Below, one piece after another: positions 1 to 64,000 of a DNA stretch of 64,000 nt. Below the pieces are notes generated by a model. It made no database searches. It saw nothing but the letters and a program-made list of their open reading frames with translations, and was not told the DNA's origin. The stretch spans positions 1 through 64,000 of the forward strand of contig JBBDNB010000018.1 of NCBI GenBank assembly GCA_040877935.1. Reading direction: 5' to 3'. The translations under genes and the position numbers were made by a program. Position 1 is the stretch's first letter; the number at the start of each line of letters is the position of its first letter. This DNA is from Chitinophagales bacterium. GTDB lineage: Bacteria; Bacteroidota; Bacteroidia; Chitinophagales; CAIOSU01.

Positions 1-61
1 AAGGAAGCGCAACCTTGGAAAAAAATCACGGAAGATTAAATCATTTAGCATTCTGAGTAGG
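1..61. repeat. Left copy of a 61-nt perfect direct repeat
   Basis: The first 61 bases are identical to positions 1900-1960. The two copies bracket both toxin-antitoxin modules. The left copy begins at the window edge, so its true left boundary is unknown. Exact identity over non-coding sequence suggests recent duplication or a recombination/insertion boundary. Confidence 0.9.
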
Positions 62-152
62 TACGCATTCCCCCAACATCACGCAAGTTTTCAACTTGTT
101 GGAACCCCTTTCAAGATAACATCTTGTATGCGTCTACACAACATTCCACCAA

Positions 153-209
153 AGGCGCAATAACTTTTAAGCCTACACTACACTTATACTTGGCCGTTGT
201 GCGTCAGCT
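153..209. repeat. attC-like imperfect inverted repeat (weak)
   Basis: The left arm, GGCGCAATAAC (about 154-164), is partly complementary to the right arm, GTTGTGCGTC (about 197-206), with unpaired bases and a spacer of about 35 nt. It lies just upstream of the first toxin-antitoxin module, as the clearer hairpin at 1088-1215 lies upstream of the second. The resemblance to a cassette recombination site is inferred from layout and shape; no canonical GTTRRRY core was identified. Confidence 0.3.
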
Positions 210-258
210 AAAACCTCGTTCATTCAACTTAATTGTTTCTATATTTAGAAACTTTCAT

Positions 259-279
259 TATCTTTGTTAGGTTAACTAA
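259..279 (+). promoter_or_regulatory. Promoter and candidate operator of the HigBA-type module
   Basis: TATCTTTG at 259-266 is an exact match to the Bacteroidota -7 consensus TAnnTTTG. A TTG lies at 233-235, a slightly long spacing. Directly downstream, 267-279 (TTAGGTTAACTAA) is an imperfect palindrome around GTTAAC and a plausible site for autoregulation by the XRE antitoxin. The toxin ATG follows at 289. Confidence 0.55.
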
Positions 280-288
280 AGACCATGT

Positions 289-627
289 ATGAGGTACTTT
301 GAGACAGAATTTTTAGACGAAGCAAAGAAGTTTTTAAAGACCCTTCAGCCGAAAACTGCAAAAAAAGTATTTTACAACATTGACCTTGCTGAACAGACAA
401 ATGACCCAAGACTCTTTAAGAAACTCGAAAGTGAAATTTGGGAATTTCGAACAAAATATGCAGGACTTCAAATACGACTTCTTGCATTTTGGGACAAGAC
501 AGACAATAAAGAAACTTTGGTAATAGCTACCCACGGTTTTATAAAAAAGGTTGACAAGATTCCGACAAAAGAGATTGACCGAGCAGTGAGATTGAAGGAT
601 AAATATTTTGAAAGTAAAACTAAATGA
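289..627 (+). CDS. RelE/HigB-family (Gp49-like) toxin of a type II toxin-antitoxin module
   Basis: This 112-aa basic protein has the RelE/ParE fold pattern of phage Gp49-like HigB toxins: an N-terminal helix rich in Lys, the central strand motif ELES.IWEFRTKYAG.QIR, then a strand with LLAFWD and the late motif HGFIKK. Such toxins are typically ribosome-dependent mRNA interferases. Toxin first and XRE antitoxin second is the HigBA order. The stop overlaps the region just before the antitoxin ATG (1-nt gap, positions 627/629), indicating translational coupling. Its start follows the promoter at 259-266 by about 20 nt. Family assignment is strong; mRNA cleavage activity is inferred from the family. 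Confidence 0.85.
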   Translation: MRYFETEFLDEAKKFLKTLQPKTAKKVFYNIDLAEQTNDPRLFKKLESEIWEFRTKYAGLQIRLLAFWDKTDNKETLVIATHGFIKKVDKIPTKEIDRAVRLKDKYFESKTK

Positions 628-628
628 T

Positions 629-955
629 ATGGCAACTAAAAAAATGAAAACATCAACGCTTGCCGAAATGAAAGATGAATTTATCGGGAAGGTTGGCACA
701 CAGGAAAGAGACGAATACGAATACGAGCTCCGAATGGAAGTCTTGGGTAGAATGATAAGAGCAGCACGTAAAGAAAGACATTTAACTCAAGAAGAGCTGG
801 GTAAGCTCATTGGTGTTAGGAAAGCTCAAATTTCAAAGCTTGAAAGCAGTGCTAATAGTGCTACAATTGACACGATAATAAAAGTTTTCAAAGCATTAAA
901 GGCTGAGATTAATTTTAACGTAAAGTTAGAAGACGACTTTGTTAAACTCGCTTGA
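629..955 (+). CDS. XRE-family helix-turn-helix antitoxin
   Basis: This 108-aa protein (from ATG 629; an upstream in-frame TTG at 608 would add 7 residues but lies inside the toxin gene) has an N-terminal extension of about 40 residues and then a Cro/C1-type HTH: MIRAARKERHLTQEELGKLI followed by the recognition-helix region RKAQISKLES. This is the standard HigA/XRE antitoxin, expected to bind the toxin and repress the shared promoter at 259-279. No transcription terminator is obvious directly downstream. Confidence 0.85.
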   Translation: MATKKMKTSTLAEMKDEFIGKVGTQERDEYEYELRMEVLGRMIRAARKERHLTQEELGKLIGVRKAQISKLESSANSATIDTIIKVFKALKAEINFNVKLEDDFVKLA

Positions 956-1087
956 TCGAAAAAAAGCCGACCGCACAATCGAGACGACTGACGGTCAGAT
1001 GACCGCCAGTGCGCCCCCGCCAACATGAAGCATTCGGGCAAGCCTCCCTTTGGGACGTTCACTTTAATGAACTATATTTAACATTCA

Positions 1088-1215
1088 AGGCGCACACATC
1101 GGCTATAGCAAATGTGGGTTTAGGTGCTTAAGTGAAAAGTAAATAAATAAAATGTCAGTGCTAAATTGAAAAAAAGGGCGAGAAATCCCCAACTGCTCAT
1201 AGCCGAGAACCGTAG
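1088..1215. repeat. attC-like long imperfect inverted repeat between the two TA modules
   Basis: The gap 956-1272 contains no gene. Its main structure is a pair of arms: CGGCTATAGCAAATGTGGG (1100-1118) and ATCCCCAACTGCTCATAGCCG (about 1185-1205). They pair as CGGCTAT, then AGCA after one extrahelical G, then GTNGGG, around an AT-rich spacer of about 65 nt. A short hairpin GGTCA-GA-TGACC also lies near 992-1003. The bulged-stem geometry resembles integron attC sites, and toxin-antitoxin genes are known to be common integron cassette cargo. No integrase is present in the window, so function is inferred. Confidence 0.5.
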
Positions 1216-1224
1216 TAGTATAAC

Positions 1225-1255
1225 TTGCATGAATTACCAAATTTTGGTACTTTAG
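1225..1255 (+). promoter_or_regulatory. parDE promoter with 7-1-7 palindromic operator
   Basis: TTG at 1225-1227 and TACTTTAG at 1248-1255 are separated by 20 nt and fit the Bacteroidota -33/-7 pattern with one mismatch. Exactly between them lies a perfect inverted repeat TACCAAA-T-TTTGGTA (1235-1249). A ribbon-helix-helix antitoxin bound here would block RNA polymerase. The parD ATG is 17 nt downstream at 1273. Confidence 0.6.
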
Positions 1256-1272
1256 GGTAAAACATTTGAATT

Positions 1273-1524
1273 ATGAGTAAAAATACATCTATATCACTCG
1301 GGAATTATTTTGACCAATTCGTAAGTAGCCAAGTTTCTGCTGGCCGATATAAAAACGTAAGTGAAGTTATTCGTGCAGGGCTTCGACTTTTGGAAAATGA
1401 AGAAAGTAAAGCAATTGCCTTGAGAAATGCTATTCAGGAAGGAATTGATAGTGGTATAGCACACGATTTTGACCCAAAAAAGAACCTTGAGGAATTAAAA
1501 GCCAAAAGGAGAAAGAATGGCTGA
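1273..1524 (+). CDS. parD: ParD-like ribbon-helix-helix antitoxin
   Basis: This 83-aa protein starts with a short strand (NTSISLGNYFDQFV) followed by two helices containing GRYKNVSEVIRAGLRLLE, the characteristic ParD/CopG N-terminal dimerisation and DNA-binding region. The charged C-terminal tail is the usual toxin-binding segment. It neutralises ParE and should repress the operon through the palindrome at 1235-1249. The gene overlaps parE by 8 nt. Confidence 0.9.
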   Translation: MSKNTSISLGNYFDQFVSSQVSAGRYKNVSEVIRAGLRLLENEESKAIALRNAIQEGIDSGIAHDFDPKKNLEELKAKRRKNG

Positions 1525-1816
1525 ATATAAATTGACCAATAAAGCTGTTGATGACTTGAGCGGGATTTGGGTCTATACGGCTGACGAGTGGTCCGAGGAG
1601 CAAGCTGATAAATATTACAATATGCTACTTGACAATTGCCAAGAAATAGCCAATAATCCCGAATTAGGAAAGAATTATGACAGAATTACAACCGACTTGT
1701 TTGGATTAAAAGCAAACCGACATATAATCTTCTACCGTAAAACAAAATCAGTTCCAATTGAAATAACAAGAATATTGCACGGAAGAATGGATTTGAAAAA
1801 CAGATTGACCGAATAG
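1517..1816 (+). CDS. parE: ParE-like toxin (RelE/ParE superfamily)
   Basis: This 99-aa protein matches the ParE length and pattern: N-terminal strand YKLTNKAVDDLSGIWVYTADEW, an AD.YYNML helix, NNPELGKNYD, then LFGLKANRHIIFYR and the terminal ILHGRMD.K. ParE toxins poison DNA gyrase. It overlaps parD by 8 nt (ATG inside the end of parD), typical of tightly coupled TA operons. Confidence 0.9.
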   Translation: MAEYKLTNKAVDDLSGIWVYTADEWSEEQADKYYNMLLDNCQEIANNPELGKNYDRITTDLFGLKANRHIIFYRKTKSVPIEITRILHGRMDLKNRLTE

Positions 1817-1837
1817 AAAACCACACTCAATCGAGTA

Positions 1838-2040
1838 GCCCGAACTGAAATAATCAGGCGGGTTTGCTTAGTTTTTTCAGCAATGGAAAAAATGAAGAAA
1901 AGGAAGCGCAACCTTGGAAAAAAATCACGGAAGATTAAATCATTTAGCATTCTGAGTAGGCACGCCCGTCCGACTGGCGCAACCGGGCGGGCATTCGCTA
2001 TACACTGGCTGGGCTGCAAAATGCGCGCTAGTTGAGTGGG
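1838..2040. repeat. Intergenic repeat, copy 1 (contains the 61-nt repeat)
   Basis: From 1838 (GCCCGAACTGAAATAATCAG...) to 2040 this stretch matches 2255-2381, but it carries an extra segment of about 57 nt (the 1900-1960 repeat) and a GC-rich insertion near 1963-1995. The first 24 bases can fold as CCCG..CTGA / TCAG.CGGG followed by a T-rich run, so this could also terminate the parDE transcript. Confidence 0.75.
1900..1960. repeat. Right copy of the 61-nt perfect direct repeat
   Basis: Identical to positions 1-61. Copy 2 of the surrounding repeat (2255-2381) lacks this segment exactly at the GAAGA/GTAGG junction (about 2312-2318), so the segment behaves like an insertable or deletable unit. 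Confidence 0.9.
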
Positions 2041-2254
2041 CTTTTATAAAGATCACTTCTTTCATAAGGGCTATTCGAAAATTCAGCTTAAAATTCGAAG
2101 TGAAAGTTGTGTCAAATTTCAGGCTGTTTGAGCCAAACGAGATTGACTAAATTAGATAATTTTTAATGGCGAGTTCCTGAAATTTAGCTACTGAACAAAG
2201 AATTTAGTTGAATTTTAGACAGCCTAGATTTTCCTGCTTTCAGCAGGCAAGCTT
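2041..2254. other. Gene-free spacer with short palindromes
   Basis: No coding sequence is evident. It contains a 10-bp inverted repeat AAATTTCAGG (2114-2123) / CCTGAAATTT (2175-2184), a hairpin CCTGC-TTTCA-GCAGG (2233-2247) and an overlapping 12-bp palindrome GGCAAGCTTGCC (2246-2257). These look like remnants of a small mobile or repetitive element. Confidence 0.5.
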
Positions 2255-2381
2255 GCCCGAACTGAAATAATCAGGCGGGTTTGCTTCGTTTTTTCAGCAA
2301 TGGAAAAAATGAAGAGTAGGCACCTGTAACAACCGGAGGACCCGTTCGACTGGCTGGGCTACAAAATGCGCGCCAGTTGGG
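2255..2381. repeat. Intergenic repeat, copy 2 (lacks the 57-nt segment)
   Basis: Positions 2255-2318 match 1838-1899 with about one mismatch, then join directly to GTAGGCAC. The shared tail GGCTGGGCT.CAAAATGCGCGC.AGTTG ends just before the next gene. Part of this repeat has been read into an N-terminal extension of the downstream open frame, which is why the later ATG at 2423 is preferred for that gene. Confidence 0.75.
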
Positions 2382-2422
2382 TAAAAATATTTTTATTAAT
2401 TTGTCAGAAAAATTTTAAACAG

Positions 2423-2875
2423 ATGAAAACAATCCTTTTTGTACTGAGCATTTGCCTGTTGGATTTCTCGATTGCCCAAGCCCAAACAGAAATTGAGATA
2501 AGCGATGAAACCTTTTCTAAAAATTGGTACAACGATATAGACAAGGCTGCAAGTGAGCCTGAAAATGTTGTATTTCTGGACCTCAGCCTGCAAAAACTCA
2601 AAACTTTCCCCGAGGAAATACTGGAATTCAAAAACCTGGAAAAACTCTATCTGCCTTTCAACTACTACCCTGCTATTCCCAATGAAATCGGTCAACTGGA
2701 CAAGGTAAAGGAATTGGACATCAGCGGAAGTTACTACATGAACCGCCTGCCCATAGAAGGACTAAAAGAAATGGAAAGCCTGGAAAAAATCATTGTGAAA
2801 GATCACAAATTAGTGGCTGGAGAGATTGACAAGCTGCGTGAAGCCCTACCCGGTTGCACCATAATTACGGAATGA
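2423..2875 (+). CDS. Small secreted leucine-rich-repeat protein
   Basis: This 150-aa protein starts at ATG 2423 with a clear signal peptide (MKTILFVLSICLLDFSIAQAQ). An upstream in-frame ATG at 2366 lies in repeat DNA and would bury the signal peptide. About four LRR units follow, with the pattern VVFLDLSLQKLKTFPEEI, LEKLYLPFNYYPAIPNEI, VKELDISGSYYMNRLPIE and LEKIIVKDH. LRR proteins of this size usually bind other proteins; no partner can be named. The last 30 nt overlap the 3' end of holA on the opposite strand. Confidence 0.75.
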   Translation: MKTILFVLSICLLDFSIAQAQTEIEISDETFSKNWYNDIDKAASEPENVVFLDLSLQKLKTFPEEILEFKNLEKLYLPFNYYPAIPNEIGQLDKVKELDISGSYYMNRLPIEGLKEMESLEKIIVKDHKLVAGEIDKLREALPGCTIITE

Positions 2876-3889
2876 GGGTTCAGGATGCACCATCTTAAAC
2901 ACCATTTCGGTAAGCAAGGATTCGTTATTACTGCCCATTGCGCCCACACCTTTGAATTTAAGATCGTATTCCTGTAAAATTTCCATTATGCTCTCTGTCT
3001 CAACAAGCGAATAATTGCCAACAAAGTTTTTCAAATCTTTCATTTGAAAAAAATTAGCTCTAAGTGCACTTTGTACTTCAGAATCGGGAAGTGTTTTGAT
3101 GTGCTGGTAAACATAGGCTTTGCTGAAAAAAGAATACAGTGTTCCTACAACTCCCAGCGGATGGTTTTTTTTGGGATTGGCAATGAAATAATTGACGATC
3201 TGAAAAGCTTTAGGGGCATTGCCTTCTGCCAGAGCTTTGGTCAGTTCAAAAACATTAAAATCCTTTGAAATCCCAACCAGTCTCTCAATATCTGATTCAG
3301 AAACCCGGCTGCCTTCACCACAGCTCATGGCGATTTTCTTTATTTCATTGTCGATTTTTGAAAGATCCATTCCAAGATATTCACTCAGCAACATCGATGC
3401 CTTGTATTCAAAATGCAATTTGTAATGCGCTGCCCTTTCATTGATAAAAGCGGGAACCTGATTTTCATACATCTTTTTGGGCTCAAAAATCACCGCACTT
3501 TTTTTCAGCGCCTTAGTAATCTTCAGCCTTTTATCCATGCTTTTGTGCTTGTGCACAATCACAAAAACAGTAGTGGGCATTGGATTTTCAGCATAACTGA
3601 CCAAAGGATCCCAATCTTTCAACGACTGTGCTTCTTTCAAAATCACCAGTTGCCTTTCAGCGCCCATGGGATATCTCCTGAGCGCATCCAGTAAACTCAC
3701 AGGATCGGTATCCTTCCCATAAGCTATGGTTTGATTGAAAGCTTTTTCCTGATCATTCAACAAATGCTCCTCAATATGAGCGCTGATCTTATCAATGTAA
3801 AATGATTCGTCTCCGTGTAAAAGATAAATCGGTGCGATTTTCCGATTATTAAAGTCCTGAATGACTTTCTCCATGTCCTTGCTGCTCAT
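2846..3889 (-). CDS. holA: DNA polymerase III subunit delta
   Basis: This 347-aa protein fits the usual HolA length. The N-terminal region has IAPIYLLHGDESFYIDKIS, the AAA+-like Walker-type start of the delta clamp-loader subunit; RRYPMGAERQLVILKEAQ and the central YLGMDLSKIDNEIKKIA are also typical. It opens the beta sliding clamp within the clamp loader during replication. The start is fixed by a strong Shine-Dalgarno, AGGAGG, 4 nt upstream (3893-3898), unusual for this phylum. Its stop lies inside the convergent LRR gene. Confidence 0.93.
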   Translation of the reverse strand: MSSKDMEKVIQDFNNRKIAPIYLLHGDESFYIDKISAHIEEHLLNDQEKAFNQTIAYGKDTDPVSLLDALRRYPMGAERQLVILKEAQSLKDWDPLVSYAENPMPTTVFVIVHKHKSMDKRLKITKALKKSAVIFEPKKMYENQVPAFINERAAHYKLHFEYKASMLLSEYLGMDLSKIDNEIKKIAMSCGEGSRVSESDIERLVGISKDFNVFELTKALAEGNAPKAFQIVNYFIANPKKNHPLGVVGTLYSFFSKAYVYQHIKTLPDSEVQSALRANFFQMKDLKNFVGNYSLVETESIMEILQEYDLKFKGVGAMGSNNESLLTEMVFKMVHPEPSFRNYGATG

Positions 3890-3892
3890 AGT

Positions 3893-3898
3893 CCTCCT
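3893..3898 (-). promoter_or_regulatory. Strong Shine-Dalgarno of holA
   Basis: On the minus strand the sequence reads AGGAGGACTATGA. Bacteroidota mRNAs usually lack SD motifs, so this is notable. The same 13-mer precedes the lipoprotein gene at 36770. Confidence 0.7.
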
Positions 3899-3903
3899 GC
3901 GCT

Positions 3904-4674
3904 TTAAAACTTTAAGTGTTTTACTGTGTCCCCTTTATTTATCAACTGTTTCAGGGAATCAACACCAATATTCAGATGTAATTGTACGAAATTTTCGGTC
4001 ACTTGTTTATCACTTTTAGAAGTTTTTACACCTTCTGCCACCATAGGCTGGTCGGAAACCAATAATAAAGCACCTGCCGGTATTTCATTGCTAAAAGCAG
4101 TGATAAAAATCGTGGCTGTTTCCATATCAATGGCCATGGCGCGCATTTTCCTCAATCTTTTTTTAAAGCGATTGTCGTGCTCCCAAACCCTGCGGTTGGT
4201 GGTATAAACGGTACCCGTCCAGTAATCACATTCGTAATCCCTGATGGTGGTGGAAATGGCCTTTTGTAAAGCAAAGGCGGGCAATGAAGGCACTTCTGGC
4301 GGAAAATAATCATTGGAAGTTCCTTCACCCCGGATGCCGGCAATGGGCAAAATCAGGTCGCCAATATTGTTTTTCTTTTTCAGGCCTCCGCATTTGCCCA
4401 AAAACAATACTGCTTTGGGTTCAATGGCAGACAGTAAATCCATAACTGTAGCGGCATTGGCACTGCCCATTCCAAAATTTATAATGGTGATCCCCTCGGC
4501 AGTTGCTGAAGGCATGGCATTTAACCTGCCGGTGACCTCCACCCCGTGCTTTTCTGCAAAGCGATCCACATAGTTTTGGAAATTGACCAGCAGGATATAT
4601 TTGCCAAATTGTTCCAGTGACAGCCCGGTATATCGGGACAGCCAATCTTCCACTATTTCCTTTTTGCTTTTCAT
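3904..4674 (-). CDS. amn: AMP nucleosidase
   Basis: This 256-aa protein of the nucleoside phosphorylase/AMP nucleosidase family hydrolyses AMP to adenine and ribose 5-phosphate (purine salvage, AMP pool control). Visible signatures are IINFGMGSANAATVMDLLSA, the phosphate/ribose-site loop AVLFLGKCGG, GDLILPIAGIRGEGTSNDYF and AMAIDMETATIF, whose Glu contacts ribose. It is the short form found in Bacteroidota, without the N-terminal extension of the E. coli enzyme. It lies 14 nt upstream of holA and may be co-transcribed with it. Confidence 0.92.
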   Translation of the reverse strand: MKSKKEIVEDWLSRYTGLSLEQFGKYILLVNFQNYVDRFAEKHGVEVTGRLNAMPSATAEGITIINFGMGSANAATVMDLLSAIEPKAVLFLGKCGGLKKKNNIGDLILPIAGIRGEGTSNDYFPPEVPSLPAFALQKAISTTIRDYECDYWTGTVYTTNRRVWEHDNRFKKRLRKMRAMAIDMETATIFITAFSNEIPAGALLLVSDQPMVAEGVKTSKSDKQVTENFVQLHLNIGVDSLKQLINKGDTVKHLKF

Positions 4675-4755
4675 CTACAACAAATCTAAGCCATGAACCA
4701 ATTCTTTTGAAAATATAAATATCAACAAAATGGACGAGAGCTTTCTAACAATTAG

Positions 4756-4763
4756 TAACTTTA
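4756..4763 (+). promoter_or_regulatory. Probable -7 element for the SprB-like gene
   Basis: TAACTTTA is a one-mismatch match to TAnnTTTG, 33 nt before the ATG at 4796. No good -33 TTG is seen, so the call is tentative. Confidence 0.35.
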
Positions 4764-4795
4764 TGTAAATTCAATGTTCCGAATAAGCTCAGACT

Positions 4796-7700
4796 ATGAA
4801 ATATAAATACTTAATGTCGCTGATTTTTATTTTAATCAGCTGCATTTCTACTGCATTTGCACAAAACCAGGTATTAAATTACAGTTTTGAAAATTTTCCA
4901 TCTTGCCCGGAGTACCCCGATGACATTACAAACTGGCAAAGTCCCTATCAAATAGTAAGTGGAGACACCTGTTCTACTCCCGATGCTTATAATTCCTGCA
5001 ACAATATCCCTTTTGGAGGAGGAATTGGCGTACCTGATAATATCCTGGGATTTCAATATGCACATTCAGGAGAAGGTTATGTAGGAATTATCCTGTATGA
5101 TGCCTTTGCTTTAACGGGATGTAGTAACACTCCTACCGGGTGGAGAGAATATGTGGAGGGCACCCTTGATGCCCCTCTTATTGCAGGAGAAACATACTGT
5201 GTTTCATTTTATGTGAACCTCGCAGATGATGTAAAGTTTGCAACAGATGATATTGGGGTCTATTTTTCCAATTCACTGGTGAATATAGATTGTTCAACGG
5301 TGGGCAATGCATCAGATTTACCATTTACGCCTCAACTACAATACACCGGCCAAACACTTACTGATACTTCAAACTGGACTCGTTTAGAATGGGCTTACAC
5401 CGCTTCTGGTGGAGAGCAATACATCATTATTGGAAATTTTAATGATGATGCAAACACATCATATACATGTGTAAACCCTAATGCAATTAATTCTCATGCT
5501 TACTATTACATAGATGACGTGGAAGTTACTTTAGATTTATGCTGCCCTGTGATAGATATTGTAAACAGAACATCAGTTTCCTGTAATGGTCTGAGTGATG
5601 GAGCCACTACTGTAAGTGTAACTGGAGGTGTCCCACCTTACTCTTATTCATGGTCTGCAGGTACAAGTTCTGATGAAATAAATACAAATCTACCGGCTGG
5701 AAGACATACGCTAAGTGTAAGTGATTCAAGGGGCTGCCAGGTTTCTAAAAATATTGTTATTGAAGAACCTGATGAGTTAAGTGTCAGTATCGTTGAACTA
5801 TCTACCAGTTGTGGAAATACAATTACCGCTACTACTGCTGGCGGAACCGGCCCTTTCACTTATAACTGGTCAAATGGTGCTTCAGGTGCCAGTTTATCCA
5901 ATGTTCCCACAGGCACACTTTCGGTTACGGTAACCGATGACAATGGCTGTACAGATAATAGTTCAATTAATGTAACTCAGGTTTCAACTTTTACAATTAC
6001 ACCTTCTTCTACCGACAATACCTCATGTGCACAATGCAACGGAACTGCAACTGCCAATGTCAATGGTGGCACGCCTCCTTTCACCTACGAATGGTCAAAT
6101 GGTCAAACAGGTACAACTGCCGACAGTTTGTGTGAAGGAACCTACACTGTTACCGTTACAGAAGGTGGAAGCGGTGGAGGTGGAGGTAGTGTTTTTTGGT
6201 CAGAAGACTTTTCAAGTGGTGGTACCGGCTGGTCATTAAATATCAATGGCCCTGGAGCTAATGACGCAGATGCCAATGAATGGGTTATTAACAGCAATGT
6301 GAATGAATGCTCCAATTGTCCTGACACAGGCTCTTTGGGCAACTACCTTCACATTACCTGTACCAGCACTCCCTGTCAACTGGGAGGGGATAATGGAACA
6401 TGCGTTTACGATCAAGGCGTTCCATTTTTTGCCGAAGCAGCTACAGATAAATATGTATCATCCCCAAATATTTCAACTATGGGAAGATCAGGAATTACTC
6501 TCACGTTTTGGTATATGTCTGGTGGAGAAAGTGGTGCAGACTATGGTCTTGTTAGATTAAGTGATGACGGAGGAACTACATGGTCTGATCTGCCTGCACA
6601 ATATCAAGGTGTGCAAACTTGTACACAGGCATCAGTAAATATACCTGCTGCATATGAAAACTTGCCTGATTTCAGAATAGGTTTTCGTTGGATCAATGAC
6701 AACAATACCGATGGAGATGACCCGCCATTTATGATTGACGATATTGAATTAAGTGATACCAGCAGCAGTGCTTGTACTGCAACAGCTTCAGTTACTGTTG
6801 ATTTTTCCGGTAGCGGTTTAAATGCAAGCATTGATAGCATATCCAACATTTCCTGTAATGGGGAAAATGATGGTTATATGAGCGCAAGTAGTGGTAGTAA
6901 TTTCTCCTACAACTGGTCCAATGGAGAAACTACACAGGATATTTCAGGACTGTCACCGGGCACCTATACGATAACTATTGAGGACAATAACAATTGCAGT
7001 ATAACACTAAGTGATACAATACACGAACCGGAACCCTTAACACTAACTGGCAACAGCTCCGGCTCCGGTTGTGACGGAGATGCTGCAATTGCAATAAATG
7101 TGACAGGCGGAACACCCTCCTATTCCTATGAATGGAGCAATGATTCAACAGGTAATACAATCAGCAATCTCAACAGTGGAGATTATACAGTTACTGTTAC
7201 AGATGTCAATAATTGTACTGCTTCTGAAAGCTTTAATATTGACAGCACAGGTAGCTTTAATATTGACCTTACTGCTGTAAATGCCTCCTGCCCTGGAGTA
7301 AATGACGGGCAAATTACATCATCGGTAAGCGGAGCCAATTTGCCCCTATCCTATTCCTGGAGCAATGGCCAGCAAAGTGCTGATCTTAACAATGTAGATG
7401 TGGGCACCTATTCCGTAACCATTAGTGATGCAAATAACTGTACGGTTTCTGCCAGCGAAACTGTTTTTGCAGATGAAAACATTGAAGTTTTTGCAGGCAT
7501 TTCTCAGCCCATTTGTCCTGAAAATCAAACAGGGGCAATAAAAATAACACCATTAACCGGCACTCCACCATACACTGGCGAATGGAGCAATGGCGAAAAC
7601 CAGGTAAGCATTTCAAATCTTGAGGCAGGCACCTATTCCTTAACACTGACCGATTCGGCAGGTTGCGTACTCGATACTTCATTCGATGTCAATTCCCTTT

Positions 7701-8446
7701 CCAATTTTGAAATACAGACTACTTCCAGCGGATTGTCCTGCTCAGATACTGAAGGCAATGCAAGTGCCGCTACAGAAGTAACAAGCGGAAATACCGCTCC
7801 ATATACTTATGCCTGGAATACGGGCGATTCCACTCAAAATATTTCAGGACTTGAAAGCGGCACCTATATTGTTACCGTTAGCGATTCGCTCGGCTGCAAC
7901 AAAGTAGATACTGTCAATATTTTTGCAGCCGGATTGTTTCTGAATGCGGAAATCATTAATGAATCCTGTCCGGATGAAGGAGATGGCGCAATTATCACCA
8001 CTGTTGCAGGTGGATTCCCTCCTTATACTTATAATTGGAGTACGGGGTCTGCCGATTCAAGCATTTTAAATCTCAGTGCAGGAGAATACGAACTTACCGT
8101 TAGCGATGCCGAAGATTGCAGTGCCTCTGAAGCATTCGAAGTTGAACTGAGTGATAATGCTACTGAAAACTGCGATACACTGATTATTTACGATGTGTTT
8201 TCACCCAATGGTGATGTGCGCAATGATATCTGGATTATTGACGGTCTGTTTGAATATACTGACAATGAACTGCAAATATTCAACCGCTGGGGTGGAAAAG
8301 TCTTTGAAGCCAATCCTTATGACAACGACTGGGATGGCCGCTCCATGAAAGGTGAGGCATTGCCCACAGCAACCTATTACTATATTTTAAAAGTGAAAAA
8401 CGGAAGTGAAAAAGTTTATTCCGGACATGTAAATATCATCAGATGA
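4796..8446 (+). CDS. T9SS-exported SprB-repeat surface protein with gliding-motility C-terminal domain
   Basis: This 1216-aa protein has a signal peptide (about residues 1-22, ending STAFAQ) and an N-terminal jelly-roll-like domain (about 25-250) containing SFENFPSCP and YYIDDVEV. Nine SprB-type repeats of about 70 residues follow, each with the pattern SC.G..DG....V.GG.PPY.Y.WSNG and YTVTVTD.NGC. Between repeats 3 and 4 a glycine-rich linker (GGSGGGGGS) leads into a second inserted jelly-roll/choice-of-anchor-like domain of about 200 residues (FWSEDFSSGG to MIDDIELSD). The end (about 1130-1216; FSPNGDVRNDIWIIDG, IFNRWGGKVFEA, Y.NDWDG, ATYYYILK) is the type B T9SS sorting domain. It is a predicted cell-surface adhesin or motility protein and overlaps the porP/sprF gene by 4 nt (ATGA). 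Confidence 0.9.
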   Translation: MKYKYLMSLIFILISCISTAFAQNQVLNYSFENFPSCPEYPDDITNWQSPYQIVSGDTCSTPDAYNSCNNIPFGGGIGVPDNILGFQYAHSGEGYVGIILYDAFALTGCSNTPTGWREYVEGTLDAPLIAGETYCVSFYVNLADDVKFATDDIGVYFSNSLVNIDCSTVGNASDLPFTPQLQYTGQTLTDTSNWTRLEWAYTASGGEQYIIIGNFNDDANTSYTCVNPNAINSHAYYYIDDVEVTLDLCCPVIDIVNRTSVSCNGLSDGATTVSVTGGVPPYSYSWSAGTSSDEINTNLPAGRHTLSVSDSRGCQVSKNIVIEEPDELSVSIVELSTSCGNTITATTAGGTGPFTYNWSNGASGASLSNVPTGTLSVTVTDDNGCTDNSSINVTQVSTFTITPSSTDNTSCAQCNGTATANVNGGTPPFTYEWSNGQTGTTADSLCEGTYTVTVTEGGSGGGGGSVFWSEDFSSGGTGWSLNINGPGANDADANEWVINSNVNECSNCPDTGSLGNYLHITCTSTPCQLGGDNGTCVYDQGVPFFAEAATDKYVSSPNISTMGRSGITLTFWYMSGGESGADYGLVRLSDDGGTTWSDLPAQYQGVQTCTQASVNIPAAYENLPDFRIGFRWINDNNTDGDDPPFMIDDIELSDTSSSACTATASVTVDFSGSGLNASIDSISNISCNGENDGYMSASSGSNFSYNWSNGETTQDISGLSPGTYTITIEDNNNCSITLSDTIHEPEPLTLTGNSSGSGCDGDAAIAINVTGGTPSYSYEWSNDSTGNTISNLNSGDYTVTVTDVNNCTASESFNIDSTGSFNIDLTAVNASCPGVNDGQITSSVSGANLPLSYSWSNGQQSADLNNVDVGTYSVTISDANNCTVSASETVFADENIEVFAGISQPICPENQTGAIKITPLTGTPPYTGEWSNGENQVSISNLEAGTYSLTLTDSAGCVLDTSFDVNSLSNFEIQTTSSGLSCSDTEGNASAATEVTSGNTAPYTYAWNTGDSTQNISGLESGTYIVTVSDSLGCNKVDTVNIFAAGLFLNAEIINESCPDEGDGAIITTVAGGFPPYTYNWSTGSADSSILNLSAGEYELTVSDAEDCSASEAFEVELSDNATENCDTLIIYDVFSPNGDVRNDIWIIDGLFEYTDNELQIFNRWGGKVFEANPYDNDWDGRSMKGEALPTATYYYILKVKNGSEKVYSGHVNIIR

Positions 8447-9342
8447 GGAAATTCAATACCATCATTGCAGGCATAATTATTTTACTGGTTTCAGCAGAGT
8501 CAAAGGCCCAGCAGAAACCACTGTTTACCAATTATGTCTTCAACCAATTTTACTACAACCCGGCTGTTGCAGCTACTTCCGAGGCCATTGATTTCCGCTT
8601 TTTATACAGAAACCAGTGGGCTGGATTAGATGGAAAGCCACATACACAAACCCTTTCTGCTTTTGGAGCCCTAAAAGACATAAATCTCGGACTTGGCGGT
8701 AATGTCTATCACGACCAAACCGGGCATATTCGCAATACCGGATTTAATCTTTCTGCATCTTATGCTGTAAATATTGGCGATGAAAGTATGCTGTCAGGTG
8801 GTATTTCTGCTGGAATTATCCATTACAAACTCGCAAATGATATCAATATTCGTGAATCTGATGATGCAGCGGTAATCAGTGCACAGGAAGGCAGAATCGC
8901 CCCGGATATCGGACTGGGTATTTATTTTAAAAGAAAAGGACTTTATGCGGGTTTTTCGATGCCACAAGTCATTCAAAGTTCTTTGGAGTTTAATGTGGAA
9001 GACCCAGACAACCGCAATAAATTAATGCGGCATTATTTCCTGATGGCTGGCTATCGCTTTGAAGTTGCTGATAAATTTGAACTGGAACCCTCTGCTTTGC
9101 TCAAAGGGGTAAAAGGCAGCCCTTTACAAGTTGATATCAACTTAAAGGGGATTTACAATAAAATGGTATGGCTGGGTGCTTCCTACAGGAGCCTGGATGC
9201 TGTAACCCTGATGGCCGGAGCCATTATCAAAGAACAGTTTGAACTGGGCTATGCCTATGACATTACCACTTCAAACCTCAACAATGTGAGCAATGGAAGT
9301 CATGAAATTCTTTTGGCCTACAAAATATTCAACAAAAAATAA
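8443..9342 (+). CDS. PorP/SprF-family type IX secretion outer-membrane protein
   Basis: This 299-aa protein has a signal peptide (ending ESKAQ) and the family hallmark QQKPLFTNYVFNQFYYNPAVAA, then RNQWAGLDGKPHTQTLSA and a predicted beta-barrel ending in AYKIFNKK. In Flavobacterium and related bacteria each large SprB-like protein is paired with a dedicated PorP/SprF protein that helps its export or anchoring. The 4-nt stop/start overlap with the upstream adhesin strongly supports this partnership. Confidence 0.92.
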   Translation: MRKFNTIIAGIIILLVSAESKAQQKPLFTNYVFNQFYYNPAVAATSEAIDFRFLYRNQWAGLDGKPHTQTLSAFGALKDINLGLGGNVYHDQTGHIRNTGFNLSASYAVNIGDESMLSGGISAGIIHYKLANDINIRESDDAAVISAQEGRIAPDIGLGIYFKRKGLYAGFSMPQVIQSSLEFNVEDPDNRNKLMRHYFLMAGYRFEVADKFELEPSALLKGVKGSPLQVDINLKGIYNKMVWLGASYRSLDAVTLMAGAIIKEQFELGYAYDITTSNLNNVSNGSHEILLAYKIFNKK

Positions 9343-9354
9343 CTCAATTTCTTC

Positions 9355-9600
9355 TAAGCTCTATTTTCCAACTTCTAACTTCTAATTTCTATCCTATAAC
9401 TTCTAATTTCCTCTAACAACATACCCCAAATTATTTCTACTATATTTCAATAAGCATCAGATAAATCAAAAGCTAAAATCAATTTCTAACTTCCAACTTC
9501 TACCTTCCAACTTCTAATTTCCTCCAACAACCTACCCCCACCTTATTTCCACTGTATTTCAATAAGCATCAGGCAAATCAAAAACTAAAATCAATGCCTC
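9355..9600. repeat. Low-complexity intergenic repeat (two copies, 111 nt apart)
   Basis: The 339-nt gap between genes has no coding sequence. CTTCTAA/CTTCCAA-type short repeats are dense, and a block of about 90 nt at roughly 9396-9486 recurs at roughly 9507-9597 (shared core: ATTTCAATAAGCATCAG.. AAATCAAAA.CTAAAATCAAT) with about 85% identity. Similar CTTCTAA runs recur at 13770-13825. Such runs are common between Bacteroidota operons; no function is assigned. Confidence 0.65.
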
Positions 9601-9656
9601 CTAACTTGTAGTATCATTGTAATGATGAGAGGCTAATCAAACCCAGCTTAAACCTC

Positions 9657-9664
9657 TATATTTG
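9657..9664 (+). promoter_or_regulatory. -7 promoter element of the glycosyltransferase gene
   Basis: TATATTTG is an exact TAnnTTTG match, 17 nt before the ATG at 9682, giving a short leader. Confidence 0.55.
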
Positions 9665-9681
9665 TAATTGAGGTAAAATTT

Positions 9682-10911
9682 ATGGGAATTATCAATAAAA
9701 AATCAATTTGGGTGTTTTATCAGGACGGAGGAACACCTAATCAGGGATGGGGAGAGCGCCATTTGTCTATGGCTAAAGAATGGATCAATCACGGATATGA
9801 GGTGACCATTTTTGCCGCCAACCGATCCCACAGATATATCAATCAAGTTGAATTCCAGGGCAACTATAAAATAGAAAATTACGATGGGGTTCAATATTGC
9901 TGGGTCAAGGTACCTGGTTATAAAAAAGCGAAAAGTATTGTCCGTATTATTTCATGGTTGATCTATATGTGGCGAATATTTTTCGTTCCTAAATCGATCA
10001 AAAGGCCTGACATCATTATTGCATCTTCTATACCATTATTTCCAGTGATCAATGCGCTCTATTGGAAGAGAAAAACCAAATGCAGGTTTATTTTTGAAAT
10101 CCGTGATATTTGGCCTCTTACCCCTATTGAACTTGGCAACTATAGTAAGTTCAATCCCTTTATTCTTCTGCTCAGAAGAATAGAGAAAAAAGGATATCGT
10201 AAAGCCGATCATGTTGTGTCAGTACTTGAAATGGCTGATAAACACATTGAGCAAAGTATAAAACGGTCAGTAGAGTTTACCTGGATTTCAAATGGAATCC
10301 CCAATGAAATACTTAACCGAAAAGATTCTCTGAATAGTGAAATGGAAAAATTATTTCCCAAAAATAAATTTATTGTTGGATATGCTGGCAGTATTGGACA
10401 GGCCAATAATATGTATCCCCTACTAGATGCTGCCAGAATCCTTTTAAATGAAAATGATTATCATTTTGTAATCGTAGGTGAAGGTCCAGAGAAAAATAAT
10501 TTAATAAGGAAGGCAAGAGGTTTGGACAATATTACATTCCTTAATAAAGTCAATAAGTATCAGGTTCAGTCAGTACTTGATCATTTTGACCTTAACTTTC
10601 TCAGTTGGAGTAAAACTCCGATTTATAGATTTGGAATTTCGCCCAATAAATTATTTGACTATATGTTATCGACAAAGCCAATACTAATGGCAGGTAATAT
10701 TGATGAATCAGCATTGCTTGAAACACCTTCCTTATATACAGTTCCAGCTAATGATTCGGCAGCTATTGCTAAAGCCATTAAAGAGATCAGTGCAATTGAC
10801 AAACAAAAAAGGGAAGAGTTGGGAAATAAAAGCAGGGAGTTTTTACTCGATAACTTCACCTATAACAAATTAGCCCACAGATATCTTGAAATATTCCGAA
10901 ATGAAAATTGA
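9682..10911 (+). CDS. Glycosyltransferase family 4 protein (WbuB-like)
   Basis: This 409-aa GT-B enzyme has the N-terminal acceptor domain motif QDGGTPNQGWGERHLSMAKEW, the linker FEIRDIWPLTPIELG, and the C-terminal nucleotide-sugar domain with FIVGYAGSIGQANNM, VIVGEGPEK and the EX7E-like region FGISPNKLFDYMLSTKPIL. The pattern is that of WbuB-type enzymes, which add amino sugars such as N-acetyl-fucosamine in polysaccharide or O-antigen synthesis. It stands alone except for a truncated UDP-GlcNAc 2-epimerase remnant that overlaps its end by 11 nt, so it may be the survivor of a lost or moved polysaccharide cluster. Confidence 0.85.
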   Translation: MGIINKKSIWVFYQDGGTPNQGWGERHLSMAKEWINHGYEVTIFAANRSHRYINQVEFQGNYKIENYDGVQYCWVKVPGYKKAKSIVRIISWLIYMWRIFFVPKSIKRPDIIIASSIPLFPVINALYWKRKTKCRFIFEIRDIWPLTPIELGNYSKFNPFILLLRRIEKKGYRKADHVVSVLEMADKHIEQSIKRSVEFTWISNGIPNEILNRKDSLNSEMEKLFPKNKFIVGYAGSIGQANNMYPLLDAARILLNENDYHFVIVGEGPEKNNLIRKARGLDNITFLNKVNKYQVQSVLDHFDLNFLSWSKTPIYRFGISPNKLFDYMLSTKPILMAGNIDESALLETPSLYTVPANDSAAIAKAIKEISAIDKQKREELGNKSREFLLDNFTYNKLAHRYLEIFRNEN

Positions 10912-11062
10912 AACAATTACAGTGGGTACCAATCCTGATAATATTGTACCTTACCTAAAGAAATTAATGCAGGGAAATTGGAAAAGTGCGACTACTCCCC
11001 CGCTTTGGGATGGAAAAGCTGCCGAAAGAATTGTAGATAAAATTATTGATTTGTACAGTTAA
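10901..11062 (+). pseudogene. C-terminal remnant of UDP-N-acetylglucosamine 2-epimerase (WecB-like)
   Basis: A 53-codon frame starts at ATG 10901 inside the end of the glycosyltransferase gene and ends at TAA 11060-11062. Its product contains VGTNPDNIV, LMQGNWKS and PPLWDGKAAERIVDKI, which match the extreme C-terminus of non-hydrolysing UDP-GlcNAc 2-epimerases (family pattern VGT....I......G.W......P.LWDGKAAERIV). The first roughly 320 residues and all catalytic residues are missing, so this is a gene remnant, possibly still translated by coupling to the glycosyltransferase. Confidence 0.8.
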
Positions 11063-11079
11063 TTGTCAAATTCAAATAC

Positions 11080-11883
11080 ATGAAGCATACTAGTATTGCT
11101 AATTTTATTTCTGTATTGGCTTTATTGCTTTTTTTATCAGAATCAATACTGGCCCAAACCACTGAAATAGCCGCCCACCGCGGAGCAAACCACCTGGCAC
11201 CGGAAAACACCAAAGCCGCAGCCCAGGCCGCCATTGATCTTGGCGTGGAATACATTGAAATCGATGTGCGTAAAAGCCGTGACGGGGTACATTTTATCAT
11301 CCACGATTTGCGAGTTAACAGAACTACTGATGGCAGCGGATTTGTGAGTGAAATGACCGCCAGTCAATTGCGGAAATTAGATGCCGGCTCCTGGTATGAA
11401 AATGGCGATTTTGCAGGCGAACCCATTCCCGAACTCTACGATTACCTAAAATGGATCAAAGGAGAAGCTAAGGTTTATTTTGATGTGAAAAGTGCCGATT
11501 GGGATACGCTATATGCCTATGTCAAAGAATTTGAAATACAGGATGAAGCATTTTTCAATTTTTTCTCCAAACGCAAAGCCCGAAAATTCAAGGAACAATT
11601 TCCCGATCTGCACATTAAAGTCAATTCATACAGCAGCGACCCTGAAGATTTGCGCAAAACAATCAAAAAATACAATGCCTCAGTTATTGAAATAAGGCCG
11701 GAACACATGAACGGGGATTTGAAAAAAGTGGCAGAAGAAGAAAATGTGCGCCTGATGGTCTATGCCAAAGAAAATTCAGAAAAGGAATTCAGGCAAATCA
11801 TCAAATTTGCCCCTGCTATTGTCAATTTGGATCGTCCAGCATTATTTGTAAAACTCAGAACCCTAGCTACCAACAAAAAATAA
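11080..11883 (+). CDS. Secreted glycerophosphodiester phosphodiesterase
   Basis: This 267-aa protein has a signal peptide (about 1-25, ending ILAQ) and the GDPD catalytic signature: AAHRGANHLAPENTKAA (His-Arg and Glu), YIEIDVRKSRDG (Glu and Asp metal ligands) and FIIHDLRVNRTTDG (second catalytic His). It hydrolyses glycerophosphodiesters such as glycerophosphocholine to glycerol 3-phosphate and an alcohol, probably in the periplasm. Length and motifs are typical. It is followed tail-to-tail by the oxygenase gene. Confidence 0.9.
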   Translation: MKHTSIANFISVLALLLFLSESILAQTTEIAAHRGANHLAPENTKAAAQAAIDLGVEYIEIDVRKSRDGVHFIIHDLRVNRTTDGSGFVSEMTASQLRKLDAGSWYENGDFAGEPIPELYDYLKWIKGEAKVYFDVKSADWDTLYAYVKEFEIQDEAFFNFFSKRKARKFKEQFPDLHIKVNSYSSDPEDLRKTIKKYNASVIEIRPEHMNGDLKKVAEEENVRLMVYAKENSEKEFRQIIKFAPAIVNLDRPALFVKLRTLATNKK

Positions 11884-11885
11884 TA

Positions 11886-12524
11886 TCACAAAAAAGTAAG
11901 TTTTGCAGGCTGATCAAGCATCCATCCTTTAATGCTGTACCTTTCCCTATTGGTTAGCAATACTTCATGTTCAAGTTCACTCCTAAAACAAACCAAAGTG
12001 CCCTGTGCAGGTAAAATTTCGTGTGCTTCACCTTCATTGTAAATAATCAATTGACCACCATCCGCAACTTTCCAGTCTGAAGCTAAATAACAAACTACCG
12101 ATATCAAACGATGTGCATTGTGCTGAAAACGATCTCTGTGCTTAATATACCTGGTATTGGTCGGATAAAAAGTATAATGCGCTTCAAAATCTTTCAGGGA
12201 TAAAAAACAAGTTCTGTTCAATAGCTGCATTAAAAAATCCATGCGCTGAAGAAAACTCTGCACAATTACCGGTTCATCACTCTTGCTGATCCAACGGATA
12301 AAATCACCGCGCAAATTTTCCCTAACATCAAATTTGAGCTGTTTGCCGATTCCAGCTTTCTTTAATTCATCTTCATCCTGAAGTGCCTGGATATGTTTTA
12401 ATACAGCATTACTTTCCTCTTGGCTTAAAAAATTGGGCTGTAATGCATAGGAATGAGCAGCAAGATTGTCAATCAGTTGATCAGCAAACTCATTTATATT
12501 TCTGGGAAATTTTATTGTTGTCAA
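11886..12524 (-). CDS. 2-oxoglutarate/Fe(II)-dependent oxygenase (prolyl 4-hydroxylase-like)
   Basis: This 212-aa protein has the double-stranded beta-helix iron site: HRD within TRYIKHRDRFQHN (His-X-Asp), the distal His in SELEHEVLLTN, and the downstream basic residue in ERYSIKGWM that binds 2-oxoglutarate. LISVVCYLASDWK and GGQLIIYN.GE are typical of the P4Hc/PKHD family. The substrate is unknown; many bacterial members hydroxylate proteins or amino acids. The start appears to be TTG, because no suitable ATG precedes the conserved region. It is divergent from the RNA methyltransferase. Confidence 0.82.
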   Translation of the reverse strand: MTTIKFPRNINEFADQLIDNLAAHSYALQPNFLSQEESNAVLKHIQALQDEDELKKAGIGKQLKFDVRENLRGDFIRWISKSDEPVIVQSFLQRMDFLMQLLNRTCFLSLKDFEAHYTFYPTNTRYIKHRDRFQHNAHRLISVVCYLASDWKVADGGQLIIYNEGEAHEILPAQGTLVCFRSELEHEVLLTNRERYSIKGWMLDQPAKLTFL

Positions 12525-12568
12525 GTTTATTCGTTGTGGATCAAAATTACATCGGTTTTTCTGAAATA

Positions 12569-13138
12569 ATGTTGTTTTTGAAATTTCAAAATACCTGGAT
12601 TTTATATCTTCAAATCAAAATATTGAAATTGAGCAAAGCCACCGACTTTTTTGAAAGCCTCCCTCCCATTCAGCTAAAGTACAGAGCTGCTGTTTTGGCG
12701 CACCACATCAAAACCCCAACGAATATCGGGCAAATATTGCGCATAGCTGGAAATGCCCACTGCGATGAAGTGATACTTACTTATAAAACCCAAAAAGCTA
12801 CTGATAGATTGATCAAAAGAACGGCTGTCAATAGTTTTGGCATCACGCCATTTCATTGGGTTCAGGCGCAAAAACTGAGCTTGGATATTTTGCCAAAAGA
12901 TAAAACGCCCGTGATTGTAGAAACCACTCCCGGTGCTAAAAACCTTTATGAGTGTGCACTGCCCGCTAATCCCATTTTTATTGTGGGCAATGAATCACAT
13001 GGACTTGATAGAGAAGACCTCTCGCTTTTTGATAACAAAATTTACATTCCCATGCCCGGAAAAGTTGTCTCCATGAATGTGGGCAATGCGCTGAGCGTAG
13101 TTCTTTTTGAGTGGATAAGACAGCAAGCAAAATTCTAG
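12569..13138 (+). CDS. TrmH/SpoU-family RNA 2'-O-methyltransferase
   Basis: The protein has about 189 aa from ATG 12569, or about 171 aa from a TTG at 12623; a longer upstream frame overlaps the divergent gene and is unlikely. All three SPOUT motifs are present: motif 1 TPTNIGQILRIAGNAHCDEV, motif 2 IFIVGNESHGL, motif 3 IPMPGKVVSMNVGNALSVV. These form the trefoil-knot SAM site. It lacks an N-terminal RNA-binding extension, as in the shorter TrmH-like proteins, and probably methylates tRNA or rRNA ribose. Confidence 0.85.
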   Translation: MLFLKFQNTWILYLQIKILKLSKATDFFESLPPIQLKYRAAVLAHHIKTPTNIGQILRIAGNAHCDEVILTYKTQKATDRLIKRTAVNSFGITPFHWVQAQKLSLDILPKDKTPVIVETTPGAKNLYECALPANPIFIVGNESHGLDREDLSLFDNKIYIPMPGKVVSMNVGNALSVVLFEWIRQQAKF

Positions 13139-13241
13139 GTTCTAATTTTCTAATATCGGTTTGCTACTAAGAAACTTGGGGCTTTTCGGAGCAATTTCCT
13201 GTCCGCCCCATGTTTTTTTTAGGTGTTGGCCACAGTCTTTT

Positions 13242-13736
13242 TTATTTCTTTTTCCTTCGCACAATTGTGAATATTAGGAGTCCTGAAAATCCAAGTGGAA
13301 CTCCTAGTAGGTAACTAATTCCTGTCGTTTTATTCCAAGTCCAAAATCGTGCAGAATAGCTGGTTAATGTCCATTTCTTAACTTCAAATTTAGGAACAAC
13401 TTCACAGTCTGTCGGTGAACACAAAATTGTATCTATGCCTATTACTTTTCCTTCAATTAAGATTTCTGAGTGTCCTATTTCGTAATTGTAAGGTTCAAAA
13501 GGCGAATTTCCAGTCAATGTCAATTCGTATTCATGAATGTTGGGGTGTTTGTCCAAAATGTTCTCTGGAATCTCTATTGCTCCTTTTAGCACTCTTGCTT
13601 CTGGACACGGACAACCACATTCTTGTCCTGTTATTATTAAATCAGTTTTATTCGGTCGTGTCCATAAAGAATTGATTGTCGCTGGTGTAAAACCATACAA
13701 TGCGATTAGTAGCCATATTAACCAAGCGTATCTCAT
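13242..13736 (-). CDS. Hypothetical membrane-anchored exported protein with Cys motif
   Basis: This 164-aa protein has an N-terminal hydrophobic segment (signal or anchor, about 1-22), a soluble central part of about 110 residues and a C-terminal transmembrane helix (about 136-158) ending in RRKKK, which would keep the tail cytoplasmic. The central part carries QECGCPCPEARV and CSPTDC, five cysteines that may bind metal or form disulfides. I do not recognise the family. No operon partner is obvious. Confidence 0.6.
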   Translation of the reverse strand: MRYAWLIWLLIALYGFTPATINSLWTRPNKTDLIITGQECGCPCPEARVLKGAIEIPENILDKHPNIHEYELTLTGNSPFEPYNYEIGHSEILIEGKVIGIDTILCSPTDCEVVPKFEVKKWTLTSYSARFWTWNKTTGISYLLGVPLGFSGLLIFTIVRRKKK

Positions 13737-13819
13737 TTTTCAGATTGTGCCCAACTACTTTCTATCCTCAACCATTCTAACTTCCAGCTTCTAACCTCTA
13801 ACCATCTAGCTTCTAAATT

Positions 13820-15931
13820 CTAAGAATAAAACCCCTCTCCTTTTTCTGCTTGGGCTTTCAATGAATCCGTTGGCTTAAATCGCTCTCCAAATTTCCCAGC
13901 CAATTCTTCCGCTCTTTTTACATAATTTTCAATCCCCACAAAATCAATAAAGGAAATAGCACCTCCGGTATAAGGCGGGAATCCCCAGCCCAGAATGGAT
14001 CCTATGTCTGCATCTTCAGGGCGCATCACAATGCCTTCGTCCATGCAGCGCACGGTTTCAAGGGATTGTACATACAACAATCGATCTTTCACTTCCTGTA
14101 AATCGGGCTGTGTTTCCAATGGCTTGAAATGTTCTTTCAATCCTGACCACAAGTGCTTTTTGCCGTTTTCAGGATATTCGTAAAATCCTTTTTTGGCCTT
14201 TTTGCCCGGACGATCCAGTTTTTCCATAAATAGGGTGCTGACCTCTTTGGCCGCAGCTTTTGTAACGATACCGTCTTTTTCTGTTTGCTTAAAAATACGG
14301 TACAGCAATTCTATGCTCACCTCATCGGCTACGGCCAAAGGCCCAACAGGCATTCCAGCTTGTTTTCCTGCATTTTCAATCAATGCGGGTTCCACGCCTT
14401 CTGCCAATAATTCTATGCCTTCGCTTACATAAGTTTTGAATATTCTGGAAGTATAAAAACCTCTTCCATCGCGCACTACTATTGGTGTCTTGCGAATTTG
14501 CTTCACATAATCCATGGCCAGGCCGAGTGCTTCATCTCCTGTTTTTTCGCCCAAAATAATTTCCACCAATTGCATTTTATCCACTGGCGAAAAGAAGTGC
14601 AGCCCGATAAATCTTTCAGGTCGTTTGGAAGCTTCTGCCAACCCGGTAATGGGCAATGTAGAAGTGTTGGAGGCAAATACCGCTTTTTCATCAATAATGG
14701 CTTCGCTGTCTTTGGTTACATCCGCTTTTAGTTTTCTATCCTCAAAGACCGCTTCTATCACCAAATCGGCATTTTCCAAATCTTTGTAATCATCAGCACA
14801 TTTGATGTTTTCCAGCACACGCTCTGCCGTTGCTTCGTCCATTTTGCCTCGCTCAATGCGTTTTTTCAGCAAATTGCGGCTGTAGTCTTTGCCCTTCTCT
14901 GCTCCTTCCAAGTTGATGTCTTTCAAAACCGTTTCTATTCCAGCCATTGCCGAAACATAAGCGATTCCTGCGCCCATCATTCCTGCACCGAGTATGGCGA
15001 CTTTATTCACTTTGCGCTTTTCAACATTGGGGCGGTTGCTCAGGGCATTGGCCTTGTTCATATTGAAAAACAAAGTGCGGATCATGTTTTTGGCTACTTT
15101 TCCTGTTGCCAATTGAGTGAAATAGCGCACTTCAATTTCACAAGCACGATCAAATTGCAAAGGCAAACCTTCATATACCGCATTCAAAATGGCCTGTGGT
15201 GCTGGGTAATTGTTTTGCGTTTTGCCCGCTACCAAAGCCGATCCGGCAGAAAAAGTATTGAATCCCTTTCCTGAATGCACATCCCCACCGGGAATCCTGA
15301 ATCCTTTTTGATCCCAAGGCTTTTGAACCGATGGATTGTCTGTAATCCATGATTTTGCAGCCGCAATCAATTGATCCTGATTTTCAACCAAAGCATCTAC
15401 CAAACCAATTTTTTCGGCTTGTTCGGGCTTTAATCTTCTGCCTTCTACCAACAAGGGTAATGCTTTTTCAAAACCGATCATACGGGGCAAGCGCTGCGTA
15501 CCTCCTGCTCCGGGCAATAAGCCCAGCGTAACTTCCGGCAAGCCAATTTGCGCTCCGGAATTCTTTACCGCTATTCTGTGGTGACAGGCCAGGCACAATT
15601 CATATCCACCACCCAGGGCTGTTCCGTTCATGGCTGCTACGATGGGTCTTTCCGACAATTCTATTTTCCTGAAAAGCTGATGCAATTTTGTGGCCATGGC
15701 ACTGATTTCTTCAGCCGTATCCAGCGAAGTGATCATTTTCAGATCTGCTCCGGCCATAAATTCATTGTGTGAGGAAGTAATGATAGCTCCTTTTAAGTCT
15801 TTGTTGACCAAGAACTTATCAATGCTCTCTTCCAGTGCTTTTACAGATGCATCGTTCAGTACATTCATGGATTGGTCTTCCACACCAATGGTGAGTAATG
15901 CAATATTGTCTTCAGTTGTGTATTTGATCAT
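13820..15931 (-). CDS. fadB: Multifunctional beta-oxidation enzyme: enoyl-CoA hydratase / 3-hydroxyacyl-CoA dehydrogenase
   Basis: The protein has about 703 aa from ATG 15931; an in-frame TTG at 15955 would add 8 residues. The N-terminal crotonase domain has FMAGADLKMI (oxyanion hole), ALGGGYELCLACHHR and LPEVTLGLLPGAGGTQRLPR, with both catalytic Glu. The C-terminal dehydrogenase has the NAD loop VAILGAGMMGAGIAY and the catalytic-His region FIGLHFFSPVDKMQLVEI. It performs hydration and oxidation of enoyl-CoA in fatty-acid beta-oxidation. It lies 179 nt downstream of the thiolase on the same strand, separated by a repeat element; together they form the beta-oxidation complex. etfBA at 23.6 kb would take electrons from the acyl-CoA dehydrogenase step. 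Confidence 0.92.
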   Translation of the reverse strand: MIKYTTEDNIALLTIGVEDQSMNVLNDASVKALEESIDKFLVNKDLKGAIITSSHNEFMAGADLKMITSLDTAEEISAMATKLHQLFRKIELSERPIVAAMNGTALGGGYELCLACHHRIAVKNSGAQIGLPEVTLGLLPGAGGTQRLPRMIGFEKALPLLVEGRRLKPEQAEKIGLVDALVENQDQLIAAAKSWITDNPSVQKPWDQKGFRIPGGDVHSGKGFNTFSAGSALVAGKTQNNYPAPQAILNAVYEGLPLQFDRACEIEVRYFTQLATGKVAKNMIRTLFFNMNKANALSNRPNVEKRKVNKVAILGAGMMGAGIAYVSAMAGIETVLKDINLEGAEKGKDYSRNLLKKRIERGKMDEATAERVLENIKCADDYKDLENADLVIEAVFEDRKLKADVTKDSEAIIDEKAVFASNTSTLPITGLAEASKRPERFIGLHFFSPVDKMQLVEIILGEKTGDEALGLAMDYVKQIRKTPIVVRDGRGFYTSRIFKTYVSEGIELLAEGVEPALIENAGKQAGMPVGPLAVADEVSIELLYRIFKQTEKDGIVTKAAAKEVSTLFMEKLDRPGKKAKKGFYEYPENGKKHLWSGLKEHFKPLETQPDLQEVKDRLLYVQSLETVRCMDEGIVMRPEDADIGSILGWGFPPYTGGAISFIDFVGIENYVKRAEELAGKFGERFKPTDSLKAQAEKGEGFYS

Positions 15932-15955
15932 CTCTATAAATTTCTCTTCGTTCAA

Positions 15956-16110
15956 TTAAAATTCTAAATGCCAATCTCTAAATGCTAAATAATTTCAAAT
16001 AATGAATGTTCAAATTCCAGAAACAATTGCAATTGAAGGGTTTTGAGCATTATTCATTTAGATTTTGAATTTGTTTGGTTTTTAGTGCTTAGATATTAGA
16101 TTTTGAAAAA
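15956..16110. repeat. Intergenic inverted-repeat element inside the fad gene pair
   Basis: This AT-rich 155-nt spacer has a 12-bp perfect inverted repeat AAATAATGAATG (15997-16008) / CATTATTCATTT (16048-16059), flanked by further partly complementary TCTAAATGC-like and TTTAGTGCTTAGATATTAGA-like sequence. The fold could be a small MITE-like element or an mRNA processing site between two genes of one operon. No coding potential is seen. Confidence 0.55.
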
Positions 16111-17319
16111 TTAAATTCTTTCAATTATCGTAGCAATGCCCATACCTCCACCAACACATAGTGTGGCCATTCCGGTATTGAGATCGCGTCTTTCCAATTC
16201 ATCAATCAATGTGCTGATCAGCATAGAACCGGTCGCGCCCAGTGGATGCCCCATGGCGATGGCTCCACCATTCACATTCACTTTGTCGTGTGGCACGTTC
16301 ATTTCCTGCATAAAGCGCATTGGCACTACGGCAAATGCTTCATTGACTTCAAATAAATCGATATCGCCAATTTCCATTCCCGCTTTTTTCAATGCTTTTC
16401 TGGCGGATAATCCCGGGCCTAAAAGCATAATGGTGGGCTCGGTGCCCGTTACGGCAAAGGCTCGAACTTTTGCTCGGGGTTTTAAGCCCAATTGCTGGCC
16501 CATACTTTCACTGCCCACCAGCGTAAGTGCTGCTCCGTCAACAATAGCCGAGGAATTGCCAGGATGGTGCACATGGTTTATTTTTTCAACTTCGGGATAT
16601 TTCTGAAGGGCGAGATTGTCAAAACCACCCTGTTCGCCCATCATTTGGAAGGAAGGTTTTAGATTCCCCAATGTTTCTACGGAAGAATCCGGGCGGATCA
16701 TTTCGTCTTTATCCAAGATCACTTTTCCATTGACATCACTGATGGAAATCAATGAATTTTTGAAATAGCCACCTTGCGTAGCTTTGGCTGCTCTTTTGTG
16801 CGATTCGGCAGCAAAGGCATCCAAATCCCTACGGCTAAAGCCAAATTTAGAAGCAATCAAATCGGCAGAAATGCCCTGTGGCACGATCTTGTGTTGCATC
16901 ACTACTTCTGGGTTGGTGAACAAAGCACCGCCATCAGAACCCATCGGTACGCGCGACATGGATTCCAATCCGCCTGCCAAAATCAAATCCTCTTGGCCCG
17001 ACATCACATAAGCTGAAGCCTGATTGATGGCTTCCAAACCGGAAGCGCAGTATCGGCTTAAAGTTACTCCGGCCGTGGTGTCGGGATAACCGGCAGCCAT
17101 GGCGGCAGTTTTGGCAATATTAAAACCCTGTTCTTTTACGGGCGTTACGCAGCCCACAATGGCATCTTCCACAAATTCGGGCGCATTTGGATAGCGTTTT
17201 TTGTATTCGTCAAATAAGGCGATTAATAAATCGATGGGCTGGGTGGTGTAAAGCGACCCGTCTTTTTTGCCCTTGCCCCGCGGTGTGCGAAGACTGTCAT
17301 AAATATAGGCGTGGTTCAT
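16111..17319 (-). CDS. fadA: Acetyl-CoA C-acyltransferase (3-ketoacyl-CoA thiolase)
   Basis: This 402-aa protein has the full thiolase signature: nucleophilic Cys in TLSRYCASGLEAINQA (about residue 89), VNEAFAVVPMRFM, the catalytic His in GGAIAMGHPLGATGSM, and the second Cys in LCVGGGMGIATI. It cleaves 3-ketoacyl-CoA to acetyl-CoA and a shortened acyl-CoA. It probably leads the transcript that continues into the multifunctional enzyme. Confidence 0.93.
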   Translation of the reverse strand: MNHAYIYDSLRTPRGKGKKDGSLYTTQPIDLLIALFDEYKKRYPNAPEFVEDAIVGCVTPVKEQGFNIAKTAAMAAGYPDTTAGVTLSRYCASGLEAINQASAYVMSGQEDLILAGGLESMSRVPMGSDGGALFTNPEVVMQHKIVPQGISADLIASKFGFSRRDLDAFAAESHKRAAKATQGGYFKNSLISISDVNGKVILDKDEMIRPDSSVETLGNLKPSFQMMGEQGGFDNLALQKYPEVEKINHVHHPGNSSAIVDGAALTLVGSESMGQQLGLKPRAKVRAFAVTGTEPTIMLLGPGLSARKALKKAGMEIGDIDLFEVNEAFAVVPMRFMQEMNVPHDKVNVNGGAIAMGHPLGATGSMLISTLIDELERRDLNTGMATLCVGGGMGIATIIERI

Positions 17320-17550
17320 GTTTTTTTACTTTCGTGCAAAAATAAGATTCTTTAGGGGGATTATTAAGACACAAAGGTTTTTTCGTTTCACCACAAAGGC
17401 ACAATGGACACAAAGATTCTTTATTGACCACCAAGTCGCAAAGGGCACAAAGGTTTTCTATGACCACGAAGATTCTTTGTTGACCTCCAAGGCACAAAGG
17501 GCACAAAGGTTTTTTGGAACTCTGACAGGGTTTTGCCCCCTGTTAGAGTT
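17320..17550. repeat. CACAAAG-type imperfect tandem repeats and a 13-bp inverted repeat
   Basis: The 431-nt gap 17320-17750 holds no convincing gene. From about 17370 to 17510, units like GGCACAAAGG(GCACAAAGG)TTTT and GACCACGAAGATTCTTT alternate four times with 30-50 nt spacing. At 17518-17550 AACTCTGACAGGG / CCCTGTTAGAGTT pair with one mismatch around TTTTGCC. A smaller hairpin TCCCGA / TCGGGA lies at 17644-17665. No T-run marks a terminator. The Cys-rich reading frame through this repeat is an artefact of the repeat. Confidence 0.65.
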
Positions 17551-17750
17551 ATGAGAAGTGGGTGTTGTTTGTGAATTCAGAGGAATAAAATCAAAATATG
17601 CCCGTCTTTCCGTAAAATTTTCCCAAGAAAATTTATGTGCCTGTCCCGATTCATTTGAGTCGGGAGAATCCCCATCTATGAAAATGAATAGTCTGATTTT
17701 TAGTATATTAGTGTTCTAAATTGTTAAGATTTATTTCAAGCTAAAGTCTT

Positions 17751-18632
17751 ATGAACCCCGAAAGCATCAGTAAAATAATACCCGGTATAGCCTTGTTGGT
17801 CTTGGGCATTATCGAGGCTATTGGCGGATTGTACATTCATGACAAACGCACAAAAAATGATTTCACCATTGAGCTGCTTAGCTTGATCATCCTCCCCACT
17901 TTGATTCAGCCGGGTATTTTTTTTCTTGTCATTTTTGGCATGGGCGCATTATTTCCCGGTCTTGAAGATGTTTTTGTCGGAACTTCCTTGTGGTTGCATT
18001 TTGCAGCATTTCTTGTTTTTGACGATATGGCCCAATATTGGTGGCACCGGTTTTCACATGCCAATAGAACCATGTGGAAATTGCATCGGCCGCATCATGT
18101 AGTGGAGGAAATGGGTGTGTTGATGACTTATCGAAATGCCGCGCTTTACTATGCCTTAATGCCGGGGATATGGTTTTCCGCTGCATTGGTGTTTATGGGT
18201 ATGGGATATGTCTATCTAATTTATTTGCCCATAAAACTGGTTGTGATTTTATTGGCGCATAGCAATACCAAATGGGATCGTATATTGTACAGGTATAGAA
18301 TATTGAATCCCCTGGCATGGGTTATTGAAAGAACGATCTCTACGCCCAGCACGCATTTTGCCCATCATGGATTAACGGCTGAAGATGGCGTATCTCATCC
18401 AAACGGCAATTATGGCAACCTCCTGTTTTTATGGGATATCATTTTTGGAAGCGCAAAAATTACGCGCAAATATCCCACTAAGTTTGGCGCCTGGAACCAG
18501 ATGAAAGAACCCTGGTATGTTCAGCTATTTTTCCCGATCATCCGATCAAAAGACCCAAAGAGCGAACTGCACTCCATTAAAACAAACAATGACTACGATC
18601 CTTCTGTGGATTCTAAGCAATTTCATAAGTAA
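17751..18632 (+). CDS. Fatty acid hydroxylase / sterol desaturase superfamily membrane protein
   Basis: This 293-aa protein has about 4-6 transmembrane helices and the diiron His-box signature: WWHRFSHAN (HX3H), LHRPHH (HX2HH) and FAHHG later in the chain. It inserts oxygen into a lipid substrate at the membrane. The family covers fatty-acid hydroxylases, carotenoid hydroxylases and C-4/C-5 sterol enzymes; the substrate cannot be decided from sequence. A sterol methyltransferase homologue sits 19 kb away, which makes a sterol substrate possible but unproven. Confidence 0.85.
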   Translation: MNPESISKIIPGIALLVLGIIEAIGGLYIHDKRTKNDFTIELLSLIILPTLIQPGIFFLVIFGMGALFPGLEDVFVGTSLWLHFAAFLVFDDMAQYWWHRFSHANRTMWKLHRPHHVVEEMGVLMTYRNAALYYALMPGIWFSAALVFMGMGYVYLIYLPIKLVVILLAHSNTKWDRILYRYRILNPLAWVIERTISTPSTHFAHHGLTAEDGVSHPNGNYGNLLFLWDIIFGSAKITRKYPTKFGAWNQMKEPWYVQLFFPIIRSKDPKSELHSIKTNNDYDPSVDSKQFHK

Positions 18633-18902
18633 GGCTATTACCAGAGCGCTTTTAGCTCAGGTCTTGAAATAGACGAATGTGCAGTTCAACCCGGGGTATT
18701 CATTAGAAGAAAGGATTAATGACGAAAAACACCTTTTAACCAGCATTATACAATTAAAAAGCAATTGTATATTCCGGATTTAAGCATTGCACATTTTTTT
18801 TAGGATCATAAATCAAATTCAGCACAATTTTAAAACCATTTTAGAAATAATTATCTTCAAGCATCGTTTTTGGCAATAAAAATATTCCATTTGTATTCCT
18901 CC

Positions 18903-19964
18903 ATGCGCAATTTTTCACTCATTTGTTTTTCAATATTCTCATTGAATGTGTTTGCCCAAATTGGAGGGACTGGCACCTACAATTTTATCAACCTACCTGC
19001 CACGCCCAGGATTACTGCCACCGGGGGAAACTTAATCACAGTGATGGACGATGATCCTGGACTGGGATTTGTAAATCCCGCACTGCTCAATCCTTCCATG
19101 GACAATAAAGTTACTGCCAATTCGGCCATTTACTTTTCCGGTATCAATTTTGGCTATGCAGGATATACCAGGCATTGGGATGATATTGGGACTTTTCAGG
19201 GCGGCATTCAATACATTTCCTATGGCCGATTTTCCCAAAGAGATGAAACAGGTGTTGAAAATGGGAGCTTTAGTGCCAGCGAATACAATATCAATGTTGG
19301 AGGATCGCGCCAATATGACGAAAAATATTCCTACGGAGCCAATGTGAAAATGCTGATTTCCTCAATGGGTGGCGGATATACCTCTTTGGGAACTGCACTG
19401 GACTTAGCTGCTGCTTATAATGATTCATCTAAATATTTCACAGCTACTCTTCTGGTGAAAAATATTGGATTTCAGTTTTTGGCCTACGAAGGCAGTAATC
19501 GCGAACCATTGCCATTTGACATTCAATTGGGTTTTTCAAAAAGATTTAAAAAATTGCCTTTCCGCATCAGTGTGGTGTATCACAATTTGCATCGTTTTAA
19601 TTTGCGCTATGAGAATGATTTGCAAACGGAGCAGCCCTTATTTGGTGAAGAAGAAACGGAGAGCAAAGCCGGAATATTTTTCGACAATTTAATGCGCCAT
19701 TTCATTGTGGGTGGGGAATTGACCATTGCCAAAGTGGTTCGCATTGGGTTTGGCTACAATCACCAATTGAGGCAAAGCATGTCCTTTGAATCTAAACGTG
19801 GGCTTACCGGATTTTCCTTTGGAATAGGCATTAAAATCAAGCAATTTGATTTTGGATTTGCCCGCGGCAGATATCACTTGGCCGGGGCTGTAAACCATTT
19901 TAGCGTAGGCATCAATCTCAATAAATTTACCAAAACAAGGGCGGCAAAAAACGGGAATGAATAA
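18903..19964 (+). CDS. porQ: Type IX secretion system protein PorQ
   Basis: The protein has about 353 aa from ATG 18903, which directly precedes a signal peptide (MRNFSLICFSIFSLNVFAQ); an earlier in-frame ATG at 18870 adds 11 residues. The mature start GGTGTYNFINLPATPRITA and DPGLGFVNPALLN are hallmarks of PorQ, a FadL-like outer-membrane barrel that works with PorU, PorV and PorZ in the T9SS attachment complex. The porQ-cmk order with an 8-nt overlap is a familiar Bacteroidota arrangement. Confidence 0.88.
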   Translation: MRNFSLICFSIFSLNVFAQIGGTGTYNFINLPATPRITATGGNLITVMDDDPGLGFVNPALLNPSMDNKVTANSAIYFSGINFGYAGYTRHWDDIGTFQGGIQYISYGRFSQRDETGVENGSFSASEYNINVGGSRQYDEKYSYGANVKMLISSMGGGYTSLGTALDLAAAYNDSSKYFTATLLVKNIGFQFLAYEGSNREPLPFDIQLGFSKRFKKLPFRISVVYHNLHRFNLRYENDLQTEQPLFGEEETESKAGIFFDNLMRHFIVGGELTIAKVVRIGFGYNHQLRQSMSFESKRGLTGFSFGIGIKIKQFDFGFARGRYHLAGAVNHFSVGINLNKFTKTRAAKNGNE

Positions 19965-20625
19965 AGACATTGTAATTGCAATTGATGGTCACTCCTCCTG
20001 TGGTAAAAGCACGATGGCCAAGGCACTGGCAAAAAAACTACACTACCTCTATATCGATTCAGGTGCCATGTATCGCGCAGTAACTTTGTATTGCTTGCAA
20101 AATGATATTGACCCCAAAGATGCTCCCGCCATAGAAAAAGCATTGTCCTATATCCACATTGATTTCCGACAGGAAAATGGACAAAACATTACCCATTTGA
20201 ACGATAAAAATGTAGAGCGGGAAATCCGTACCATGCAAGTTTCTGAAAATGTGAGCGAGGTGAGTAAAATTGGTGCCGTAAGAACCCACTTGGTAAAATT
20301 GCAACAGGATTTGGGCCGCAAAAAAGGCATTGTGATGGATGGCAGGGATATTGGTACTGTGGTATTTCCCAGTGCAGAACTGAAAATATTCATGACTGCC
20401 AGCCCTGAAATTCGGGCACAGCGCAGATTGGATGAATTACTTGAAAAAGGTGAAAAAACCGATTTTGATACGGTGCTGAAAAACCTTCATAAGCGCGATG
20501 AAATTGATTCCAATCGTGAAATTGCCCCATTGCGAAAAGCCGAGGACGCAAAAGTGCTGGACAATAGCAACTTGAACCGCAAACAACAATTGGAAATTGC
20601 CCTGGATTGGGCTAAAGCATCTTGA
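19957..20625 (+). CDS. cmk: Cytidylate kinase
   Basis: This 222-aa protein has a P-loop GHSSCGKS at residues 11-18, LYIDSGAMYRAVTL, MDGRDIGTVVFP and the lid-like QRRLDELLEKGE. It phosphorylates CMP/dCMP with ATP in pyrimidine metabolism. It overlaps porQ by 8 nt, so the two are translationally coupled. Confidence 0.95.
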   Translation: MNKDIVIAIDGHSSCGKSTMAKALAKKLHYLYIDSGAMYRAVTLYCLQNDIDPKDAPAIEKALSYIHIDFRQENGQNITHLNDKNVEREIRTMQVSENVSEVSKIGAVRTHLVKLQQDLGRKKGIVMDGRDIGTVVFPSAELKIFMTASPEIRAQRRLDELLEKGEKTDFDTVLKNLHKRDEIDSNREIAPLRKAEDAKVLDNSNLNRKQQLEIALDWAKAS

Positions 20626-20696
20626 TACTTTAATTTGTATTTTTAGCCAGATCGCTCTTAAAAAGCGCTTTCTTTTTCTGTCGAAAAATAGAGATT

Positions 20697-21227
20697 TTGC
20701 AAAACGCAGTATTCCAATTAATTGAGGCCCATCAGCTATTTGAAAAAGAAATAGAACTGCAAAGGAATGAATTCCTAAAAGTGAAAGGCAGTGTTGATAC
20801 CAATATTTATTTTGTGGAAAGTGGCAGCATGAAAGTCTTTGTACTGAATGATGACGAAGAACAGATCATTCGTTTTGCTTATCGGGGAAATATCATTGTT
20901 TCCCTTGATTCCTATATCACGGAAAAACCCTCTGATTTTTATATTCAGGCCATCAAGAAAACGACTGTAAAAGTGATTTCAAAAAACAGCATGATGGAAG
21001 TGATTCATCAAAAGCCAGAATATCAAAAACTTTGGATTGAGGTATTGGAAGATTTGATTTTACAGCAAATAGAACGGGAGAAGGATTTGCTCACAACTTC
21101 GCCAAAAGAACGCTACAACAGGGTATTGAAGCGCAGCCCCATGCTTTTTCAGGAAATTCCCAATAAGCATATTTCCAATTATTTGCGCATGAGTGCCGAA
21201 ACCCTTTCGAGATTGAAAAAATCTTGA
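20697..21227 (+). CDS. Crp/Fnr-family transcriptional regulator
   Basis: This 176-aa protein has an N-terminal cyclic-nucleotide-binding-like beta-roll (about 10-115; IYFVESGSMKVFVLNDDEEQ, RFAYRGNIIVSLDSY) and a C-terminal HTH (SPKERYNRVL, IPNKHISNYLRMSAETLSRL). The cAMP phosphate cassette is not conserved, as in many Bacteroidota Crp-like proteins, so the ligand is unknown. A TTG start is needed to include the first helix. It is followed 51 nt later by the DinB gene, a possible target or partner. Confidence 0.82.
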   Translation: MQNAVFQLIEAHQLFEKEIELQRNEFLKVKGSVDTNIYFVESGSMKVFVLNDDEEQIIRFAYRGNIIVSLDSYITEKPSDFYIQAIKKTTVKVISKNSMMEVIHQKPEYQKLWIEVLEDLILQQIEREKDLLTTSPKERYNRVLKRSPMLFQEIPNKHISNYLRMSAETLSRLKKS

Positions 21228-21278
21228 TTTCAATCAATATTTATCTTTCATACATCTGCCATCTTTGTAAATAAAAAG

Positions 21279-21839
21279 ATGCGTATCAAAAGCGAAAAAC
21301 TTATTGAAGATTTGATAGAAAGAACACGGGCAAACCTCAATGAAGTGGAAAAACTAAAAAACCAGCCCGATGCAGCCTTAAACTGGAAAAGCAAGCCCGA
21401 AAGCTGGAGTGTGCTGGAATGCATTCAACATCTAAATCTTTATGCAGACTATTACAATCCTGAAATTTCAAAGCGCATAAATGAAAAGCAGCACCCTTCC
21501 GAAGAGAATTATAAAAGCGGCTTATCGGGAAATTACTTTGCCAATATGATGCTGCCCAGGGAAAAGCCCAATAAAATGAAAACTTTCAGGGACAAAAACC
21601 CACTCCATAGTAAACTGGATAGATCTGTTTTGGATGCTTTCATTCACAACCAAATCACAATGATTGAACTCCTGAACAAATCTAGAAGCGTGAGTTTGAA
21701 CAAAACAAAGTGCAATATTTCCATTACAAAATGGCTAAAGCTGAAATTGGGAGATACTTTTCGAGTAGTGATTTACCACAATCAGCGGCATATTTTGCAG
21801 GCAAATAAAGCCATCAAGGCTTTTTCAGAAAGACTTTGA
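21279..21839 (+). CDS. DinB-family putative metal-dependent protein
   Basis: This 186-aa four-helix-bundle protein has the DinB pattern WSVLECIQHLNLYADYY and the late pair in YHNQRHILQA, giving a three-His metal site. DinB/YfiT proteins include thiol-dependent transferases and stress proteins; the activity here is unknown. It lies downstream of the Crp-like gene on the same strand and ends convergent with tilS. Confidence 0.75.
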   Translation: MRIKSEKLIEDLIERTRANLNEVEKLKNQPDAALNWKSKPESWSVLECIQHLNLYADYYNPEISKRINEKQHPSEENYKSGLSGNYFANMMLPREKPNKMKTFRDKNPLHSKLDRSVLDAFIHNQITMIELLNKSRSVSLNKTKCNISITKWLKLKLGDTFRVVIYHNQRHILQANKAIKAFSERL

Positions 21840-21903
21840 GGTCAGCTAACGCTACTTTAACAATAGATTTGTTGTTAAAAACTTTTGACAACAGAATTAT
21901 TGT

Positions 21904-23235
21904 CTATTTCTCTTTCACCCTTACGTTCAAAACCCTTTTTGTCCCTGCTCCTATATTAAACCGTTCATCAATACGATGGCCGCAGACCCAAACCAATTTT
22001 TCGCCAGAAAAAAGCAATAGGATATTTTCCTTTTCCAGGGCATTCAGCTTTTTGTCCTGAAAGAAATTGCTCACCTTTTTCTTTTTCTTGTTCATTCCCA
22101 GCGGATAGAAATAATCGCCTTTTTTCCAGGGCCGGATTACCAGGGGAAAGTGCAGTTTGTCACAATCCAGAAAAGCATAAGCTGATTTATCGTTGATATT
22201 GATTTTGGTACGATCTGCCTTTTTAAAGGTAAAATGCACATTGCCCACACTCACCGCCTTTTGATTTTCAGATACGGCTACCAATCCCCTACCCTCATTG
22301 GTATTGGCACATAAAATCAAAAACTTGCGGTCTTTCAAAATCCGGTAGGCCTCATTTTTGATTTCCTTGCCAGGCGGGGCATTCAATAGTTTTTCTATTT
22401 CAGGCAAATGATTTTCCTTAAAACCATAGGGCGACAGCCACTCATAGAGCAGGGTTTTCCAATAGGTATAAGATTTCAGTTTTAGTATGGACACAAACTG
22501 CGCCTCCAATCGATGTTCAATCAATTTTTTCAAAATGCGCTCCAATCCTGTTCTATAAATGGCTTCTGCATCTTGCATTTTAAAAGCAAATGCATTCATT
22601 TTCTCAACAAAATCAGGATATTGGTTTTCAAATTTTGCCACAATTTCATGACGGACATAATTGCGCTCGTATTTGGTAGAGGCATTGCTGGCATCTTCCC
22701 TATAGTCAATTTTGTTTTTTTCGGCAAATTGCTGCAGTTCCGCTCTGGTGAAACACAGAAATGGCCGTATCAACACCGATTTTTTGGGCAATATTCCCTT
22801 GATGCCAGAAATGCCAGTGCCTTTCGCCAGATTCATCAGCAGGGTTTCGGCATTGTCATTCGCATGGTGTGCCGTGGCTATCAAATCACAATTTTGTTCC
22901 TTTCGCAATTTCTCAAACCAAGTATAGCGCAATTGTCGAGCTGCCATTTGTATGGACACATTATTTTTATTGGCAAATTTTTCGGTATCAAAATTTTTTA
23001 CAAATACTTTAAATCCCTTTGCCTTGGCTTTTTTACGCAAAAATGACGCATCCGCATCAGATTCCTTTCCGCGCAATTTAAAATTACAATGTGCGACAAT
23101 AATCGGCTGTTGTATTTGGAGCATAAATTCCAATAATACCATAGAATCCAATCCGCCACTTACGGCCAACAGGATTTTTTGCCCCTTATTGAACAGCTTT
23201 TCGGTTTCCAGAAATTTTCTCCATTTATTCAGCAT
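21904..23235 (-). CDS. tilS: tRNA(Ile)-lysidine synthase
   Basis: This 443-aa protein (ATG 23235 chosen over an in-frame TTG at 23244) has the PP-loop SGGLDS at residues 26-31, IVAHCNFKLRGKESDADASF, ATAHHANDNAETLLMNLAKG, and a C-terminal TilS domain with FPLVIRPWKKGDYFYPLGMN. It modifies the wobble C of tRNA-Ile(CAU) to lysidine, which is essential for AUA decoding. It overlaps the upstream TPR gene by 11 nt and is probably co-transcribed with it. Confidence 0.94.
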   Translation of the reverse strand: MLNKWRKFLETEKLFNKGQKILLAVSGGLDSMVLLEFMLQIQQPIIVAHCNFKLRGKESDADASFLRKKAKAKGFKVFVKNFDTEKFANKNNVSIQMAARQLRYTWFEKLRKEQNCDLIATAHHANDNAETLLMNLAKGTGISGIKGILPKKSVLIRPFLCFTRAELQQFAEKNKIDYREDASNASTKYERNYVRHEIVAKFENQYPDFVEKMNAFAFKMQDAEAIYRTGLERILKKLIEHRLEAQFVSILKLKSYTYWKTLLYEWLSPYGFKENHLPEIEKLLNAPPGKEIKNEAYRILKDRKFLILCANTNEGRGLVAVSENQKAVSVGNVHFTFKKADRTKININDKSAYAFLDCDKLHFPLVIRPWKKGDYFYPLGMNKKKKKVSNFFQDKKLNALEKENILLLFSGEKLVWVCGHRIDERFNIGAGTKRVLNVRVKEK

Positions 23236-23551
23236 CGTCTTCAATTAAAGTTAAGGCCTGTTGCAATTCGCCTACTGTGTGCATATCCTTAATGCGCTTG
23301 TTCACTTCAATACCTTTTTTATAAGTTTCCACAGCCTGATCATGAGCTCCGGTGCTTTCATAAACCTTAGCGAGGTGATAATAAGCACCCCCGTAATTTT
23401 CATCTACTTCAATCAACTTCCTGAAATATTTTTCAGCATTTTGAAAATCCTGCTGTTTAAAATATTCCTGCGCAATGGCAAAGAGCACAAAAGTATCAGT
23501 TGGATTTTTCTCAAGAAAGTCAAACAATCGCTTTAGTCGCTGTGTTTCCAT
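23225..23551 (-). CDS. Small tetratricopeptide-repeat protein
   Basis: This 108-aa protein has about three TPR units (DTFVLFAIAQEYFKQQDFQNA, GGAYYHLAKVYESTGAHDQA, VETYKKGIEV). It has no signal peptide, so it is cytoplasmic. It is translationally coupled to tilS. TPR proteins of this size act as protein-interaction adaptors; the partner is unknown. It is divergent from etfB with a shared 51-nt promoter region. Confidence 0.8.
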   Translation of the reverse strand: METQRLKRLFDFLEKNPTDTFVLFAIAQEYFKQQDFQNAEKYFRKLIEVDENYGGAYYHLAKVYESTGAHDQAVETYKKGIEVNKRIKDMHTVGELQQALTLIEDDAE

Positions 23552-23568
23552 TTTAGTGTTTCATTGTT

Positions 23569-23576
23569 TAAGTTTG
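23569..23576 (+). promoter_or_regulatory. -7 promoter element of etfBA
   Basis: TAAGTTTG is an exact TAnnTTTG match, 26 nt before the etfB ATG. Confidence 0.55.
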
Positions 23577-23602
23577 CAAAGCAAAATTTAAAAATCGAAA
23601 GT

Positions 23603-24343
23603 ATGAAATTATTAGTATGCGTGAGTAAGGTGCCAGACACCACTACAAAAATCAATTTCACCGATAATGATACGAAGTTTAATACAGATGGCGTACAATG
23701 GATCATGAATCCAACGGACGAATGGTATGCTTTGGTCAAGGCTATGGAGTTGAAAGAAAAGAATGGCGGTACTGTAACCGTTGTAAATGTTGGTAATGGG
23801 GAGAACGATCCAATTATCAGGAAAGCATTGGCCATAGGTGCAGATGATGCAGTGAGAATTGATGCAGAAGAAAAAGACAGTTTTTATGTTGCTGCACAAA
23901 TTGCTGAATTTGCCAAAGACAAAGGCTATGATTTAATTCTCACTGGAAAGGAAACCATTAATTACAATGGTTTTAATGTAGGTGGAATGCTGGCAGAATT
24001 GCTCGATCAGCCATTTGTAACCCTTGCTACTTCGCTTGAGGTAGAAGGTGAGAAAGCCACTCTCACAAGGGAGATTGAAGGCGGAGAGGAAAAACTGGAA
24101 GTCAATTTACCTTTTGTAGTCAGTGCCCAAAAAGGAATGGCAGAAGCCAGGATTCCAAATATGCGCGGGATTATGGCTGCTAGGAAAAAGCCACTAGAGG
24201 TTATTCCCGCTGCTGACGTGGAAGCATTAACAGAGGTGAAAAGTTACGACAAACCCAAAGGAAGAGGGGAAGTAACACTGATTGATCCTGAAAATGTAGA
24301 AGAATTAGTTGATAAATTACATAACGAAGCAAAAGCAATATAA
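23603..24343 (+). CDS. etfB: Electron transfer flavoprotein subunit beta
   Basis: This 246-aa protein starts MKLLVCVSKVPDTTTKI; a longer in-frame start at 23564 would cross the promoter. Typical motifs are GGTVTVVNVG, IRKALAIGADDAVRID, the ETF-beta signature region LATSLEVEGEKATLTREIEG and PNMRGIMAARKKP. With EtfA it carries electrons from acyl-CoA dehydrogenases to the quinone pool, complementing the fad genes at 13.8-17.3 kb. It is separated from etfA by 3 nt. Confidence 0.93.
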   Translation: MKLLVCVSKVPDTTTKINFTDNDTKFNTDGVQWIMNPTDEWYALVKAMELKEKNGGTVTVVNVGNGENDPIIRKALAIGADDAVRIDAEEKDSFYVAAQIAEFAKDKGYDLILTGKETINYNGFNVGGMLAELLDQPFVTLATSLEVEGEKATLTREIEGGEEKLEVNLPFVVSAQKGMAEARIPNMRGIMAARKKPLEVIPAADVEALTEVKSYDKPKGRGEVTLIDPENVEELVDKLHNEAKAI

Positions 24344-24346
24344 GAT

Positions 24347-25309
24347 ATGTCAATATTAGTCTATGCCGAAAGTTTTGAAGGCAAAATAAAAAAACAAGGA
24401 AAAGAAGCTGTGGCTTACGCTGCTGCAATGGGTGATGCTACTGCATTGGTATTGGGTACGGCTGATGAGAGTGAACTATCTGCACTTGGCAAACTCGGAG
24501 TTTCAAAAGTATTGCATGTAAATGATGAGCGTTTAAATGCCCAAGATTCAAAAGCTTATACCAAAGCAATAGCAGAGGTTGCCAATCAGATAAATGCAGA
24601 GGTGATCGTAATGTCATTCAACAGTACGGGAAAAGCTGTTGCACCAAGATTATCCGCCCGTTTAAAAGCAGGATTGGTTTCAGGAGCGAGCGATTTGCCA
24701 GATACTTCAGATGGTTTTGTTGTGAAAAAAGGATCTTTCTCAGGAAAGGGATTTGCATTCTACAAAATCACCACTGATAAGAAAATCATTACCATTAATC
24801 CCAACTCGTTCCCAGTGAAAGAGGAAGAAGGTTCTGCAAGTGTAGAAGCTGTTTCCGTTGATTTGGCCGATAGCGATTTTGGAATAAAAGTAGTGAGCAG
24901 AGATTTGGTGAAAGGCGGTATTCCATTGCCCGAAGCTGAATTGGTGGTATCTGCCGGTAGAGGTTTGAAAGGGCCAGAAAACTGGGGAATGATAGAAGAA
25001 ATGGCAGAAATTTTAGGTGCTGCCACTGCTTGTTCCAGACCGGTATCTGATGTAGATTGGAGACCTCACCACGAACACGTAGGTCAAACGGGAATCACCA
25101 TCAGTCCGAATTTATACATAGCTGTTGCCATCTCAGGAGCCATTCAGCATTTGGCCGGGGTAAGCAGTAGTAAAACGATTGTGGTGATCAACAACGATTC
25201 GGAAGCTCCATTCTTCAAACATGCCGATTACGGTATTGTGGGAGATGCTTTTGAAGTGGTTCCCAAGTTGAATGAAGCACTGAAAAAGTTTAAGGAATCA
25301 AATAACTAA
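24347..25309 (+). CDS. etfA: Electron transfer flavoprotein subunit alpha
   Basis: This 320-aa protein has a C-terminal FAD-binding domain with VSAGRGLKGPENW, the dinucleotide-binding region GAATACSRPVSDVDWR, VGQTGITISPNLYIAVAISG and SKTIVVINNDSEAPFFKHAD. The N-terminal half is the usual Rossmann-like domain. It forms the EtfAB heterodimer and is followed by a strong terminator. Confidence 0.95.
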   Translation: MSILVYAESFEGKIKKQGKEAVAYAAAMGDATALVLGTADESELSALGKLGVSKVLHVNDERLNAQDSKAYTKAIAEVANQINAEVIVMSFNSTGKAVAPRLSARLKAGLVSGASDLPDTSDGFVVKKGSFSGKGFAFYKITTDKKIITINPNSFPVKEEEGSASVEAVSVDLADSDFGIKVVSRDLVKGGIPLPEAELVVSAGRGLKGPENWGMIEEMAEILGAATACSRPVSDVDWRPHHEHVGQTGITISPNLYIAVAISGAIQHLAGVSSSKTIVVINNDSEAPFFKHADYGIVGDAFEVVPKLNEALKKFKESNN

Positions 25310-25330
25310 GATTACAGAACTTTAAATATT

Positions 25331-25388
25331 TTGATTGCTATGCAATCAAGCATAATTGAAAAGCGGCAATGATTATTTGCCGCTTTTT
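25331..25388 (+). terminator. Terminator of etfBA (double hairpin)
   Basis: A first perfect stem TTGATTGC-TAT-GCAATCAA (25331-25349) is followed by AAAGCGGCAA / TTGCCGCTTT (25360-25369 and 25377-25386) with a T-run at 25384-25388. The second hairpin is a classic intrinsic terminator. Confidence 0.85.
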
Positions 25389-25402
25389 CTTTACTTTGCG
25401 CT

Positions 25403-26008
25403 ATGAGTATGGATGATAAAATAGAATTAGAGATAATCAATATTACGCACAGCGTTTCTACATCAAATTCATTTGCGGTTGTACTGGGCGAGCTCAAAGG
25501 CGTTAGACGTATGCCCATTGTTATTGGGCCTTTTGAAGCGCAATCCATTGCTGTGGCAATTGAAAAAGTAAAACCCAACCGCCCACTTACCCACGATTTG
25601 ATTTTTCAGATGTTCAACACTTTTCATGCTGAACTCAATGAAGTCTGGATCAGTGATTTGAAGGGTGGTATTTTTTATGCCCGCCTGCATTGTAGCTTAA
25701 ATGGAAAAAGCTATGAACTGGACAGCCGCACTTCAGATGCCATTGCGCTGGCCATTCGTTTTGAATGCCCTATTTATACCTACAATCATATTTTAGAACA
25801 AGCCGGCATAGTGATGGACGATGATGTGGCTGCAGCCTCTAAAGGCAAACCCGAGGCAGGTGTTGCCAAAGAGGAGAAACAAGAAAAAGGACTTGGAGGA
25901 AAAACTTTGGGGCAATTGCAGAAATTGCTGGACAAAACATTGCAAGACGAAGATTATGAGCTGGCTGCCCGCATTCGCGATGAAATTAACAAGCGTGAAA
26001 ATGATTAA
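25403..26008 (+). CDS. Bifunctional nuclease family protein with C-terminal UVR motif
   Basis: This 201-aa protein has an N-terminal BFN domain (about 1-135; VVLGELKGVRRMPIVIGPFE, RPLTHDLIF, YELDSRTSDAIALAIRF). The C-terminal part (about 165-200; LGQLQKLLDKTLQDEDYELA) is a UVR-like helical pair of the UvrB/C interaction type. Its in vivo role is unclear: BFN homologues show RNase and DNase activity in plants. It is followed 31 nt later by the nucleoside transporter, a common Bacteroidota pairing that hints at nucleic-acid salvage. Confidence 0.85.
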   Translation: MSMDDKIELEIINITHSVSTSNSFAVVLGELKGVRRMPIVIGPFEAQSIAVAIEKVKPNRPLTHDLIFQMFNTFHAELNEVWISDLKGGIFYARLHCSLNGKSYELDSRTSDAIALAIRFECPIYTYNHILEQAGIVMDDDVAAASKGKPEAGVAKEEKQEKGLGGKTLGQLQKLLDKTLQDEDYELAARIRDEINKREND

Positions 26009-26039
26009 TCACAAAATGCTCAGCCATCAATAAAAATTC

Positions 26040-27335
26040 ATGGATATACTCAGAGCTGCTTTTGGCATATTGGTCTTACTCGGGATTGCTTATGCGCTGA
26101 GTGCCGATAGAAAAGCCATAAAATGGAAGCTCGTTGCTACAGGAGTAGTTCTTCAGTTTATTTTTGCCATAAGCATATTGTACATTCCCTGGGTAAGAAT
26201 TGCTTTTCAGTGGATTTCTGAGCGCTTTGTTGATATTTTAAATTTTTCCAAATCAGGTGCCGAATTTTTATTTTCTGGCCTGGTGTCAGACACCGAGACT
26301 TTTGGATTTATCTTTGCTTTTCAGGTATTGCCTACCATTGTTTTCTTTTCAGCATTGAGTTCTTTTTTGTATTACCTGGGCATACTTCAGCGCATTGTTT
26401 ATCTTTTTGCCTGGGTAATGAGCAAAACCATGCAGCTTTCAGGTGCGGAAAGTCTTTCGGCAGCAGGGAATATATTCCTGGGACAAACAGAAGCGCCCTT
26501 ACTTGTGCGGCCATACCTTGACAAAATGAGCAAATCGGAAATAATGACACTCATGACCGGAGGCATGGCAACCATTGCTGGTGGAGTATTTGCGGCTTAT
26601 ATTGGTTTTCTGGGAGGAAAAGATATAGAGCAACAAAAGCTTTTTGCAGCACATTTACTCTCCGCCTCTATTATGTCTGCTCCTGCGGCTATTGTAGCTG
26701 CAAAAATGCTTTTTCCTGAAACAAACCCAGATATCAACAGAAATATCATTATTCCAAAAGAAAAGATCGGGGCGAATTTTCTGGATGCCATATCCATAGG
26801 TACTACGGACGGTTTAAAACTAGCTGTTAATGTGGGTGCAATGCTGCTTACTTTTACCGCATTTATGTATATGTTTAACTATATGTTTGAGGAATGGATC
26901 GGTGTATGGACCGGGTTGAATGAAGTAATTGCAGAAAAAACCGATGGCCGCTATTCTGGTTTGACTTTACAGTATTTACTCGGCATGATCTTCTCCCCTA
27001 TGGCCTGGGTACTGGGCGTTGCTTCAGAAGATATGGTACTGGTCGGCCAACTTTTAGGGGAAAAAACAATACTCAATGAATTTTTCGCCTATGCTTCGCT
27101 GGGACAATTCAGAGAAAGTGGAATATTGGTCAATGAAAAATCTATAATTATTGCTACTTATGCCTTATGCGGATTTGCCAATTTTGCTTCGATTGGGATT
27201 CAAATTGGAGGCATTGGCTCTCTTGCTCCCTCACAGCGAAAAACATTGTCTGAGCTGGGGATTAAATCATTGATTGGTGGCACTATTGCCTGTTTTATGA
27301 CAGCTTGCATTGCCGGAATGCTGAGTACATTATGA
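26040..27335 (+). CDS. NupC-type concentrative nucleoside transporter
   Basis: This 431-aa protein has about 9-12 transmembrane segments and CNT-family motifs: FIFAFQVLPTIVFFSALSSF, GAESLSAAGNIFLGQTEAPL, MTGGMATIAGGVFAAYI and YALCGFANFASIGIQIGG. It imports nucleosides with Na+ or H+. It overlaps the next gene by 4 nt (ATGA). Confidence 0.93.
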   Translation: MDILRAAFGILVLLGIAYALSADRKAIKWKLVATGVVLQFIFAISILYIPWVRIAFQWISERFVDILNFSKSGAEFLFSGLVSDTETFGFIFAFQVLPTIVFFSALSSFLYYLGILQRIVYLFAWVMSKTMQLSGAESLSAAGNIFLGQTEAPLLVRPYLDKMSKSEIMTLMTGGMATIAGGVFAAYIGFLGGKDIEQQKLFAAHLLSASIMSAPAAIVAAKMLFPETNPDINRNIIIPKEKIGANFLDAISIGTTDGLKLAVNVGAMLLTFTAFMYMFNYMFEEWIGVWTGLNEVIAEKTDGRYSGLTLQYLLGMIFSPMAWVLGVASEDMVLVGQLLGEKTILNEFFAYASLGQFRESGILVNEKSIIIATYALCGFANFASIGIQIGGIGSLAPSQRKTLSELGIKSLIGGTIACFMTACIAGMLSTL

Positions 27336-28426
27336 GATATTTATTGACATGTCTTTGCCTTGTTTCATTTGGCCTGCTCAGTGCCCAAACTGAGCCGGAA
27401 AATATCAGTCTGTTGATTCAAAATGGCAAATATGAGCAGGCACAAACACAATTGGACAATCTATTAGAAAATAAGAAACACGCAAAAGATCCTTATTATC
27501 ATTATCTGTACGGAAGGCTACATAAAGGCATATTTGAAAGCAATGGTAAAGCAGACATTGGCAAAAGACTTGAAGCCATTCAAAAAGCATTTGATTATTA
27601 TCTTAAAGCCTATGAACTTTCAGCGCAAAAAGGCTCAGGAAATAAAGTTTACTTAAACAGCGCGAATCAAATACTTAAAAGAATTATAAGTTTTGCCCGG
27701 GAACTACTATCTGAGGACAAGAACAAAGATGCACTTCAATTGATCAGAAATTTATACGAAAACATTATTGGGCACCTGGCTTTTAAGGCAAGTACTATTG
27801 CAGATGTAGGGTTGAATTACGCCATTATACTGGAGCAAGAACAAGATAATCAGGCGGCTATTGAAATTTACAGATCGCTACTGAACAAAGCATATTTTTT
27901 ACCTGAAATATTTCTCAACCTTAGTTATTTGTATCAATCAGAAAACAACTACGAAAAGGCCTTAGAGGTATTGATGGATGGCCGAAAACACTTTCCTCAA
28001 AACAAAACCATAAACATTGACATTGTCAATTATGCATTGCTTAGCGATCAAAGTGATGAAATTATCAAGGAACTGAAAACAGACTTAAAAAAAGATTCAA
28101 GTAATATTCAATTGGCACTGGCCATTGCCACTTTGTACGATAAACAGGAAATGTATGAAACAGCTAAAGAATACTACCGCTTTGTTTTAAAACTCGATCC
28201 TGATTTTCTGGAAATACGCTACAATCTTGGAGTTTTATTATACAATCAGTTTGTAGATTTAAATAAATTCCTGATGAAAGGCGATACAGAACTATCTTTT
28301 CAAGATCTAAATGCACAGCGCAATCGACTGATCGAACAATGTAGAAGTGAATTTGAATACCTGAAGGAAAAAGGGTTTAATCTTGAAGAAGTCAATAGCA
28401 TCCTGGAACAGCTGGAGCAGCTTTAA
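27332..28426 (+). CDS. Secreted TPR-repeat protein
   Basis: This 364-aa protein starts at ATG 27332, overlapping the transporter stop, with a signal peptide (MRYLLTCLCLVSFGLLSAQ). At least five helical TPR units follow (for example NQAAIEIYRSLL, NYEKALEVLMDGRKHFPQN, MYETAKEYYRFVLKLDPDFL). It is probably periplasmic or membrane-associated. TPR proteins in this genomic position have no defined function. It is the last gene of the BFN-transporter-TPR operon and convergent with the lactonase gene. Confidence 0.8.
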   Translation: MRYLLTCLCLVSFGLLSAQTEPENISLLIQNGKYEQAQTQLDNLLENKKHAKDPYYHYLYGRLHKGIFESNGKADIGKRLEAIQKAFDYYLKAYELSAQKGSGNKVYLNSANQILKRIISFARELLSEDKNKDALQLIRNLYENIIGHLAFKASTIADVGLNYAIILEQEQDNQAAIEIYRSLLNKAYFLPEIFLNLSYLYQSENNYEKALEVLMDGRKHFPQNKTINIDIVNYALLSDQSDEIIKELKTDLKKDSSNIQLALAIATLYDKQEMYETAKEYYRFVLKLDPDFLEIRYNLGVLLYNQFVDLNKFLMKGDTELSFQDLNAQRNRLIEQCRSEFEYLKEKGFNLEEVNSILEQLEQL

Positions 28427-28445
28427 AACATGACCATTAGCTGGT

Positions 28446-29462
28446 TTATTGGTTCCATTCCAGCTCTACCAAAAAATCATCAAAAACCTGCCCGACAAAA
28501 ATACGCTCGCCAATGGGAAGTGCCACAGATACTCCACTGATCACATTGCCATCATTTGAATGCAGCATTTTAATTGCTCCTGTTTTACTGTGAATGGCAT
28601 AAACCTCAGAAGGGGAAACATTCATAGGGTTGTCCGATGCATGTTTTACAAATTTCTTAAAACTCGGATGAGCTGTTGTGTAAATCCATTCTCCCTGCAT
28701 ATGCAGATTGTCCATGCCTTTTATTCGGGCAAGATTGCCCAGTTTTTCTAAGCGACCATCTTCCAAAATTTGATAATAAAGCAATTGTTTCTTTTGTGTG
28801 GTAGAAATCCAGAGGCTGTCGTTTCTATTGCAAATTCCATTGGCATAGGCCAATCTTTTAGCAACTATACTAAATTCATCCTTGCTGTTTTTATAAACAA
28901 TTTTGCTGCTGCGCACCCTGAATATTTTTTCCATTAAATAGCCAAAATTGATCGTGCTTCTTTTTGAATCATTGGTAAAATAAAAACTTCCATCGGGTCT
29001 TGCACTAATATCATTAGGCGAAATAAGCAACTCATCTTCAAATATTTGCACCACTTCCAGGTATTTGTCATAAACCCGGAATTTAATCACCTTATGTCTG
29101 TTTGTGCTGTCTTCCGGCTCATGATTGATGACATACAGATAAATCTGCCCATCATTTTCCTTAACGATATCAATGCCGTGTGGTGCCAGGAAAAAAGGCT
29201 TTAAATCATTGTGAATGGGCATTGCCTCATTATAACCGCTGAGGGGGTTCATTTGCAGTATGGCTCCTTCTTCCGCTTGTTTTGCCCATCTATTGTTGGA
29301 AGATATCAAGACGCGGCTCCTACCTTCATAATTATCATATACAAGATCTTCAGGACCATATGCGGTAGGAATTTTTCTGATAAATTCAGCCAAACCCGAT
29401 TCCTGTGTGAACCCGGCATAAGAAATTATCAGAAAAAATAAATAGAGCACAATCTGCTTCAT
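28446..29462 (-). CDS. Paraoxonase/arylesterase-like (PON family) lactonase, exported
   Basis: This 338-aa protein has a signal peptide (1-19) and a six-bladed propeller. The PON calcium and catalytic residues can be placed: Glu38-Asp39 in GPEDLVYD, His95 in APHGIDI, Asn in SPNDISARPDGSFYFTND, Asn in YANGI, and Asp-Asn plus His in MDNLHMQGEWIYTTAHPS. This set matches the PON1 Ca site, so lactone or aryl-ester hydrolysis is likely; lactones are the ancestral PON substrate. Its upstream 50 nt recur upstream of the MFS gene. The substrate is unknown. Confidence 0.82.
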   Translation of the reverse strand: MKQIVLYLFFLIISYAGFTQESGLAEFIRKIPTAYGPEDLVYDNYEGRSRVLISSNNRWAKQAEEGAILQMNPLSGYNEAMPIHNDLKPFFLAPHGIDIVKENDGQIYLYVINHEPEDSTNRHKVIKFRVYDKYLEVVQIFEDELLISPNDISARPDGSFYFTNDSKRSTINFGYLMEKIFRVRSSKIVYKNSKDEFSIVAKRLAYANGICNRNDSLWISTTQKKQLLYYQILEDGRLEKLGNLARIKGMDNLHMQGEWIYTTAHPSFKKFVKHASDNPMNVSPSEVYAIHSKTGAIKMLHSNDGNVISGVSVALPIGERIFVGQVFDDFLVELEWNQ

Positions 29463-29466
29463 AACT

Positions 29467-29516
29467 TGCGAAAATAGTGATTGTGAAAATTTTTAAGACA
29501 AAATATTGATGCTAAA
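29467..29516 (-). promoter_or_regulatory. Shared ~50-nt upstream element, copy 1 (lactonase promoter)
   Basis: Immediately upstream of the lactonase ATG, these 50 nt differ from 32358-32406 at about five positions. On the minus strand the element contains CACTATTTTCGCA, with TATTTTCG a near match to TAnnTTTG. Conservation of a non-coding block upstream of two genes suggests a common promoter/operator. Confidence 0.55.
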
Positions 29517-29623
29517 CTTTCAGCTTAAGAATAAATAGGCAATATTATCACAGATACCAAGTCCGAAACTATTATTTTCCATTTCAAATGCATAGCTTAA
29601 TCCTATAGACAAAAACTAATGCT

Positions 29624-30886
29624 ATGGAATTAAGTGCAACCGAAGCCGTAAAGAAAATCAAATCGGGGAATCATCTATTTATTCACACCGCAGCAGCTGC
29701 TCCTCAAGAGCTCATTCGAAAATTATCGGAAAGACACAATGAACTGAAAAATGTCAGCATTTATCAATTGCACACCGAAGGAACAGCTCCCTATGCAAGT
29801 GAAGAATGTGGAAATGCCTTTCATGTAAAAGCACTGTTTGTAGGCCAAAACACAAGAAATGCTATACAACATGGCCGCGGCAGCTATATTCCCATTTTTT
29901 TGAGTGAAGCACCATTGCTCTTCAACAAAAATATTATCCCTGTAGATGTAGCACTAATTACTGTATCGCCCCCGGACAAACATGGATATTGTACACTGGG
30001 CACTTCTGTTGACACTTCACTGGCAGCAGAAAAAGCTGCTAAACTGGTAATTGCTCAGGTCAATAAGTATATGCCCAGAACCCATGGCGATAGCATGATT
30101 CACATCAGTCATATTGATATAATGGTGTATCACGATGAACCTCTTCCGGAAACAAAAGCAGGAGCGCTCACGGATACTGAAACAGCCATTGGAAAAAATA
30201 TTGCAGGACTGGTAGAAGATGGTGCTACATTGCAAATGGGTATCGGTGCCATTCCAAATGCTGCGTTAGCGGCTTTGGAAAATCACAAAGACCTGGGCAT
30301 TCACTCTGAAATGTTTTCTGACGGTATCATTCCCCTGGTAGAAAAAAGTGTTATCAATGGTGCAAACAAGCATAAATTCCCAGGGGCCATTGTAGGCTCT
30401 TTTGTGATGGGCAGCCAAAAACTATATGAGTTTATTGATGACAATCCTTTGGTCAAAATGCTTGATTCCAGCTATGTAAACAATACTGATGTAATTCGCA
30501 GAAATCCTAAAGTAACAGCCATAAACAGTGCCATAGAAATTGATTTGACAGGACAGGTATGCGCAGATTCTATTGGCAGCAAAATTTATTCAGGGGTGGG
30601 CGGACAAATGGATTTTATGCGTGGAGCCTCTCTTTCAGATGGCGGAAAACCAATAATTGCACTCACATCCACCACAAAAAAAGGGGACTCTAAAATTGTA
30701 CCTACACTTAAAGAAGGTGCCGGTGTAGTTACTACAAGAGCTCATGTGCATTATGTAGTAACGGAATATGGAGTCGCCAATCTTTACGGAAAAACCATCG
30801 AAGAGCGCAATAAGGAATTGATAAGAATTGCCCATCCCGATCATCGCGAAGCACTGGAAAAAGCTGCTTATGAAATTTGGGAGTGA
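29624..30886 (+). CDS. Acetyl-CoA hydrolase/transferase family protein (4-hydroxybutyrate CoA-transferase-like)
   Basis: This 420-aa protein is a family I CoA-transferase with ITVSPPDKHGYCTLGTSVD, LQMGIGAIPNAALAAL, the catalytic Glu region LGIHSEMFSDGI, and the C-terminal RAHVHYVVTEYGVANLYGK. It moves CoA between acetyl-CoA and an organic acid; the closest familiar class is 4-hydroxybutyrate CoA-transferase. Its neighbours are a lactonase and an MFS carrier, which fit uptake and activation of a hydroxy acid. It is divergent from the lactonase and convergent with the MFS gene. Confidence 0.87.
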   Translation: MELSATEAVKKIKSGNHLFIHTAAAAPQELIRKLSERHNELKNVSIYQLHTEGTAPYASEECGNAFHVKALFVGQNTRNAIQHGRGSYIPIFLSEAPLLFNKNIIPVDVALITVSPPDKHGYCTLGTSVDTSLAAEKAAKLVIAQVNKYMPRTHGDSMIHISHIDIMVYHDEPLPETKAGALTDTETAIGKNIAGLVEDGATLQMGIGAIPNAALAALENHKDLGIHSEMFSDGIIPLVEKSVINGANKHKFPGAIVGSFVMGSQKLYEFIDDNPLVKMLDSSYVNNTDVIRRNPKVTAINSAIEIDLTGQVCADSIGSKIYSGVGGQMDFMRGASLSDGGKPIIALTSTTKKGDSKIVPTLKEGAGVVTTRAHVHYVVTEYGVANLYGKTIEERNKELIRIAHPDHREALEKAAYEIWE

Positions 30887-30889
30887 GGT

Positions 30890-32161
30890 TTAATTTTGCT
30901 CAGGAGCCTGCATGGCTTTTTTACCAAATATCCAATCGAGCATTTTCACTGATGTACCTTCACCACAGCTCATTCGGATGTAAATAATTGCTGAAGAAAT
31001 GAAAGTGAGTATTCCAATAAAAACAATGGCGGGAATAATACCCAAAGTATCTGCAATAATACCTGTTAGAATAGCACCAATGGCGTAACCCATATCGCGC
31101 CAAAAGCGAAAAATACCAATGCTTTTTGCCCTGTCCTGTGGATGTGTGTTTTCGGCCACAGTTGCCAGAAATGTAGGGTAAACCATTGCTGTGCCCCAGC
31201 CTAAAACAGCTGCCAGGGTCACAAAATGAAACATGGAATTGGCCCAAACAAAAAAGATCAGTGCAATGGCCTGAAGCAACATTCCGGAAAAGAGCATGTC
31301 TTTCTTGCAGAATTTATCTGCCATTCTTCCGGTAAACAATTGCCCGATACCCCAAACAGCAGGATAAACTGCCGTAACTATTCCTATTTGCTCCAAATTG
31401 AAATTTTTACTCGCAAGCAATATTGGAAAAATCCCCCAGGCCATACCGTCATTCAAGTTATTGATTAAGCCTGCCTGTGATACAGATCCCAGGTTTTTAT
31501 CTTTCCAGGTCGTATCCCAAAATATGTTTTTCAGTTTGATCACTTTATTGGAAACTGTTTCTTTTGCCACATGATGTCGGGTATCTTTTATTAAAAAAAT
31601 ACTGCCCAGCAAACCCAAAATAACCAAAGCGATACCAATGTAAAAGGGATATGGGCGAATACCGTATTCACCTGCAATATACCCCGTAAGAAATGCCACT
31701 ATGGCCACAGAAAGATAACCGGCAAACTCATTGAGCCCCATCGCAAAGCCGCGCTGCTTATCTCCCACCAGGTCAATTTTCATGACAACCGTACTGCTCC
31801 ACGCCAAGCCCTGATTGATTCCCAACAGTACATTTGCAGCAATTATCCAGTTCCAGCTTTGAGCATACATTAAAATCAAGGGGACAGGAATTGCTATTAT
31901 CCAACCAAGTACCAACAGGTTTTTTCTGCCAAATCTATTGGCCAATGCTCCTGCATAATAATTGGAAAGGGCTTTTACTACACCAAAAACCACAATAAAA
32001 GAAAGAATGGCTGTTTTGGCTGCAATGGCAAATTCCTGTTCTGCAATTTGTGGTAAAATAGAACGCTCTAAGCCTACCATTCCACCTACAAAACCATTGA
32101 TAATGACCAGCAGGCTAAATTGCTTCCAGTTTTCTTTCAGTCCTAATCTTATATTGTCCAT
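30890..32161 (-). CDS. MFS transporter
   Basis: This 423-aa protein has about 12 transmembrane helices, the loop 2-3 signature YYAGALANRFGRKNLLVLGW and the loop 8-9 counterpart GRMADKFCKKDMLFSG. It is a major facilitator carrier of unknown substrate. A copy of the element found at the lactonase start lies 197 nt upstream, suggesting co-regulation. It ends 4 nt from the convergent CoA-transferase. Confidence 0.88.
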   Translation of the reverse strand: MDNIRLGLKENWKQFSLLVIINGFVGGMVGLERSILPQIAEQEFAIAAKTAILSFIVVFGVVKALSNYYAGALANRFGRKNLLVLGWIIAIPVPLILMYAQSWNWIIAANVLLGINQGLAWSSTVVMKIDLVGDKQRGFAMGLNEFAGYLSVAIVAFLTGYIAGEYGIRPYPFYIGIALVILGLLGSIFLIKDTRHHVAKETVSNKVIKLKNIFWDTTWKDKNLGSVSQAGLINNLNDGMAWGIFPILLASKNFNLEQIGIVTAVYPAVWGIGQLFTGRMADKFCKKDMLFSGMLLQAIALIFFVWANSMFHFVTLAAVLGWGTAMVYPTFLATVAENTHPQDRAKSIGIFRFWRDMGYAIGAILTGIIADTLGIIPAIVFIGILTFISSAIIYIRMSCGEGTSVKMLDWIFGKKAMQAPEQN

Positions 32162-32357
32162 TTAAAGGGAGTATGAAGTAATTATTTAAGGAAATCTTTT
32201 ACCACAATATATTCTTGTTTGTATCTCATCCGTATGCTTTGCCTCAACAATCTGTACTTGAAATTAAAATTCGTTGTCTGCCATCAAAATTGGCATTTGC
32301 AAAATATTTGAAGTCATAGGCCCTTGATATTTCCTGATAAATGAGCCAACTGATTTC

Positions 32358-32406
32358 TGCGAAAATAGTGTTTGTGAAACTTTTTAAGGCAGAATATTGA
32401 TGTAAA
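32358..32406 (-). promoter_or_regulatory. Shared ~50-nt upstream element, copy 2 (upstream of the MFS gene)
   Basis: This is about 90% identical to 29467-29516. It lies in the 303-nt gap between dnaK and the MFS gene; the rest of that gap (32162-32357) shows no gene. The leader to the MFS ATG would be about 190 nt, longer than for the lactonase. Confidence 0.5.
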
Positions 32407-32431
32407 AAAGCCCCTCCAAATTGGAGAGGCT
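32404..32431 (-). terminator. Intrinsic terminator of dnaK
   Basis: On the minus strand an AGCCTCTCCAA / TTGGAGGGGCT hairpin (one mismatch) is followed by TTTTTT. It lies 34 nt after the dnaK stop. Confidence 0.88.
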
Positions 32432-32464
32432 CTGTAATTGAATGTGTATTTCAATGAAAAGAAC

Positions 32465-34402
32465 TTATTTCTTATCGTTCTTATCGTCATCATTCACTTC
32501 TTCGTACTCTACATCCTGCACGCCTTCATCATCAGTTTTTTCCTGGCCTTCAGCAGAGGTCTCACCTTCAGCTCCGCCTTGTGCAGCACCTTCTTGCTGC
32601 TGTGCATTGTAGATATCCTGAGAAGCAGCAGACCATGCTGTGTTCATCGCTTCTACAGCTTGATCTATTTTCTCAAGATCCTGGCTTTGCTGTGCTTCTT
32701 TCAGGTTTTTCAAGGCTTCTTCAATCGGCCCTTTCTTCTCTTCTGGTATTTTGTCTCCATAATCTTTCAACTGCTTTTCAGTCTGGAAGACGAGAGAATC
32801 GGCCTGATTGATTTTCTCAACCTTTTCGCGTTCTTTCTTATCGGTTTCCTCATTGGCCTTGGCCTCATCGCGCATTTTCTCGATTTCTTCTTTAGAAAGA
32901 CCGGTATTGGCTTCGATACGAATACTTTGTTCTTTGCCAGTTCCTTTATCTTTCGCAGATACGCTTAGAATACCATTTGAATCGACATCAAAAGTCACTT
33001 CAACCTGTGGTACTCCTCTTGGAGCAGGCGGTATTCCATCTAAGTGAAAGCGTCCAATTGAGCGATTGTCTTTGGCCATAGCACGTTCTCCCTGAAGCAC
33101 ATGTATTTCTACCGAAGGCTGATTGTCAGCAGCGGTAGTAAATACCTGTGATTCTTTTTTAGGAATAGTGGCATTGGCTTCAATTAATTTGGTATAAACA
33201 CCGCCCATGGTTTCAATACCAAGAGAAAGTGGTGTTACATCTACAAGCACAATATCATCATCGATATCTCCACTCATAATTCCACCTTGAATAGCGGCAC
33301 CTATAGCAACAACCTCATCTGGATTCACACCTTTAGAAGGTTTTTTGCCAAAGAATTTCTCTACAGTTTCCTGAATTTTAGGAATACGGGTAGAACCACC
33401 TACAAGTACTACTTCATCAATATCTGAAGCAGAAAGCCCTGCATCTTTTAGAGCATCTTTACAAGGAGCAAAAGTCCTTTCAATCAGTTTATCTGCCAAT
33501 TGTTCAAATTTAGCACGGCTCAGTTTTTTAACAAGGTGTTTTGGTACCCCATCAATAGCTGTTACATATGGCAGGTTGATCTCTGTCTCATTAGTACCTG
33601 AAAGCTCTATCTTGGCTTTTTCAGCAGCTTCTTTCAATCGCTGCAATGCCATTGGGTCTTTTTTCAGGTCAACATTCTCGTCTTTTTTGAATTCTGCAGC
33701 CAACCAGTCTATAATCACCTGGTCGAAATCGTCACCACCAAGATGCGTATCACCTTTGGTAGATTTTACTTCAAATACACCATCACCGAGTTCCAGGATA
33801 GAGATATCAAATGTACCACCACCCAGGTCATAAACAGCAATTTTCATTTCGCGGTCTTTTTTATCCAGACCATATGAAAGTGCTGCGGCAGTTGGCTCAT
33901 TGATGATTCTCTTTACAGTTAAACCTGCAATTTCACCGGCTTCTTTAGTAGCCTGACGCTGTGAATCATTAAAATAAGCCGGAACAGTAATTACTGCTTC
34001 AGTAACTTCTTGCCCAAGATAGTCCTCTGCTACTTTTTTCATTTTTTGCAATGTCATAGCAGAAATCTCCTGAGGGGTGTATTTACGTCCGTCAATATCA
34101 ATTCGAACGGTATTGTTCTCTCCTTTCAGGACTTTGTAAGAAACAGTATCTGCTTCATTGGTGATTTCATCAAAACGCCTTCCCATAAATCTTTTTACAG
34201 ATTGTATGGTTTTGGCAGGATTTGTAATCGCCTGGCGCTTGGCAGAATCACCTATTTTGCGCTCACCATTATCTAAAAAAGCAACTACCGATGGCGTTGT
34301 TCTTCTTCCTTCTTCATTTTGAATCACTACTGGTTCATTACCTTCCATTACAGCAACGCAAGAGTTGGTAGTCCCCAAGTCAATTCCAATTATTTTACCC
34401 AT
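32465..34402 (-). CDS. dnaK: Chaperone protein DnaK (Hsp70)
   Basis: This 645-aa protein has a complete Hsp70: [16 protein letters not shown] near the N-terminus, [29 protein letters not shown], the linker [14 protein letters not shown] and a substrate-binding domain. The acidic tail ends [14 protein letters not shown], with the EEV core typical of bacterial DnaK. It is the ATP-dependent folding chaperone working with DnaJ and GrpE, neither of which is in the window. It is monocistronic, with its own promoter and terminator. Confidence 0.98.
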
Positions 34403-34425
34403 TAGTCAAAAGTTTTTAAAATTTT

Positions 34426-34452
34426 CAAAATAATACACTTTTCACTTGTCAA
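34426..34452 (-). promoter_or_regulatory. dnaK promoter
   Basis: On the minus strand TTGACAAG is followed about 16-18 nt later by TATTATTTTG, close to the Bacteroidota -33/-7 pattern. The ATG follows after roughly 25 nt. No CIRCE element was seen. Confidence 0.5.
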
Positions 34453-34553
34453 TGAATGTGCCAATACGCTTTAATTGGCAAAAGCTTGAAATATTGGCAT
34501 AAATAAAGAAATCAGGATGCGTTCATGTCGCAATGAAATGACAAAAAGGCAGA

Positions 34554-35597
34554 TTAATTGCAGGCGCCTTCAAAATTGAGATTGCGGGTAAACTGTCCGC
34601 ATGAAAGGCTATCGAGGCTGCTTTGGCTAAGCATTATGCCATTTCTAACCACCGAGGCTTTACTACTGAACAGGCCAATGCCATTTTCTATATTGGTATA
34701 TTCAGGTTTGGCATTTAGTTGGGTAATGTCATTAGCCAATGTATTATTGACCAGAATATATCGGTAAAGTTCTTCTTCACCGGCATTAATTCTAATATCA
34801 AATGGGGTGTTGGTCGCTGCTCTATTTACTGATGCATCTTCAGAAATAAGACCTGACAGCCTTGAAAAAAAGGCATCTCCTTCTAAATTATAGGCCATTG
34901 ATTCGCCACCATTGGTTGTGTTTGAGGTCAGGCCGATAGCTGTTGTATAGCGCACAGTTTTTTCAACAGCATCGCTTTTGTTTTCGTTAATACCCCACTC
35001 CAAATAATTAAAGCCGATTTGCACATCATAAGTTTTACCATATCGTGGACTATTCCATGAAATTTCCAGTCCTCTTGAATTGGTATAAAACGGGATTTTA
35101 AACTGATCAATAAAACTCGGAGGGTAAGTAATGCTGTATGGCCCCAGCACCGGTGTAGAGGATTTAATAATTTTTCCTGAATTGGGATTTTCAATATACA
35201 GGTCGTAGTTGTTTCCTTTCTTTACTTCTCGCCTATATGCATAAAGTATATTCGGGCTGCTGGCAAATACACCTTCTGGTTTTTCAATAGGCGGATTCAA
35301 AGTATCGCCAACCACTCTTCTCAGTTCAGTGGTGACATTGCTTTCTCGCTCTGTGATCCGTACAATCAAATTGGCTGGATAATAAATAGAATCGGGGTTT
35401 TGCGCTTGTTCCAGCGCATTGGTTTCCGGATCGAGAAAGCCCTTCATCACTCGGATATATTGCGTGGTATTGGCTGTGTCAAATACGCCATATACTACTG
35501 TAACTTCTTCATATTCGGCAGTGAGGTCCAACTCATTTGAGCATGAGCTGATGAATAATCCGGCCAGGAGCAATAATAGTACAGTTAGAGACTTCAT
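34554..35597 (-). CDS. Lipoprotein of unknown function
   Basis: This 347-aa protein starts at ATG 35597 (a TTG three codons earlier is less likely). It has a type II signal peptide with lipobox LFISSC at about residues 17-22. The mature part is rich in beta strands (VVYGVFDTANTTQYIRVMKG, YPANLIVRITE, GLEISWNSPRYGKTYDV), suggesting fibronectin-like or DUF4249-type folds often seen near outer-membrane receptors. No TonB partner is nearby. I do not assign a function. Confidence 0.7.
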   Translation of the reverse strand: MKSLTVLLLLLAGLFISSCSNELDLTAEYEEVTVVYGVFDTANTTQYIRVMKGFLDPETNALEQAQNPDSIYYPANLIVRITERESNVTTELRRVVGDTLNPPIEKPEGVFASSPNILYAYRREVKKGNNYDLYIENPNSGKIIKSSTPVLGPYSITYPPSFIDQFKIPFYTNSRGLEISWNSPRYGKTYDVQIGFNYLEWGINENKSDAVEKTVRYTTAIGLTSNTTNGGESMAYNLEGDAFFSRLSGLISEDASVNRAATNTPFDIRINAGEEELYRYILVNNTLANDITQLNAKPEYTNIENGIGLFSSKASVVRNGIMLSQSSLDSLSCGQFTRNLNFEGACN

Positions 35598-35603
35598 TAC
35601 TTG

Positions 35604-35611
35604 CAAAAGTA
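35604..35611 (-). promoter_or_regulatory. -7 element next to the lipoprotein start (possibly leaderless mRNA)
   Basis: On the minus strand TACTTTTG is an exact TAnnTTTG match ending only 6 nt before the ATG at 35597. Transcription would start at or near the A of the start codon. Confidence 0.5.
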
Positions 35612-35990
35612 AGTTTTTTCAGACTGTTGGTACATTCTTTTATAAACAGTATTCTGTAGATTGTTTAAATTCAAGTCGACTTAAAACAGCAGGACAAATG
35701 CTCAGTTACTTAAATAGATAGACCGAAGCCACCACAAACTGGTGATCATCGGATGACTGGGCATGCTGTACAGGCTGGCTTTTCGGCAAATGTGCTCCAA
35801 ATTGGAGTTTTGATTTTTTATAAGCCCAAATTCTAATGCTCCAATGTTTCAAACGTTAGTCTTTTCGTCTTTCAGATTTGTTTTGGGTTTCGTTTTTCGG
35901 ATGATACAAAACCCAAGGTTTATCACCGATTTACCTTTCGAATTAAGAAATTTATACATCCTGCTCACGAAAATAAAAATACCAAACACT
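35612..35990. other. Gene-free region with a plus-strand terminator-like hairpin
   Basis: No convincing gene is seen in the gap. CTCCAA-A-TTGGAG (35795-35807) followed by TTTTGATTTTTT looks like a plus-strand intrinsic terminator although no plus-strand gene precedes it. A 37-codon frame (35901-36014) is too short and ends inside the next hairpin; it is not called. Confidence 0.4.
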
Positions 35991-36023
35991 AAAAAGGCAA
36001 GTCAAATTTGCTGACTTGCCTTT
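35991..36023 (-). terminator. Intrinsic terminator after the coiled-coil protein gene
   Basis: AAGGCAAGTCA / TGACTTGCCTT form a perfect 11-bp stem with loop AATTTGC; on the minus strand a T-run follows. It terminates the two-gene lipoprotein/coiled-coil transcript. Confidence 0.88.
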
Positions 36024-36049
36024 AACGAATAAATAAATTCCTAAAAAAA

Positions 36050-36337
36050 TCACATAAACTCAGCCCTGGCCTTTTCCCAGGAATTGCGCAGGGATTCGCG
36101 CGCTTCTTCAAAGCCTTTTTTCAGTTCCCCGGTAGAGCGTTCTGATTTTTCAGACAGGTCATCAAAACGCTTTTGGAGTTCTTTCTTGCGTTTTTGAAGT
36201 TCTTCTATACGTTGATTGATTTTTTCTCTCTGCTCTGCATTGGCCTGATCAGCTTTTGCGCGTAATTTATCAATATCATCAAACAATTGGTTAATTGTTT
36301 TGTGTGCTTTGTCACGAAATTCTTTTAAATCGCTCAT
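36050..36337 (-). CDS. Sll1863-like stress-response coiled-coil protein
   Basis: The protein has 95 aa from ATG 36337 (MSDLKEFRDK); an upstream in-frame codon at 36364 overlaps the previous gene. It is almost entirely charged alpha-helix (DKLRAKADQANAEQREKINQ, RKKELQKRFDDLSEKSERS) and ends with amphipathic GFEEARESLRNSWEKA. This layout matches small Sll1863-type stress proteins. The exact role is unknown; a membrane- or protein-binding function is inferred. It lies 19 nt after the lipoprotein gene in an operon. Confidence 0.65.
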   Translation of the reverse strand: MSDLKEFRDKAHKTINQLFDDIDKLRAKADQANAEQREKINQRIEELQKRKKELQKRFDDLSEKSERSTGELKKGFEEARESLRNSWEKARAEFM

Positions 36338-36356
36338 TTTTTTAAGTGTTTTAAGG

Positions 36357-36770
36357 TTAATCAATATTTATTTCGTCCGATTTTAATACCACCTGATTAT
36401 CCGGCTGTGTTGCCATTGGGTTATTTTCAGCGGTAATTATAATTTGATTGGGCTTATAGACAGACGAAGCTTTCAATTTTCCTTTAAGCTTGTCATCTAA
36501 TTTCAATTGACCGAGATTGAAACTGCCATAATCACCTTGATTCCAGACTATGTATGTTTTCCTGCCCGGTGTGAGATTTTGCGGCTTAGCAAGATTTTTA
36601 ACTTTCAAATCAATGGTGTAGTTGCCATTTTTATCGCGGTCTATTTTCATCTCGACTTCAGCAGCTGGGACATGTGTTGATTTTTGAAAATTAACCTGCT
36701 GTGCACATGAGGCAAAGCATAGCATTAAAATAAGGATATAGAGTAAAGGTATAGATAAGAGTGTTTTCAT
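36357..36770 (-). CDS. Small lipoprotein of unknown function
   Basis: This 137-aa protein has a signal peptide with lipobox CFASC (Cys at about residue 22). The mature part is beta-rich (AEVEMKIDRDKNGNYTIDLK, TYIVWNQGDYGSFNLGQLKL) and looks like one Ig-like domain. The start is fixed by a strong AGGAGG 3 nt upstream of the ATG. It is first in an operon with the stress-type coiled-coil protein, suggesting envelope stress. Confidence 0.7.
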   Translation of the reverse strand: MKTLLSIPLLYILILMLCFASCAQQVNFQKSTHVPAAEVEMKIDRDKNGNYTIDLKVKNLAKPQNLTPGRKTYIVWNQGDYGSFNLGQLKLDDKLKGKLKASSVYKPNQIIITAENNPMATQPDNQVVLKSDEINID

Positions 36771-36773
36771 AGT

Positions 36774-36779
36774 CCTCCT
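36774..36779 (-). promoter_or_regulatory. Strong Shine-Dalgarno of the small lipoprotein gene
   Basis: The minus strand reads AGGAGGACTATGA, identical over 13 nt to the holA start region at 3887-3898. Confidence 0.7.
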
Positions 36780-36875
36780 ATATTAGGGAAAATAATGCTA
36801 AAATCCAAAAACATGGATCATAGAGAAACATGAGTTTTGCCTTAGCATTACTTTAAAAGCCTACTCCTCTACTTA

Positions 36876-37856
36876 TTATACCTTCGGCTTTTTTACTTTC
36901 ACCATATATATGGGTGTAAAAATGCCCTGCTCCCCTCCTGCTACTAGTCCATCTGCCGCTACCAATAAGATTTTCTGCGCTTTGCTCACGCCTTTTTTTA
37001 CGAAGTTCAGTTTTTCGAGTGTTCTAAGCATATAGTGCACTATTGTTCTACTGGCTTTGGTATGCCTGATCTGGGACAAAGACCAACCACTTTGTAAGGT
37101 GCTGTACCAGGGCACATTATTTCCGTAATTGACTTTTAGAAGGTCAATATTTTCTATTTGCTCAAATCCTGCTGCTTCGATAGCCTTGTCAATCTCCGCT
37201 ATGGTTTTCAATTCAGCAATGCCATTCCCGTATTCTATCATTTCCTTGATCTTTATGTGCTCCGGGTTTGAAGGATTGAATTGATCTGTCATAGCCCATT
37301 CATAAAAACAGGCCATTCCTCCCGGTTTTAATTTGCTCAGAGCTTGTTTGTAAACCGCAATAAGATTTGGTGCATGACAAAGCGCTTCAATGGCATAAAT
37401 TTTATCAAAGCTATTATCGGGAAAGGGAATCTCCATAAAATCGCCCTGCACCACTTGCAGTAAATGATCAATTCCCGACTCGCGGTTAAGGGTTTTAGCC
37501 CGTTCTACCTGGTGTACATTGATGGTCAGGCCGGTAATATACGCACCTGAAACCCGGGCGATATTCCTTGCAGGCCCCATAATGCCACAGCCCAGATCCA
37601 GTACTTTATCACTACTGCAAAGCCCCAATTGCGATGCAAGAAAATGTTCGTGCCGTAAAATACTCGATTTGAAATCCTCTCCCTTGTATCTGGGTGCAAA
37701 ATGAAAGGACTGCCCCCAGCCTTTTTCATAGAAATTAGTGACCAGCGTGTAGTAATTGTCCGTTAAATGCTGTGCTTTTTTAGTTCGCTTTTGATAATCG
37801 CGTTCTTCAAAATCCTTATTGTAATCACTTACTTTTTCCTGTTGGGTAGTTTCCAT
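36876..37856 (-). CDS. Sterol C-24 methyltransferase-like SAM methyltransferase (SMT/Erg6 family)
   Basis: This 326-aa protein is close in layout to eukaryotic Erg6/SMT1. Region I is YEKGWGQSFHFAPR (43-56), where eukaryotic enzymes have YE.GWG.SFHF. The SAM motif is LDLGCGIMGPAR (86-97; usual LDVGCGVGGPAR, so a Gly is replaced by Met). YAIEALCHAP (154-163) is the conserved region II, followed by LKPGG, FYEWAMTD and IEYGNGI. The C-terminal SMT domain ends GLVAGGEQGIFTPIYMV, as in Erg6. These regions bind sterol and perform transfer to the C-24 double bond. No sterol cyclase or squalene epoxidase is in the window, so the substrate could be an endogenous or acquired sterol or another isoprenoid. 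Confidence 0.85.
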   Translation of the reverse strand: METTQQEKVSDYNKDFEERDYQKRTKKAQHLTDNYYTLVTNFYEKGWGQSFHFAPRYKGEDFKSSILRHEHFLASQLGLCSSDKVLDLGCGIMGPARNIARVSGAYITGLTINVHQVERAKTLNRESGIDHLLQVVQGDFMEIPFPDNSFDKIYAIEALCHAPNLIAVYKQALSKLKPGGMACFYEWAMTDQFNPSNPEHIKIKEMIEYGNGIAELKTIAEIDKAIEAAGFEQIENIDLLKVNYGNNVPWYSTLQSGWSLSQIRHTKASRTIVHYMLRTLEKLNFVKKGVSKAQKILLVAADGLVAGGEQGIFTPIYMVKVKKPKV

Positions 37857-37960
37857 TGATTTAGTTTTTTGCTAAACATAAAAAAGGGGCTGATTAATCG
37901 TGTACAGTTGATTAAAAAACTAAGATTTGAGGTTCTGTCAAAAAACTTCTGAGGTTCAAA

Positions 37961-37999
37961 TAAAACAAAAAGCAGGCAAAACCCTATCGTTCGCCTGCT
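37961..37999 (-). terminator. Intrinsic terminator of the giant repeat gene
   Basis: On the minus strand GCAGGCGAA / TTTGCCTGC form a 9-bp stem (one G-T pair) with a loop of about 9 nt, followed by TTTTTGTTTT. It lies 41 nt after the stop at 38040, confirming that the giant protein ends there. Confidence 0.82.
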
Positions 38000-38039
38000 T
38001 TCTTTCTTCTTCTTTCCTCTTCTCTCCTATCCTTTGTTA

Positions 38040-41000
38040 TTACTGAGGTGGTTCCTTCACATTCAACCTTCCACCGGTTTCAATATGCAATTGAGTAGCG
38101 GTATCCATATAGTAAGTATTGCACTTGCCCAATACTCCATCAAAAATATGCGGTTGATTAGGCCTGAGCGGTATGATGACATCGGTGTCATAATCAGGAA
38201 CCCCACATTGCCAGTTCATGGGTTTGTCCCAGTCAGTATCAATATTACCCGTCCAGATAGACCGATTAATAGGCAATACATCTATTTCGAGGGCATTGCC
38301 GATTTGAGGATTGTTACAGGCTCCTGAAGTAACAGCCCGCCTGAAATAGGTTTTCTGGGTCAGTGAATCGGGCTTGTAATTTCTGGAATTGGAACCCGGT
38401 ATCTGGATCCATGTCATGGTGTTATAGCTGTATTCCCAAACAAAATTGTAATTGGTCGAATCACCACCTGCCGGTATAGTTCCCGTTAGGGTATCGGGGG
38501 CAGTATTATAACAAACAGTTTGCTCTGCCTGGATAATATTATTTGAAAGGCTGGGCTGTATTACGACCACTATTTTCTGACTGATATCTTCACAGTTTCC
38601 AGACCTTACAACACGTCTGTAATGAGTTGTAGAAGACAATGTAGGCGGAATATAGTGTATTGAATCAGCTCCAGGAATATCAGTATAATTGTTTCCCTGT
38701 GACTTATATTGCCATTGATAAGTGTAATTCCCATTGGCGCCAGTGGGCTGTGATCCAATTATACTTGTTGGACGACCTGAATTACAGAACGGTCCGGGAT
38801 TTCCAAGAACACTTAAATTGTTATTGCTAATTGGCGAAGCTGTAATTTGAATAACATTACTTTCATCTCCAAAACTTCCGGTACAAGGTCCTGAATATAC
38901 GGTTCTTCTAAACCAGGTTGTTTGAGAAATGCCTCCCGGAGTATAATCCTGACCGGTATTGGCTCCTACAGCTGCACTAAACCCTGTAGAAGCTGAAGTG
39001 GTACTACTTTCCCACAAATAAGTAAAAGCACCGTCACCTCCTATAGGCAATGATCCTGTTAAAACGGATGGCGTATCACCTACACAAATATTTTGATCGG
39101 CAGAAATAGTGTTGTTGTCAATACTCAGGATCGTAACTTTGATCACATTGCTGGTATCCGATTGGGCATCAACACATGGTCTTGAAGTGACAATTCTTCG
39201 GTACCAGGTATCTTCCATATGTGCAGTAGCTGGTGTATAATCTTTCTGATCACTGCTTCCCGGTGCATTTGCAAATCCTGAAGCTGAAGAAGTAGTACTG
39301 ACCTGCCATTGATAAGCATAGTTGCCATTGCCACCTGTGGGCAATGAGCCTGTAAATGCATCAGGTGTTTGCCCTATACATATTGTTTGTGCAGTATCAA
39401 TTGTATTGTCATCAATAGAAGGCAATACTGATATCTCAATTACATTGCTGGCATTGGTTTCATTACCTGTACAAACGCCTGAAGAAGCAATTCTCCTGTA
39501 CCAGGTAGTATCGTTTAGCACAGGTGGCGAATAGTTTTGCCCGGTAGCTCCACTGATTACTGAGAAATTTGCATTATCCGTAGATACTTCCCATTGATAA
39601 GTGTAAGTAGAATGATTTCCTCCTGTTGGAATGCTACCTGTCAATTGATCGGGAGCCTGCCCTGAGCAAATGGTTTGTGCTTCATTGATCAGGTTGCTGT
39701 CAATAGGCGGCAATACATTGACCGTCACTGTGCTACTGTCAACACAGCCCGTAGCAGTATTGGTTACAATCAATTGATAAGTAGTCGTATCTAAAGGACT
39801 GGCAATTGGGTTGGCAACTGTAGCAGAACTTAATGTAGCAGTCGGTGACCAGCTGTAAGATCTGTTGGATTGTGGAGATGCTCCAATTTGAGTGCTTTGT
39901 CCATAACAAATGGTTCGTTCGCTGCCGGGATTTACTGTAGGCAATGGGTTAACCGTTACAGGCATTGCATTTTCCGCCCAGATCGGACAGCCATTGTCTC
40001 CAGTAACCGTTACATTGTAATTCCCAGAGGTAGTTACTGTTGTTGATGTTGTAGTATCCCCATTCGACCATAAGTATGACACATAAGAAGAATCGGTACT
40101 TGATATTAATGTTACAGAATCACCCTCACAGAATGTAGTAGGACCATCAGCCGTAATGATTGGCCTGGGTGGTGCTGGTTTTACAGTTATATATAATGAA
40201 TCATCTACTGAGCAACCATTTGCGTCTGTATTTACAACTATATACCAACCTTGTGATGCCAATGTAGCAGGAAAAGGCACCGGGTTAATTTGACCCGAAG
40301 TATATCCATTTGGCCCCGTCCATGACCAGGTAACTTTACCAAAGCCCTGCCCTTTTCCAAGCAGGTTGATATTTCCAGAAGTTTCACATACTTCCGTATC
40401 ATTGGATTCAGCAGTAGCCTCAACATATGGAAAGGTATCAAAAGATTTAGTAGAAGTAGAGCTAATTCCACAGTTATTTACACCATAAACACTGATTGAG
40501 CCAGGAGTAGTGGACGCATCAAATTGAATGACAATTACATTGGAGTCAGCTCCTGAGAGAACTGTTGCAGTAGAGGGTATATCCCATACATAACTCGTGG
40601 CATGTGCTATGCTATCAATAGAGAAAACAAAACCCTGGCCACCCGGGCAAATTGTATTGGCTCCTGAAATAGACCCTGCCGAACCGGGCAGCGGATCTAC
40701 TGTAACTTCAAAGCTTTGTGTTGAATTGGTTCCACAGTCATTTGTTCCGGTGACAGTCACAAATCCTGAAGTGGCTATATCAGAATAATCGACTGTAATA
40801 CTGTTGGTACCTGCTCCACTAACTATTGATGCTCCAGGAGGCAATGTCCATTGATAATCTGTGGCATGATCAATAGGAGGCACAGAATATACAATTCCCG
40901 ATTCAGCCTGACAAACAGGACTTACACCTGTAATGGTATCAGCTTCAACCGGTAAAGGATCCACTGTCACATTATAATCAGCAGACACGCTTCCATTGCC

Positions 41001-44000
41001 ACATCCGTTGGTTCCATGTACTGTAATTGTCCCTGAAATCGCTGTATCGGAATAGTTTACGATAATATTATTTGTGTTTGCACCAGAAACAATGCTTATA
41101 CCCTGAGGCAATGACCATTCATAACCACTTGCATATTGAATGGAAGGCACTTCATATTCCACATTGTTCTCCCCCTGGCAGACTGTTGTTGTACCGCTGA
41201 TCGTTCCAGCAGCTTCTGGATATTGATTCACTGTAATTTCAATAACATTACTGGTATCTGTACATTCTCCAGAAGATACGGCTCTTCTGAACCAGGTTGT
41301 TTCTGTAAGTACAGCCGGGCTGTAGTTCTGTCCAGTGTTGGTGCCTGAAGCAGCTGTATAGCCTGAGCCGGAAGAAGTTGTACTGCTTTCCCACAAATAA
41401 TTATACAAGCCATCCCCTCCTGTTGCTGCCTCTCCTAAAAGTTCATCAGGAACATCTCCCGCACAAATGGTCTGTGCTGCTTCAATCAAATTCTCAGCAA
41501 TTGCGTCTTGTACATTGATAGTGATCTGGTTTGAGTTTTGACAACCGGTAGCAGTTATTGTTTCAATAAGTGCATATGTAGTTGTATCAGAAGGGTTTGC
41601 TACAGGATTTGAAACAGCAGCATCATTCAAAGCACTGACAGGAGACCAGGAATAGGTGTTTCCAGCTGTTGCAACAGCTCCAATCTGAATACTTTGACCA
41701 TCACAAATATTTACATTGCCACCAGTATTTGCAGAAGGCAATGGATTTACGGTAACTACAACCGAGTCAATATTTTGACAGCCTGTAGCGGTAATAGTTT
41801 CTGTTAAAACATAGGTGGTTGTTTCAGTGGGGCTTGCAATAGGGTTGGAAATAGCAGTATCATCCAATCCATTTACAGCCGACCATGAATAGGTGTTTCC
41901 AGCAACGGCTGTCGCTCCGATCTGTACACTTTCTCCCAAACAAATTATTTGATCATTGCCGGTATTGGCTTCTGGTAATGAATTGACAACAATGGTAACA
42001 GAATCCGTGTTTGAACAGCCATTGCCATCGGTTCCGGTCACAATATATTTGGTAGTTTCATTTGGACTGGCTGTCACATTTGCTCCTGAAGTAGCACTTA
42101 ATCCATCAGCAGGAGACCAGGAATAAGAACTTCCTCCTGAAGCTGATAGATTTGCTGATTCACCATTACAAATGGTATCTGTATCTGCTGATACTGAAAT
42201 ATTAGGAAGGGAGTTAACCGTTACTGTTACTGAATCAATATTCTGGCAACCAGTGGCGGTAATTGTTTCTGTTAAAGTATAGGTAGTAGTTGTTGTAGGG
42301 CTTGCCAATGGGTTTGAAACAGCAGCATCATCTAAACCACTTGCAGGAGACCAGGAATAGGTATTTCCTGCAACGGCAGCCGCTCCGATCTGTATGCTTT
42401 CTTCCAGGCAAATTGTTTGATCATTGCCGGTATTGGCTTCTGGCAAAGGATTTACAGTAACTACAACTGAATCGACTTTTTGACAGCCCGTTGCGGTAAT
42501 GGTTTCTGTTAAAACATAGGTGGTTGTTTCTGTTGGGCTGGCCACTGGACTTGAAGCAACAGCATCACTCAAACCACTGGCAGGCGACCAGGAATAAGTA
42601 TTTCCGGCAACGGCAGCCGCTCCAATCTGTATGCTTTCTTCCAAACAAATTGTTTGATCATTGCCGGTATTGGCTTCAGGAAGCGGGTTTACGGCAACTA
42701 CAACCGAATCGACTTTTTGACAGCCTGTGGCTGAAATGGTTTCTGTTAAAACATAAGTTGTGGTTTCAGTCGAGCTTGCCACTGGATTTGAAGCAGATGC
42801 ATCACTCAACCCACTTGCAGGTGACCACGAATATGTATTGCCCGCAACTGCAACGGCTCCGATCTGTACACTTTCTTCCAGGCAAATTGTTTGGTCATTG
42901 CCTGTATTGGCTTCAGGAAGCAGGTTTACGGTAACTACAACTGAATCCACATTTTGACAACCAGTGGCGGTAATAGTTTCTGTTAAAACATAGGTGGTTG
43001 TTTCAGTGGGGCTTGCAATAGGGTTGGAAATTGCAGCATCACTCAAACCACTTGCAGGCGACCAGGAATAGGTGTTTCCGGCAACGGCTGTCGCTCCGAT
43101 CTGTATGCTTTCTTCCAAGCAAATTGTTTGATCATTACCTGTATTGGCCTCTGGTAATGGATTGACAACAATGGTAACAGAATCCGTATTGGAACAGCCA
43201 TTGCCATCGGTTCCGGTCACAATATATGTGGTAGTTTCACTTGGGCTTGACATTACATTTGCTCCGCTTGTGGCGCTTAAACCATCGGCAGGAGACCAGG
43301 AATAAGAACTTCCTCCTAAAGCTGATAGATTTGTCGATTCACCATTACATATAGTGTCGGAGTTTGCTGATACAGAAATATTTGGCAAAGGATTAACGGT
43401 AACGGTAACTGAATCAATATTCTGGCAACCGGTGGCGGTAATGGTTTCTATTAAAGTATAGGTAGTGGTTGTAGTAGGACTTGCTACTGGATTTGAAGCA
43501 TTGGGATCATCTAAACCACTTGCAGGTGACCATGAATAGGTGTTTCCGGCAACAGCAGTTGCTCCGATCTGTATGCTTTCTTCCAGACAAATTATTTGAG
43601 CATTGCCTGTATTGGCTTCTGGTAATGGATTGACAACAATGGTAATTGAATCCTTACTGGAACAGCCATTGCCATCGGTTCCGGTTAAAATATAAGTGTT
43701 TGTCTCATTCGGAGTGGCAGTTACATTTGCTCCGCTTGTGGCACTTAAACCATCGGCAGGAGACCAGGAATAAGTATTGCCTCCTGAAGCTGATAGATTT
43801 GCTGATTCGCCAATACAAAAGGTATCAAAATCAGCAGAAACAACAATGTTAGGCAATGGATTCACTGAAACTGTAACAGAGTCAAAATTTTGACAGCCTG
43901 TAGCACTAATGGTTTCGGTTAAAATATAGGTTGTTGTATCTGCCGGGCTTGCCATCGGATTTGAAACAGCAGCATCACTTAATCCACTTGCAGGCGACCA

Positions 44001-47000
44001 TGAATAAGTATTTCCTGCAACAGCAGAAGCTCCAATCTGTAAACTTTCTTCCAGGCAAATTGTTTGATCATTTCCGGTATTGGCTTCTGGCAGAGGATTT
44101 ACAGTTACTATAACTGAATCAATATTCTGACAACTGGTAGAGGTAATGGTTTCTGTTAAAACATAGGTGATGGTTTCAGTCGGACTTGCTGTAGGGTTTG
44201 AAGCAGCAGCATCACTTAATCCACTTGCAGGCGACCATGAATAGGTGTTTCCAGCAACAGAGACTGTTCCGATTTGAATATTTTCACCAATACAAATATC
44301 CTGATCACCTCCTGTATTGGCAGCAGGAAGAGGATTGACAACAATGGTAATTGAATCCTTATTGGAACAGCCATTGCCATCGGTTCCGGTCACAATATAT
44401 GTGATAGTTTCACTTGGGCTTGCCGTTACATTTGCTCCGCTTGTGGCGCTTAAACCATCGACTGGTGACCAGGAATAGGAACTTGCTCCTGAAGCTGATA
44501 AATTTGCAGATTCACCATTACATATGGTATCAGTATCTGCGGATACTAAAATAGTTGGCAAGGAATTAACCGTTACCGTTATAGAATCAATATTCTGACA
44601 ACCGGTGGCTGAAATGGTTTCGGTTAATACATAAGTGGTGGCTTCATCCGGACTTGCCATTGGATTTGCAACAGCAGCATCACTCAATCCTGCTGCAGGC
44701 GACCACAAATAAGTATTGCCAGCAACAGCAGTCGCTCCGATCTGTACACTTTCTTCCAGGCAAATTGTTTGATCATTGCTGGTATTGGCTTCAGGAAGCG
44801 GATTTACGGTAACTACAACTGAATCCACATTTTGGCAGCCTGTAGCGGTAATGGTTTCGGTTAATACATAAGTCGTGGTTTCATTCGAACTTGCTGTAGG
44901 ATTGGAAACAGAAGCATCACTTAAGCCAATGGCTGGCGACCATGAATAAGTGTTTCCAGCAACAGCAGTAGCTCCAATTTGTACACTTTCTTCAAGGCAA
45001 ATATCTTCATCATTTCCAGGATTTGCAAGGGGTAATGGATTGACTGTAATCGTTATTGTATCTGTACTGGAACATGCATTGATATCGGTTCCTGTAACAA
45101 CATAAGTTGTAGTTTCACTTGGACTGGCTGTCACATTTGCTCCTGTCGTAGCACTTAAACCATCGGCAGGCGACCAGGAATAAGTATTGCCTCCTGAAGC
45201 TGATAGATTTGTCGATTCACCATAACATATAGTGTCGGAATTTGCTGATACAGAAATGTTTGGCAATGGATTAACTGTAATGGTTATAGAATCAATATTC
45301 TGACAAGCAGTAGCTGTAACTACCTCTGTTAAAGTATAAGTGGTAGTAGTTGTTGGGCTTGCAATCGGGTTAGAAATAGCGGCATCACTCAAACCACTGG
45401 CTGGAGACCAGGAATAGGTGTTTCCAGCTACAGTTGTAGCTCCTATTTGAACATTTTCCCCAATGCATATTTCCTGATCACTTCCGGTATTGGCTTCAGG
45501 AAGAGGATTGACAACAATGGTAATTGAATCCTTATTGGAACAGCCATTGCCATCAGTTCCAGTGACAATATATATGGTAGTTTCATTTGGACTGGCTGTC
45601 ACATTTGAACCTGTTGTAGCACTTAAACCATCGGCAGGCGACCAGGAATAAGAACTTCCTCCTGAAGCTGATAGATTGGCAGATTCACCATTACATATGG
45701 TATCAAAATCAGCAGACACTACAATATTTGGCAAAGGATTTACGGTGACGATCACAGAATCCGAATATTGGCAACCCGTAGCTGTAATGGTTTCAGTTAA
45801 AATATAAGTCGTGGTTTCGGAAGGACTTGCCATTGGGTTAGAAACAGCAGCATCGCTCAAACCACTTGCAGGTGACCATGAATAGGTGTTTCCTGCAACG
45901 GCAGCCGCTCCAATCTGTACACTTTCTTCCAGGCAAATTGTTTGATCATTGCCAGTATTGGCATTTGGTAATGGATTAACTGTAACTGTAACCGAATCCA
46001 CATTTTGACAGCCGGTGGCGGTAATGGTTTCGGTTAAAATATAGGTGGTGGTTTCTGTTGGGCCTGCTGTTGGATTAGAAACAGTAGCTTCGCTCAACCC
46101 ACTTGAAGGAGACCAGGAATATGTATTGCCGACAACAGGTGCTGCCCCAATTTGCACACTATCACCAATACAAAGTGGCTGATCATTTCCGGTATCGGCA
46201 TCGGGCAAAGGATTCAGTGACAATATTGCCACATCAGAAGTGTCACTTCCCGTATTATTGCTAAAGACAGCCCTATATTGATTGTTGTTATCTGCATAAT
46301 CTGAAGTAAAAGTATAGTTCGTTGAAGTGGCACCTGAAATATCAGACCATGAATTTCCTCCATCATTACTCACCTGCCACTGAACTGAAGGTGCAGGTGC
46401 ACCACTGGCCGAAGCACTAAACGAAACATCTTCCCCTGCGCAATGCAAAGCAGAGGATGGATCAGTAGTTACAGTCGGGGCATTGGGTGGATAGGCCAGC
46501 CATTCCACATCATCAATAAACATATTGTTGCCTCGTTGGCTAGTTGCATAAAAGATAATGTGATTGGTATTTCCTGAAAATGCAAAAGGAATATCAAAGG
46601 AATATTCATACCAGCCATCAGCAGATTCTGTTGGGGATAAACTGCGCGAGCGATGAATTGTCCCCAATAATGTGGCTCCGCCAATTCCGGTTCCGGTATT
46701 GACATAAACATCTATTTTGTCGGCAGCTGAAGAAGCGCCATTGTCGCGATACATCCAGAATGTGACAGTGGAAGTATTGTTTTCCCTGGCAGATAAATCA
46801 AAAGCAGGAGTGATTAAACTTACTGTTCCCCCACTTTTAACTACCGATGATTCAAATTGAGCCATGCCCGCTCCTGAATTTGGAGTAGTAGCAGGGTTTG
46901 TGCCGTTGGTTACCCTACTCCAATGTGTTACAGCAGGATTGGTACCCTGCCCACCGGGGTTGGCAACTACAACTTGTCTTGTCCAACCATTTGGAGGAAA

Positions 47001-47168
47001 CACAGTTGCGTCAAAAGATTCGGTATTGAGCACCTGTGCATGAGTAGGTTTCGATATAAAGACTCCTGCAAATAAAAGAGCTACAAGGAGTATATACCGA
47101 CTAATATTTATAGAGTGAACAGTGTCAATAGGTTTACTCCACAGATAAGAAATAATTGATTTATACAT
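38040..47168 (-). CDS. Giant secreted multi-repeat (Ig/PKD-like) surface protein
   Basis: The protein has about 3,042 aa from ATG 47168, or 3,067 from ATG 47243. A signal peptide ends ISKPTHAQ after a long n-region. A choice-of-anchor/MAM-like jelly roll follows (ESFDATVFPPNGWTRQ to NNMFIDDVEWLAYPP), then one Ig-like domain. Next come 20 tandem units: 14 of A type (79 residues; NPLPEANTGNDQTICLEES.. TYSWSPASGLSD) and 6 of B type (77 residues; VSADTDTICNGESANLSASG). Later come one C unit, three D units (about 88 residues; DPLP...SYVWDIP), two divergent units, one A and five C units (about 95 residues; TIC.G..P..LTGS.P.GG). The last 75 residues (WTGNIDTDWDKPMNWQCGVP) resemble a domain that often precedes a T9SS sorting domain, yet no canonical type A or B sorting domain follows. 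It is likely a cell-surface adhesin. Confidence 0.85.
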   Translation of the reverse strand: MYKSIISYLWSKPIDTVHSINISRYILLVALLFAGVFISKPTHAQVLNTESFDATVFPPNGWTRQVVVANPGGQGTNPAVTHWSRVTNGTNPATTPNSGAGMAQFESSVVKSGGTVSLITPAFDLSARENNTSTVTFWMYRDNGASSAADKIDVYVNTGTGIGGATLLGTIHRSRSLSPTESADGWYEYSFDIPFAFSGNTNHIIFYATSQRGNNMFIDDVEWLAYPPNAPTVTTDPSSALHCAGEDVSFSASASGAPAPSVQWQVSNDGGNSWSDISGATSTNYTFTSDYADNNNQYRAVFSNNTGSDTSDVAILSLNPLPDADTGNDQPLCIGDSVQIGAAPVVGNTYSWSPSSGLSEATVSNPTAGPTETTTYILTETITATGCQNVDSVTVTVNPLPNANTGNDQTICLEESVQIGAAAVAGNTYSWSPASGLSDAAVSNPMASPSETTTYILTETITATGCQYSDSVIVTVNPLPNIVVSADFDTICNGESANLSASGGSSYSWSPADGLSATTGSNVTASPNETTIYIVTGTDGNGCSNKDSITIVVNPLPEANTGSDQEICIGENVQIGATTVAGNTYSWSPASGLSDAAISNPIASPTTTTTYTLTEVVTATACQNIDSITITVNPLPNISVSANSDTICYGESTNLSASGGNTYSWSPADGLSATTGANVTASPSETTTYVVTGTDINACSSTDTITITVNPLPLANPGNDEDICLEESVQIGATAVAGNTYSWSPAIGLSDASVSNPTASSNETTTYVLTETITATGCQNVDSVVVTVNPLPEANTSNDQTICLEESVQIGATAVAGNTYLWSPAAGLSDAAVANPMASPDEATTYVLTETISATGCQNIDSITVTVNSLPTILVSADTDTICNGESANLSASGASSYSWSPVDGLSATSGANVTASPSETITYIVTGTDGNGCSNKDSITIVVNPLPAANTGGDQDICIGENIQIGTVSVAGNTYSWSPASGLSDAAASNPTASPTETITYVLTETITSTSCQNIDSVIVTVNPLPEANTGNDQTICLEESLQIGASAVAGNTYSWSPASGLSDAAVSNPMASPADTTTYILTETISATGCQNFDSVTVSVNPLPNIVVSADFDTFCIGESANLSASGGNTYSWSPADGLSATSGANVTATPNETNTYILTGTDGNGCSSKDSITIVVNPLPEANTGNAQIICLEESIQIGATAVAGNTYSWSPASGLDDPNASNPVASPTTTTTYTLIETITATGCQNIDSVTVTVNPLPNISVSANSDTICNGESTNLSALGGSSYSWSPADGLSATSGANVMSSPSETTTYIVTGTDGNGCSNTDSVTIVVNPLPEANTGNDQTICLEESIQIGATAVAGNTYSWSPASGLSDAAISNPIASPTETTTYVLTETITATGCQNVDSVVVTVNLLPEANTGNDQTICLEESVQIGAVAVAGNTYSWSPASGLSDASASNPVASSTETTTYVLTETISATGCQKVDSVVVAVNPLPEANTGNDQTICLEESIQIGAAAVAGNTYSWSPASGLSDAVASSPVASPTETTTYVLTETITATGCQKVDSVVVTVNPLPEANTGNDQTICLEESIQIGAAAVAGNTYSWSPASGLDDAAVSNPLASPTTTTTYTLTETITATGCQNIDSVTVTVNSLPNISVSADTDTICNGESANLSASGGSSYSWSPADGLSATSGANVTASPNETTKYIVTGTDGNGCSNTDSVTIVVNSLPEANTGNDQIICLGESVQIGATAVAGNTYSWSAVNGLDDTAISNPIASPTETTTYVLTETITATGCQNIDSVVVTVNPLPSANTGGNVNICDGQSIQIGAVATAGNTYSWSPVSALNDAAVSNPVANPSDTTTYALIETITATGCQNSNQITINVQDAIAENLIEAAQTICAGDVPDELLGEAATGGDGLYNYLWESSTTSSGSGYTAASGTNTGQNYSPAVLTETTWFRRAVSSGECTDTSNVIEITVNQYPEAAGTISGTTTVCQGENNVEYEVPSIQYASGYEWSLPQGISIVSGANTNNIIVNYSDTAISGTITVHGTNGCGNGSVSADYNVTVDPLPVEADTITGVSPVCQAESGIVYSVPPIDHATDYQWTLPPGASIVSGAGTNSITVDYSDIATSGFVTVTGTNDCGTNSTQSFEVTVDPLPGSAGSISGANTICPGGQGFVFSIDSIAHATSYVWDIPSTATVLSGADSNVIVIQFDASTTPGSISVYGVNNCGISSTSTKSFDTFPYVEATAESNDTEVCETSGNINLLGKGQGFGKVTWSWTGPNGYTSGQINPVPFPATLASQGWYIVVNTDANGCSVDDSLYITVKPAPPRPIITADGPTTFCEGDSVTLISSTDSSYVSYLWSNGDTTTSTTVTTSGNYNVTVTGDNGCPIWAENAMPVTVNPLPTVNPGSERTICYGQSTQIGASPQSNRSYSWSPTATLSSATVANPIASPLDTTTYQLIVTNTATGCVDSSTVTVNVLPPIDSNLINEAQTICSGQAPDQLTGSIPTGGNHSTYTYQWEVSTDNANFSVISGATGQNYSPPVLNDTTWYRRIASSGVCTGNETNASNVIEISVLPSIDDNTIDTAQTICIGQTPDAFTGSLPTGGNGNYAYQWQVSTTSSASGFANAPGSSDQKDYTPATAHMEDTWYRRIVTSRPCVDAQSDTSNVIKVTILSIDNNTISADQNICVGDTPSVLTGSLPIGGDGAFTYLWESSTTSASTGFSAAVGANTGQDYTPGGISQTTWFRRTVYSGPCTGSFGDESNVIQITASPISNNNLSVLGNPGPFCNSGRPTSIIGSQPTGANGNYTYQWQYKSQGNNYTDIPGADSIHYIPPTLSSTTHYRRVVRSGNCEDISQKIVVVIQPSLSNNIIQAEQTVCYNTAPDTLTGTIPAGGDSTNYNFVWEYSYNTMTWIQIPGSNSRNYKPDSLTQKTYFRRAVTSGACNNPQIGNALEIDVLPINRSIWTGNIDTDWDKPMNWQCGVPDYDTDVIIPLRPNQPHIFDGVLGKCNTYYMDTATQLHIETGGRLNVKEPPQ
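41515..46215 (-). repeat. Tandem 237/231-nt coding repeats (20 units)
   Basis: Reading with the gene, the order of the two unit types is A A B A B A A B A A B A B A A A A B A A. Unit lengths of 237 and 231 nt reproduce the observed span. Many neighbouring A units differ at only a few residues, so the array is open to unequal recombination and hard to assemble. Confidence 0.85.
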
Positions 47169-47658
47169 TGGAGACAGGTATATAGTTAGTTTAATCTGTT
47201 TGTTTGGTTCCCTTATTAAAGAAGCAATTGTTTGATTATGCATTATAAATTAGGATTCTATACGTAGACACCCATATTTTGTTTCTTTATCATCCTTTTT
47301 CAATTGATTAACATGGTTTTATTTTGACATAAAATGTTAGCAAAAATAATCATTAGTTAAAGGAGAATCAAGTTTTAAATTGTGAAATTTTATTTTTTAA
47401 TAGAATTTTAAATCAGAATTAATCTAAAGACAGTTATATTTCAATCCAATATTATAATTTATCAATTGAAATTTCATAGCTATTTTTATAAGTTTTGTTG
47501 TTAAGCGTTTATTAATTTTAGATTATTAATCATAAGATAAAGTGCGATGGATTTGCATTTCTCGTAGATTTCAATTTATTGATTGGCTGTTCATCTTCAA
47601 CATTTTACTATATCTGTACTATCTTTACCATGTTATCATTTTGCAACTAAAACTTTAA
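47169..47658. other. AT-rich divergent intergenic region
   Basis: This region of about 415-490 nt lies between the giant gene and the phosphodiesterase operon. It has no gene. A candidate plus-strand -7 is TAAGTTTTG near 47490, and TCATTTTGCA near 47636-47645 precedes the TTG start at 47659. Both are weak; nothing else was recognised. Confidence 0.35.
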
Positions 47659-48588
47659 TTGATTTTGCTCAGGCTTTTTGCAATTTTTATTTGTATTTGC
47701 ACACTTTATTCAGAAACAGGACTCTTACAAGCACAAGTCAATGAAGCAAAATTTGACGAGGATACTTTTGATCTAAAAGTGCTCAGCTGGAATCTTTATT
47801 TATTGCCGCGATTTTTTAAACCAACTAAGCAGTTGATACGGGCAAAATATATTGCCGAAAGACTTGTTGAAGAAGATTACGATGCATTGATGCTACAGGA
47901 AGTTTTTGGCAAACTATCAAGTACTATTTTACATAAAGGACTCAAAGAACACTATCCATACTACCTGGGGCCTGCCAACAAAAAAGGCAGTCCGTTCAAA
48001 GCCAATAGCGGAGTAATGATTTATAGCAAATATCCTTTGGAATTGCTCACCGAATTTCAATTTGAAGATTGCAAAGGCATAGATTGCTGGGGAAGGAAAG
48101 GTGGCTTACTGGCGGCATTCGAAAAAGATGGGCAAGAATATCAAATAATGTCAACACATCTACAAGCATTTGAAGGAGATAAACGGGACAAAATACGCCT
48201 GTTGCAATACCATCAAATATTGCGCGATGTAGTATTGCCTTACAGCAAAGATGGGGTGCCTCAAATTCTTGGTGGCGATTACAATACAATGAGGCGCGAC
48301 AGTTTTTATTACGATGCCATGCTCTCTGTAATGAATGCAAGCAACAGTCCCTGTGTAGGAGATACAATTTGCACCTACGTATCTTTCAGCAATGACCTGA
48401 TCAATTCTGGAGAGTATGAATTGGTACTGGATTATGTATTTTTGAGAAACAATGGAGTGAAATTCAGTGAAGAAAAACGAAAAGTACGGGTTTTCCAAGC
48501 CGACTGGGATCCACGAAAACGCAGAAGAAAAGGCAAACGCAAAGACCTTTCTGATCATTATGCCGTTGAATTAAAACTAAAAAAATAA
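47659..48588 (+). CDS. Secreted endonuclease/exonuclease/phosphatase-family phosphodiesterase (sphingomyelinase C-like)
   Basis: The protein has 309 aa from a TTG start; no ATG precedes the conserved domain. A signal peptide ends LLQAQ. EEP catalytic motifs in order are VLSWNLYLLPR (Asn), MLQEVF (Glu), STHLQAF (His), GGDYNT (Asp/Asn) and LSDHYAVEL (Asp-His). The insert GIDCWGRKGGLLA matches the neutral/bacterial sphingomyelinase subgroup. It probably hydrolyses a phospholipid or sphingolipid headgroup outside the cell. It is 1 nt from its paralogue and begins a three-gene operon. Confidence 0.82.
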   Translation: MILLRLFAIFICICTLYSETGLLQAQVNEAKFDEDTFDLKVLSWNLYLLPRFFKPTKQLIRAKYIAERLVEEDYDALMLQEVFGKLSSTILHKGLKEHYPYYLGPANKKGSPFKANSGVMIYSKYPLELLTEFQFEDCKGIDCWGRKGGLLAAFEKDGQEYQIMSTHLQAFEGDKRDKIRLLQYHQILRDVVLPYSKDGVPQILGGDYNTMRRDSFYYDAMLSVMNASNSPCVGDTICTYVSFSNDLINSGEYELVLDYVFLRNNGVKFSEEKRKVRVFQADWDPRKRRRKGKRKDLSDHYAVELKLKK

Positions 48589-48589
48589 T

Positions 48590-49501
48590 ATGCCTTTAAT
48601 CACTTTCTTACTTATTGCCATTTTCTCTATTTCTCTTAATGACTGCAAAGCGCAAGACACAGCCTATTTCAATGATTACACAGAAGTAGTCCCTGAAAAT
48701 GAACTCCGCATTTTATCCTGGAATATTCAAATGTTGCCGCGATTGATACTAAGGGTGAGACGAGGTCCGATCAGGCGGTCTCGATTAATTCCACAACATA
48801 TTATTGATGATAAAATCGACATCATTGTTTTTCAGGAAGCTTTTGATAGAAGATGCAGAAGAATATTAAAAAGACGTTTGAAGGAAGAATATCCCTATCA
48901 TGCAGGGCCTGCCAATAAGAATTTTGGCATTCGCACCAATAGTGGCGCTATGATTTTTAGCAAATACCCCATTAAGGAATTGGGCAAAATTAATTTCAGC
49001 GTTTGCGAAGGCATAGACTGCTATGCACACAAAGGTGCCCTACTGGTGGAAATAGAAGCGAAGGGAAAACAAATACAAGTGCTCGGCACCCATTTACAGG
49101 CAGGTGGTTCGGATTCTACAAAAATGAGCGAATACCGAGAACTGGCTGAATTGATTGAAAAACACAGAACAGAAGGCATTCCGCTTTTCCTTTGTGGCGA
49201 TTTCAATACCAATAAAAAAGACCCAGAGCTTTATCCTGAAATGCTCGGCACACTTGATGCACTTGATGGTCCTATTTCAGGGAATTTAAAATTTACTTCT
49301 GATGAATTGCGCAATGATATGTGCGGTGATGGAAATCCTGATAAACTGAAACAAAAAGTGATTGATTATATATTGTTTCAATCCAATGACTGGCAGCCCG
49401 ATTATATGGAAAGAAACATCAGGCAATACCGCGAACGCTGGAGCAAAGACCACATGGATCTTTCGGATCATAATGCTGTACTGATGAAAATACGATATTG
49501 A
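48590..49501 (+). CDS. Secreted EEP-family phosphodiesterase, tandem paralogue
   Basis: This 303-aa protein has a signal peptide (ending CKAQ) and the same motif series: ILSWNIQMLPR, VFQEAF, HLQAGG, CGDFNTN and DLSDHNAVLM, with GIDCYAHKGALL in place of GIDCWGRKGG. It arose by tandem duplication from the gene just upstream, but the two have diverged widely outside the motifs, so they may differ in substrate. It is 1 nt from the HAD gene. Confidence 0.82.
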   Translation: MPLITFLLIAIFSISLNDCKAQDTAYFNDYTEVVPENELRILSWNIQMLPRLILRVRRGPIRRSRLIPQHIIDDKIDIIVFQEAFDRRCRRILKRRLKEEYPYHAGPANKNFGIRTNSGAMIFSKYPIKELGKINFSVCEGIDCYAHKGALLVEIEAKGKQIQVLGTHLQAGGSDSTKMSEYRELAELIEKHRTEGIPLFLCGDFNTNKKDPELYPEMLGTLDALDGPISGNLKFTSDELRNDMCGDGNPDKLKQKVIDYILFQSNDWQPDYMERNIRQYRERWSKDHMDLSDHNAVLMKIRY

Positions 49502-49502
49502 T

Positions 49503-50627
49503 ATGCCTGAAGATGAACTCGTTCAACAGCTTTATGATGCCGGATGGACAAGTCATATCGCCCGAATGCTGGGTGAAAATATATACAAATACCGCCATTC
49601 CGGGCGCAGTGTGGTTTTTGATTTTGACAATACCATCATTTGCGGAGATATAGGCGAAAAGGTACTGCGCTATTTTTCAGAAAATCAATATGCCTTCAAA
49701 CCAATGCACAGCGGTTTTAGCCCCGATATTTATTTTGAGGGACAATTGTTCAGGCTGGAAGATTTTTCTGCCCTGGAATATTACAATACCTTTCTCTCCT
49801 ACTCGGCCCTGAGTTTTAAGCAGGATCCGCATTATAAAAGTATCCCTTACTCCTGGGCAGTTCAGATTATGGAGGGACTTTCTCTGCGGCAATTGCTGGA
49901 TATTACCAAAGCAGTATTTCCACAATTAAACAATCCTGAAGCTAAAAGAGAAAAACCTTTTTTCTACACACCTATTCTGAAATTGATGGCAATGCTTCAA
50001 CGCTATGATTATGATATAAAAATCATTACAGCAAGCAATGTATGGTCAGTGCGGAAAATAATATTAGAGGCAGTAAATCCCATACTTGCCAAATGGAATA
50101 ATAGTAAAAATAAAACTGCGGCAATAAAAGCAGAAAATATCATTGGACTCGAAGTATTGCTTCGTCACCAATCCGATGGAAACTTGCGCAAAGACCGGCA
50201 TTTGATGGAGGATTTTCCTAATTATAGTATGTTGAGCGGCAAAATTTTAGACGAGTGGATATTGAGTCCCAACCTGAATTTCCCGGTAACTGCCTATGAA
50301 GGCAAGCCGGCTGCATATTACAAGCACTTTGGGAATGCTCAACCTCTTTTCTGCTTTGGTGACACAACAAGTGATATAGACCTGTTAAAAATGGCCGAGC
50401 AACCAGTATGGTTGGCGCGCATGGAAGATTCCCTGGAAGTTGAAAAGGTATGGCGGGGCTGGAATGCCAAAGCTTTTTTAAGAAACAATGTCCAAGCTAT
50501 TGAATCTAATGTTTTGTGTAGTTTTTTACAGTGGGAATCTTTAAGTAATGAAACCTTCCTTAAAAGACACCCAAATGAAAAGGAGTTGAGAAAATCTATG
50601 GAAATTATTGATATGGTGGATATTTAA
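49503..50627 (+). CDS. HAD-superfamily phosphatase
   Basis: This 374-aa protein has motif I VVFDFDNTIICGD (nucleophile Asp40, acid/base Asp42), motif II IKIITASN and motif III/IV CFGDTTSDIDLLK. The DxDNT form and the length suggest the PSP/PHOSPHO1-like HAD-IB group. It has no signal peptide. It is in an operon with two secreted phosphodiesterases whose products could include phosphocholine or phosphoethanolamine, so dephosphorylation of such a headgroup is a reasonable inference. Confidence 0.78.
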   Translation: MPEDELVQQLYDAGWTSHIARMLGENIYKYRHSGRSVVFDFDNTIICGDIGEKVLRYFSENQYAFKPMHSGFSPDIYFEGQLFRLEDFSALEYYNTFLSYSALSFKQDPHYKSIPYSWAVQIMEGLSLRQLLDITKAVFPQLNNPEAKREKPFFYTPILKLMAMLQRYDYDIKIITASNVWSVRKIILEAVNPILAKWNNSKNKTAAIKAENIIGLEVLLRHQSDGNLRKDRHLMEDFPNYSMLSGKILDEWILSPNLNFPVTAYEGKPAAYYKHFGNAQPLFCFGDTTSDIDLLKMAEQPVWLARMEDSLEVEKVWRGWNAKAFLRNNVQAIESNVLCSFLQWESLSNETFLKRHPNEKELRKSMEIIDMVDI

Positions 50628-50644
50628 TTCAACAAGTCCAATTC

Positions 50645-51364
50645 CTAAAATGCATAACCCAAACTAATATTTAAAGTAGGTTTTAAATGTTGAAAAAATG
50701 CAGGCCTGTCTTCCGGCAATTGAGTGCGCCTGGTACGTGCACCATTGAAATAATCGGTAAAATTATTGCGATAACCCAGACCGGTACATACATCGAAAGC
50801 AAAATGCCCGGCTACCAGTTGGTAACCGAAAAGAAAATTGCCATTTATATAATAAAAGTTTTGGTATTGTACGCCATTCTTCAATTTAAACTTGGCATAA
50901 TTAAATGAAAAATGAGGGGCTACATAAAGCCCATTGGGCGCTTCTTTTTTCTTTAGTAAATAAAAACGATAAGCAACCTGTACCCGGCCACCAAAAAACT
51001 GGTATTTCTGATTGGTTAAGGTGGTATCCAGGATATTTACCAGGCTGAGAAACACTCCTGAATAATTTAAAGATACTCCTATAAAACTGCTCTGCCGGGG
51101 AGCTGTAGCCATTTCATACATTAGGCGCAATTCGCCAGTTAATGGAATTTGACCAAAAAGCAATGCAGTGGGGCTGATTTTCAATACATTTTTTGAAGGG
51201 CGCTCATAGCCTTCCGGCATTCTTACTTTTTCATCCTCTTCCGGATCAGCATCGGGCTCTTTAATACGCTCGGGATTAAATTCAAATGATTCATCTTCCT
51301 GGGAGAATACTTCATTGCTAAATAAATAGAATGGAATAATGAACAAACAAAGTATAAATCGCAT
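50645..51364 (-). CDS. Predicted outer-membrane beta-barrel protein
   Basis: This 239-aa protein has a signal peptide (ending EVFSQ), an acidic linker (EPDADPEEDEKVRMPEGYER) and a barrel with alternating strands, such as LKISPTALLFGQIPLTGELR, VQVAYRFYL, GLYVAPHFSFNYAKF and a C-terminal strand ending in F (NISLGYAF), the usual BAM signal. It is similar in layout to DUF3575-type proteins. It is the last gene of the queD-folE-fabD cluster (13 nt after fabD); function is unknown. Confidence 0.7.
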   Translation of the reverse strand: MRFILCLFIIPFYLFSNEVFSQEDESFEFNPERIKEPDADPEEDEKVRMPEGYERPSKNVLKISPTALLFGQIPLTGELRLMYEMATAPRQSSFIGVSLNYSGVFLSLVNILDTTLTNQKYQFFGGRVQVAYRFYLLKKKEAPNGLYVAPHFSFNYAKFKLKNGVQYQNFYYINGNFLFGYQLVAGHFAFDVCTGLGYRNNFTDYFNGARTRRTQLPEDRPAFFQHLKPTLNISLGYAF

Positions 51365-51377
51365 GGGCTAAAGTTAC

Positions 51378-52259
51378 TTAAAAGCTGAGATTTTGAATAG
51401 GAATTTTTCGATCTACTTTTTTGATCAAGCCACGCAATACTGTCCCCGGTCCTACCTCTGTAAAAGAGCTTGCACCATCACTTATCATTTGCTTTATAAT
51501 TTGCGACCAACGCACCGGTTCGGTGAGTTGAGCAATCAGGTTTTCCTTTATTTCAGCTTCATCGGTATGGGCTTTGGCATCTACATTTTGATAAACAGGA
51601 CAAATAGGATTGCTAAATGTTGTTTTACGAATTTGTGCTTCCAAAGCCTTACGTGCAGGCTCCATTAATGGAGAATGAAAAGCACCGTCAACTTTCAGAG
51701 GAATAACTTTCAAAGCTCCGGCCGCTTCCAATTCTTTTTTTGCCAATTCAATACCTTTTATACTGCCAGAAATAACCAACTGGCCGGGACAGTTGTAATT
51801 GGCAGGAACTACAATTTCCTCAATTCCATTACAAATTTCCTCTACCTTTTCATCGTCCAGTCCAAGCACTGCCGCCATTGTTGATTCCTCTGCATCACAG
51901 GCTTTCTGCATGGCTTCGGCTCGGGCTTTTACCAGGAGCAACCCATCTTCAAAGCGCAATACTTTATTGGCTACCAAAGCAGAAAACTCTCCCAGTGAAT
52001 GCCCTGCAACCATATCGGGCTGAAAAGTTTTTCCTGCAATTTTACTCAGTACTGTGGAATATATAAATATTGCAGGTTGTGTGACCCTGGTTTGTTTGAG
52101 TTGCTCCTCGCTCCCATCAAACATAATTGCAGCGATATCAAATCCCAGAATTTCATTGGCCTGTTGAATCAGTTTTTTAGCAACATCAAATTTATTGTAT
52201 TCTTCCTTGCCCATTCCTGAAAACTGGGCACCCTGACCTGGAAATACATATGCGTTCAT
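51378..52259 (-). CDS. fabD: Malonyl-CoA:ACP transacylase
   Basis: This 293-aa protein has GQGAQFSGMGKE at the start, the nucleophile Ser88 in GHSLGEFSALV, the catalytic His in DGAFHSPLM and the C-terminal EVGPGTVLRGLIKKV. It loads malonyl groups onto ACP for fatty-acid synthesis. It starts 2 nt after folE. Confidence 0.96.
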   Translation of the reverse strand: MNAYVFPGQGAQFSGMGKEEYNKFDVAKKLIQQANEILGFDIAAIMFDGSEEQLKQTRVTQPAIFIYSTVLSKIAGKTFQPDMVAGHSLGEFSALVANKVLRFEDGLLLVKARAEAMQKACDAEESTMAAVLGLDDEKVEEICNGIEEIVVPANYNCPGQLVISGSIKGIELAKKELEAAGALKVIPLKVDGAFHSPLMEPARKALEAQIRKTTFSNPICPVYQNVDAKAHTDEAEIKENLIAQLTEPVRWSQIIKQMISDGASSFTEVGPGTVLRGLIKKVDRKIPIQNLSF

Positions 52260-52261
52260 AT

Positions 52262-52882
52262 TTATACCAATTTATTGGAAATCAGGGAAATAAACTCATC
52301 CCTGGTCGCCTTTTTCTCAAACTCCCCATTGAAGGCAGAAGTCGTTGTAATAGAATTTTGTTTTTGCACACCGCGCATCATCATACAAAGATGCTTAGCT
52401 TCAATCACTACTGCCACACCAAGTGGTTTCAAAGCTTCCTCAATGGCATCTCTTATTTGTATGGTCAAGCGTTCCTGAACCTGAAGCCTTCTTGCAAATA
52501 CATCTACCACACGCGCCAATTTACTGAGGCCCACAATTTTTCCATCGGGAATATACGCAATATGAGCCTTACCAAAAAATGGCAACATATGATGTTCACA
52601 CATTGAATACAGCTCAATGTCTTTAACAATAACCATTTCACTGTGATCTTCTTTGAAAATAGCCGAGCTCAAAATTTCATGCGCATCTTGATCGTAGCCC
52701 TGTGTCATAAATTGCATGGCTTTGGCCACTCTTTCAGGTGTTTTAGTAAGACCATCGCGCTGCGGGTCTTCACCCAAAAGGCTGACAATATCCTTGTATT
52801 TATCTGTTAATTTATCTGTAATATCACCGTTGTAATGTTCTTCCCTGACATAGTTGAATTCTGTTGAATCATTTTTGTTCAT
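52262..52882 (-). CDS. folE: GTP cyclohydrolase I
   Basis: This 206-aa protein has zinc ligands Cys95 and His98 in [18 protein letters not shown] and Cys166 in [10 protein letters not shown], plus [20 protein letters not shown]. It converts GTP to 7,8-dihydroneopterin triphosphate, the entry to folate and queuosine synthesis. It lies 9 nt after queD, which uses the same product. Confidence 0.97.
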
Positions 52883-52891
52883 AGGCTTGTT

Positions 52892-53299
52892 TTATTCCCC
52901 GAAATATTCCACGTAAATATTGGGTGTTTCATATAATTTAATGGCATGCAACTCACAACCTTTGATCTTTGCTTGGAGCAATTTCCATATTTCTTTAATC
53001 AGGTTTTCCGTAGAGCTCATTTTGCCTTTCATAACTTCTACATCCAAATCAAGATTTTTGTGATCCAACACTTCTACAACTTCACTTTTAATTATCCTGC
53101 TTAACTCTTTGGCATTCATTATAAAACCCGTGTCAGGATCAGGGGCTCCTTTTACTGTTACATATAAATCATAATTGTGCCCATGCCAGTTTTTATTGGC
53201 GCATTTACCAAATACCTGCTCGTTTTTTTCATCACTCCACGCCTCATTTCTAAGGCGGTGTGCTGCATTAAAATGTTCTTTCCTGGTAAGATAAACCAT
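52892..53299 (-). CDS. queD: 6-carboxytetrahydropterin synthase (QueD/PTPS family)
   Basis: The protein has 135 aa from ATG 53299; a longer frame from 53338 crosses the promoter. Zinc ligands are His14 (HFNAAHRL), His39 and His41 (NWHGHNYDLYV), with catalytic Cys33 (FGKCANKN). LDHKNLD and the late Glu in LYETPNIYVEYF complete the active site. It makes the queuosine precursor 6-carboxytetrahydropterin and leads the queD-folE-fabD-OMP operon. Confidence 0.92.
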   Translation of the reverse strand: MVYLTRKEHFNAAHRLRNEAWSDEKNEQVFGKCANKNWHGHNYDLYVTVKGAPDPDTGFIMNAKELSRIIKSEVVEVLDHKNLDLDVEVMKGKMSSTENLIKEIWKLLQAKIKGCELHAIKLYETPNIYVEYFGE

Positions 53300-53315
53300 T
53301 TGAAATAATTTGCTG

Positions 53316-53323
53316 CAAAGATA
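53316..53323 (-). promoter_or_regulatory. -7 promoter element of the queD operon
   Basis: On the minus strand TATCTTTG is an exact TAnnTTTG match, 16 nt before the queD ATG, giving a leader of about 10 nt. Confidence 0.55.
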
Positions 53324-53465
53324 GAAAGAAAGGGGCATTGTTTTAAGCTGTACAAGAATTTGAATTCAGTCTAATTTACAACCCTGTTTTGAGTTTAGTG
53401 TTCACCTTTAGCTAAGCGAAAAAGAATAAAATTAGACTGAGGAACAATTGAAATTGTTCTAATTA

Positions 53466-54317
53466 ATGTTAATTTCATCCCCTGTGAATCAAAAATGGCT
53501 TTGCATATCATTTTTCTGCTTTGTTTTATCATTGAATCAGCTATTTGCGACAGGCTTTGGAACAGCTACTGGTACTGGTGCTCAGAGTATAGGTGAAATA
53601 GGTTCTACCAGTCAGGATGTGTTTGCCGCACAAAACAACCAAGCCGGCCTCGGTTTTATCAATGATTTTTCAATTGGGGTTTTCAGCTCCAATCGTTTCT
53701 TGGTAAGAGAAACAAGTTATTTTCACCTTTCTACTGCCCTGCCTACTTCAAGTGGTACTTTTGGGCTCACGGTAAATTATCGAGGATCTTCCCTTTTCAA
53801 CGAAAAACAAATAGGCATTGGCTACGGACGCAAGATTGGCAAAAATTTCGCCATTGGTGCCCAATTTGATTACCTCAATTTGTTCCTCAGCGAATACGGT
53901 CAAAAAAACCTTTTCACTTTTGAATTGGGCGTACAATACCTGGCAACAGAGCAATTGCTGATTGCTGCACATGTTTATAACCCGCTGCGTCTTCAATTTG
54001 AGGCACAGGGCTTAGACCGCCTGCGAAGCATTATGCGACTGGGTATTAAATATATGCCGGGGAAAGACTTTGCTTTTCATGCCGAAGTTGAAAAAGATTT
54101 TGATTTTCCGGTACAGGTAAAATTGGGCGCGGAATATACTGCATTTGAAAAATTGAGAATTGGTGCAGGTGTCAAAACCAATCCTTTTGAAGGCTATTTT
54201 GGTGTTTCAGCACTGCTCAATAACCTTACAATCGGAGTATCAGGAGGCTATCACCCATTTCTCGGGTTTTCTCCGCAGGCTTCAATCAGCTATGCTTTTA
54301 AAAAGAAGAAAAAATAA
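53466..54317 (+). CDS. FadL/PorV-like outer-membrane beta-barrel protein
   Basis: This 283-aa protein has a signal peptide (ending LFA) and the glycine-rich mature start TGFGTATGTGAQSIGEIGST, followed by DVFAAQNNQAGLG, which matches the PorQ/PorV-like class where an early NPAGL-type loop is conserved. It then has barrel strands. It sits 6 nt upstream of the helix-hairpin-helix barrel gene and is probably co-transcribed with it. The function of this pair is unknown. Confidence 0.72.
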   Translation: MLISSPVNQKWLCISFFCFVLSLNQLFATGFGTATGTGAQSIGEIGSTSQDVFAAQNNQAGLGFINDFSIGVFSSNRFLVRETSYFHLSTALPTSSGTFGLTVNYRGSSLFNEKQIGIGYGRKIGKNFAIGAQFDYLNLFLSEYGQKNLFTFELGVQYLATEQLLIAAHVYNPLRLQFEAQGLDRLRSIMRLGIKYMPGKDFAFHAEVEKDFDFPVQVKLGAEYTAFEKLRIGAGVKTNPFEGYFGVSALLNNLTIGVSGGYHPFLGFSPQASISYAFKKKKK

Positions 54318-54323
54318 TTTCTT

Positions 54324-56405
54324 GTGAAAAGAAGTTTGTTTGCAATCACGCTTTCATTGTTTTGCCACACAATAATGGCACAGGAAGAAGATGAAAATGC
54401 TTTGCAACGCACCCAGGATATTCTTGAAATTAGCTTGGAAGAACTGGGTGAAGGCAGTTTTGATTTTGACACTTATTTAGAGCGTCTGACTGATTTAGAG
54501 AGACACCCAATCGATCTTAACACAGCAGTTTATGATGATTTTCAACCCTTATTGGACATAGGTCTGATTGATCCGCGACAGATTGATAACCTATTGAAAT
54601 ACCGCGAGCGCTTTGATTATTTTCAAAGTATTTATGAGCTTAAATATGTGATTGACTGGAATTTGGAAAGCATCAAAAAAGTTTTGCCTTTTATATATGT
54701 CAGTGAAGATTTTGAAAGCTACCAACCCACTATAAAACAACAGGTATTTGGAGGAAAGCAGGAAGTGTTTTTGCGCTATTCGCAAGTACTGGAGCAAAAA
54801 AGAGGCTATAGCCCATTGGACAGTGGCAGTACTGCTACAAGATATCCAGGCAATCCGGGCAGGTTGTATTTGCGTTATCGCTACAATTACCGCAATAAAA
54901 TATCTTATGGTTTTACTGCCGAAAAAGACCCCGGAGAGGCTTTTTTTAAAGCACCACAACAAAGAGGTTTTGATTATTATTCAGGCCATGTATTCCTGCG
55001 CGACTTAGGCCCGGTAAAAGCACTGGCACTGGGTGATTATCAGGCCAATTTCGGACAGGGACTGACTTTGTGGACGGGCTTTGGTTTTGCTAAAAGCCCT
55101 TATGTAATGAATATAAAACGTTCGGGAAGAGTGTTGAAACCCTATACTTCTGTAAATGAAAACAATTTCCTGCGCGGAGCTGCTGCTACTTTCAAGTTGG
55201 GTAAATTCAATGTTACAGGTCTTTTCTCCAGAAATAGAATTGACGCCAATGTCCAGAGAATAGATACTACCAATAATACACCATTGGAGATCAGTAATTT
55301 TCAACTAAGCGGCTTACACAGAACAGAAAGCGAAGTGGCCAATAAAGGGACTTTGACCTGGACTGTAACCGGTGGCCATGCAGAATACCAACACAGGGCA
55401 TCGAAAATTGGTGTTTCGGCAGTGCAGCATTTTTTCAATTCCGAGGTCAATCCCGGAGACAGAGTATATCAACGCTATTACCTAAGTGACAAGAGTTTTG
55501 GAAATTACAGTTTGGATTATGCGCTGATGTTGCGGAAGTTTTATTTGTTTGGAGAAAGCAGCATGGACAATCACTTGGGACATGCACATGTGCACGGTTT
55601 TGTAGCTCAACTGGATCCACGCGTAAAAATGGCGGCTGTGTTCCGCTATTTCACTGAAGATTACCGCTCATTTGGCAACAATAGTTTTTCTGAAAACACC
55701 CGTGTTCAAAATGAAAGCGGGCTTTACTGGGGTTGGGAGCTTACACCTCATAAAAAATTAAACCTACAGGCTTATGTTGATTATTTTAAATTTCCATGGC
55801 CGCGCTTTGGGGTTGATGGCCCCTCTTATGGTGTTGAATATTTTGCACAGGCCAATATTGATATTTCACGCTATGTGCAACTTTATTTCCGCTACCGGTA
55901 TAAGAAAAGAGAAAGAAACAACAGGGAAGAAACCGGCCCCATAAATACTGTGATACCTGAAATCCGCCAAAACTGGCGCGCACATATTGCATACAGGGTA
56001 TTTCCATTTCTCACATTGAAAAACAGGGTTGAATTTGTGCGCTTTAAAAATACCGGCAATGAAATTGAAAACGGGTTTTTGATCTACCAGGATTTTAATT
56101 TCTCTAAAGACGATTTCCCTTTGAGTGCAAATTTGCGCCTGGCCTTTTTCGACAGCGATACCTGGAATACAAGAATCTACGCTTATGAAAACGACCTGCT
56201 TTATTATTTCTCAATTCCTGCATATTCGGGACAAGGCGTGCGTTTTTACCTGAATATTAAAATAGATATTAACAAGAATTTTGATTTCTGGCTTAAGTAT
56301 GCCATCAGTCATTTTAGCGACAGAAATACTGTAGGTACTGGACTGGAAGAAATAGAGGGCAATAAAAGATCGGAATTGCGCGGGCAGATCAGGATGAAGT
56401 TCTAA
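54324..56405 (+). CDS. Helix-hairpin-helix domain plus outer-membrane beta-barrel protein
   Basis: This 693-aa protein has a GTG start and a signal peptide (ending IMAQ). Residues about 55-130 hold two ComEA-like HhH repeats: HPIDLNTAVYDDFQPLLDIG and FDYFQSIYELKYVIDWNLES. The remaining 550 residues are a long predicted barrel (KQEVFLRYSQVLEQ, RYRYNYRNKISYGFTAEKD, GDYQANFGQGLTLWTGFGF, and a C-terminal strand ending IRMKF). ComEA HhH domains bind double-stranded DNA in the periplasm. A HhH domain fused to an outer-membrane barrel is a known but poorly understood Bacteroidota type; DNA binding is inferred only. Confidence 0.78.
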   Translation: MKRSLFAITLSLFCHTIMAQEEDENALQRTQDILEISLEELGEGSFDFDTYLERLTDLERHPIDLNTAVYDDFQPLLDIGLIDPRQIDNLLKYRERFDYFQSIYELKYVIDWNLESIKKVLPFIYVSEDFESYQPTIKQQVFGGKQEVFLRYSQVLEQKRGYSPLDSGSTATRYPGNPGRLYLRYRYNYRNKISYGFTAEKDPGEAFFKAPQQRGFDYYSGHVFLRDLGPVKALALGDYQANFGQGLTLWTGFGFAKSPYVMNIKRSGRVLKPYTSVNENNFLRGAAATFKLGKFNVTGLFSRNRIDANVQRIDTTNNTPLEISNFQLSGLHRTESEVANKGTLTWTVTGGHAEYQHRASKIGVSAVQHFFNSEVNPGDRVYQRYYLSDKSFGNYSLDYALMLRKFYLFGESSMDNHLGHAHVHGFVAQLDPRVKMAAVFRYFTEDYRSFGNNSFSENTRVQNESGLYWGWELTPHKKLNLQAYVDYFKFPWPRFGVDGPSYGVEYFAQANIDISRYVQLYFRYRYKKRERNNREETGPINTVIPEIRQNWRAHIAYRVFPFLTLKNRVEFVRFKNTGNEIENGFLIYQDFNFSKDDFPLSANLRLAFFDSDTWNTRIYAYENDLLYYFSIPAYSGQGVRFYLNIKIDINKNFDFWLKYAISHFSDRNTVGTGLEEIEGNKRSELRGQIRMKF

Positions 56406-56414
56406 AAACAAAGA

Positions 56415-56912
56415 TTAAACTTCAAAATGTTTTCTGTCAAGCAGCTCTTTATACATATATGCCCTGCGGGGATTGAATGCTGGTTTTTGCTTTTTTTCAG
56501 ATAAATGCTTTCGTTTTAAAACTGAGCGTTTTTTTCCTGAATTTAACTCAGTTTTTGCCTTTTCATAAGAAGCTTCTGCTGCTCGTTGCATTTCTTCCTG
56601 ATTTCTTAAAAACTCGGGATCTTCAGAAGGAGAAAATAATTCTTCAGCACTCGGTTCGGTGGTCTGTGTTTCTTTCTGACTTTGCTTTGCTTCATGTTCC
56701 TCGGGATAAAATTCTTTTTCCAGTTCTTCGAAAAAATCTCCAAAAGGGGATGGCTTTGATTCAGGATCAGACGCTCTTCTGCTATCGGTAGTTTCAGATC
56801 GATCATCCTTTTGCTTTCGCTTCGCCTCTTTGTCCGACTTACTTTTCATGAAATAACGAATAGCTATAAAAGCCCCAAAAATCAAAAGTGAGAGTAATTG
56901 CTGAAAATCCAT
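56415..56912 (-). CDS. Single-pass membrane protein with charged tail, unknown
   Basis: This 165-aa protein has one N-terminal transmembrane helix (about 5-22, LLSLLIFGAFIAIRYFM) followed by a highly charged, low-complexity Lys/Glu/Ser-rich region and a basic C-terminus (NPRRAYMYKELLDRKHFEV). The short conserved-looking C-terminal block suggests a protein-binding motif. I do not recognise the family. It is convergent with the HhH gene, with a 9-nt gap. Confidence 0.6.
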   Translation of the reverse strand: MDFQQLLSLLIFGAFIAIRYFMKSKSDKEAKRKQKDDRSETTDSRRASDPESKPSPFGDFFEELEKEFYPEEHEAKQSQKETQTTEPSAEELFSPSEDPEFLRNQEEMQRAAEASYEKAKTELNSGKKRSVLKRKHLSEKKQKPAFNPRRAYMYKELLDRKHFEV

Positions 56913-56952
56913 GGCTCTAAATTAAAGCAATTATATGGCATCTTCCAAGCCA

Positions 56953-57777
56953 TTAAAATTCTGCTGCTAAAAACAGCCCTAATGTATGCACTTTGTAGTG
57001 TTGCTTAGATCGGTAATTTAGCAGGTCTTTATGCCTGGAGAGCCCAAAATGAAATTCAGGACCGACCAATAAGGCAACATTTTTCATTTGATATTTCACT
57101 GCTGGCCTGAATAGCAAGGCTACCTGTGTTTCATTGTTTTCAGAAATTTCATTTTCACGTGTCCAGTTGGGATATTCTGTAGTTTCTATCAGATCGTTCG
57201 ATTGTGGTCCAGTAGCATAGCGTTCGTAATTGCCCTTCACAAATATTTCATTTTTAAACTCAGGGGCAAGTAATATTCCCAGGTCTGCCAAAAAGAACCA
57301 ACCAGTACTTCTATTGCCAAAACGTGCACAAGAACCCGGCTTCTTTTTGAAATTATACTGCCAGCCAATGCCTGCCTGCACTTCTACCAAGAGTTTTTCA
57401 TGCCTGAACTGTGCATTCCAGTCATATATCCCAGGCTCTTCTCCTCCCCATTGAGATGCTCCGCTTGCTATGTATTGAAATTGACGTTTGGCTATTCCAG
57501 CACCTGTAAACACACCCCAGTTTTCATTAAACCAAAGCCTGAATAACAAACCACCTGAAACACCGAGGTTCACTGTTTTAAAATCAGTTGCAGATTCTTT
57601 GTCTTGCAAAAAATCCATACGAGGCAGCAAATAGGGGCTGACTGTTATACTTGCACTTCGCTTTTTAGAGCTTGTGGATTTCACCTTGGTACTTACTTTA
57701 CCAATTTTTTGAGCTTTACCCTCGGCAGATATAAAAAGAAAAAGAGCCAATAAAAATACGGATGCTGATGTTTTCAT
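56953..57777 (-). CDS. Predicted outer-membrane beta-barrel protein
   Basis: The protein has 274 aa from ATG 57777, which starts a signal peptide (MKTSASVFLLALFLFISAEG); a start 36 nt upstream is unlikely. The mature part has alternating strands (SASITVSPYLLPRM, NLGVSGGLLFRLWF, WGVFTGAGIAKRQFQY, WFFLADLGILLAPEF) and a C-terminal AEF. It resembles PorT/OmpW-like 8-10-strand barrels. It may share regulation with yceI through the repeated box in the divergent region. Confidence 0.68.
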   Translation of the reverse strand: MKTSASVFLLALFLFISAEGKAQKIGKVSTKVKSTSSKKRSASITVSPYLLPRMDFLQDKESATDFKTVNLGVSGGLLFRLWFNENWGVFTGAGIAKRQFQYIASGASQWGGEEPGIYDWNAQFRHEKLLVEVQAGIGWQYNFKKKPGSCARFGNRSTGWFFLADLGILLAPEFKNEIFVKGNYERYATGPQSNDLIETTEYPNWTRENEISENNETQVALLFRPAVKYQMKNVALLVGPEFHFGLSRHKDLLNYRSKQHYKVHTLGLFLAAEF

Positions 57778-57787
57778 CTTTTTTGCA

Positions 57788-57980
57788 TTATTTGTACTAA
57801 TTAACCTATACAACGCTCAATTATTGTAATCAACAAAACCTAAAAGTAAATCCTTAAAAAAAGATGATTGTTTTGATGCACAATTATTCGTACGGCATTT
57901 TGCCCAATTGTTATAGAATGTTAAAAAACAAATAAGATCAATATAGCCTAAACTTTTTCTTTTCTCATTAGTTGTACTAA
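57788..57980. promoter_or_regulatory. Paired TTA(T/G)TTGTACTAA boxes in the divergent OMP/yceI region
   Basis: The 13-mer TTATTTGTACTAA (57788-57800) and TTAGTTGTACTAA (57968-57980) lie in the same orientation exactly 180 nt apart, one next to each gene start. The second is palindromic at its ends (TTAGT...ACTAA). They are candidate operator sites for one regulator; its identity is unknown. Confidence 0.45.
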
Positions 57981-58015
57981 CATTAATTGTAACAACATTA
58001 AAAACCAACAGAATT

Positions 58016-58600
58016 ATGAAAACTTCAATTATTGCAGTATTAAGTTTTGCAATGAGTATGCTCATTGCTTCCCCCATTTTAGCTCAGGAAAATTTCAAGG
58101 TTGACACCAAAGCATCCACATTAGAGTGGATAGGTAAAAAAGTAACGGGCAAACACAATGGAACCATTCAGGTTAAATCAGGAAATGTAAGTTTTACGAA
58201 AGGAAAGTTGAGCGGAAATTTCACCATAGACATGACAACTATTGAAAACAATGACCTTGAGGGTGAATACAAAACAAAACTTGAAAATCACTTGAAAAGC
58301 GATGACTTTTTCTCTGTAGAAAAATTTCCTACATCAACATTTAAGATCACAAAAGCAGTAGATGAAGGAAATGGCAAGTATGAAATCACAGGGGATTTGA
58401 CCATTAAAGGAATTACCAATCCAGTAACATTCCCTGCTACAATATCTGTTATTGACGGTGAGTTAAGAGCTGATGCAAACATCACTTTTGACCGTAGCAA
58501 ATGGAAAGTAAAATACGGATCGGGCAGCTTTTTCGATGACCTTGGCGACAAAATGATCTATGATGATGTGTATTTATCATTAAGCCTGGTGGGTAAGTAA
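58016..58600 (+). CDS. YceI-family periplasmic lipid-binding protein
   Basis: This 194-aa protein has a signal peptide (ending PILAQ) and the YceI lipocalin-like pattern: FKVDTKASTLEWIGKKVTGK, HNGTIQVKSGNVSF, SDDFFSVEKFPTSTFKITK, YEITGDLTIKGITNPVTFP and DRSKWKVKYGSGSFF. Family members bind long isoprenoids such as polyprenyl-quinone chains. That fits the isoprenoid theme raised by the SMT homologue but is not evidence for it. It ends in a strong terminator. Confidence 0.9.
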   Translation: MKTSIIAVLSFAMSMLIASPILAQENFKVDTKASTLEWIGKKVTGKHNGTIQVKSGNVSFTKGKLSGNFTIDMTTIENNDLEGEYKTKLENHLKSDDFFSVEKFPTSTFKITKAVDEGNGKYEITGDLTIKGITNPVTFPATISVIDGELRADANITFDRSKWKVKYGSGSFFDDLGDKMIYDDVYLSLSLVGK

Positions 58601-58626
58601 TTTTAAACCACAAAGTGATAATATAG

Positions 58627-58661
58627 AGAGCAATCCCATAGATCGGGTTGCTCTTTTTTTG
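58627..58661 (+). terminator. Intrinsic terminator of yceI
   Basis: AGAGCAA(T)CCC / GGGTTGCTCT form a 10-bp stem with one bulge, followed by an unbroken run of T. Confidence 0.9.
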
Positions 58662-58756
58662 TTAATAATTTTGAAATATTAGGAATGAGTATAAGTTTCT
58701 GACATTGATTCTTTATATTCAAAACTCTATATTTTCTCAATTAAAAAGCTATTCAA

Positions 58757-59368
58757 ATGATCTTAAAGTTGCACAATGAAAATCCCGATAGAAGAAAAAT
58801 TGAAATGGCCGTTGAATGCCTAAAAAAAGGCGGAGTCATTATTTACCCTACAGATACTATATATACATTTGGCTGTGAACTGGGCAATAAAAAAGCTATG
58901 GAACGCATAGCTCAGATCAAGGGCAAAAACCTGAAACAATCGCATTTTTCCATTATTTGCCACGATTTAAGCCATATTTCAGAATATACCAATAACCTGA
59001 ACAACGCTACTTTTAAGTTGATGAAGCAATACCTGCCCGGGCCATATACTTTTATTCTGAATGCCAGCAAGAAAGTACCCAAGCTCTATGATTTCAAAAA
59101 GAAAACTATAGGCATCAGGGTTCCCGACAACAACATTGCCAGAGCCCTGGTTCTCGCTTTGGGGTCTCCACTGATTGCTACATCTGTGCACCATGAGGAT
59201 GACGATATTCTTGATTATATCACCGAACCCGAGGACATCTACGAAAAATATAAAAACCAGGTTGATATCATGTTAGATGGTGGAATTGGCGACAATACAG
59301 CCTCTACTATTATTGACGCAACAAATTCCGAGCCTTTTGTAGTAAGGGAAGGGAAAGGGGTTTTATAG
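58757..59368 (+). CDS. L-threonylcarbamoyladenylate synthase family protein (Sua5/YciO/YrdC)
   Basis: This 203-aa protein consists of the YrdC domain: KKGGVIIYPTDTIYTFGCEL, MERIAQIKGK, PGPYTFILNAS, IGIRVPDNNIARALVLALGS and STIIDATNSEPFVVREGKG. TsaC/Sua5 proteins make threonylcarbamoyl-AMP for the t6A modification of tRNA. The sequence looks closer to the YciO branch, so it may be an accessory paralogue rather than the main enzyme. Confidence 0.87.
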   Translation: MILKLHNENPDRRKIEMAVECLKKGGVIIYPTDTIYTFGCELGNKKAMERIAQIKGKNLKQSHFSIICHDLSHISEYTNNLNNATFKLMKQYLPGPYTFILNASKKVPKLYDFKKKTIGIRVPDNNIARALVLALGSPLIATSVHHEDDDILDYITEPEDIYEKYKNQVDIMLDGGIGDNTASTIIDATNSEPFVVREGKGVL

Positions 59369-59393
59369 GGCTTCTTAAATCAAAGCTTTACTA

Positions 59394-60794
59394 TTATTTA
59401 TAATCAAAAGGATCGTGAAAATTGCCGATTTCAATGCCTTTTGCTGCGAGGTATTTTTTTCTCCAGAAGAAATATCCCACAATTGCTATGCTAACTATAA
59501 TATAAACCACCATAATAATCCAGGCTTCATAAAAAAGAAAAAGTACAAATGCCAGTGAACTTAGCACAGAAACACTGGCGAAAACATAAAGCAACCAGGG
59601 AGGCATTCTAAAATATGCAGCCGCATATTGCGCTTTATATTTTTGATTTAAAAACAAGGAAGAAAAGCTGGCGAAAACGGTAAGCAGCATAATGCCACAT
59701 ACAGTCATAATTCCATAAAAATCAATGGGGTTTCCTCCAAAGTATTTTTCTATCCACCCAACATTATCTGCTGTGTATCCGAAAAGCAACAATACTATTA
59801 CCAATGAGAAGAATGCAATAATTGCATTAATAGGTGTTTCGGTTTTTGAATTGATTTTACCTAGAAATGCAGGCAAAGTTTTATCGCGAGCCTGGGCGAA
59901 AAGTTCTCTTGGCAAAGCAATAGCACCGGCATTGAAAGAAGTCAAACCTGCACTAACGGCTCCCAATCCAAGAAAATAAACCATCCATACGGGTAATTTA
60001 CCCTCAGCACTTGTAATCAGGGGTGAATTGTTCTCGTGAAAATAAGCATCCAATATTGCAATATCAGAACCGATAGTTCCAACATAAACTACAGAGAGTC
60101 CAACATAAATCAAAAAAACAAAAAATGCACCGAGTAAAAGCGCCAGGGGTATGTTTTTGTGTGGTTCTTTCATCTCCTCTCCCATTTCGGTAATGATCTG
60201 AAATCCAAAACAGACATTAAACGCCAGCAATACGCCCATTGCAAAGCCATCTGGCATATCGAGACTCATTTGGGGTTGCACATCCTGAAAAAACCACATC
60301 CCCAGTACATAAAATACCAGTGCCAGAATCATCTGAATGCTGAGAACAATCTGTAAACCCAGTTGCAATCGTAAACCAAAGAGGTATAAAAAAAAGAAGG
60401 ATCCGATCAGCAACATGGCCAACAAATGCACGGATATTTCAAATGGCAGAAAACCCTGCAAATAATCTGCAAGCCCAACAGAAACTACACAAACAGAGGA
60501 ACTTCCGCCAAACAATGCAAAATTAGAGACCAAAGTACCCACCAGCGGATGCAGCAATCGACTGCACCAATTGTAGCCACCACCGGCTACCGGAAGCGCA
60601 CTTGAGAGTTGTATCAATGGTATGACACCGATAATTGAGACACTCATTGCTATTAATATAGCCAGCCAGGTTGCACTGCCCGCTTTTCCTGCTATTGACG
60701 GTATCATAATATAAACACCCAAACCTATTACTCCGCCCATTACCAAACCTATTCCTCCGGGCAATCCTATCTTGCTGTTTAACTTCACATCCAT
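59394..60794 (-). CDS. APC-family amino acid permease
   Basis: This 466-aa protein has about 12 transmembrane helices. The first helix has IGLPGGIGLVMGGVIGLGVY, the glycine-rich APC substrate motif; IPLIQLSSALPVAGGGYNW and FNVCFGFQIITEMGEEMKEP also fit the family. It probably imports an amino acid or amine; the substrate is unknown. It is divergent from the incomplete surface-protein gene. Confidence 0.87.
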   Translation of the reverse strand: MDVKLNSKIGLPGGIGLVMGGVIGLGVYIMIPSIAGKAGSATWLAILIAMSVSIIGVIPLIQLSSALPVAGGGYNWCSRLLHPLVGTLVSNFALFGGSSSVCVVSVGLADYLQGFLPFEISVHLLAMLLIGSFFFLYLFGLRLQLGLQIVLSIQMILALVFYVLGMWFFQDVQPQMSLDMPDGFAMGVLLAFNVCFGFQIITEMGEEMKEPHKNIPLALLLGAFFVFLIYVGLSVVYVGTIGSDIAILDAYFHENNSPLITSAEGKLPVWMVYFLGLGAVSAGLTSFNAGAIALPRELFAQARDKTLPAFLGKINSKTETPINAIIAFFSLVIVLLLFGYTADNVGWIEKYFGGNPIDFYGIMTVCGIMLLTVFASFSSLFLNQKYKAQYAAAYFRMPPWLLYVFASVSVLSSLAFVLFLFYEAWIIMVVYIIVSIAIVGYFFWRKKYLAAKGIEIGNFHDPFDYK

Positions 60795-60991
60795 ATTTTG
60801 CCAATTAATATGGCGTGAAGATAAAGGGAATTTTAAAACAATGGGTTTTGATGATTAGACTACTTTGATAGGACTTCTCTCAAAATCCACACTTGAATAT
60901 TCTTCCCCGATTGTTTATATTTAACATGTTTTAGCGCTTTTACACATTGCCAGTTAACAAACTACTTTTACAGTGTTTTCAATCACTTAAG

Positions 60992-63900
60992 ATGAACCAA
61001 TCGGCTTTAAAGACTTACCTGACCTTTATTTTATTATTTTATACGCTTATTTCATATTCACAGAATTATACGGTTTTGGGCGATGCCGTTCAACTTAGCG
61101 GATGTGATTGTTACCGCTTTACTCAAAATGCCAACAACCAGGGCGGGGCTATTTATCAAGTTCAAACCATCAACTTAAATAATTCTTTTGACTTTACTTT
61201 TTCTGTCTTTTTAGGTTGTAATAATGGCAGTGGTGCAGACGGATTGGTGTTTGTACTAACCAGCAACCCAAATGGACTCGGACAAAGAGGCGGAGGACTT
61301 GGTTATGCCGGAGGAAATCAGCCATTTTCACTGGGTGTGGAATTTGATACTTATTACAATTCACAAAATTCAGATCTGCAGCAACACCATATTGGCATAA
61401 ACTCAGGAGGAAACATCAATCACAATGTAGCCGGACCGGTTCCCGCTGTTGCAGGTGGTGCTAATATAGATGATTGTCAAAATCATACTGTTCGAATAGT
61501 CTGGGATGTTAACACCAACACATACTCTATTTATTTTGACGGCAACCTAATGCTCACACAGGTATTTCCTAATCTGGTTGACGACTATTTTGATGGCAAT
61601 CCAATTGTAAACTGGGGATGGTCGGGAGCTACAGGAGGGAGCACAAATGAACAAAGAGTTTGTGTGGAAAGCACTTCCAATTGGGTAGCCGGGGTCAACT
61701 ACCAGTCCTGCTCACCAAGTATTCAGTTTACTGATGTTTCTACAAGTAATGTTGGAAACATCCAATCCTGGGCATGGGATTTTGGTGATGGCAACACTTC
61801 TACACAACAAAACCCAACACATACTTATTCCGGAAACGGTACATACAATGTAAACCTTACCATTACAAATATAAATGGTTGTGCCAATGATTTCAGTCAT
61901 CCTGTAGTAATTGAGGACTCTATTGTACTCAGTGCAGTAATGAACGAACCTCCCTGTAACGGAGGCAGCAATGGAAGCATTGAAATTACTCCAAGTCAAG
62001 GTTTTGGTCCCTCGGCAGGATATGGTGGATATAGTTATGATTGGAGTAACGGATCCAGCCAAGGTAACAATATTGGTATTACTGCAGGAACTTATACCGT
62101 AACCGTAACTGATGGTGTCTGTAACACTGTGGGGCAATATACACTGGACCAACCTACTCCGCTTACTGCAAATACAAATGCAACAGACGCCAGTTGCGGA
62201 GCAAATGACGGATCTGTTTCAATAACAATTTCCGGAGGAACACCGCCCTATCAAAATATCTCTTGGGCTGGAGTTCCCGGAGCTACACGAACTGGACTTG
62301 GTCCCGGAATGTACATTGCTGATTTTGAAGATGCCAACGGTTGTTCTGCTCTATTGCAATATACCGCAACAGTTGGCGATCTTCCTTGTGGAATCAATAC
62401 AAATATTAGCTCTACTGATGTAAGTTGCTTGGGCGGTAGTGATGGGACAATATCCATAAGCGTAACCGGAGGATCACCACCTGCAACTATGAGCTGGAAT
62501 CATGGGCCTAATGGATTCAATATTAATGGTTTAGCTGCCGGTACTTACACCTATAATTACAGTGATGATGCAAGTCCAGCCAACGATTTTAGTGGTTCTG
62601 TAACCATTTCCGAACCTCCTGTAGCGCTACAAGGCAACTTAACAACTATAAATACTTCTTGTGAGGGAATAAATGACGGATCGGCAGTAGCTTCAGTTAC
62701 ATCCGGAGGAAACCCGCCCTATACCTATAATTGGAGCGGAGGATTGCCCAACAACCCTGTAGTCAATAACCTCTCTCCCGGTCCTGTTTCTGTAACTATT
62801 ATTGACAACCTTGACTGTGAAGTTACATTAGATGACAGTATCACCGGACCTTCTGAGCTTTTGCTTGCAATTGATGCTGTAGATGATTCCTGTTATCAGG
62901 CAGGAACAGGCAGTGCAAATGCAAATGTCAGCGGTGGAAATCCACCTTATACCTACTTTTGGAACAATGTTTCTTCTGCACAAAATAACTTAGAACTCAG
63001 TGCCGGAACCTATACAGTAACAGTAACGGATAACAAAGGCTGTACTATTATAGACAGTACAGTGATTGGCGAGCCGGCAGATTTTAGTTACAATCTCGAT
63101 ATTGAAAATGTAACTTGTTCCGGTGATTCCAACGGAAGTATAGAGATCGCAAACCTTATTGGTGGAACAGCACCATATACTTATGCATGGACACCACCAC
63201 AACTTTCAGGAAATAACCCAACAGGTCTTGGAGCTGGAACTTATAGCTTCACTGTAAATGATGCAAATAGCTGCAACTTCTCTGACAGCGTAGAAATTAC
63301 TGAGCCAGATTCCGCTTTATTTGTAAGCCACACACATACCGATGTCTCTTGTTTTGGGGCAGATGACGGAAGCATTACACTTTATATAAGTGGTGGAACA
63401 GCACCCTATTCTTATATGAGCAACCTTATTCCAAATGACAGCATCACAATTGATAATCTTCCTCCCGGCTTCTTTTCTGGAAATATTGAAGATGCAAATG
63501 GCTGTACTTTTTTTGTGAGCCAGACTATTTCTGAACCAGCCCACATAGCCATTACAGAAACACATATAGATGCAAGCTGTTTTGGTATAAGCGATGGATC
63601 CATTGATATCACTGTATTTGGTGGTATTTCACCTTATAGTTTTGAATGGAGTGATACCGTATATACGGAAGACAGAAACAATCTTTCGGCAGGAACTTAC
63701 AATCTCACTATTATTGATTCAAACTCATGTGAGGATTCTATAAGTATAGCAATAGATGAACCTGCTGAAGTACCACTCACAATTGATGTTACAGATGCAG
63801 ATTGTTTTGGCGATTTAGGGAGTGCTACAGCCATACCATCTGAAGGTTCGGGGCCATACGATTTTCAATGGGACAATTCATCGGAGAATAGTGCTACAGT

Positions 63901-64000
63901 TGCATTGATAAATGGCAATCACAATGTTACAGCCACTTCTTCTGAAGGTTGTGAACAAACTGCAACTTTCACTATTAATTCTCAGCCACAAATCATTTTA
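60992..64000 (+). CDS. Lectin/PKD/SprB-repeat surface protein (incomplete at window end)
   Basis: At least 1,003 codons run open to the right edge with no stop. A signal peptide (TFILLFYTLISYSQ) is followed by an L-type lectin-like domain (about 25-225; GGAIYQVQTINLNNSFDFTF, ADGLVFVLTSNPNGLG, FSLGVEFDTYYNS, VRIVWDVNTNTYSIYFDG). A PKD domain follows (about 230-305; WAWDFGDGNTSTQQNPTHTY), then at least nine SprB repeats of about 70 residues (SC.G..DGSI.I...GG..PYTY.W). It is expected to end in a T9SS sorting domain outside the window. It is a predicted carbohydrate-binding surface adhesin. Confidence 0.87.
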   Translation, partial: MNQSALKTYLTFILLFYTLISYSQNYTVLGDAVQLSGCDCYRFTQNANNQGGAIYQVQTINLNNSFDFTFSVFLGCNNGSGADGLVFVLTSNPNGLGQRGGGLGYAGGNQPFSLGVEFDTYYNSQNSDLQQHHIGINSGGNINHNVAGPVPAVAGGANIDDCQNHTVRIVWDVNTNTYSIYFDGNLMLTQVFPNLVDDYFDGNPIVNWGWSGATGGSTNEQRVCVESTSNWVAGVNYQSCSPSIQFTDVSTSNVGNIQSWAWDFGDGNTSTQQNPTHTYSGNGTYNVNLTITNINGCANDFSHPVVIEDSIVLSAVMNEPPCNGGSNGSIEITPSQGFGPSAGYGGYSYDWSNGSSQGNNIGITAGTYTVTVTDGVCNTVGQYTLDQPTPLTANTNATDASCGANDGSVSITISGGTPPYQNISWAGVPGATRTGLGPGMYIADFEDANGCSALLQYTATVGDLPCGINTNISSTDVSCLGGSDGTISISVTGGSPPATMSWNHGPNGFNINGLAAGTYTYNYSDDASPANDFSGSVTISEPPVALQGNLTTINTSCEGINDGSAVASVTSGGNPPYTYNWSGGLPNNPVVNNLSPGPVSVTIIDNLDCEVTLDDSITGPSELLLAIDAVDDSCYQAGTGSANANVSGGNPPYTYFWNNVSSAQNNLELSAGTYTVTVTDNKGCTIIDSTVIGEPADFSYNLDIENVTCSGDSNGSIEIANLIGGTAPYTYAWTPPQLSGNNPTGLGAGTYSFTVNDANSCNFSDSVEITEPDSALFVSHTHTDVSCFGADDGSITLYISGGTAPYSYMSNLIPNDSITIDNLPPGFFSGNIEDANGCTFFVSQTISEPAHIAITETHIDASCFGISDGSIDITVFGGISPYSFEWSDTVYTEDRNNLSAGTYNLTIIDSNSCEDSISIAIDEPAEVPLTIDVTDADCFGDLGSATAIPSEGSGPYDFQWDNSSENSATVALINGNHNVTATSSEGCEQTATFTINSQPQIIL

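Follow-up and report, generated by a model that had tools for sequence, protein, structure and literature searches.

A conserved helix-hairpin-helix outer-membrane barrel and its FadL/PorV-type partner in Bacteroidota: a possible conduit for incoming DNA

For Porphyromonas, the available text of PMC11532111 reports that ComEA and ComEC are essential, that no T2SS or T4SS was identified, that the pilus is not involved and that the step of import into the periplasm 'remains unclear'. In Riemerella anatipestifer, according to the accessible portions of PMC8459023, transformation requires RA0C_RS02645, a protein with three helix-hairpin-helix (HhH) domains, and the operon partners RA0C_RS04915, a predicted outer-membrane protein, and RA0C_RS04920, a DUF5689 protein; an insertion in RS04915 also silenced RS04920, so additional mutants underlie the assignment of a role to each gene. 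The phylum also reuses FadL-type barrels as parts of larger outer-membrane machines: the available text of PMC12611786 reports that BamG, a FadL-family barrel of F. johnsoniae, binds BamA as an accessory subunit and is essential. Against this background, we describe a conserved pair of genes for two outer-membrane barrels, the larger of which carries its own HhH domain.

The pair was found in a stretch of 64,000 nucleotides (the window) at the start of contig JBBDNB010000018.1 from the 4.03 Mb, 63-contig genome of a Chitinophagales bacterium. An ORF scan of the window places the two genes on the same strand, 6 nt apart (Table 1), flanked by a divergently oriented gene for 6-pyruvoyl tetrahydropterin synthase and by a convergent one encoding 165 aa; given these flanks, they constitute a two-gene unit. 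The initial annotation had recognized an HhH domain in front of a large barrel paired with a FadL/PorV-like barrel, and on this the ORFs, the family profiles and the structural models agree; its HhH 'repeats' amount to one (HhH)2 domain.

Table 1. Features of the barrel pair, in positions of the window
Feature	Position	Strand	Remarks
FadL/PorV-type 14-strand outer-membrane barrel, partner	53466..54317	+	283 aa; ORF, profile, model
HhH + large outer-membrane barrel protein	54324..56405	+	693 aa, GTG start; ORF, model, alignment
Signal peptide, residues 1-19	54324..54380	+	by eye from sequence
Acidic helical linker, residues 25-59	54396..54500	+	low model confidence
ComEA-related (HhH)2 domain, residues 60-126	54501..54701	+	profiles, alignment; hairpins LID and DWN instead of GhG
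24-strand barrel, residues 145-692	54756..56399	+	AlphaFold2 model; full-span FimD alignment
Conserved segment between strands 5 and 6, residues 244-282	55053..55169	+	GQGL...K...Y.S..E

The large protein shares 25% to 45% identity with 38 relatives, so its HhH-barrel architecture is not a product of chance. An AlphaFold2 model built on an alignment of 39 sequences (39 of 43 long ones, four close relatives of retained rows being omitted) reached a mean pLDDT of 86 and a pTM of 0.82, with helices at residues 48-123 followed by a barrel from residue 145 to 692, for which we count 24 main strands among the listed elements of the model. Gln20, just after the signal peptide, is conserved and nearly invariant in the family alignment, and residues 20-59 have a net charge of -12. 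Residues 244-282, the conserved stretch that links strands 5 and 6, are possibly a constriction or a plug-contact loop. In VIA-align comparisons, FimD ushers match over residues 133-693 (Z 15.1, rmsd 3.8, 362 residues); AlgE scores slightly higher (Z 16.1), yet covers a partial barrel only, with an rmsd of about 6, and TonB receptor barrels and Wzi are also among the structural matches. Z-scores of this size over barrels reflect common architecture and not descent. MtrB, the top Foldseek match (TM 0.39), was likewise set aside as generic large-barrel similarity.

The partner is modeled with a pLDDT of 90.5 as 14 strands with N-terminal plug helices, and its nearest structural relatives are FadL (VIA Z 30.7), PorV (8gl6_F, Z 30.1) and BamG (Z 25-26), with an rmsd of 2.3-2.4 over 250-254 residues for FadL and PorV; chain F of the Type 9 translocon in both 8gl6 and 6h3i is among the matches. 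On the sequence side, the window's partner matches the NCBIfam PorV_fam model (NF033709) at E 8.9e-8 and 32.1 bits, which is under its curated cut-off of 90 bits, and 24 of 28 relatives reach E 0.1 or better against the PorV/PorQ family model. When lumen-facing and lipid-facing residues are assigned by the hydrophobic parity of the strands, not by coordinates, the lumen of the large barrel appears basic (mean net charge +9, positive in 98.6% of 147 sequences), and that of the partner, by the same method, averages -1 and is positive in 22% of 109.

The affinity of the HhH domain emerges at the level of the family. Taken alone, the window's protein gives weak matches (Pfam HHH_3, E 0.18; NCBIfam comE, E 0.079); among the 39 family members, 33 match HHH_3 (best E 2.8e-11) and 23 match TIGR01259 comE, and the family profile recovers ComEA structures at E 3.9e-6 (8dss) and 3.7e-5 over residues 63-131. 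Thus, the fold is homologous to that of ComEA, the sequence match being unambiguous for the family as a whole. The glycines of a GhG hairpin contact the DNA phosphate through their backbone. The initial annotation had seen a potential DNA receptor here, to be refuted if the surface residues for phosphate contact were absent in all homologues; in an alignment of 147 sequences, GhG is lost from hairpin 1 in all 147 and from hairpin 2 in 139, surviving in hairpin 2 of the other eight, with FLS, LLT, GFD and GLD as the usual replacements. The domain is also acidic, with a net charge of -4 in the window and a median of -3 over the 147 sequences, which further disfavors the receptor reading. Hence, in contrast to the periplasmic receptor ComEA, with which it shares the (HhH)2 fold, this domain lacks GhG, is acidic and is fused to an outer-membrane barrel. 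Moreover, the same genome encodes a separate, membrane-anchored ComEA-like protein of 322 aa with three HHH_3 matches, one with a GIG hairpin, which resembles RA0C_RS02645 by domain count, not by sequence comparison. Given the lost hairpins, the acidic charge and this separate protein, we infer that the HhH domain of the barrel serves as a plug or dock; the other suggestion of the initial annotation, a barrel plug or protein-binding module, accordingly fits better than a DNA receptor.

The pair is old and widespread in the phylum. The large barrel is present, mostly as one copy, in 110 of 148 genomes sampled across it (matches of at least 136 bits, counted from the match list; one genome with only a short partial match, G150, was scored as lacking it); the 136 of 148 obtained at E 0.001 in the search with the large protein takes in ComEA-type matches too. 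Within the window's class it matches at E 1e-20 in 125 of 149 genomes, and in its own genome the protein finds a single match. A single-sequence search found matches in 29 of 40 relatives, five of the six same-family relatives, all of genus g2, having none; the named relatives are Bacteroidota, plus one labeled Chlorobiota. The partner gene lies directly upstream of the large barrel in 106 of 148 loci, often with an overlap of 4 or 11 nt, a figure that is a lower bound since contig ends clip some loci. In one family (f35), the partner is recognizable at E 1e-20 in 5 of 30 genomes and the large barrel is found in all 30.

One lineage ties the pair to comEC. Among the 81 genomes of family f23, 68 have both the barrel and comEC, and in 63 of these comEC lies on the same strand within 1.6 kb downstream of the barrel. 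The comEC domain begins 679-785 bp past the barrel match in 54 of the 63, the spacing expected of the next gene, so that comEC directly follows the barrel in those 54; the other nine have a gap above 785 bp, and in most of them a diverged barrel was matched in part only. Genus g197 accounts for all five exceptions (G385, G375, G336, G364 and G352). In the loci that were fetched from this family, comEC is at position +1 in 30 of 33, in many cases sharing 1, 4 or 13 nt with the barrel gene, and the genes upstream of the pair vary while comEC follows. Outside f23, comEC neighbors the pair in none of the 115 loci examined; hence, the comEC operon is the arrangement of one lineage. In genus g49, a MerR gene and comEC stand side by side, and neither porV nor the barrel matched in the three loci searched; thus, with comEC kept, the two genes can disappear jointly, in the manner of a single unit. 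As for simple co-occurrence with comEC, which the initial annotation had offered as a check, comEC is found in 148 of 148 phylum genomes, leaving no contrast to exploit; in the class it is detected at E 1e-20 in 145 of 149, and one genome given as 100% complete (G235) has the barrel and no comEC match at that threshold. The tally within f23 (68 both, 5 neither, 6 comEC only, 2 barrel only; Fisher p 3e-4) is given little weight since joint loss depends on the linkage of the two genes, and the two barrel-only genomes are incomplete (76% and 60%). In the f23 genus g204 (G321, G341, G356, G367, G377 and G387), with genomes of 1.3-2.0 Mb, a strongly diverged barrel gene adjoins comEC.

A second line of evidence comes from the distribution of the Riemerella-type genes. 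The phylum sample includes 37 genomes from the order and class to which the window belongs; of these, 18 of the 20 that lack the barrel and 3 of the 17 that have it contain full-length DUF5689 (E 1e-43 to 1e-70; Fisher p 1e-5), a contrast confounded by ancestry, as families f24 and f25 contribute 16 of the 20 barrel-lacking genomes. Within a single family (f21), genera g33, g36 and g37 have DUF5689 without the barrel, g23 and g34 show the reverse and g35 has both. In all four DUF5689 loci that we read, a same-strand ORF running off the end of the locus precedes DUF5689; the two of these ORFs compared with Pfam gave no match at 0.001, and in our own reading the ORF would correspond to the RS04915 barrel. 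Outside the class, DUF5689 matches are weak (about E 1e-4 to 1e-17), and several phylum genomes there have comEC but lack the barrel as well as a strong DUF5689 match. G134, of genus g49, keeps comEC, is missing the pair and has no DUF5689 match. The two systems are alike as outer-envelope gene pairs with a predicted barrel and a link, proposed here and reported for Riemerella, to natural transformation, and full-length DUF5689 occurs mainly where the HhH barrel is missing. They differ in that the Riemerella barrel is described as TonB-receptor-like and its partner is a DUF5689 protein, neither HhH nor PorV being described in the available text of PMC8459023.

Taken together, these observations lead us to propose, tentatively, that the two barrels together conduct incoming DNA through the outer membrane, the HhH domain acting as plug or dock. 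The architecture, the pairing and the hairpin loss are solid; the comEC operon of f23, the DUF5689 complementarity, the joint absence of porV and barrel in g49 and the basic lumen speak for the conduit, as do the import step left unassigned in Porphyromonas and, weakly, the nearby purine genes. We prefer DNA uptake since no other reading accounts as well for both the comEC operon and the DUF5689 pattern, although both of these could be attributed to lineage history. Against it weigh the lost hairpins and acidic charge of the HhH domain, the restriction of the comEC operon to f23, and the genomes that keep comEC without the pair and without a strong DUF5689 match or, as G235, the barrel without a comEC match. 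The uptake machine envisaged by the initial annotation thus survives without the HhH domain as its DNA binder. Briefly, we advance the following mechanism. The two gene products might assemble into a complex by barrel-barrel contact, in which the accessory FadL/PorV-type barrel would hold the large one. From the periplasm, the degenerate HhH domain might close or gate the wide 24-strand barrel of its own chain, and extracellular DNA would cross the outer membrane through this barrel, to be handed to a separate ComEA-like receptor and then to ComEC. With somewhat greater reserve, we suggest that the single-chain 24-strand barrel, a domesticated ComEA-type HhH gate and the PorV-type support could together represent the outer-membrane DNA translocon of Bacteroidota, free of pilus and secretin, whose place a TonB-receptor-like barrel and a DUF5689 protein would have taken in some lineages. 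Such a device would share with the PilQ secretin and type IV pilus the role of an outer-membrane gate for transforming DNA, proposed here and known for PilQ, and would differ from it as a barrel pair that has no pilus. If correct, it would be a candidate for the long-missing outer gate of DNA uptake in Bacteroidota and would add to SprA-PorV and BamA-BamG a third case in which a FadL-type barrel is the accessory subunit of some larger machine in the outer membrane; the conserved gene pair, the comEC operon and the alternation with DUF5689 open the question of DNA entry to simple deletion tests. We found no description of an HhH-barrel outer-membrane protein in the open-access papers searched.

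The main competing explanation, which we regard as rather unlikely, is an export or assembly machine for protein or another polymer in the manner of SprA-PorV, with the HhH domain as a periplasmic dock and the comEC operon of f23 as coincidence. It draws on the closeness of the partner fold to FadL, PorV and BamG, on the full-span match of the large barrel to the FimD ushers, on the very wide and mostly single-copy distribution, and on the accessory role that FadL-type barrels have in this phylum, both with BamA (available text of PMC12611786) and in the Type 9 translocon (chain F of 8gl6 and 6h3i). With SprA-PorV the pair has in common that an outer-membrane barrel of very large size is accompanied by a FadL/PorV-type barrel of 14 strands. 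The SprA barrel has 36 strands, against 24 predicted here, and the present barrel has its own HhH domain. Furthermore, SprA_N is missing in 31 of 148 genomes (30 of f35 and G041; 20 of these carriers were named directly and the other 11 obtained by subtraction), and all 31 keep a barrel match of at least 300 bits, which rules out membership of the Type 9 system. With BamA-BamG the pair shares the reuse of a FadL-type barrel as a protein-bound accessory subunit, as described in the available text of PMC12611786; in contrast, the large protein of the present pair combines an HhH domain with 24 strands, and no Omp85 match was found for it in a Pfam scan of family members. No conserved substrate gene stands beside the pair, a CHU_C-bearing gene being upstream in six loci of one group only, and export leaves both the comEC operon and the DUF5689 complementarity unexplained.

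Conduction of incoming DNA also has to be weighed against a nutrient channel for some other anionic solute or polymer (nucleotides, a polysaccharide or a siderophore-like ligand) that the HhH domain would plug. The large barrels of TonB receptors and of AlgE/Wzi among the structural matches, the basic lumen and the purine gene upstream are in keeping with such a channel: among the 109 loci that have a partner gene, 13 carry purE (AIR carboxylase) immediately upstream of the pair, the one labeled Chlorobiota (L013) being among them. We consider such a channel improbable, as the neighbor clusters listed (ten types compared with Pfam) show no conspicuous recurrent receptor-partner or enzyme gene and most genomes have a single copy, unlike nutrient receptors. 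Finally, that the HhH domain itself binds incoming DNA for the barrel to translocate is very improbable, for although its ComEA ancestry is clear and the comEC operon would suit it, the hairpin glycines are all but gone, the domain is acidic and the genome has, at another locus, a gene for a ComEA-like protein with three HhH domains.

The wider neighborhoods hold some further features. In L013 (3937-8007) and its relatives, obg-adk-hpt is divergent from purE-porV-barrel, an arrangement that recurs in several families and represents an old purine-metabolism neighborhood. In the window's own genome, the gene for the three-HhH ComEA-like protein (L083:2959-4423, contig 39) overlaps an apt-like phosphoribosyltransferase gene; with purE upstream of the pair elsewhere, this hints weakly at the scavenging of nucleic acids. 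In L111, the barrel pair stands three genes away from a ComEA-like gene that likewise has the phosphoribosyltransferase gene as its neighbor. Frequent divergent neighbors of the pair are DUF4835 genes and hppA-like genes, the latter named by eye from sequence. Within the window, about 4 kb upstream of the pair, two adjacent forward-strand genes (47659-49501) encode proteins of 309 and 303 aa of the endonuclease/exonuclease/phosphatase family (PF03372, E 1.4e-12 and 4e-14), which are probably secreted and might be extracellular nucleases or phosphodiesterases, and the reverse strand at 38040-47243 encodes a 3067-aa surface protein with many near-identical repeats of the 'SWSPASGLSDA' type.
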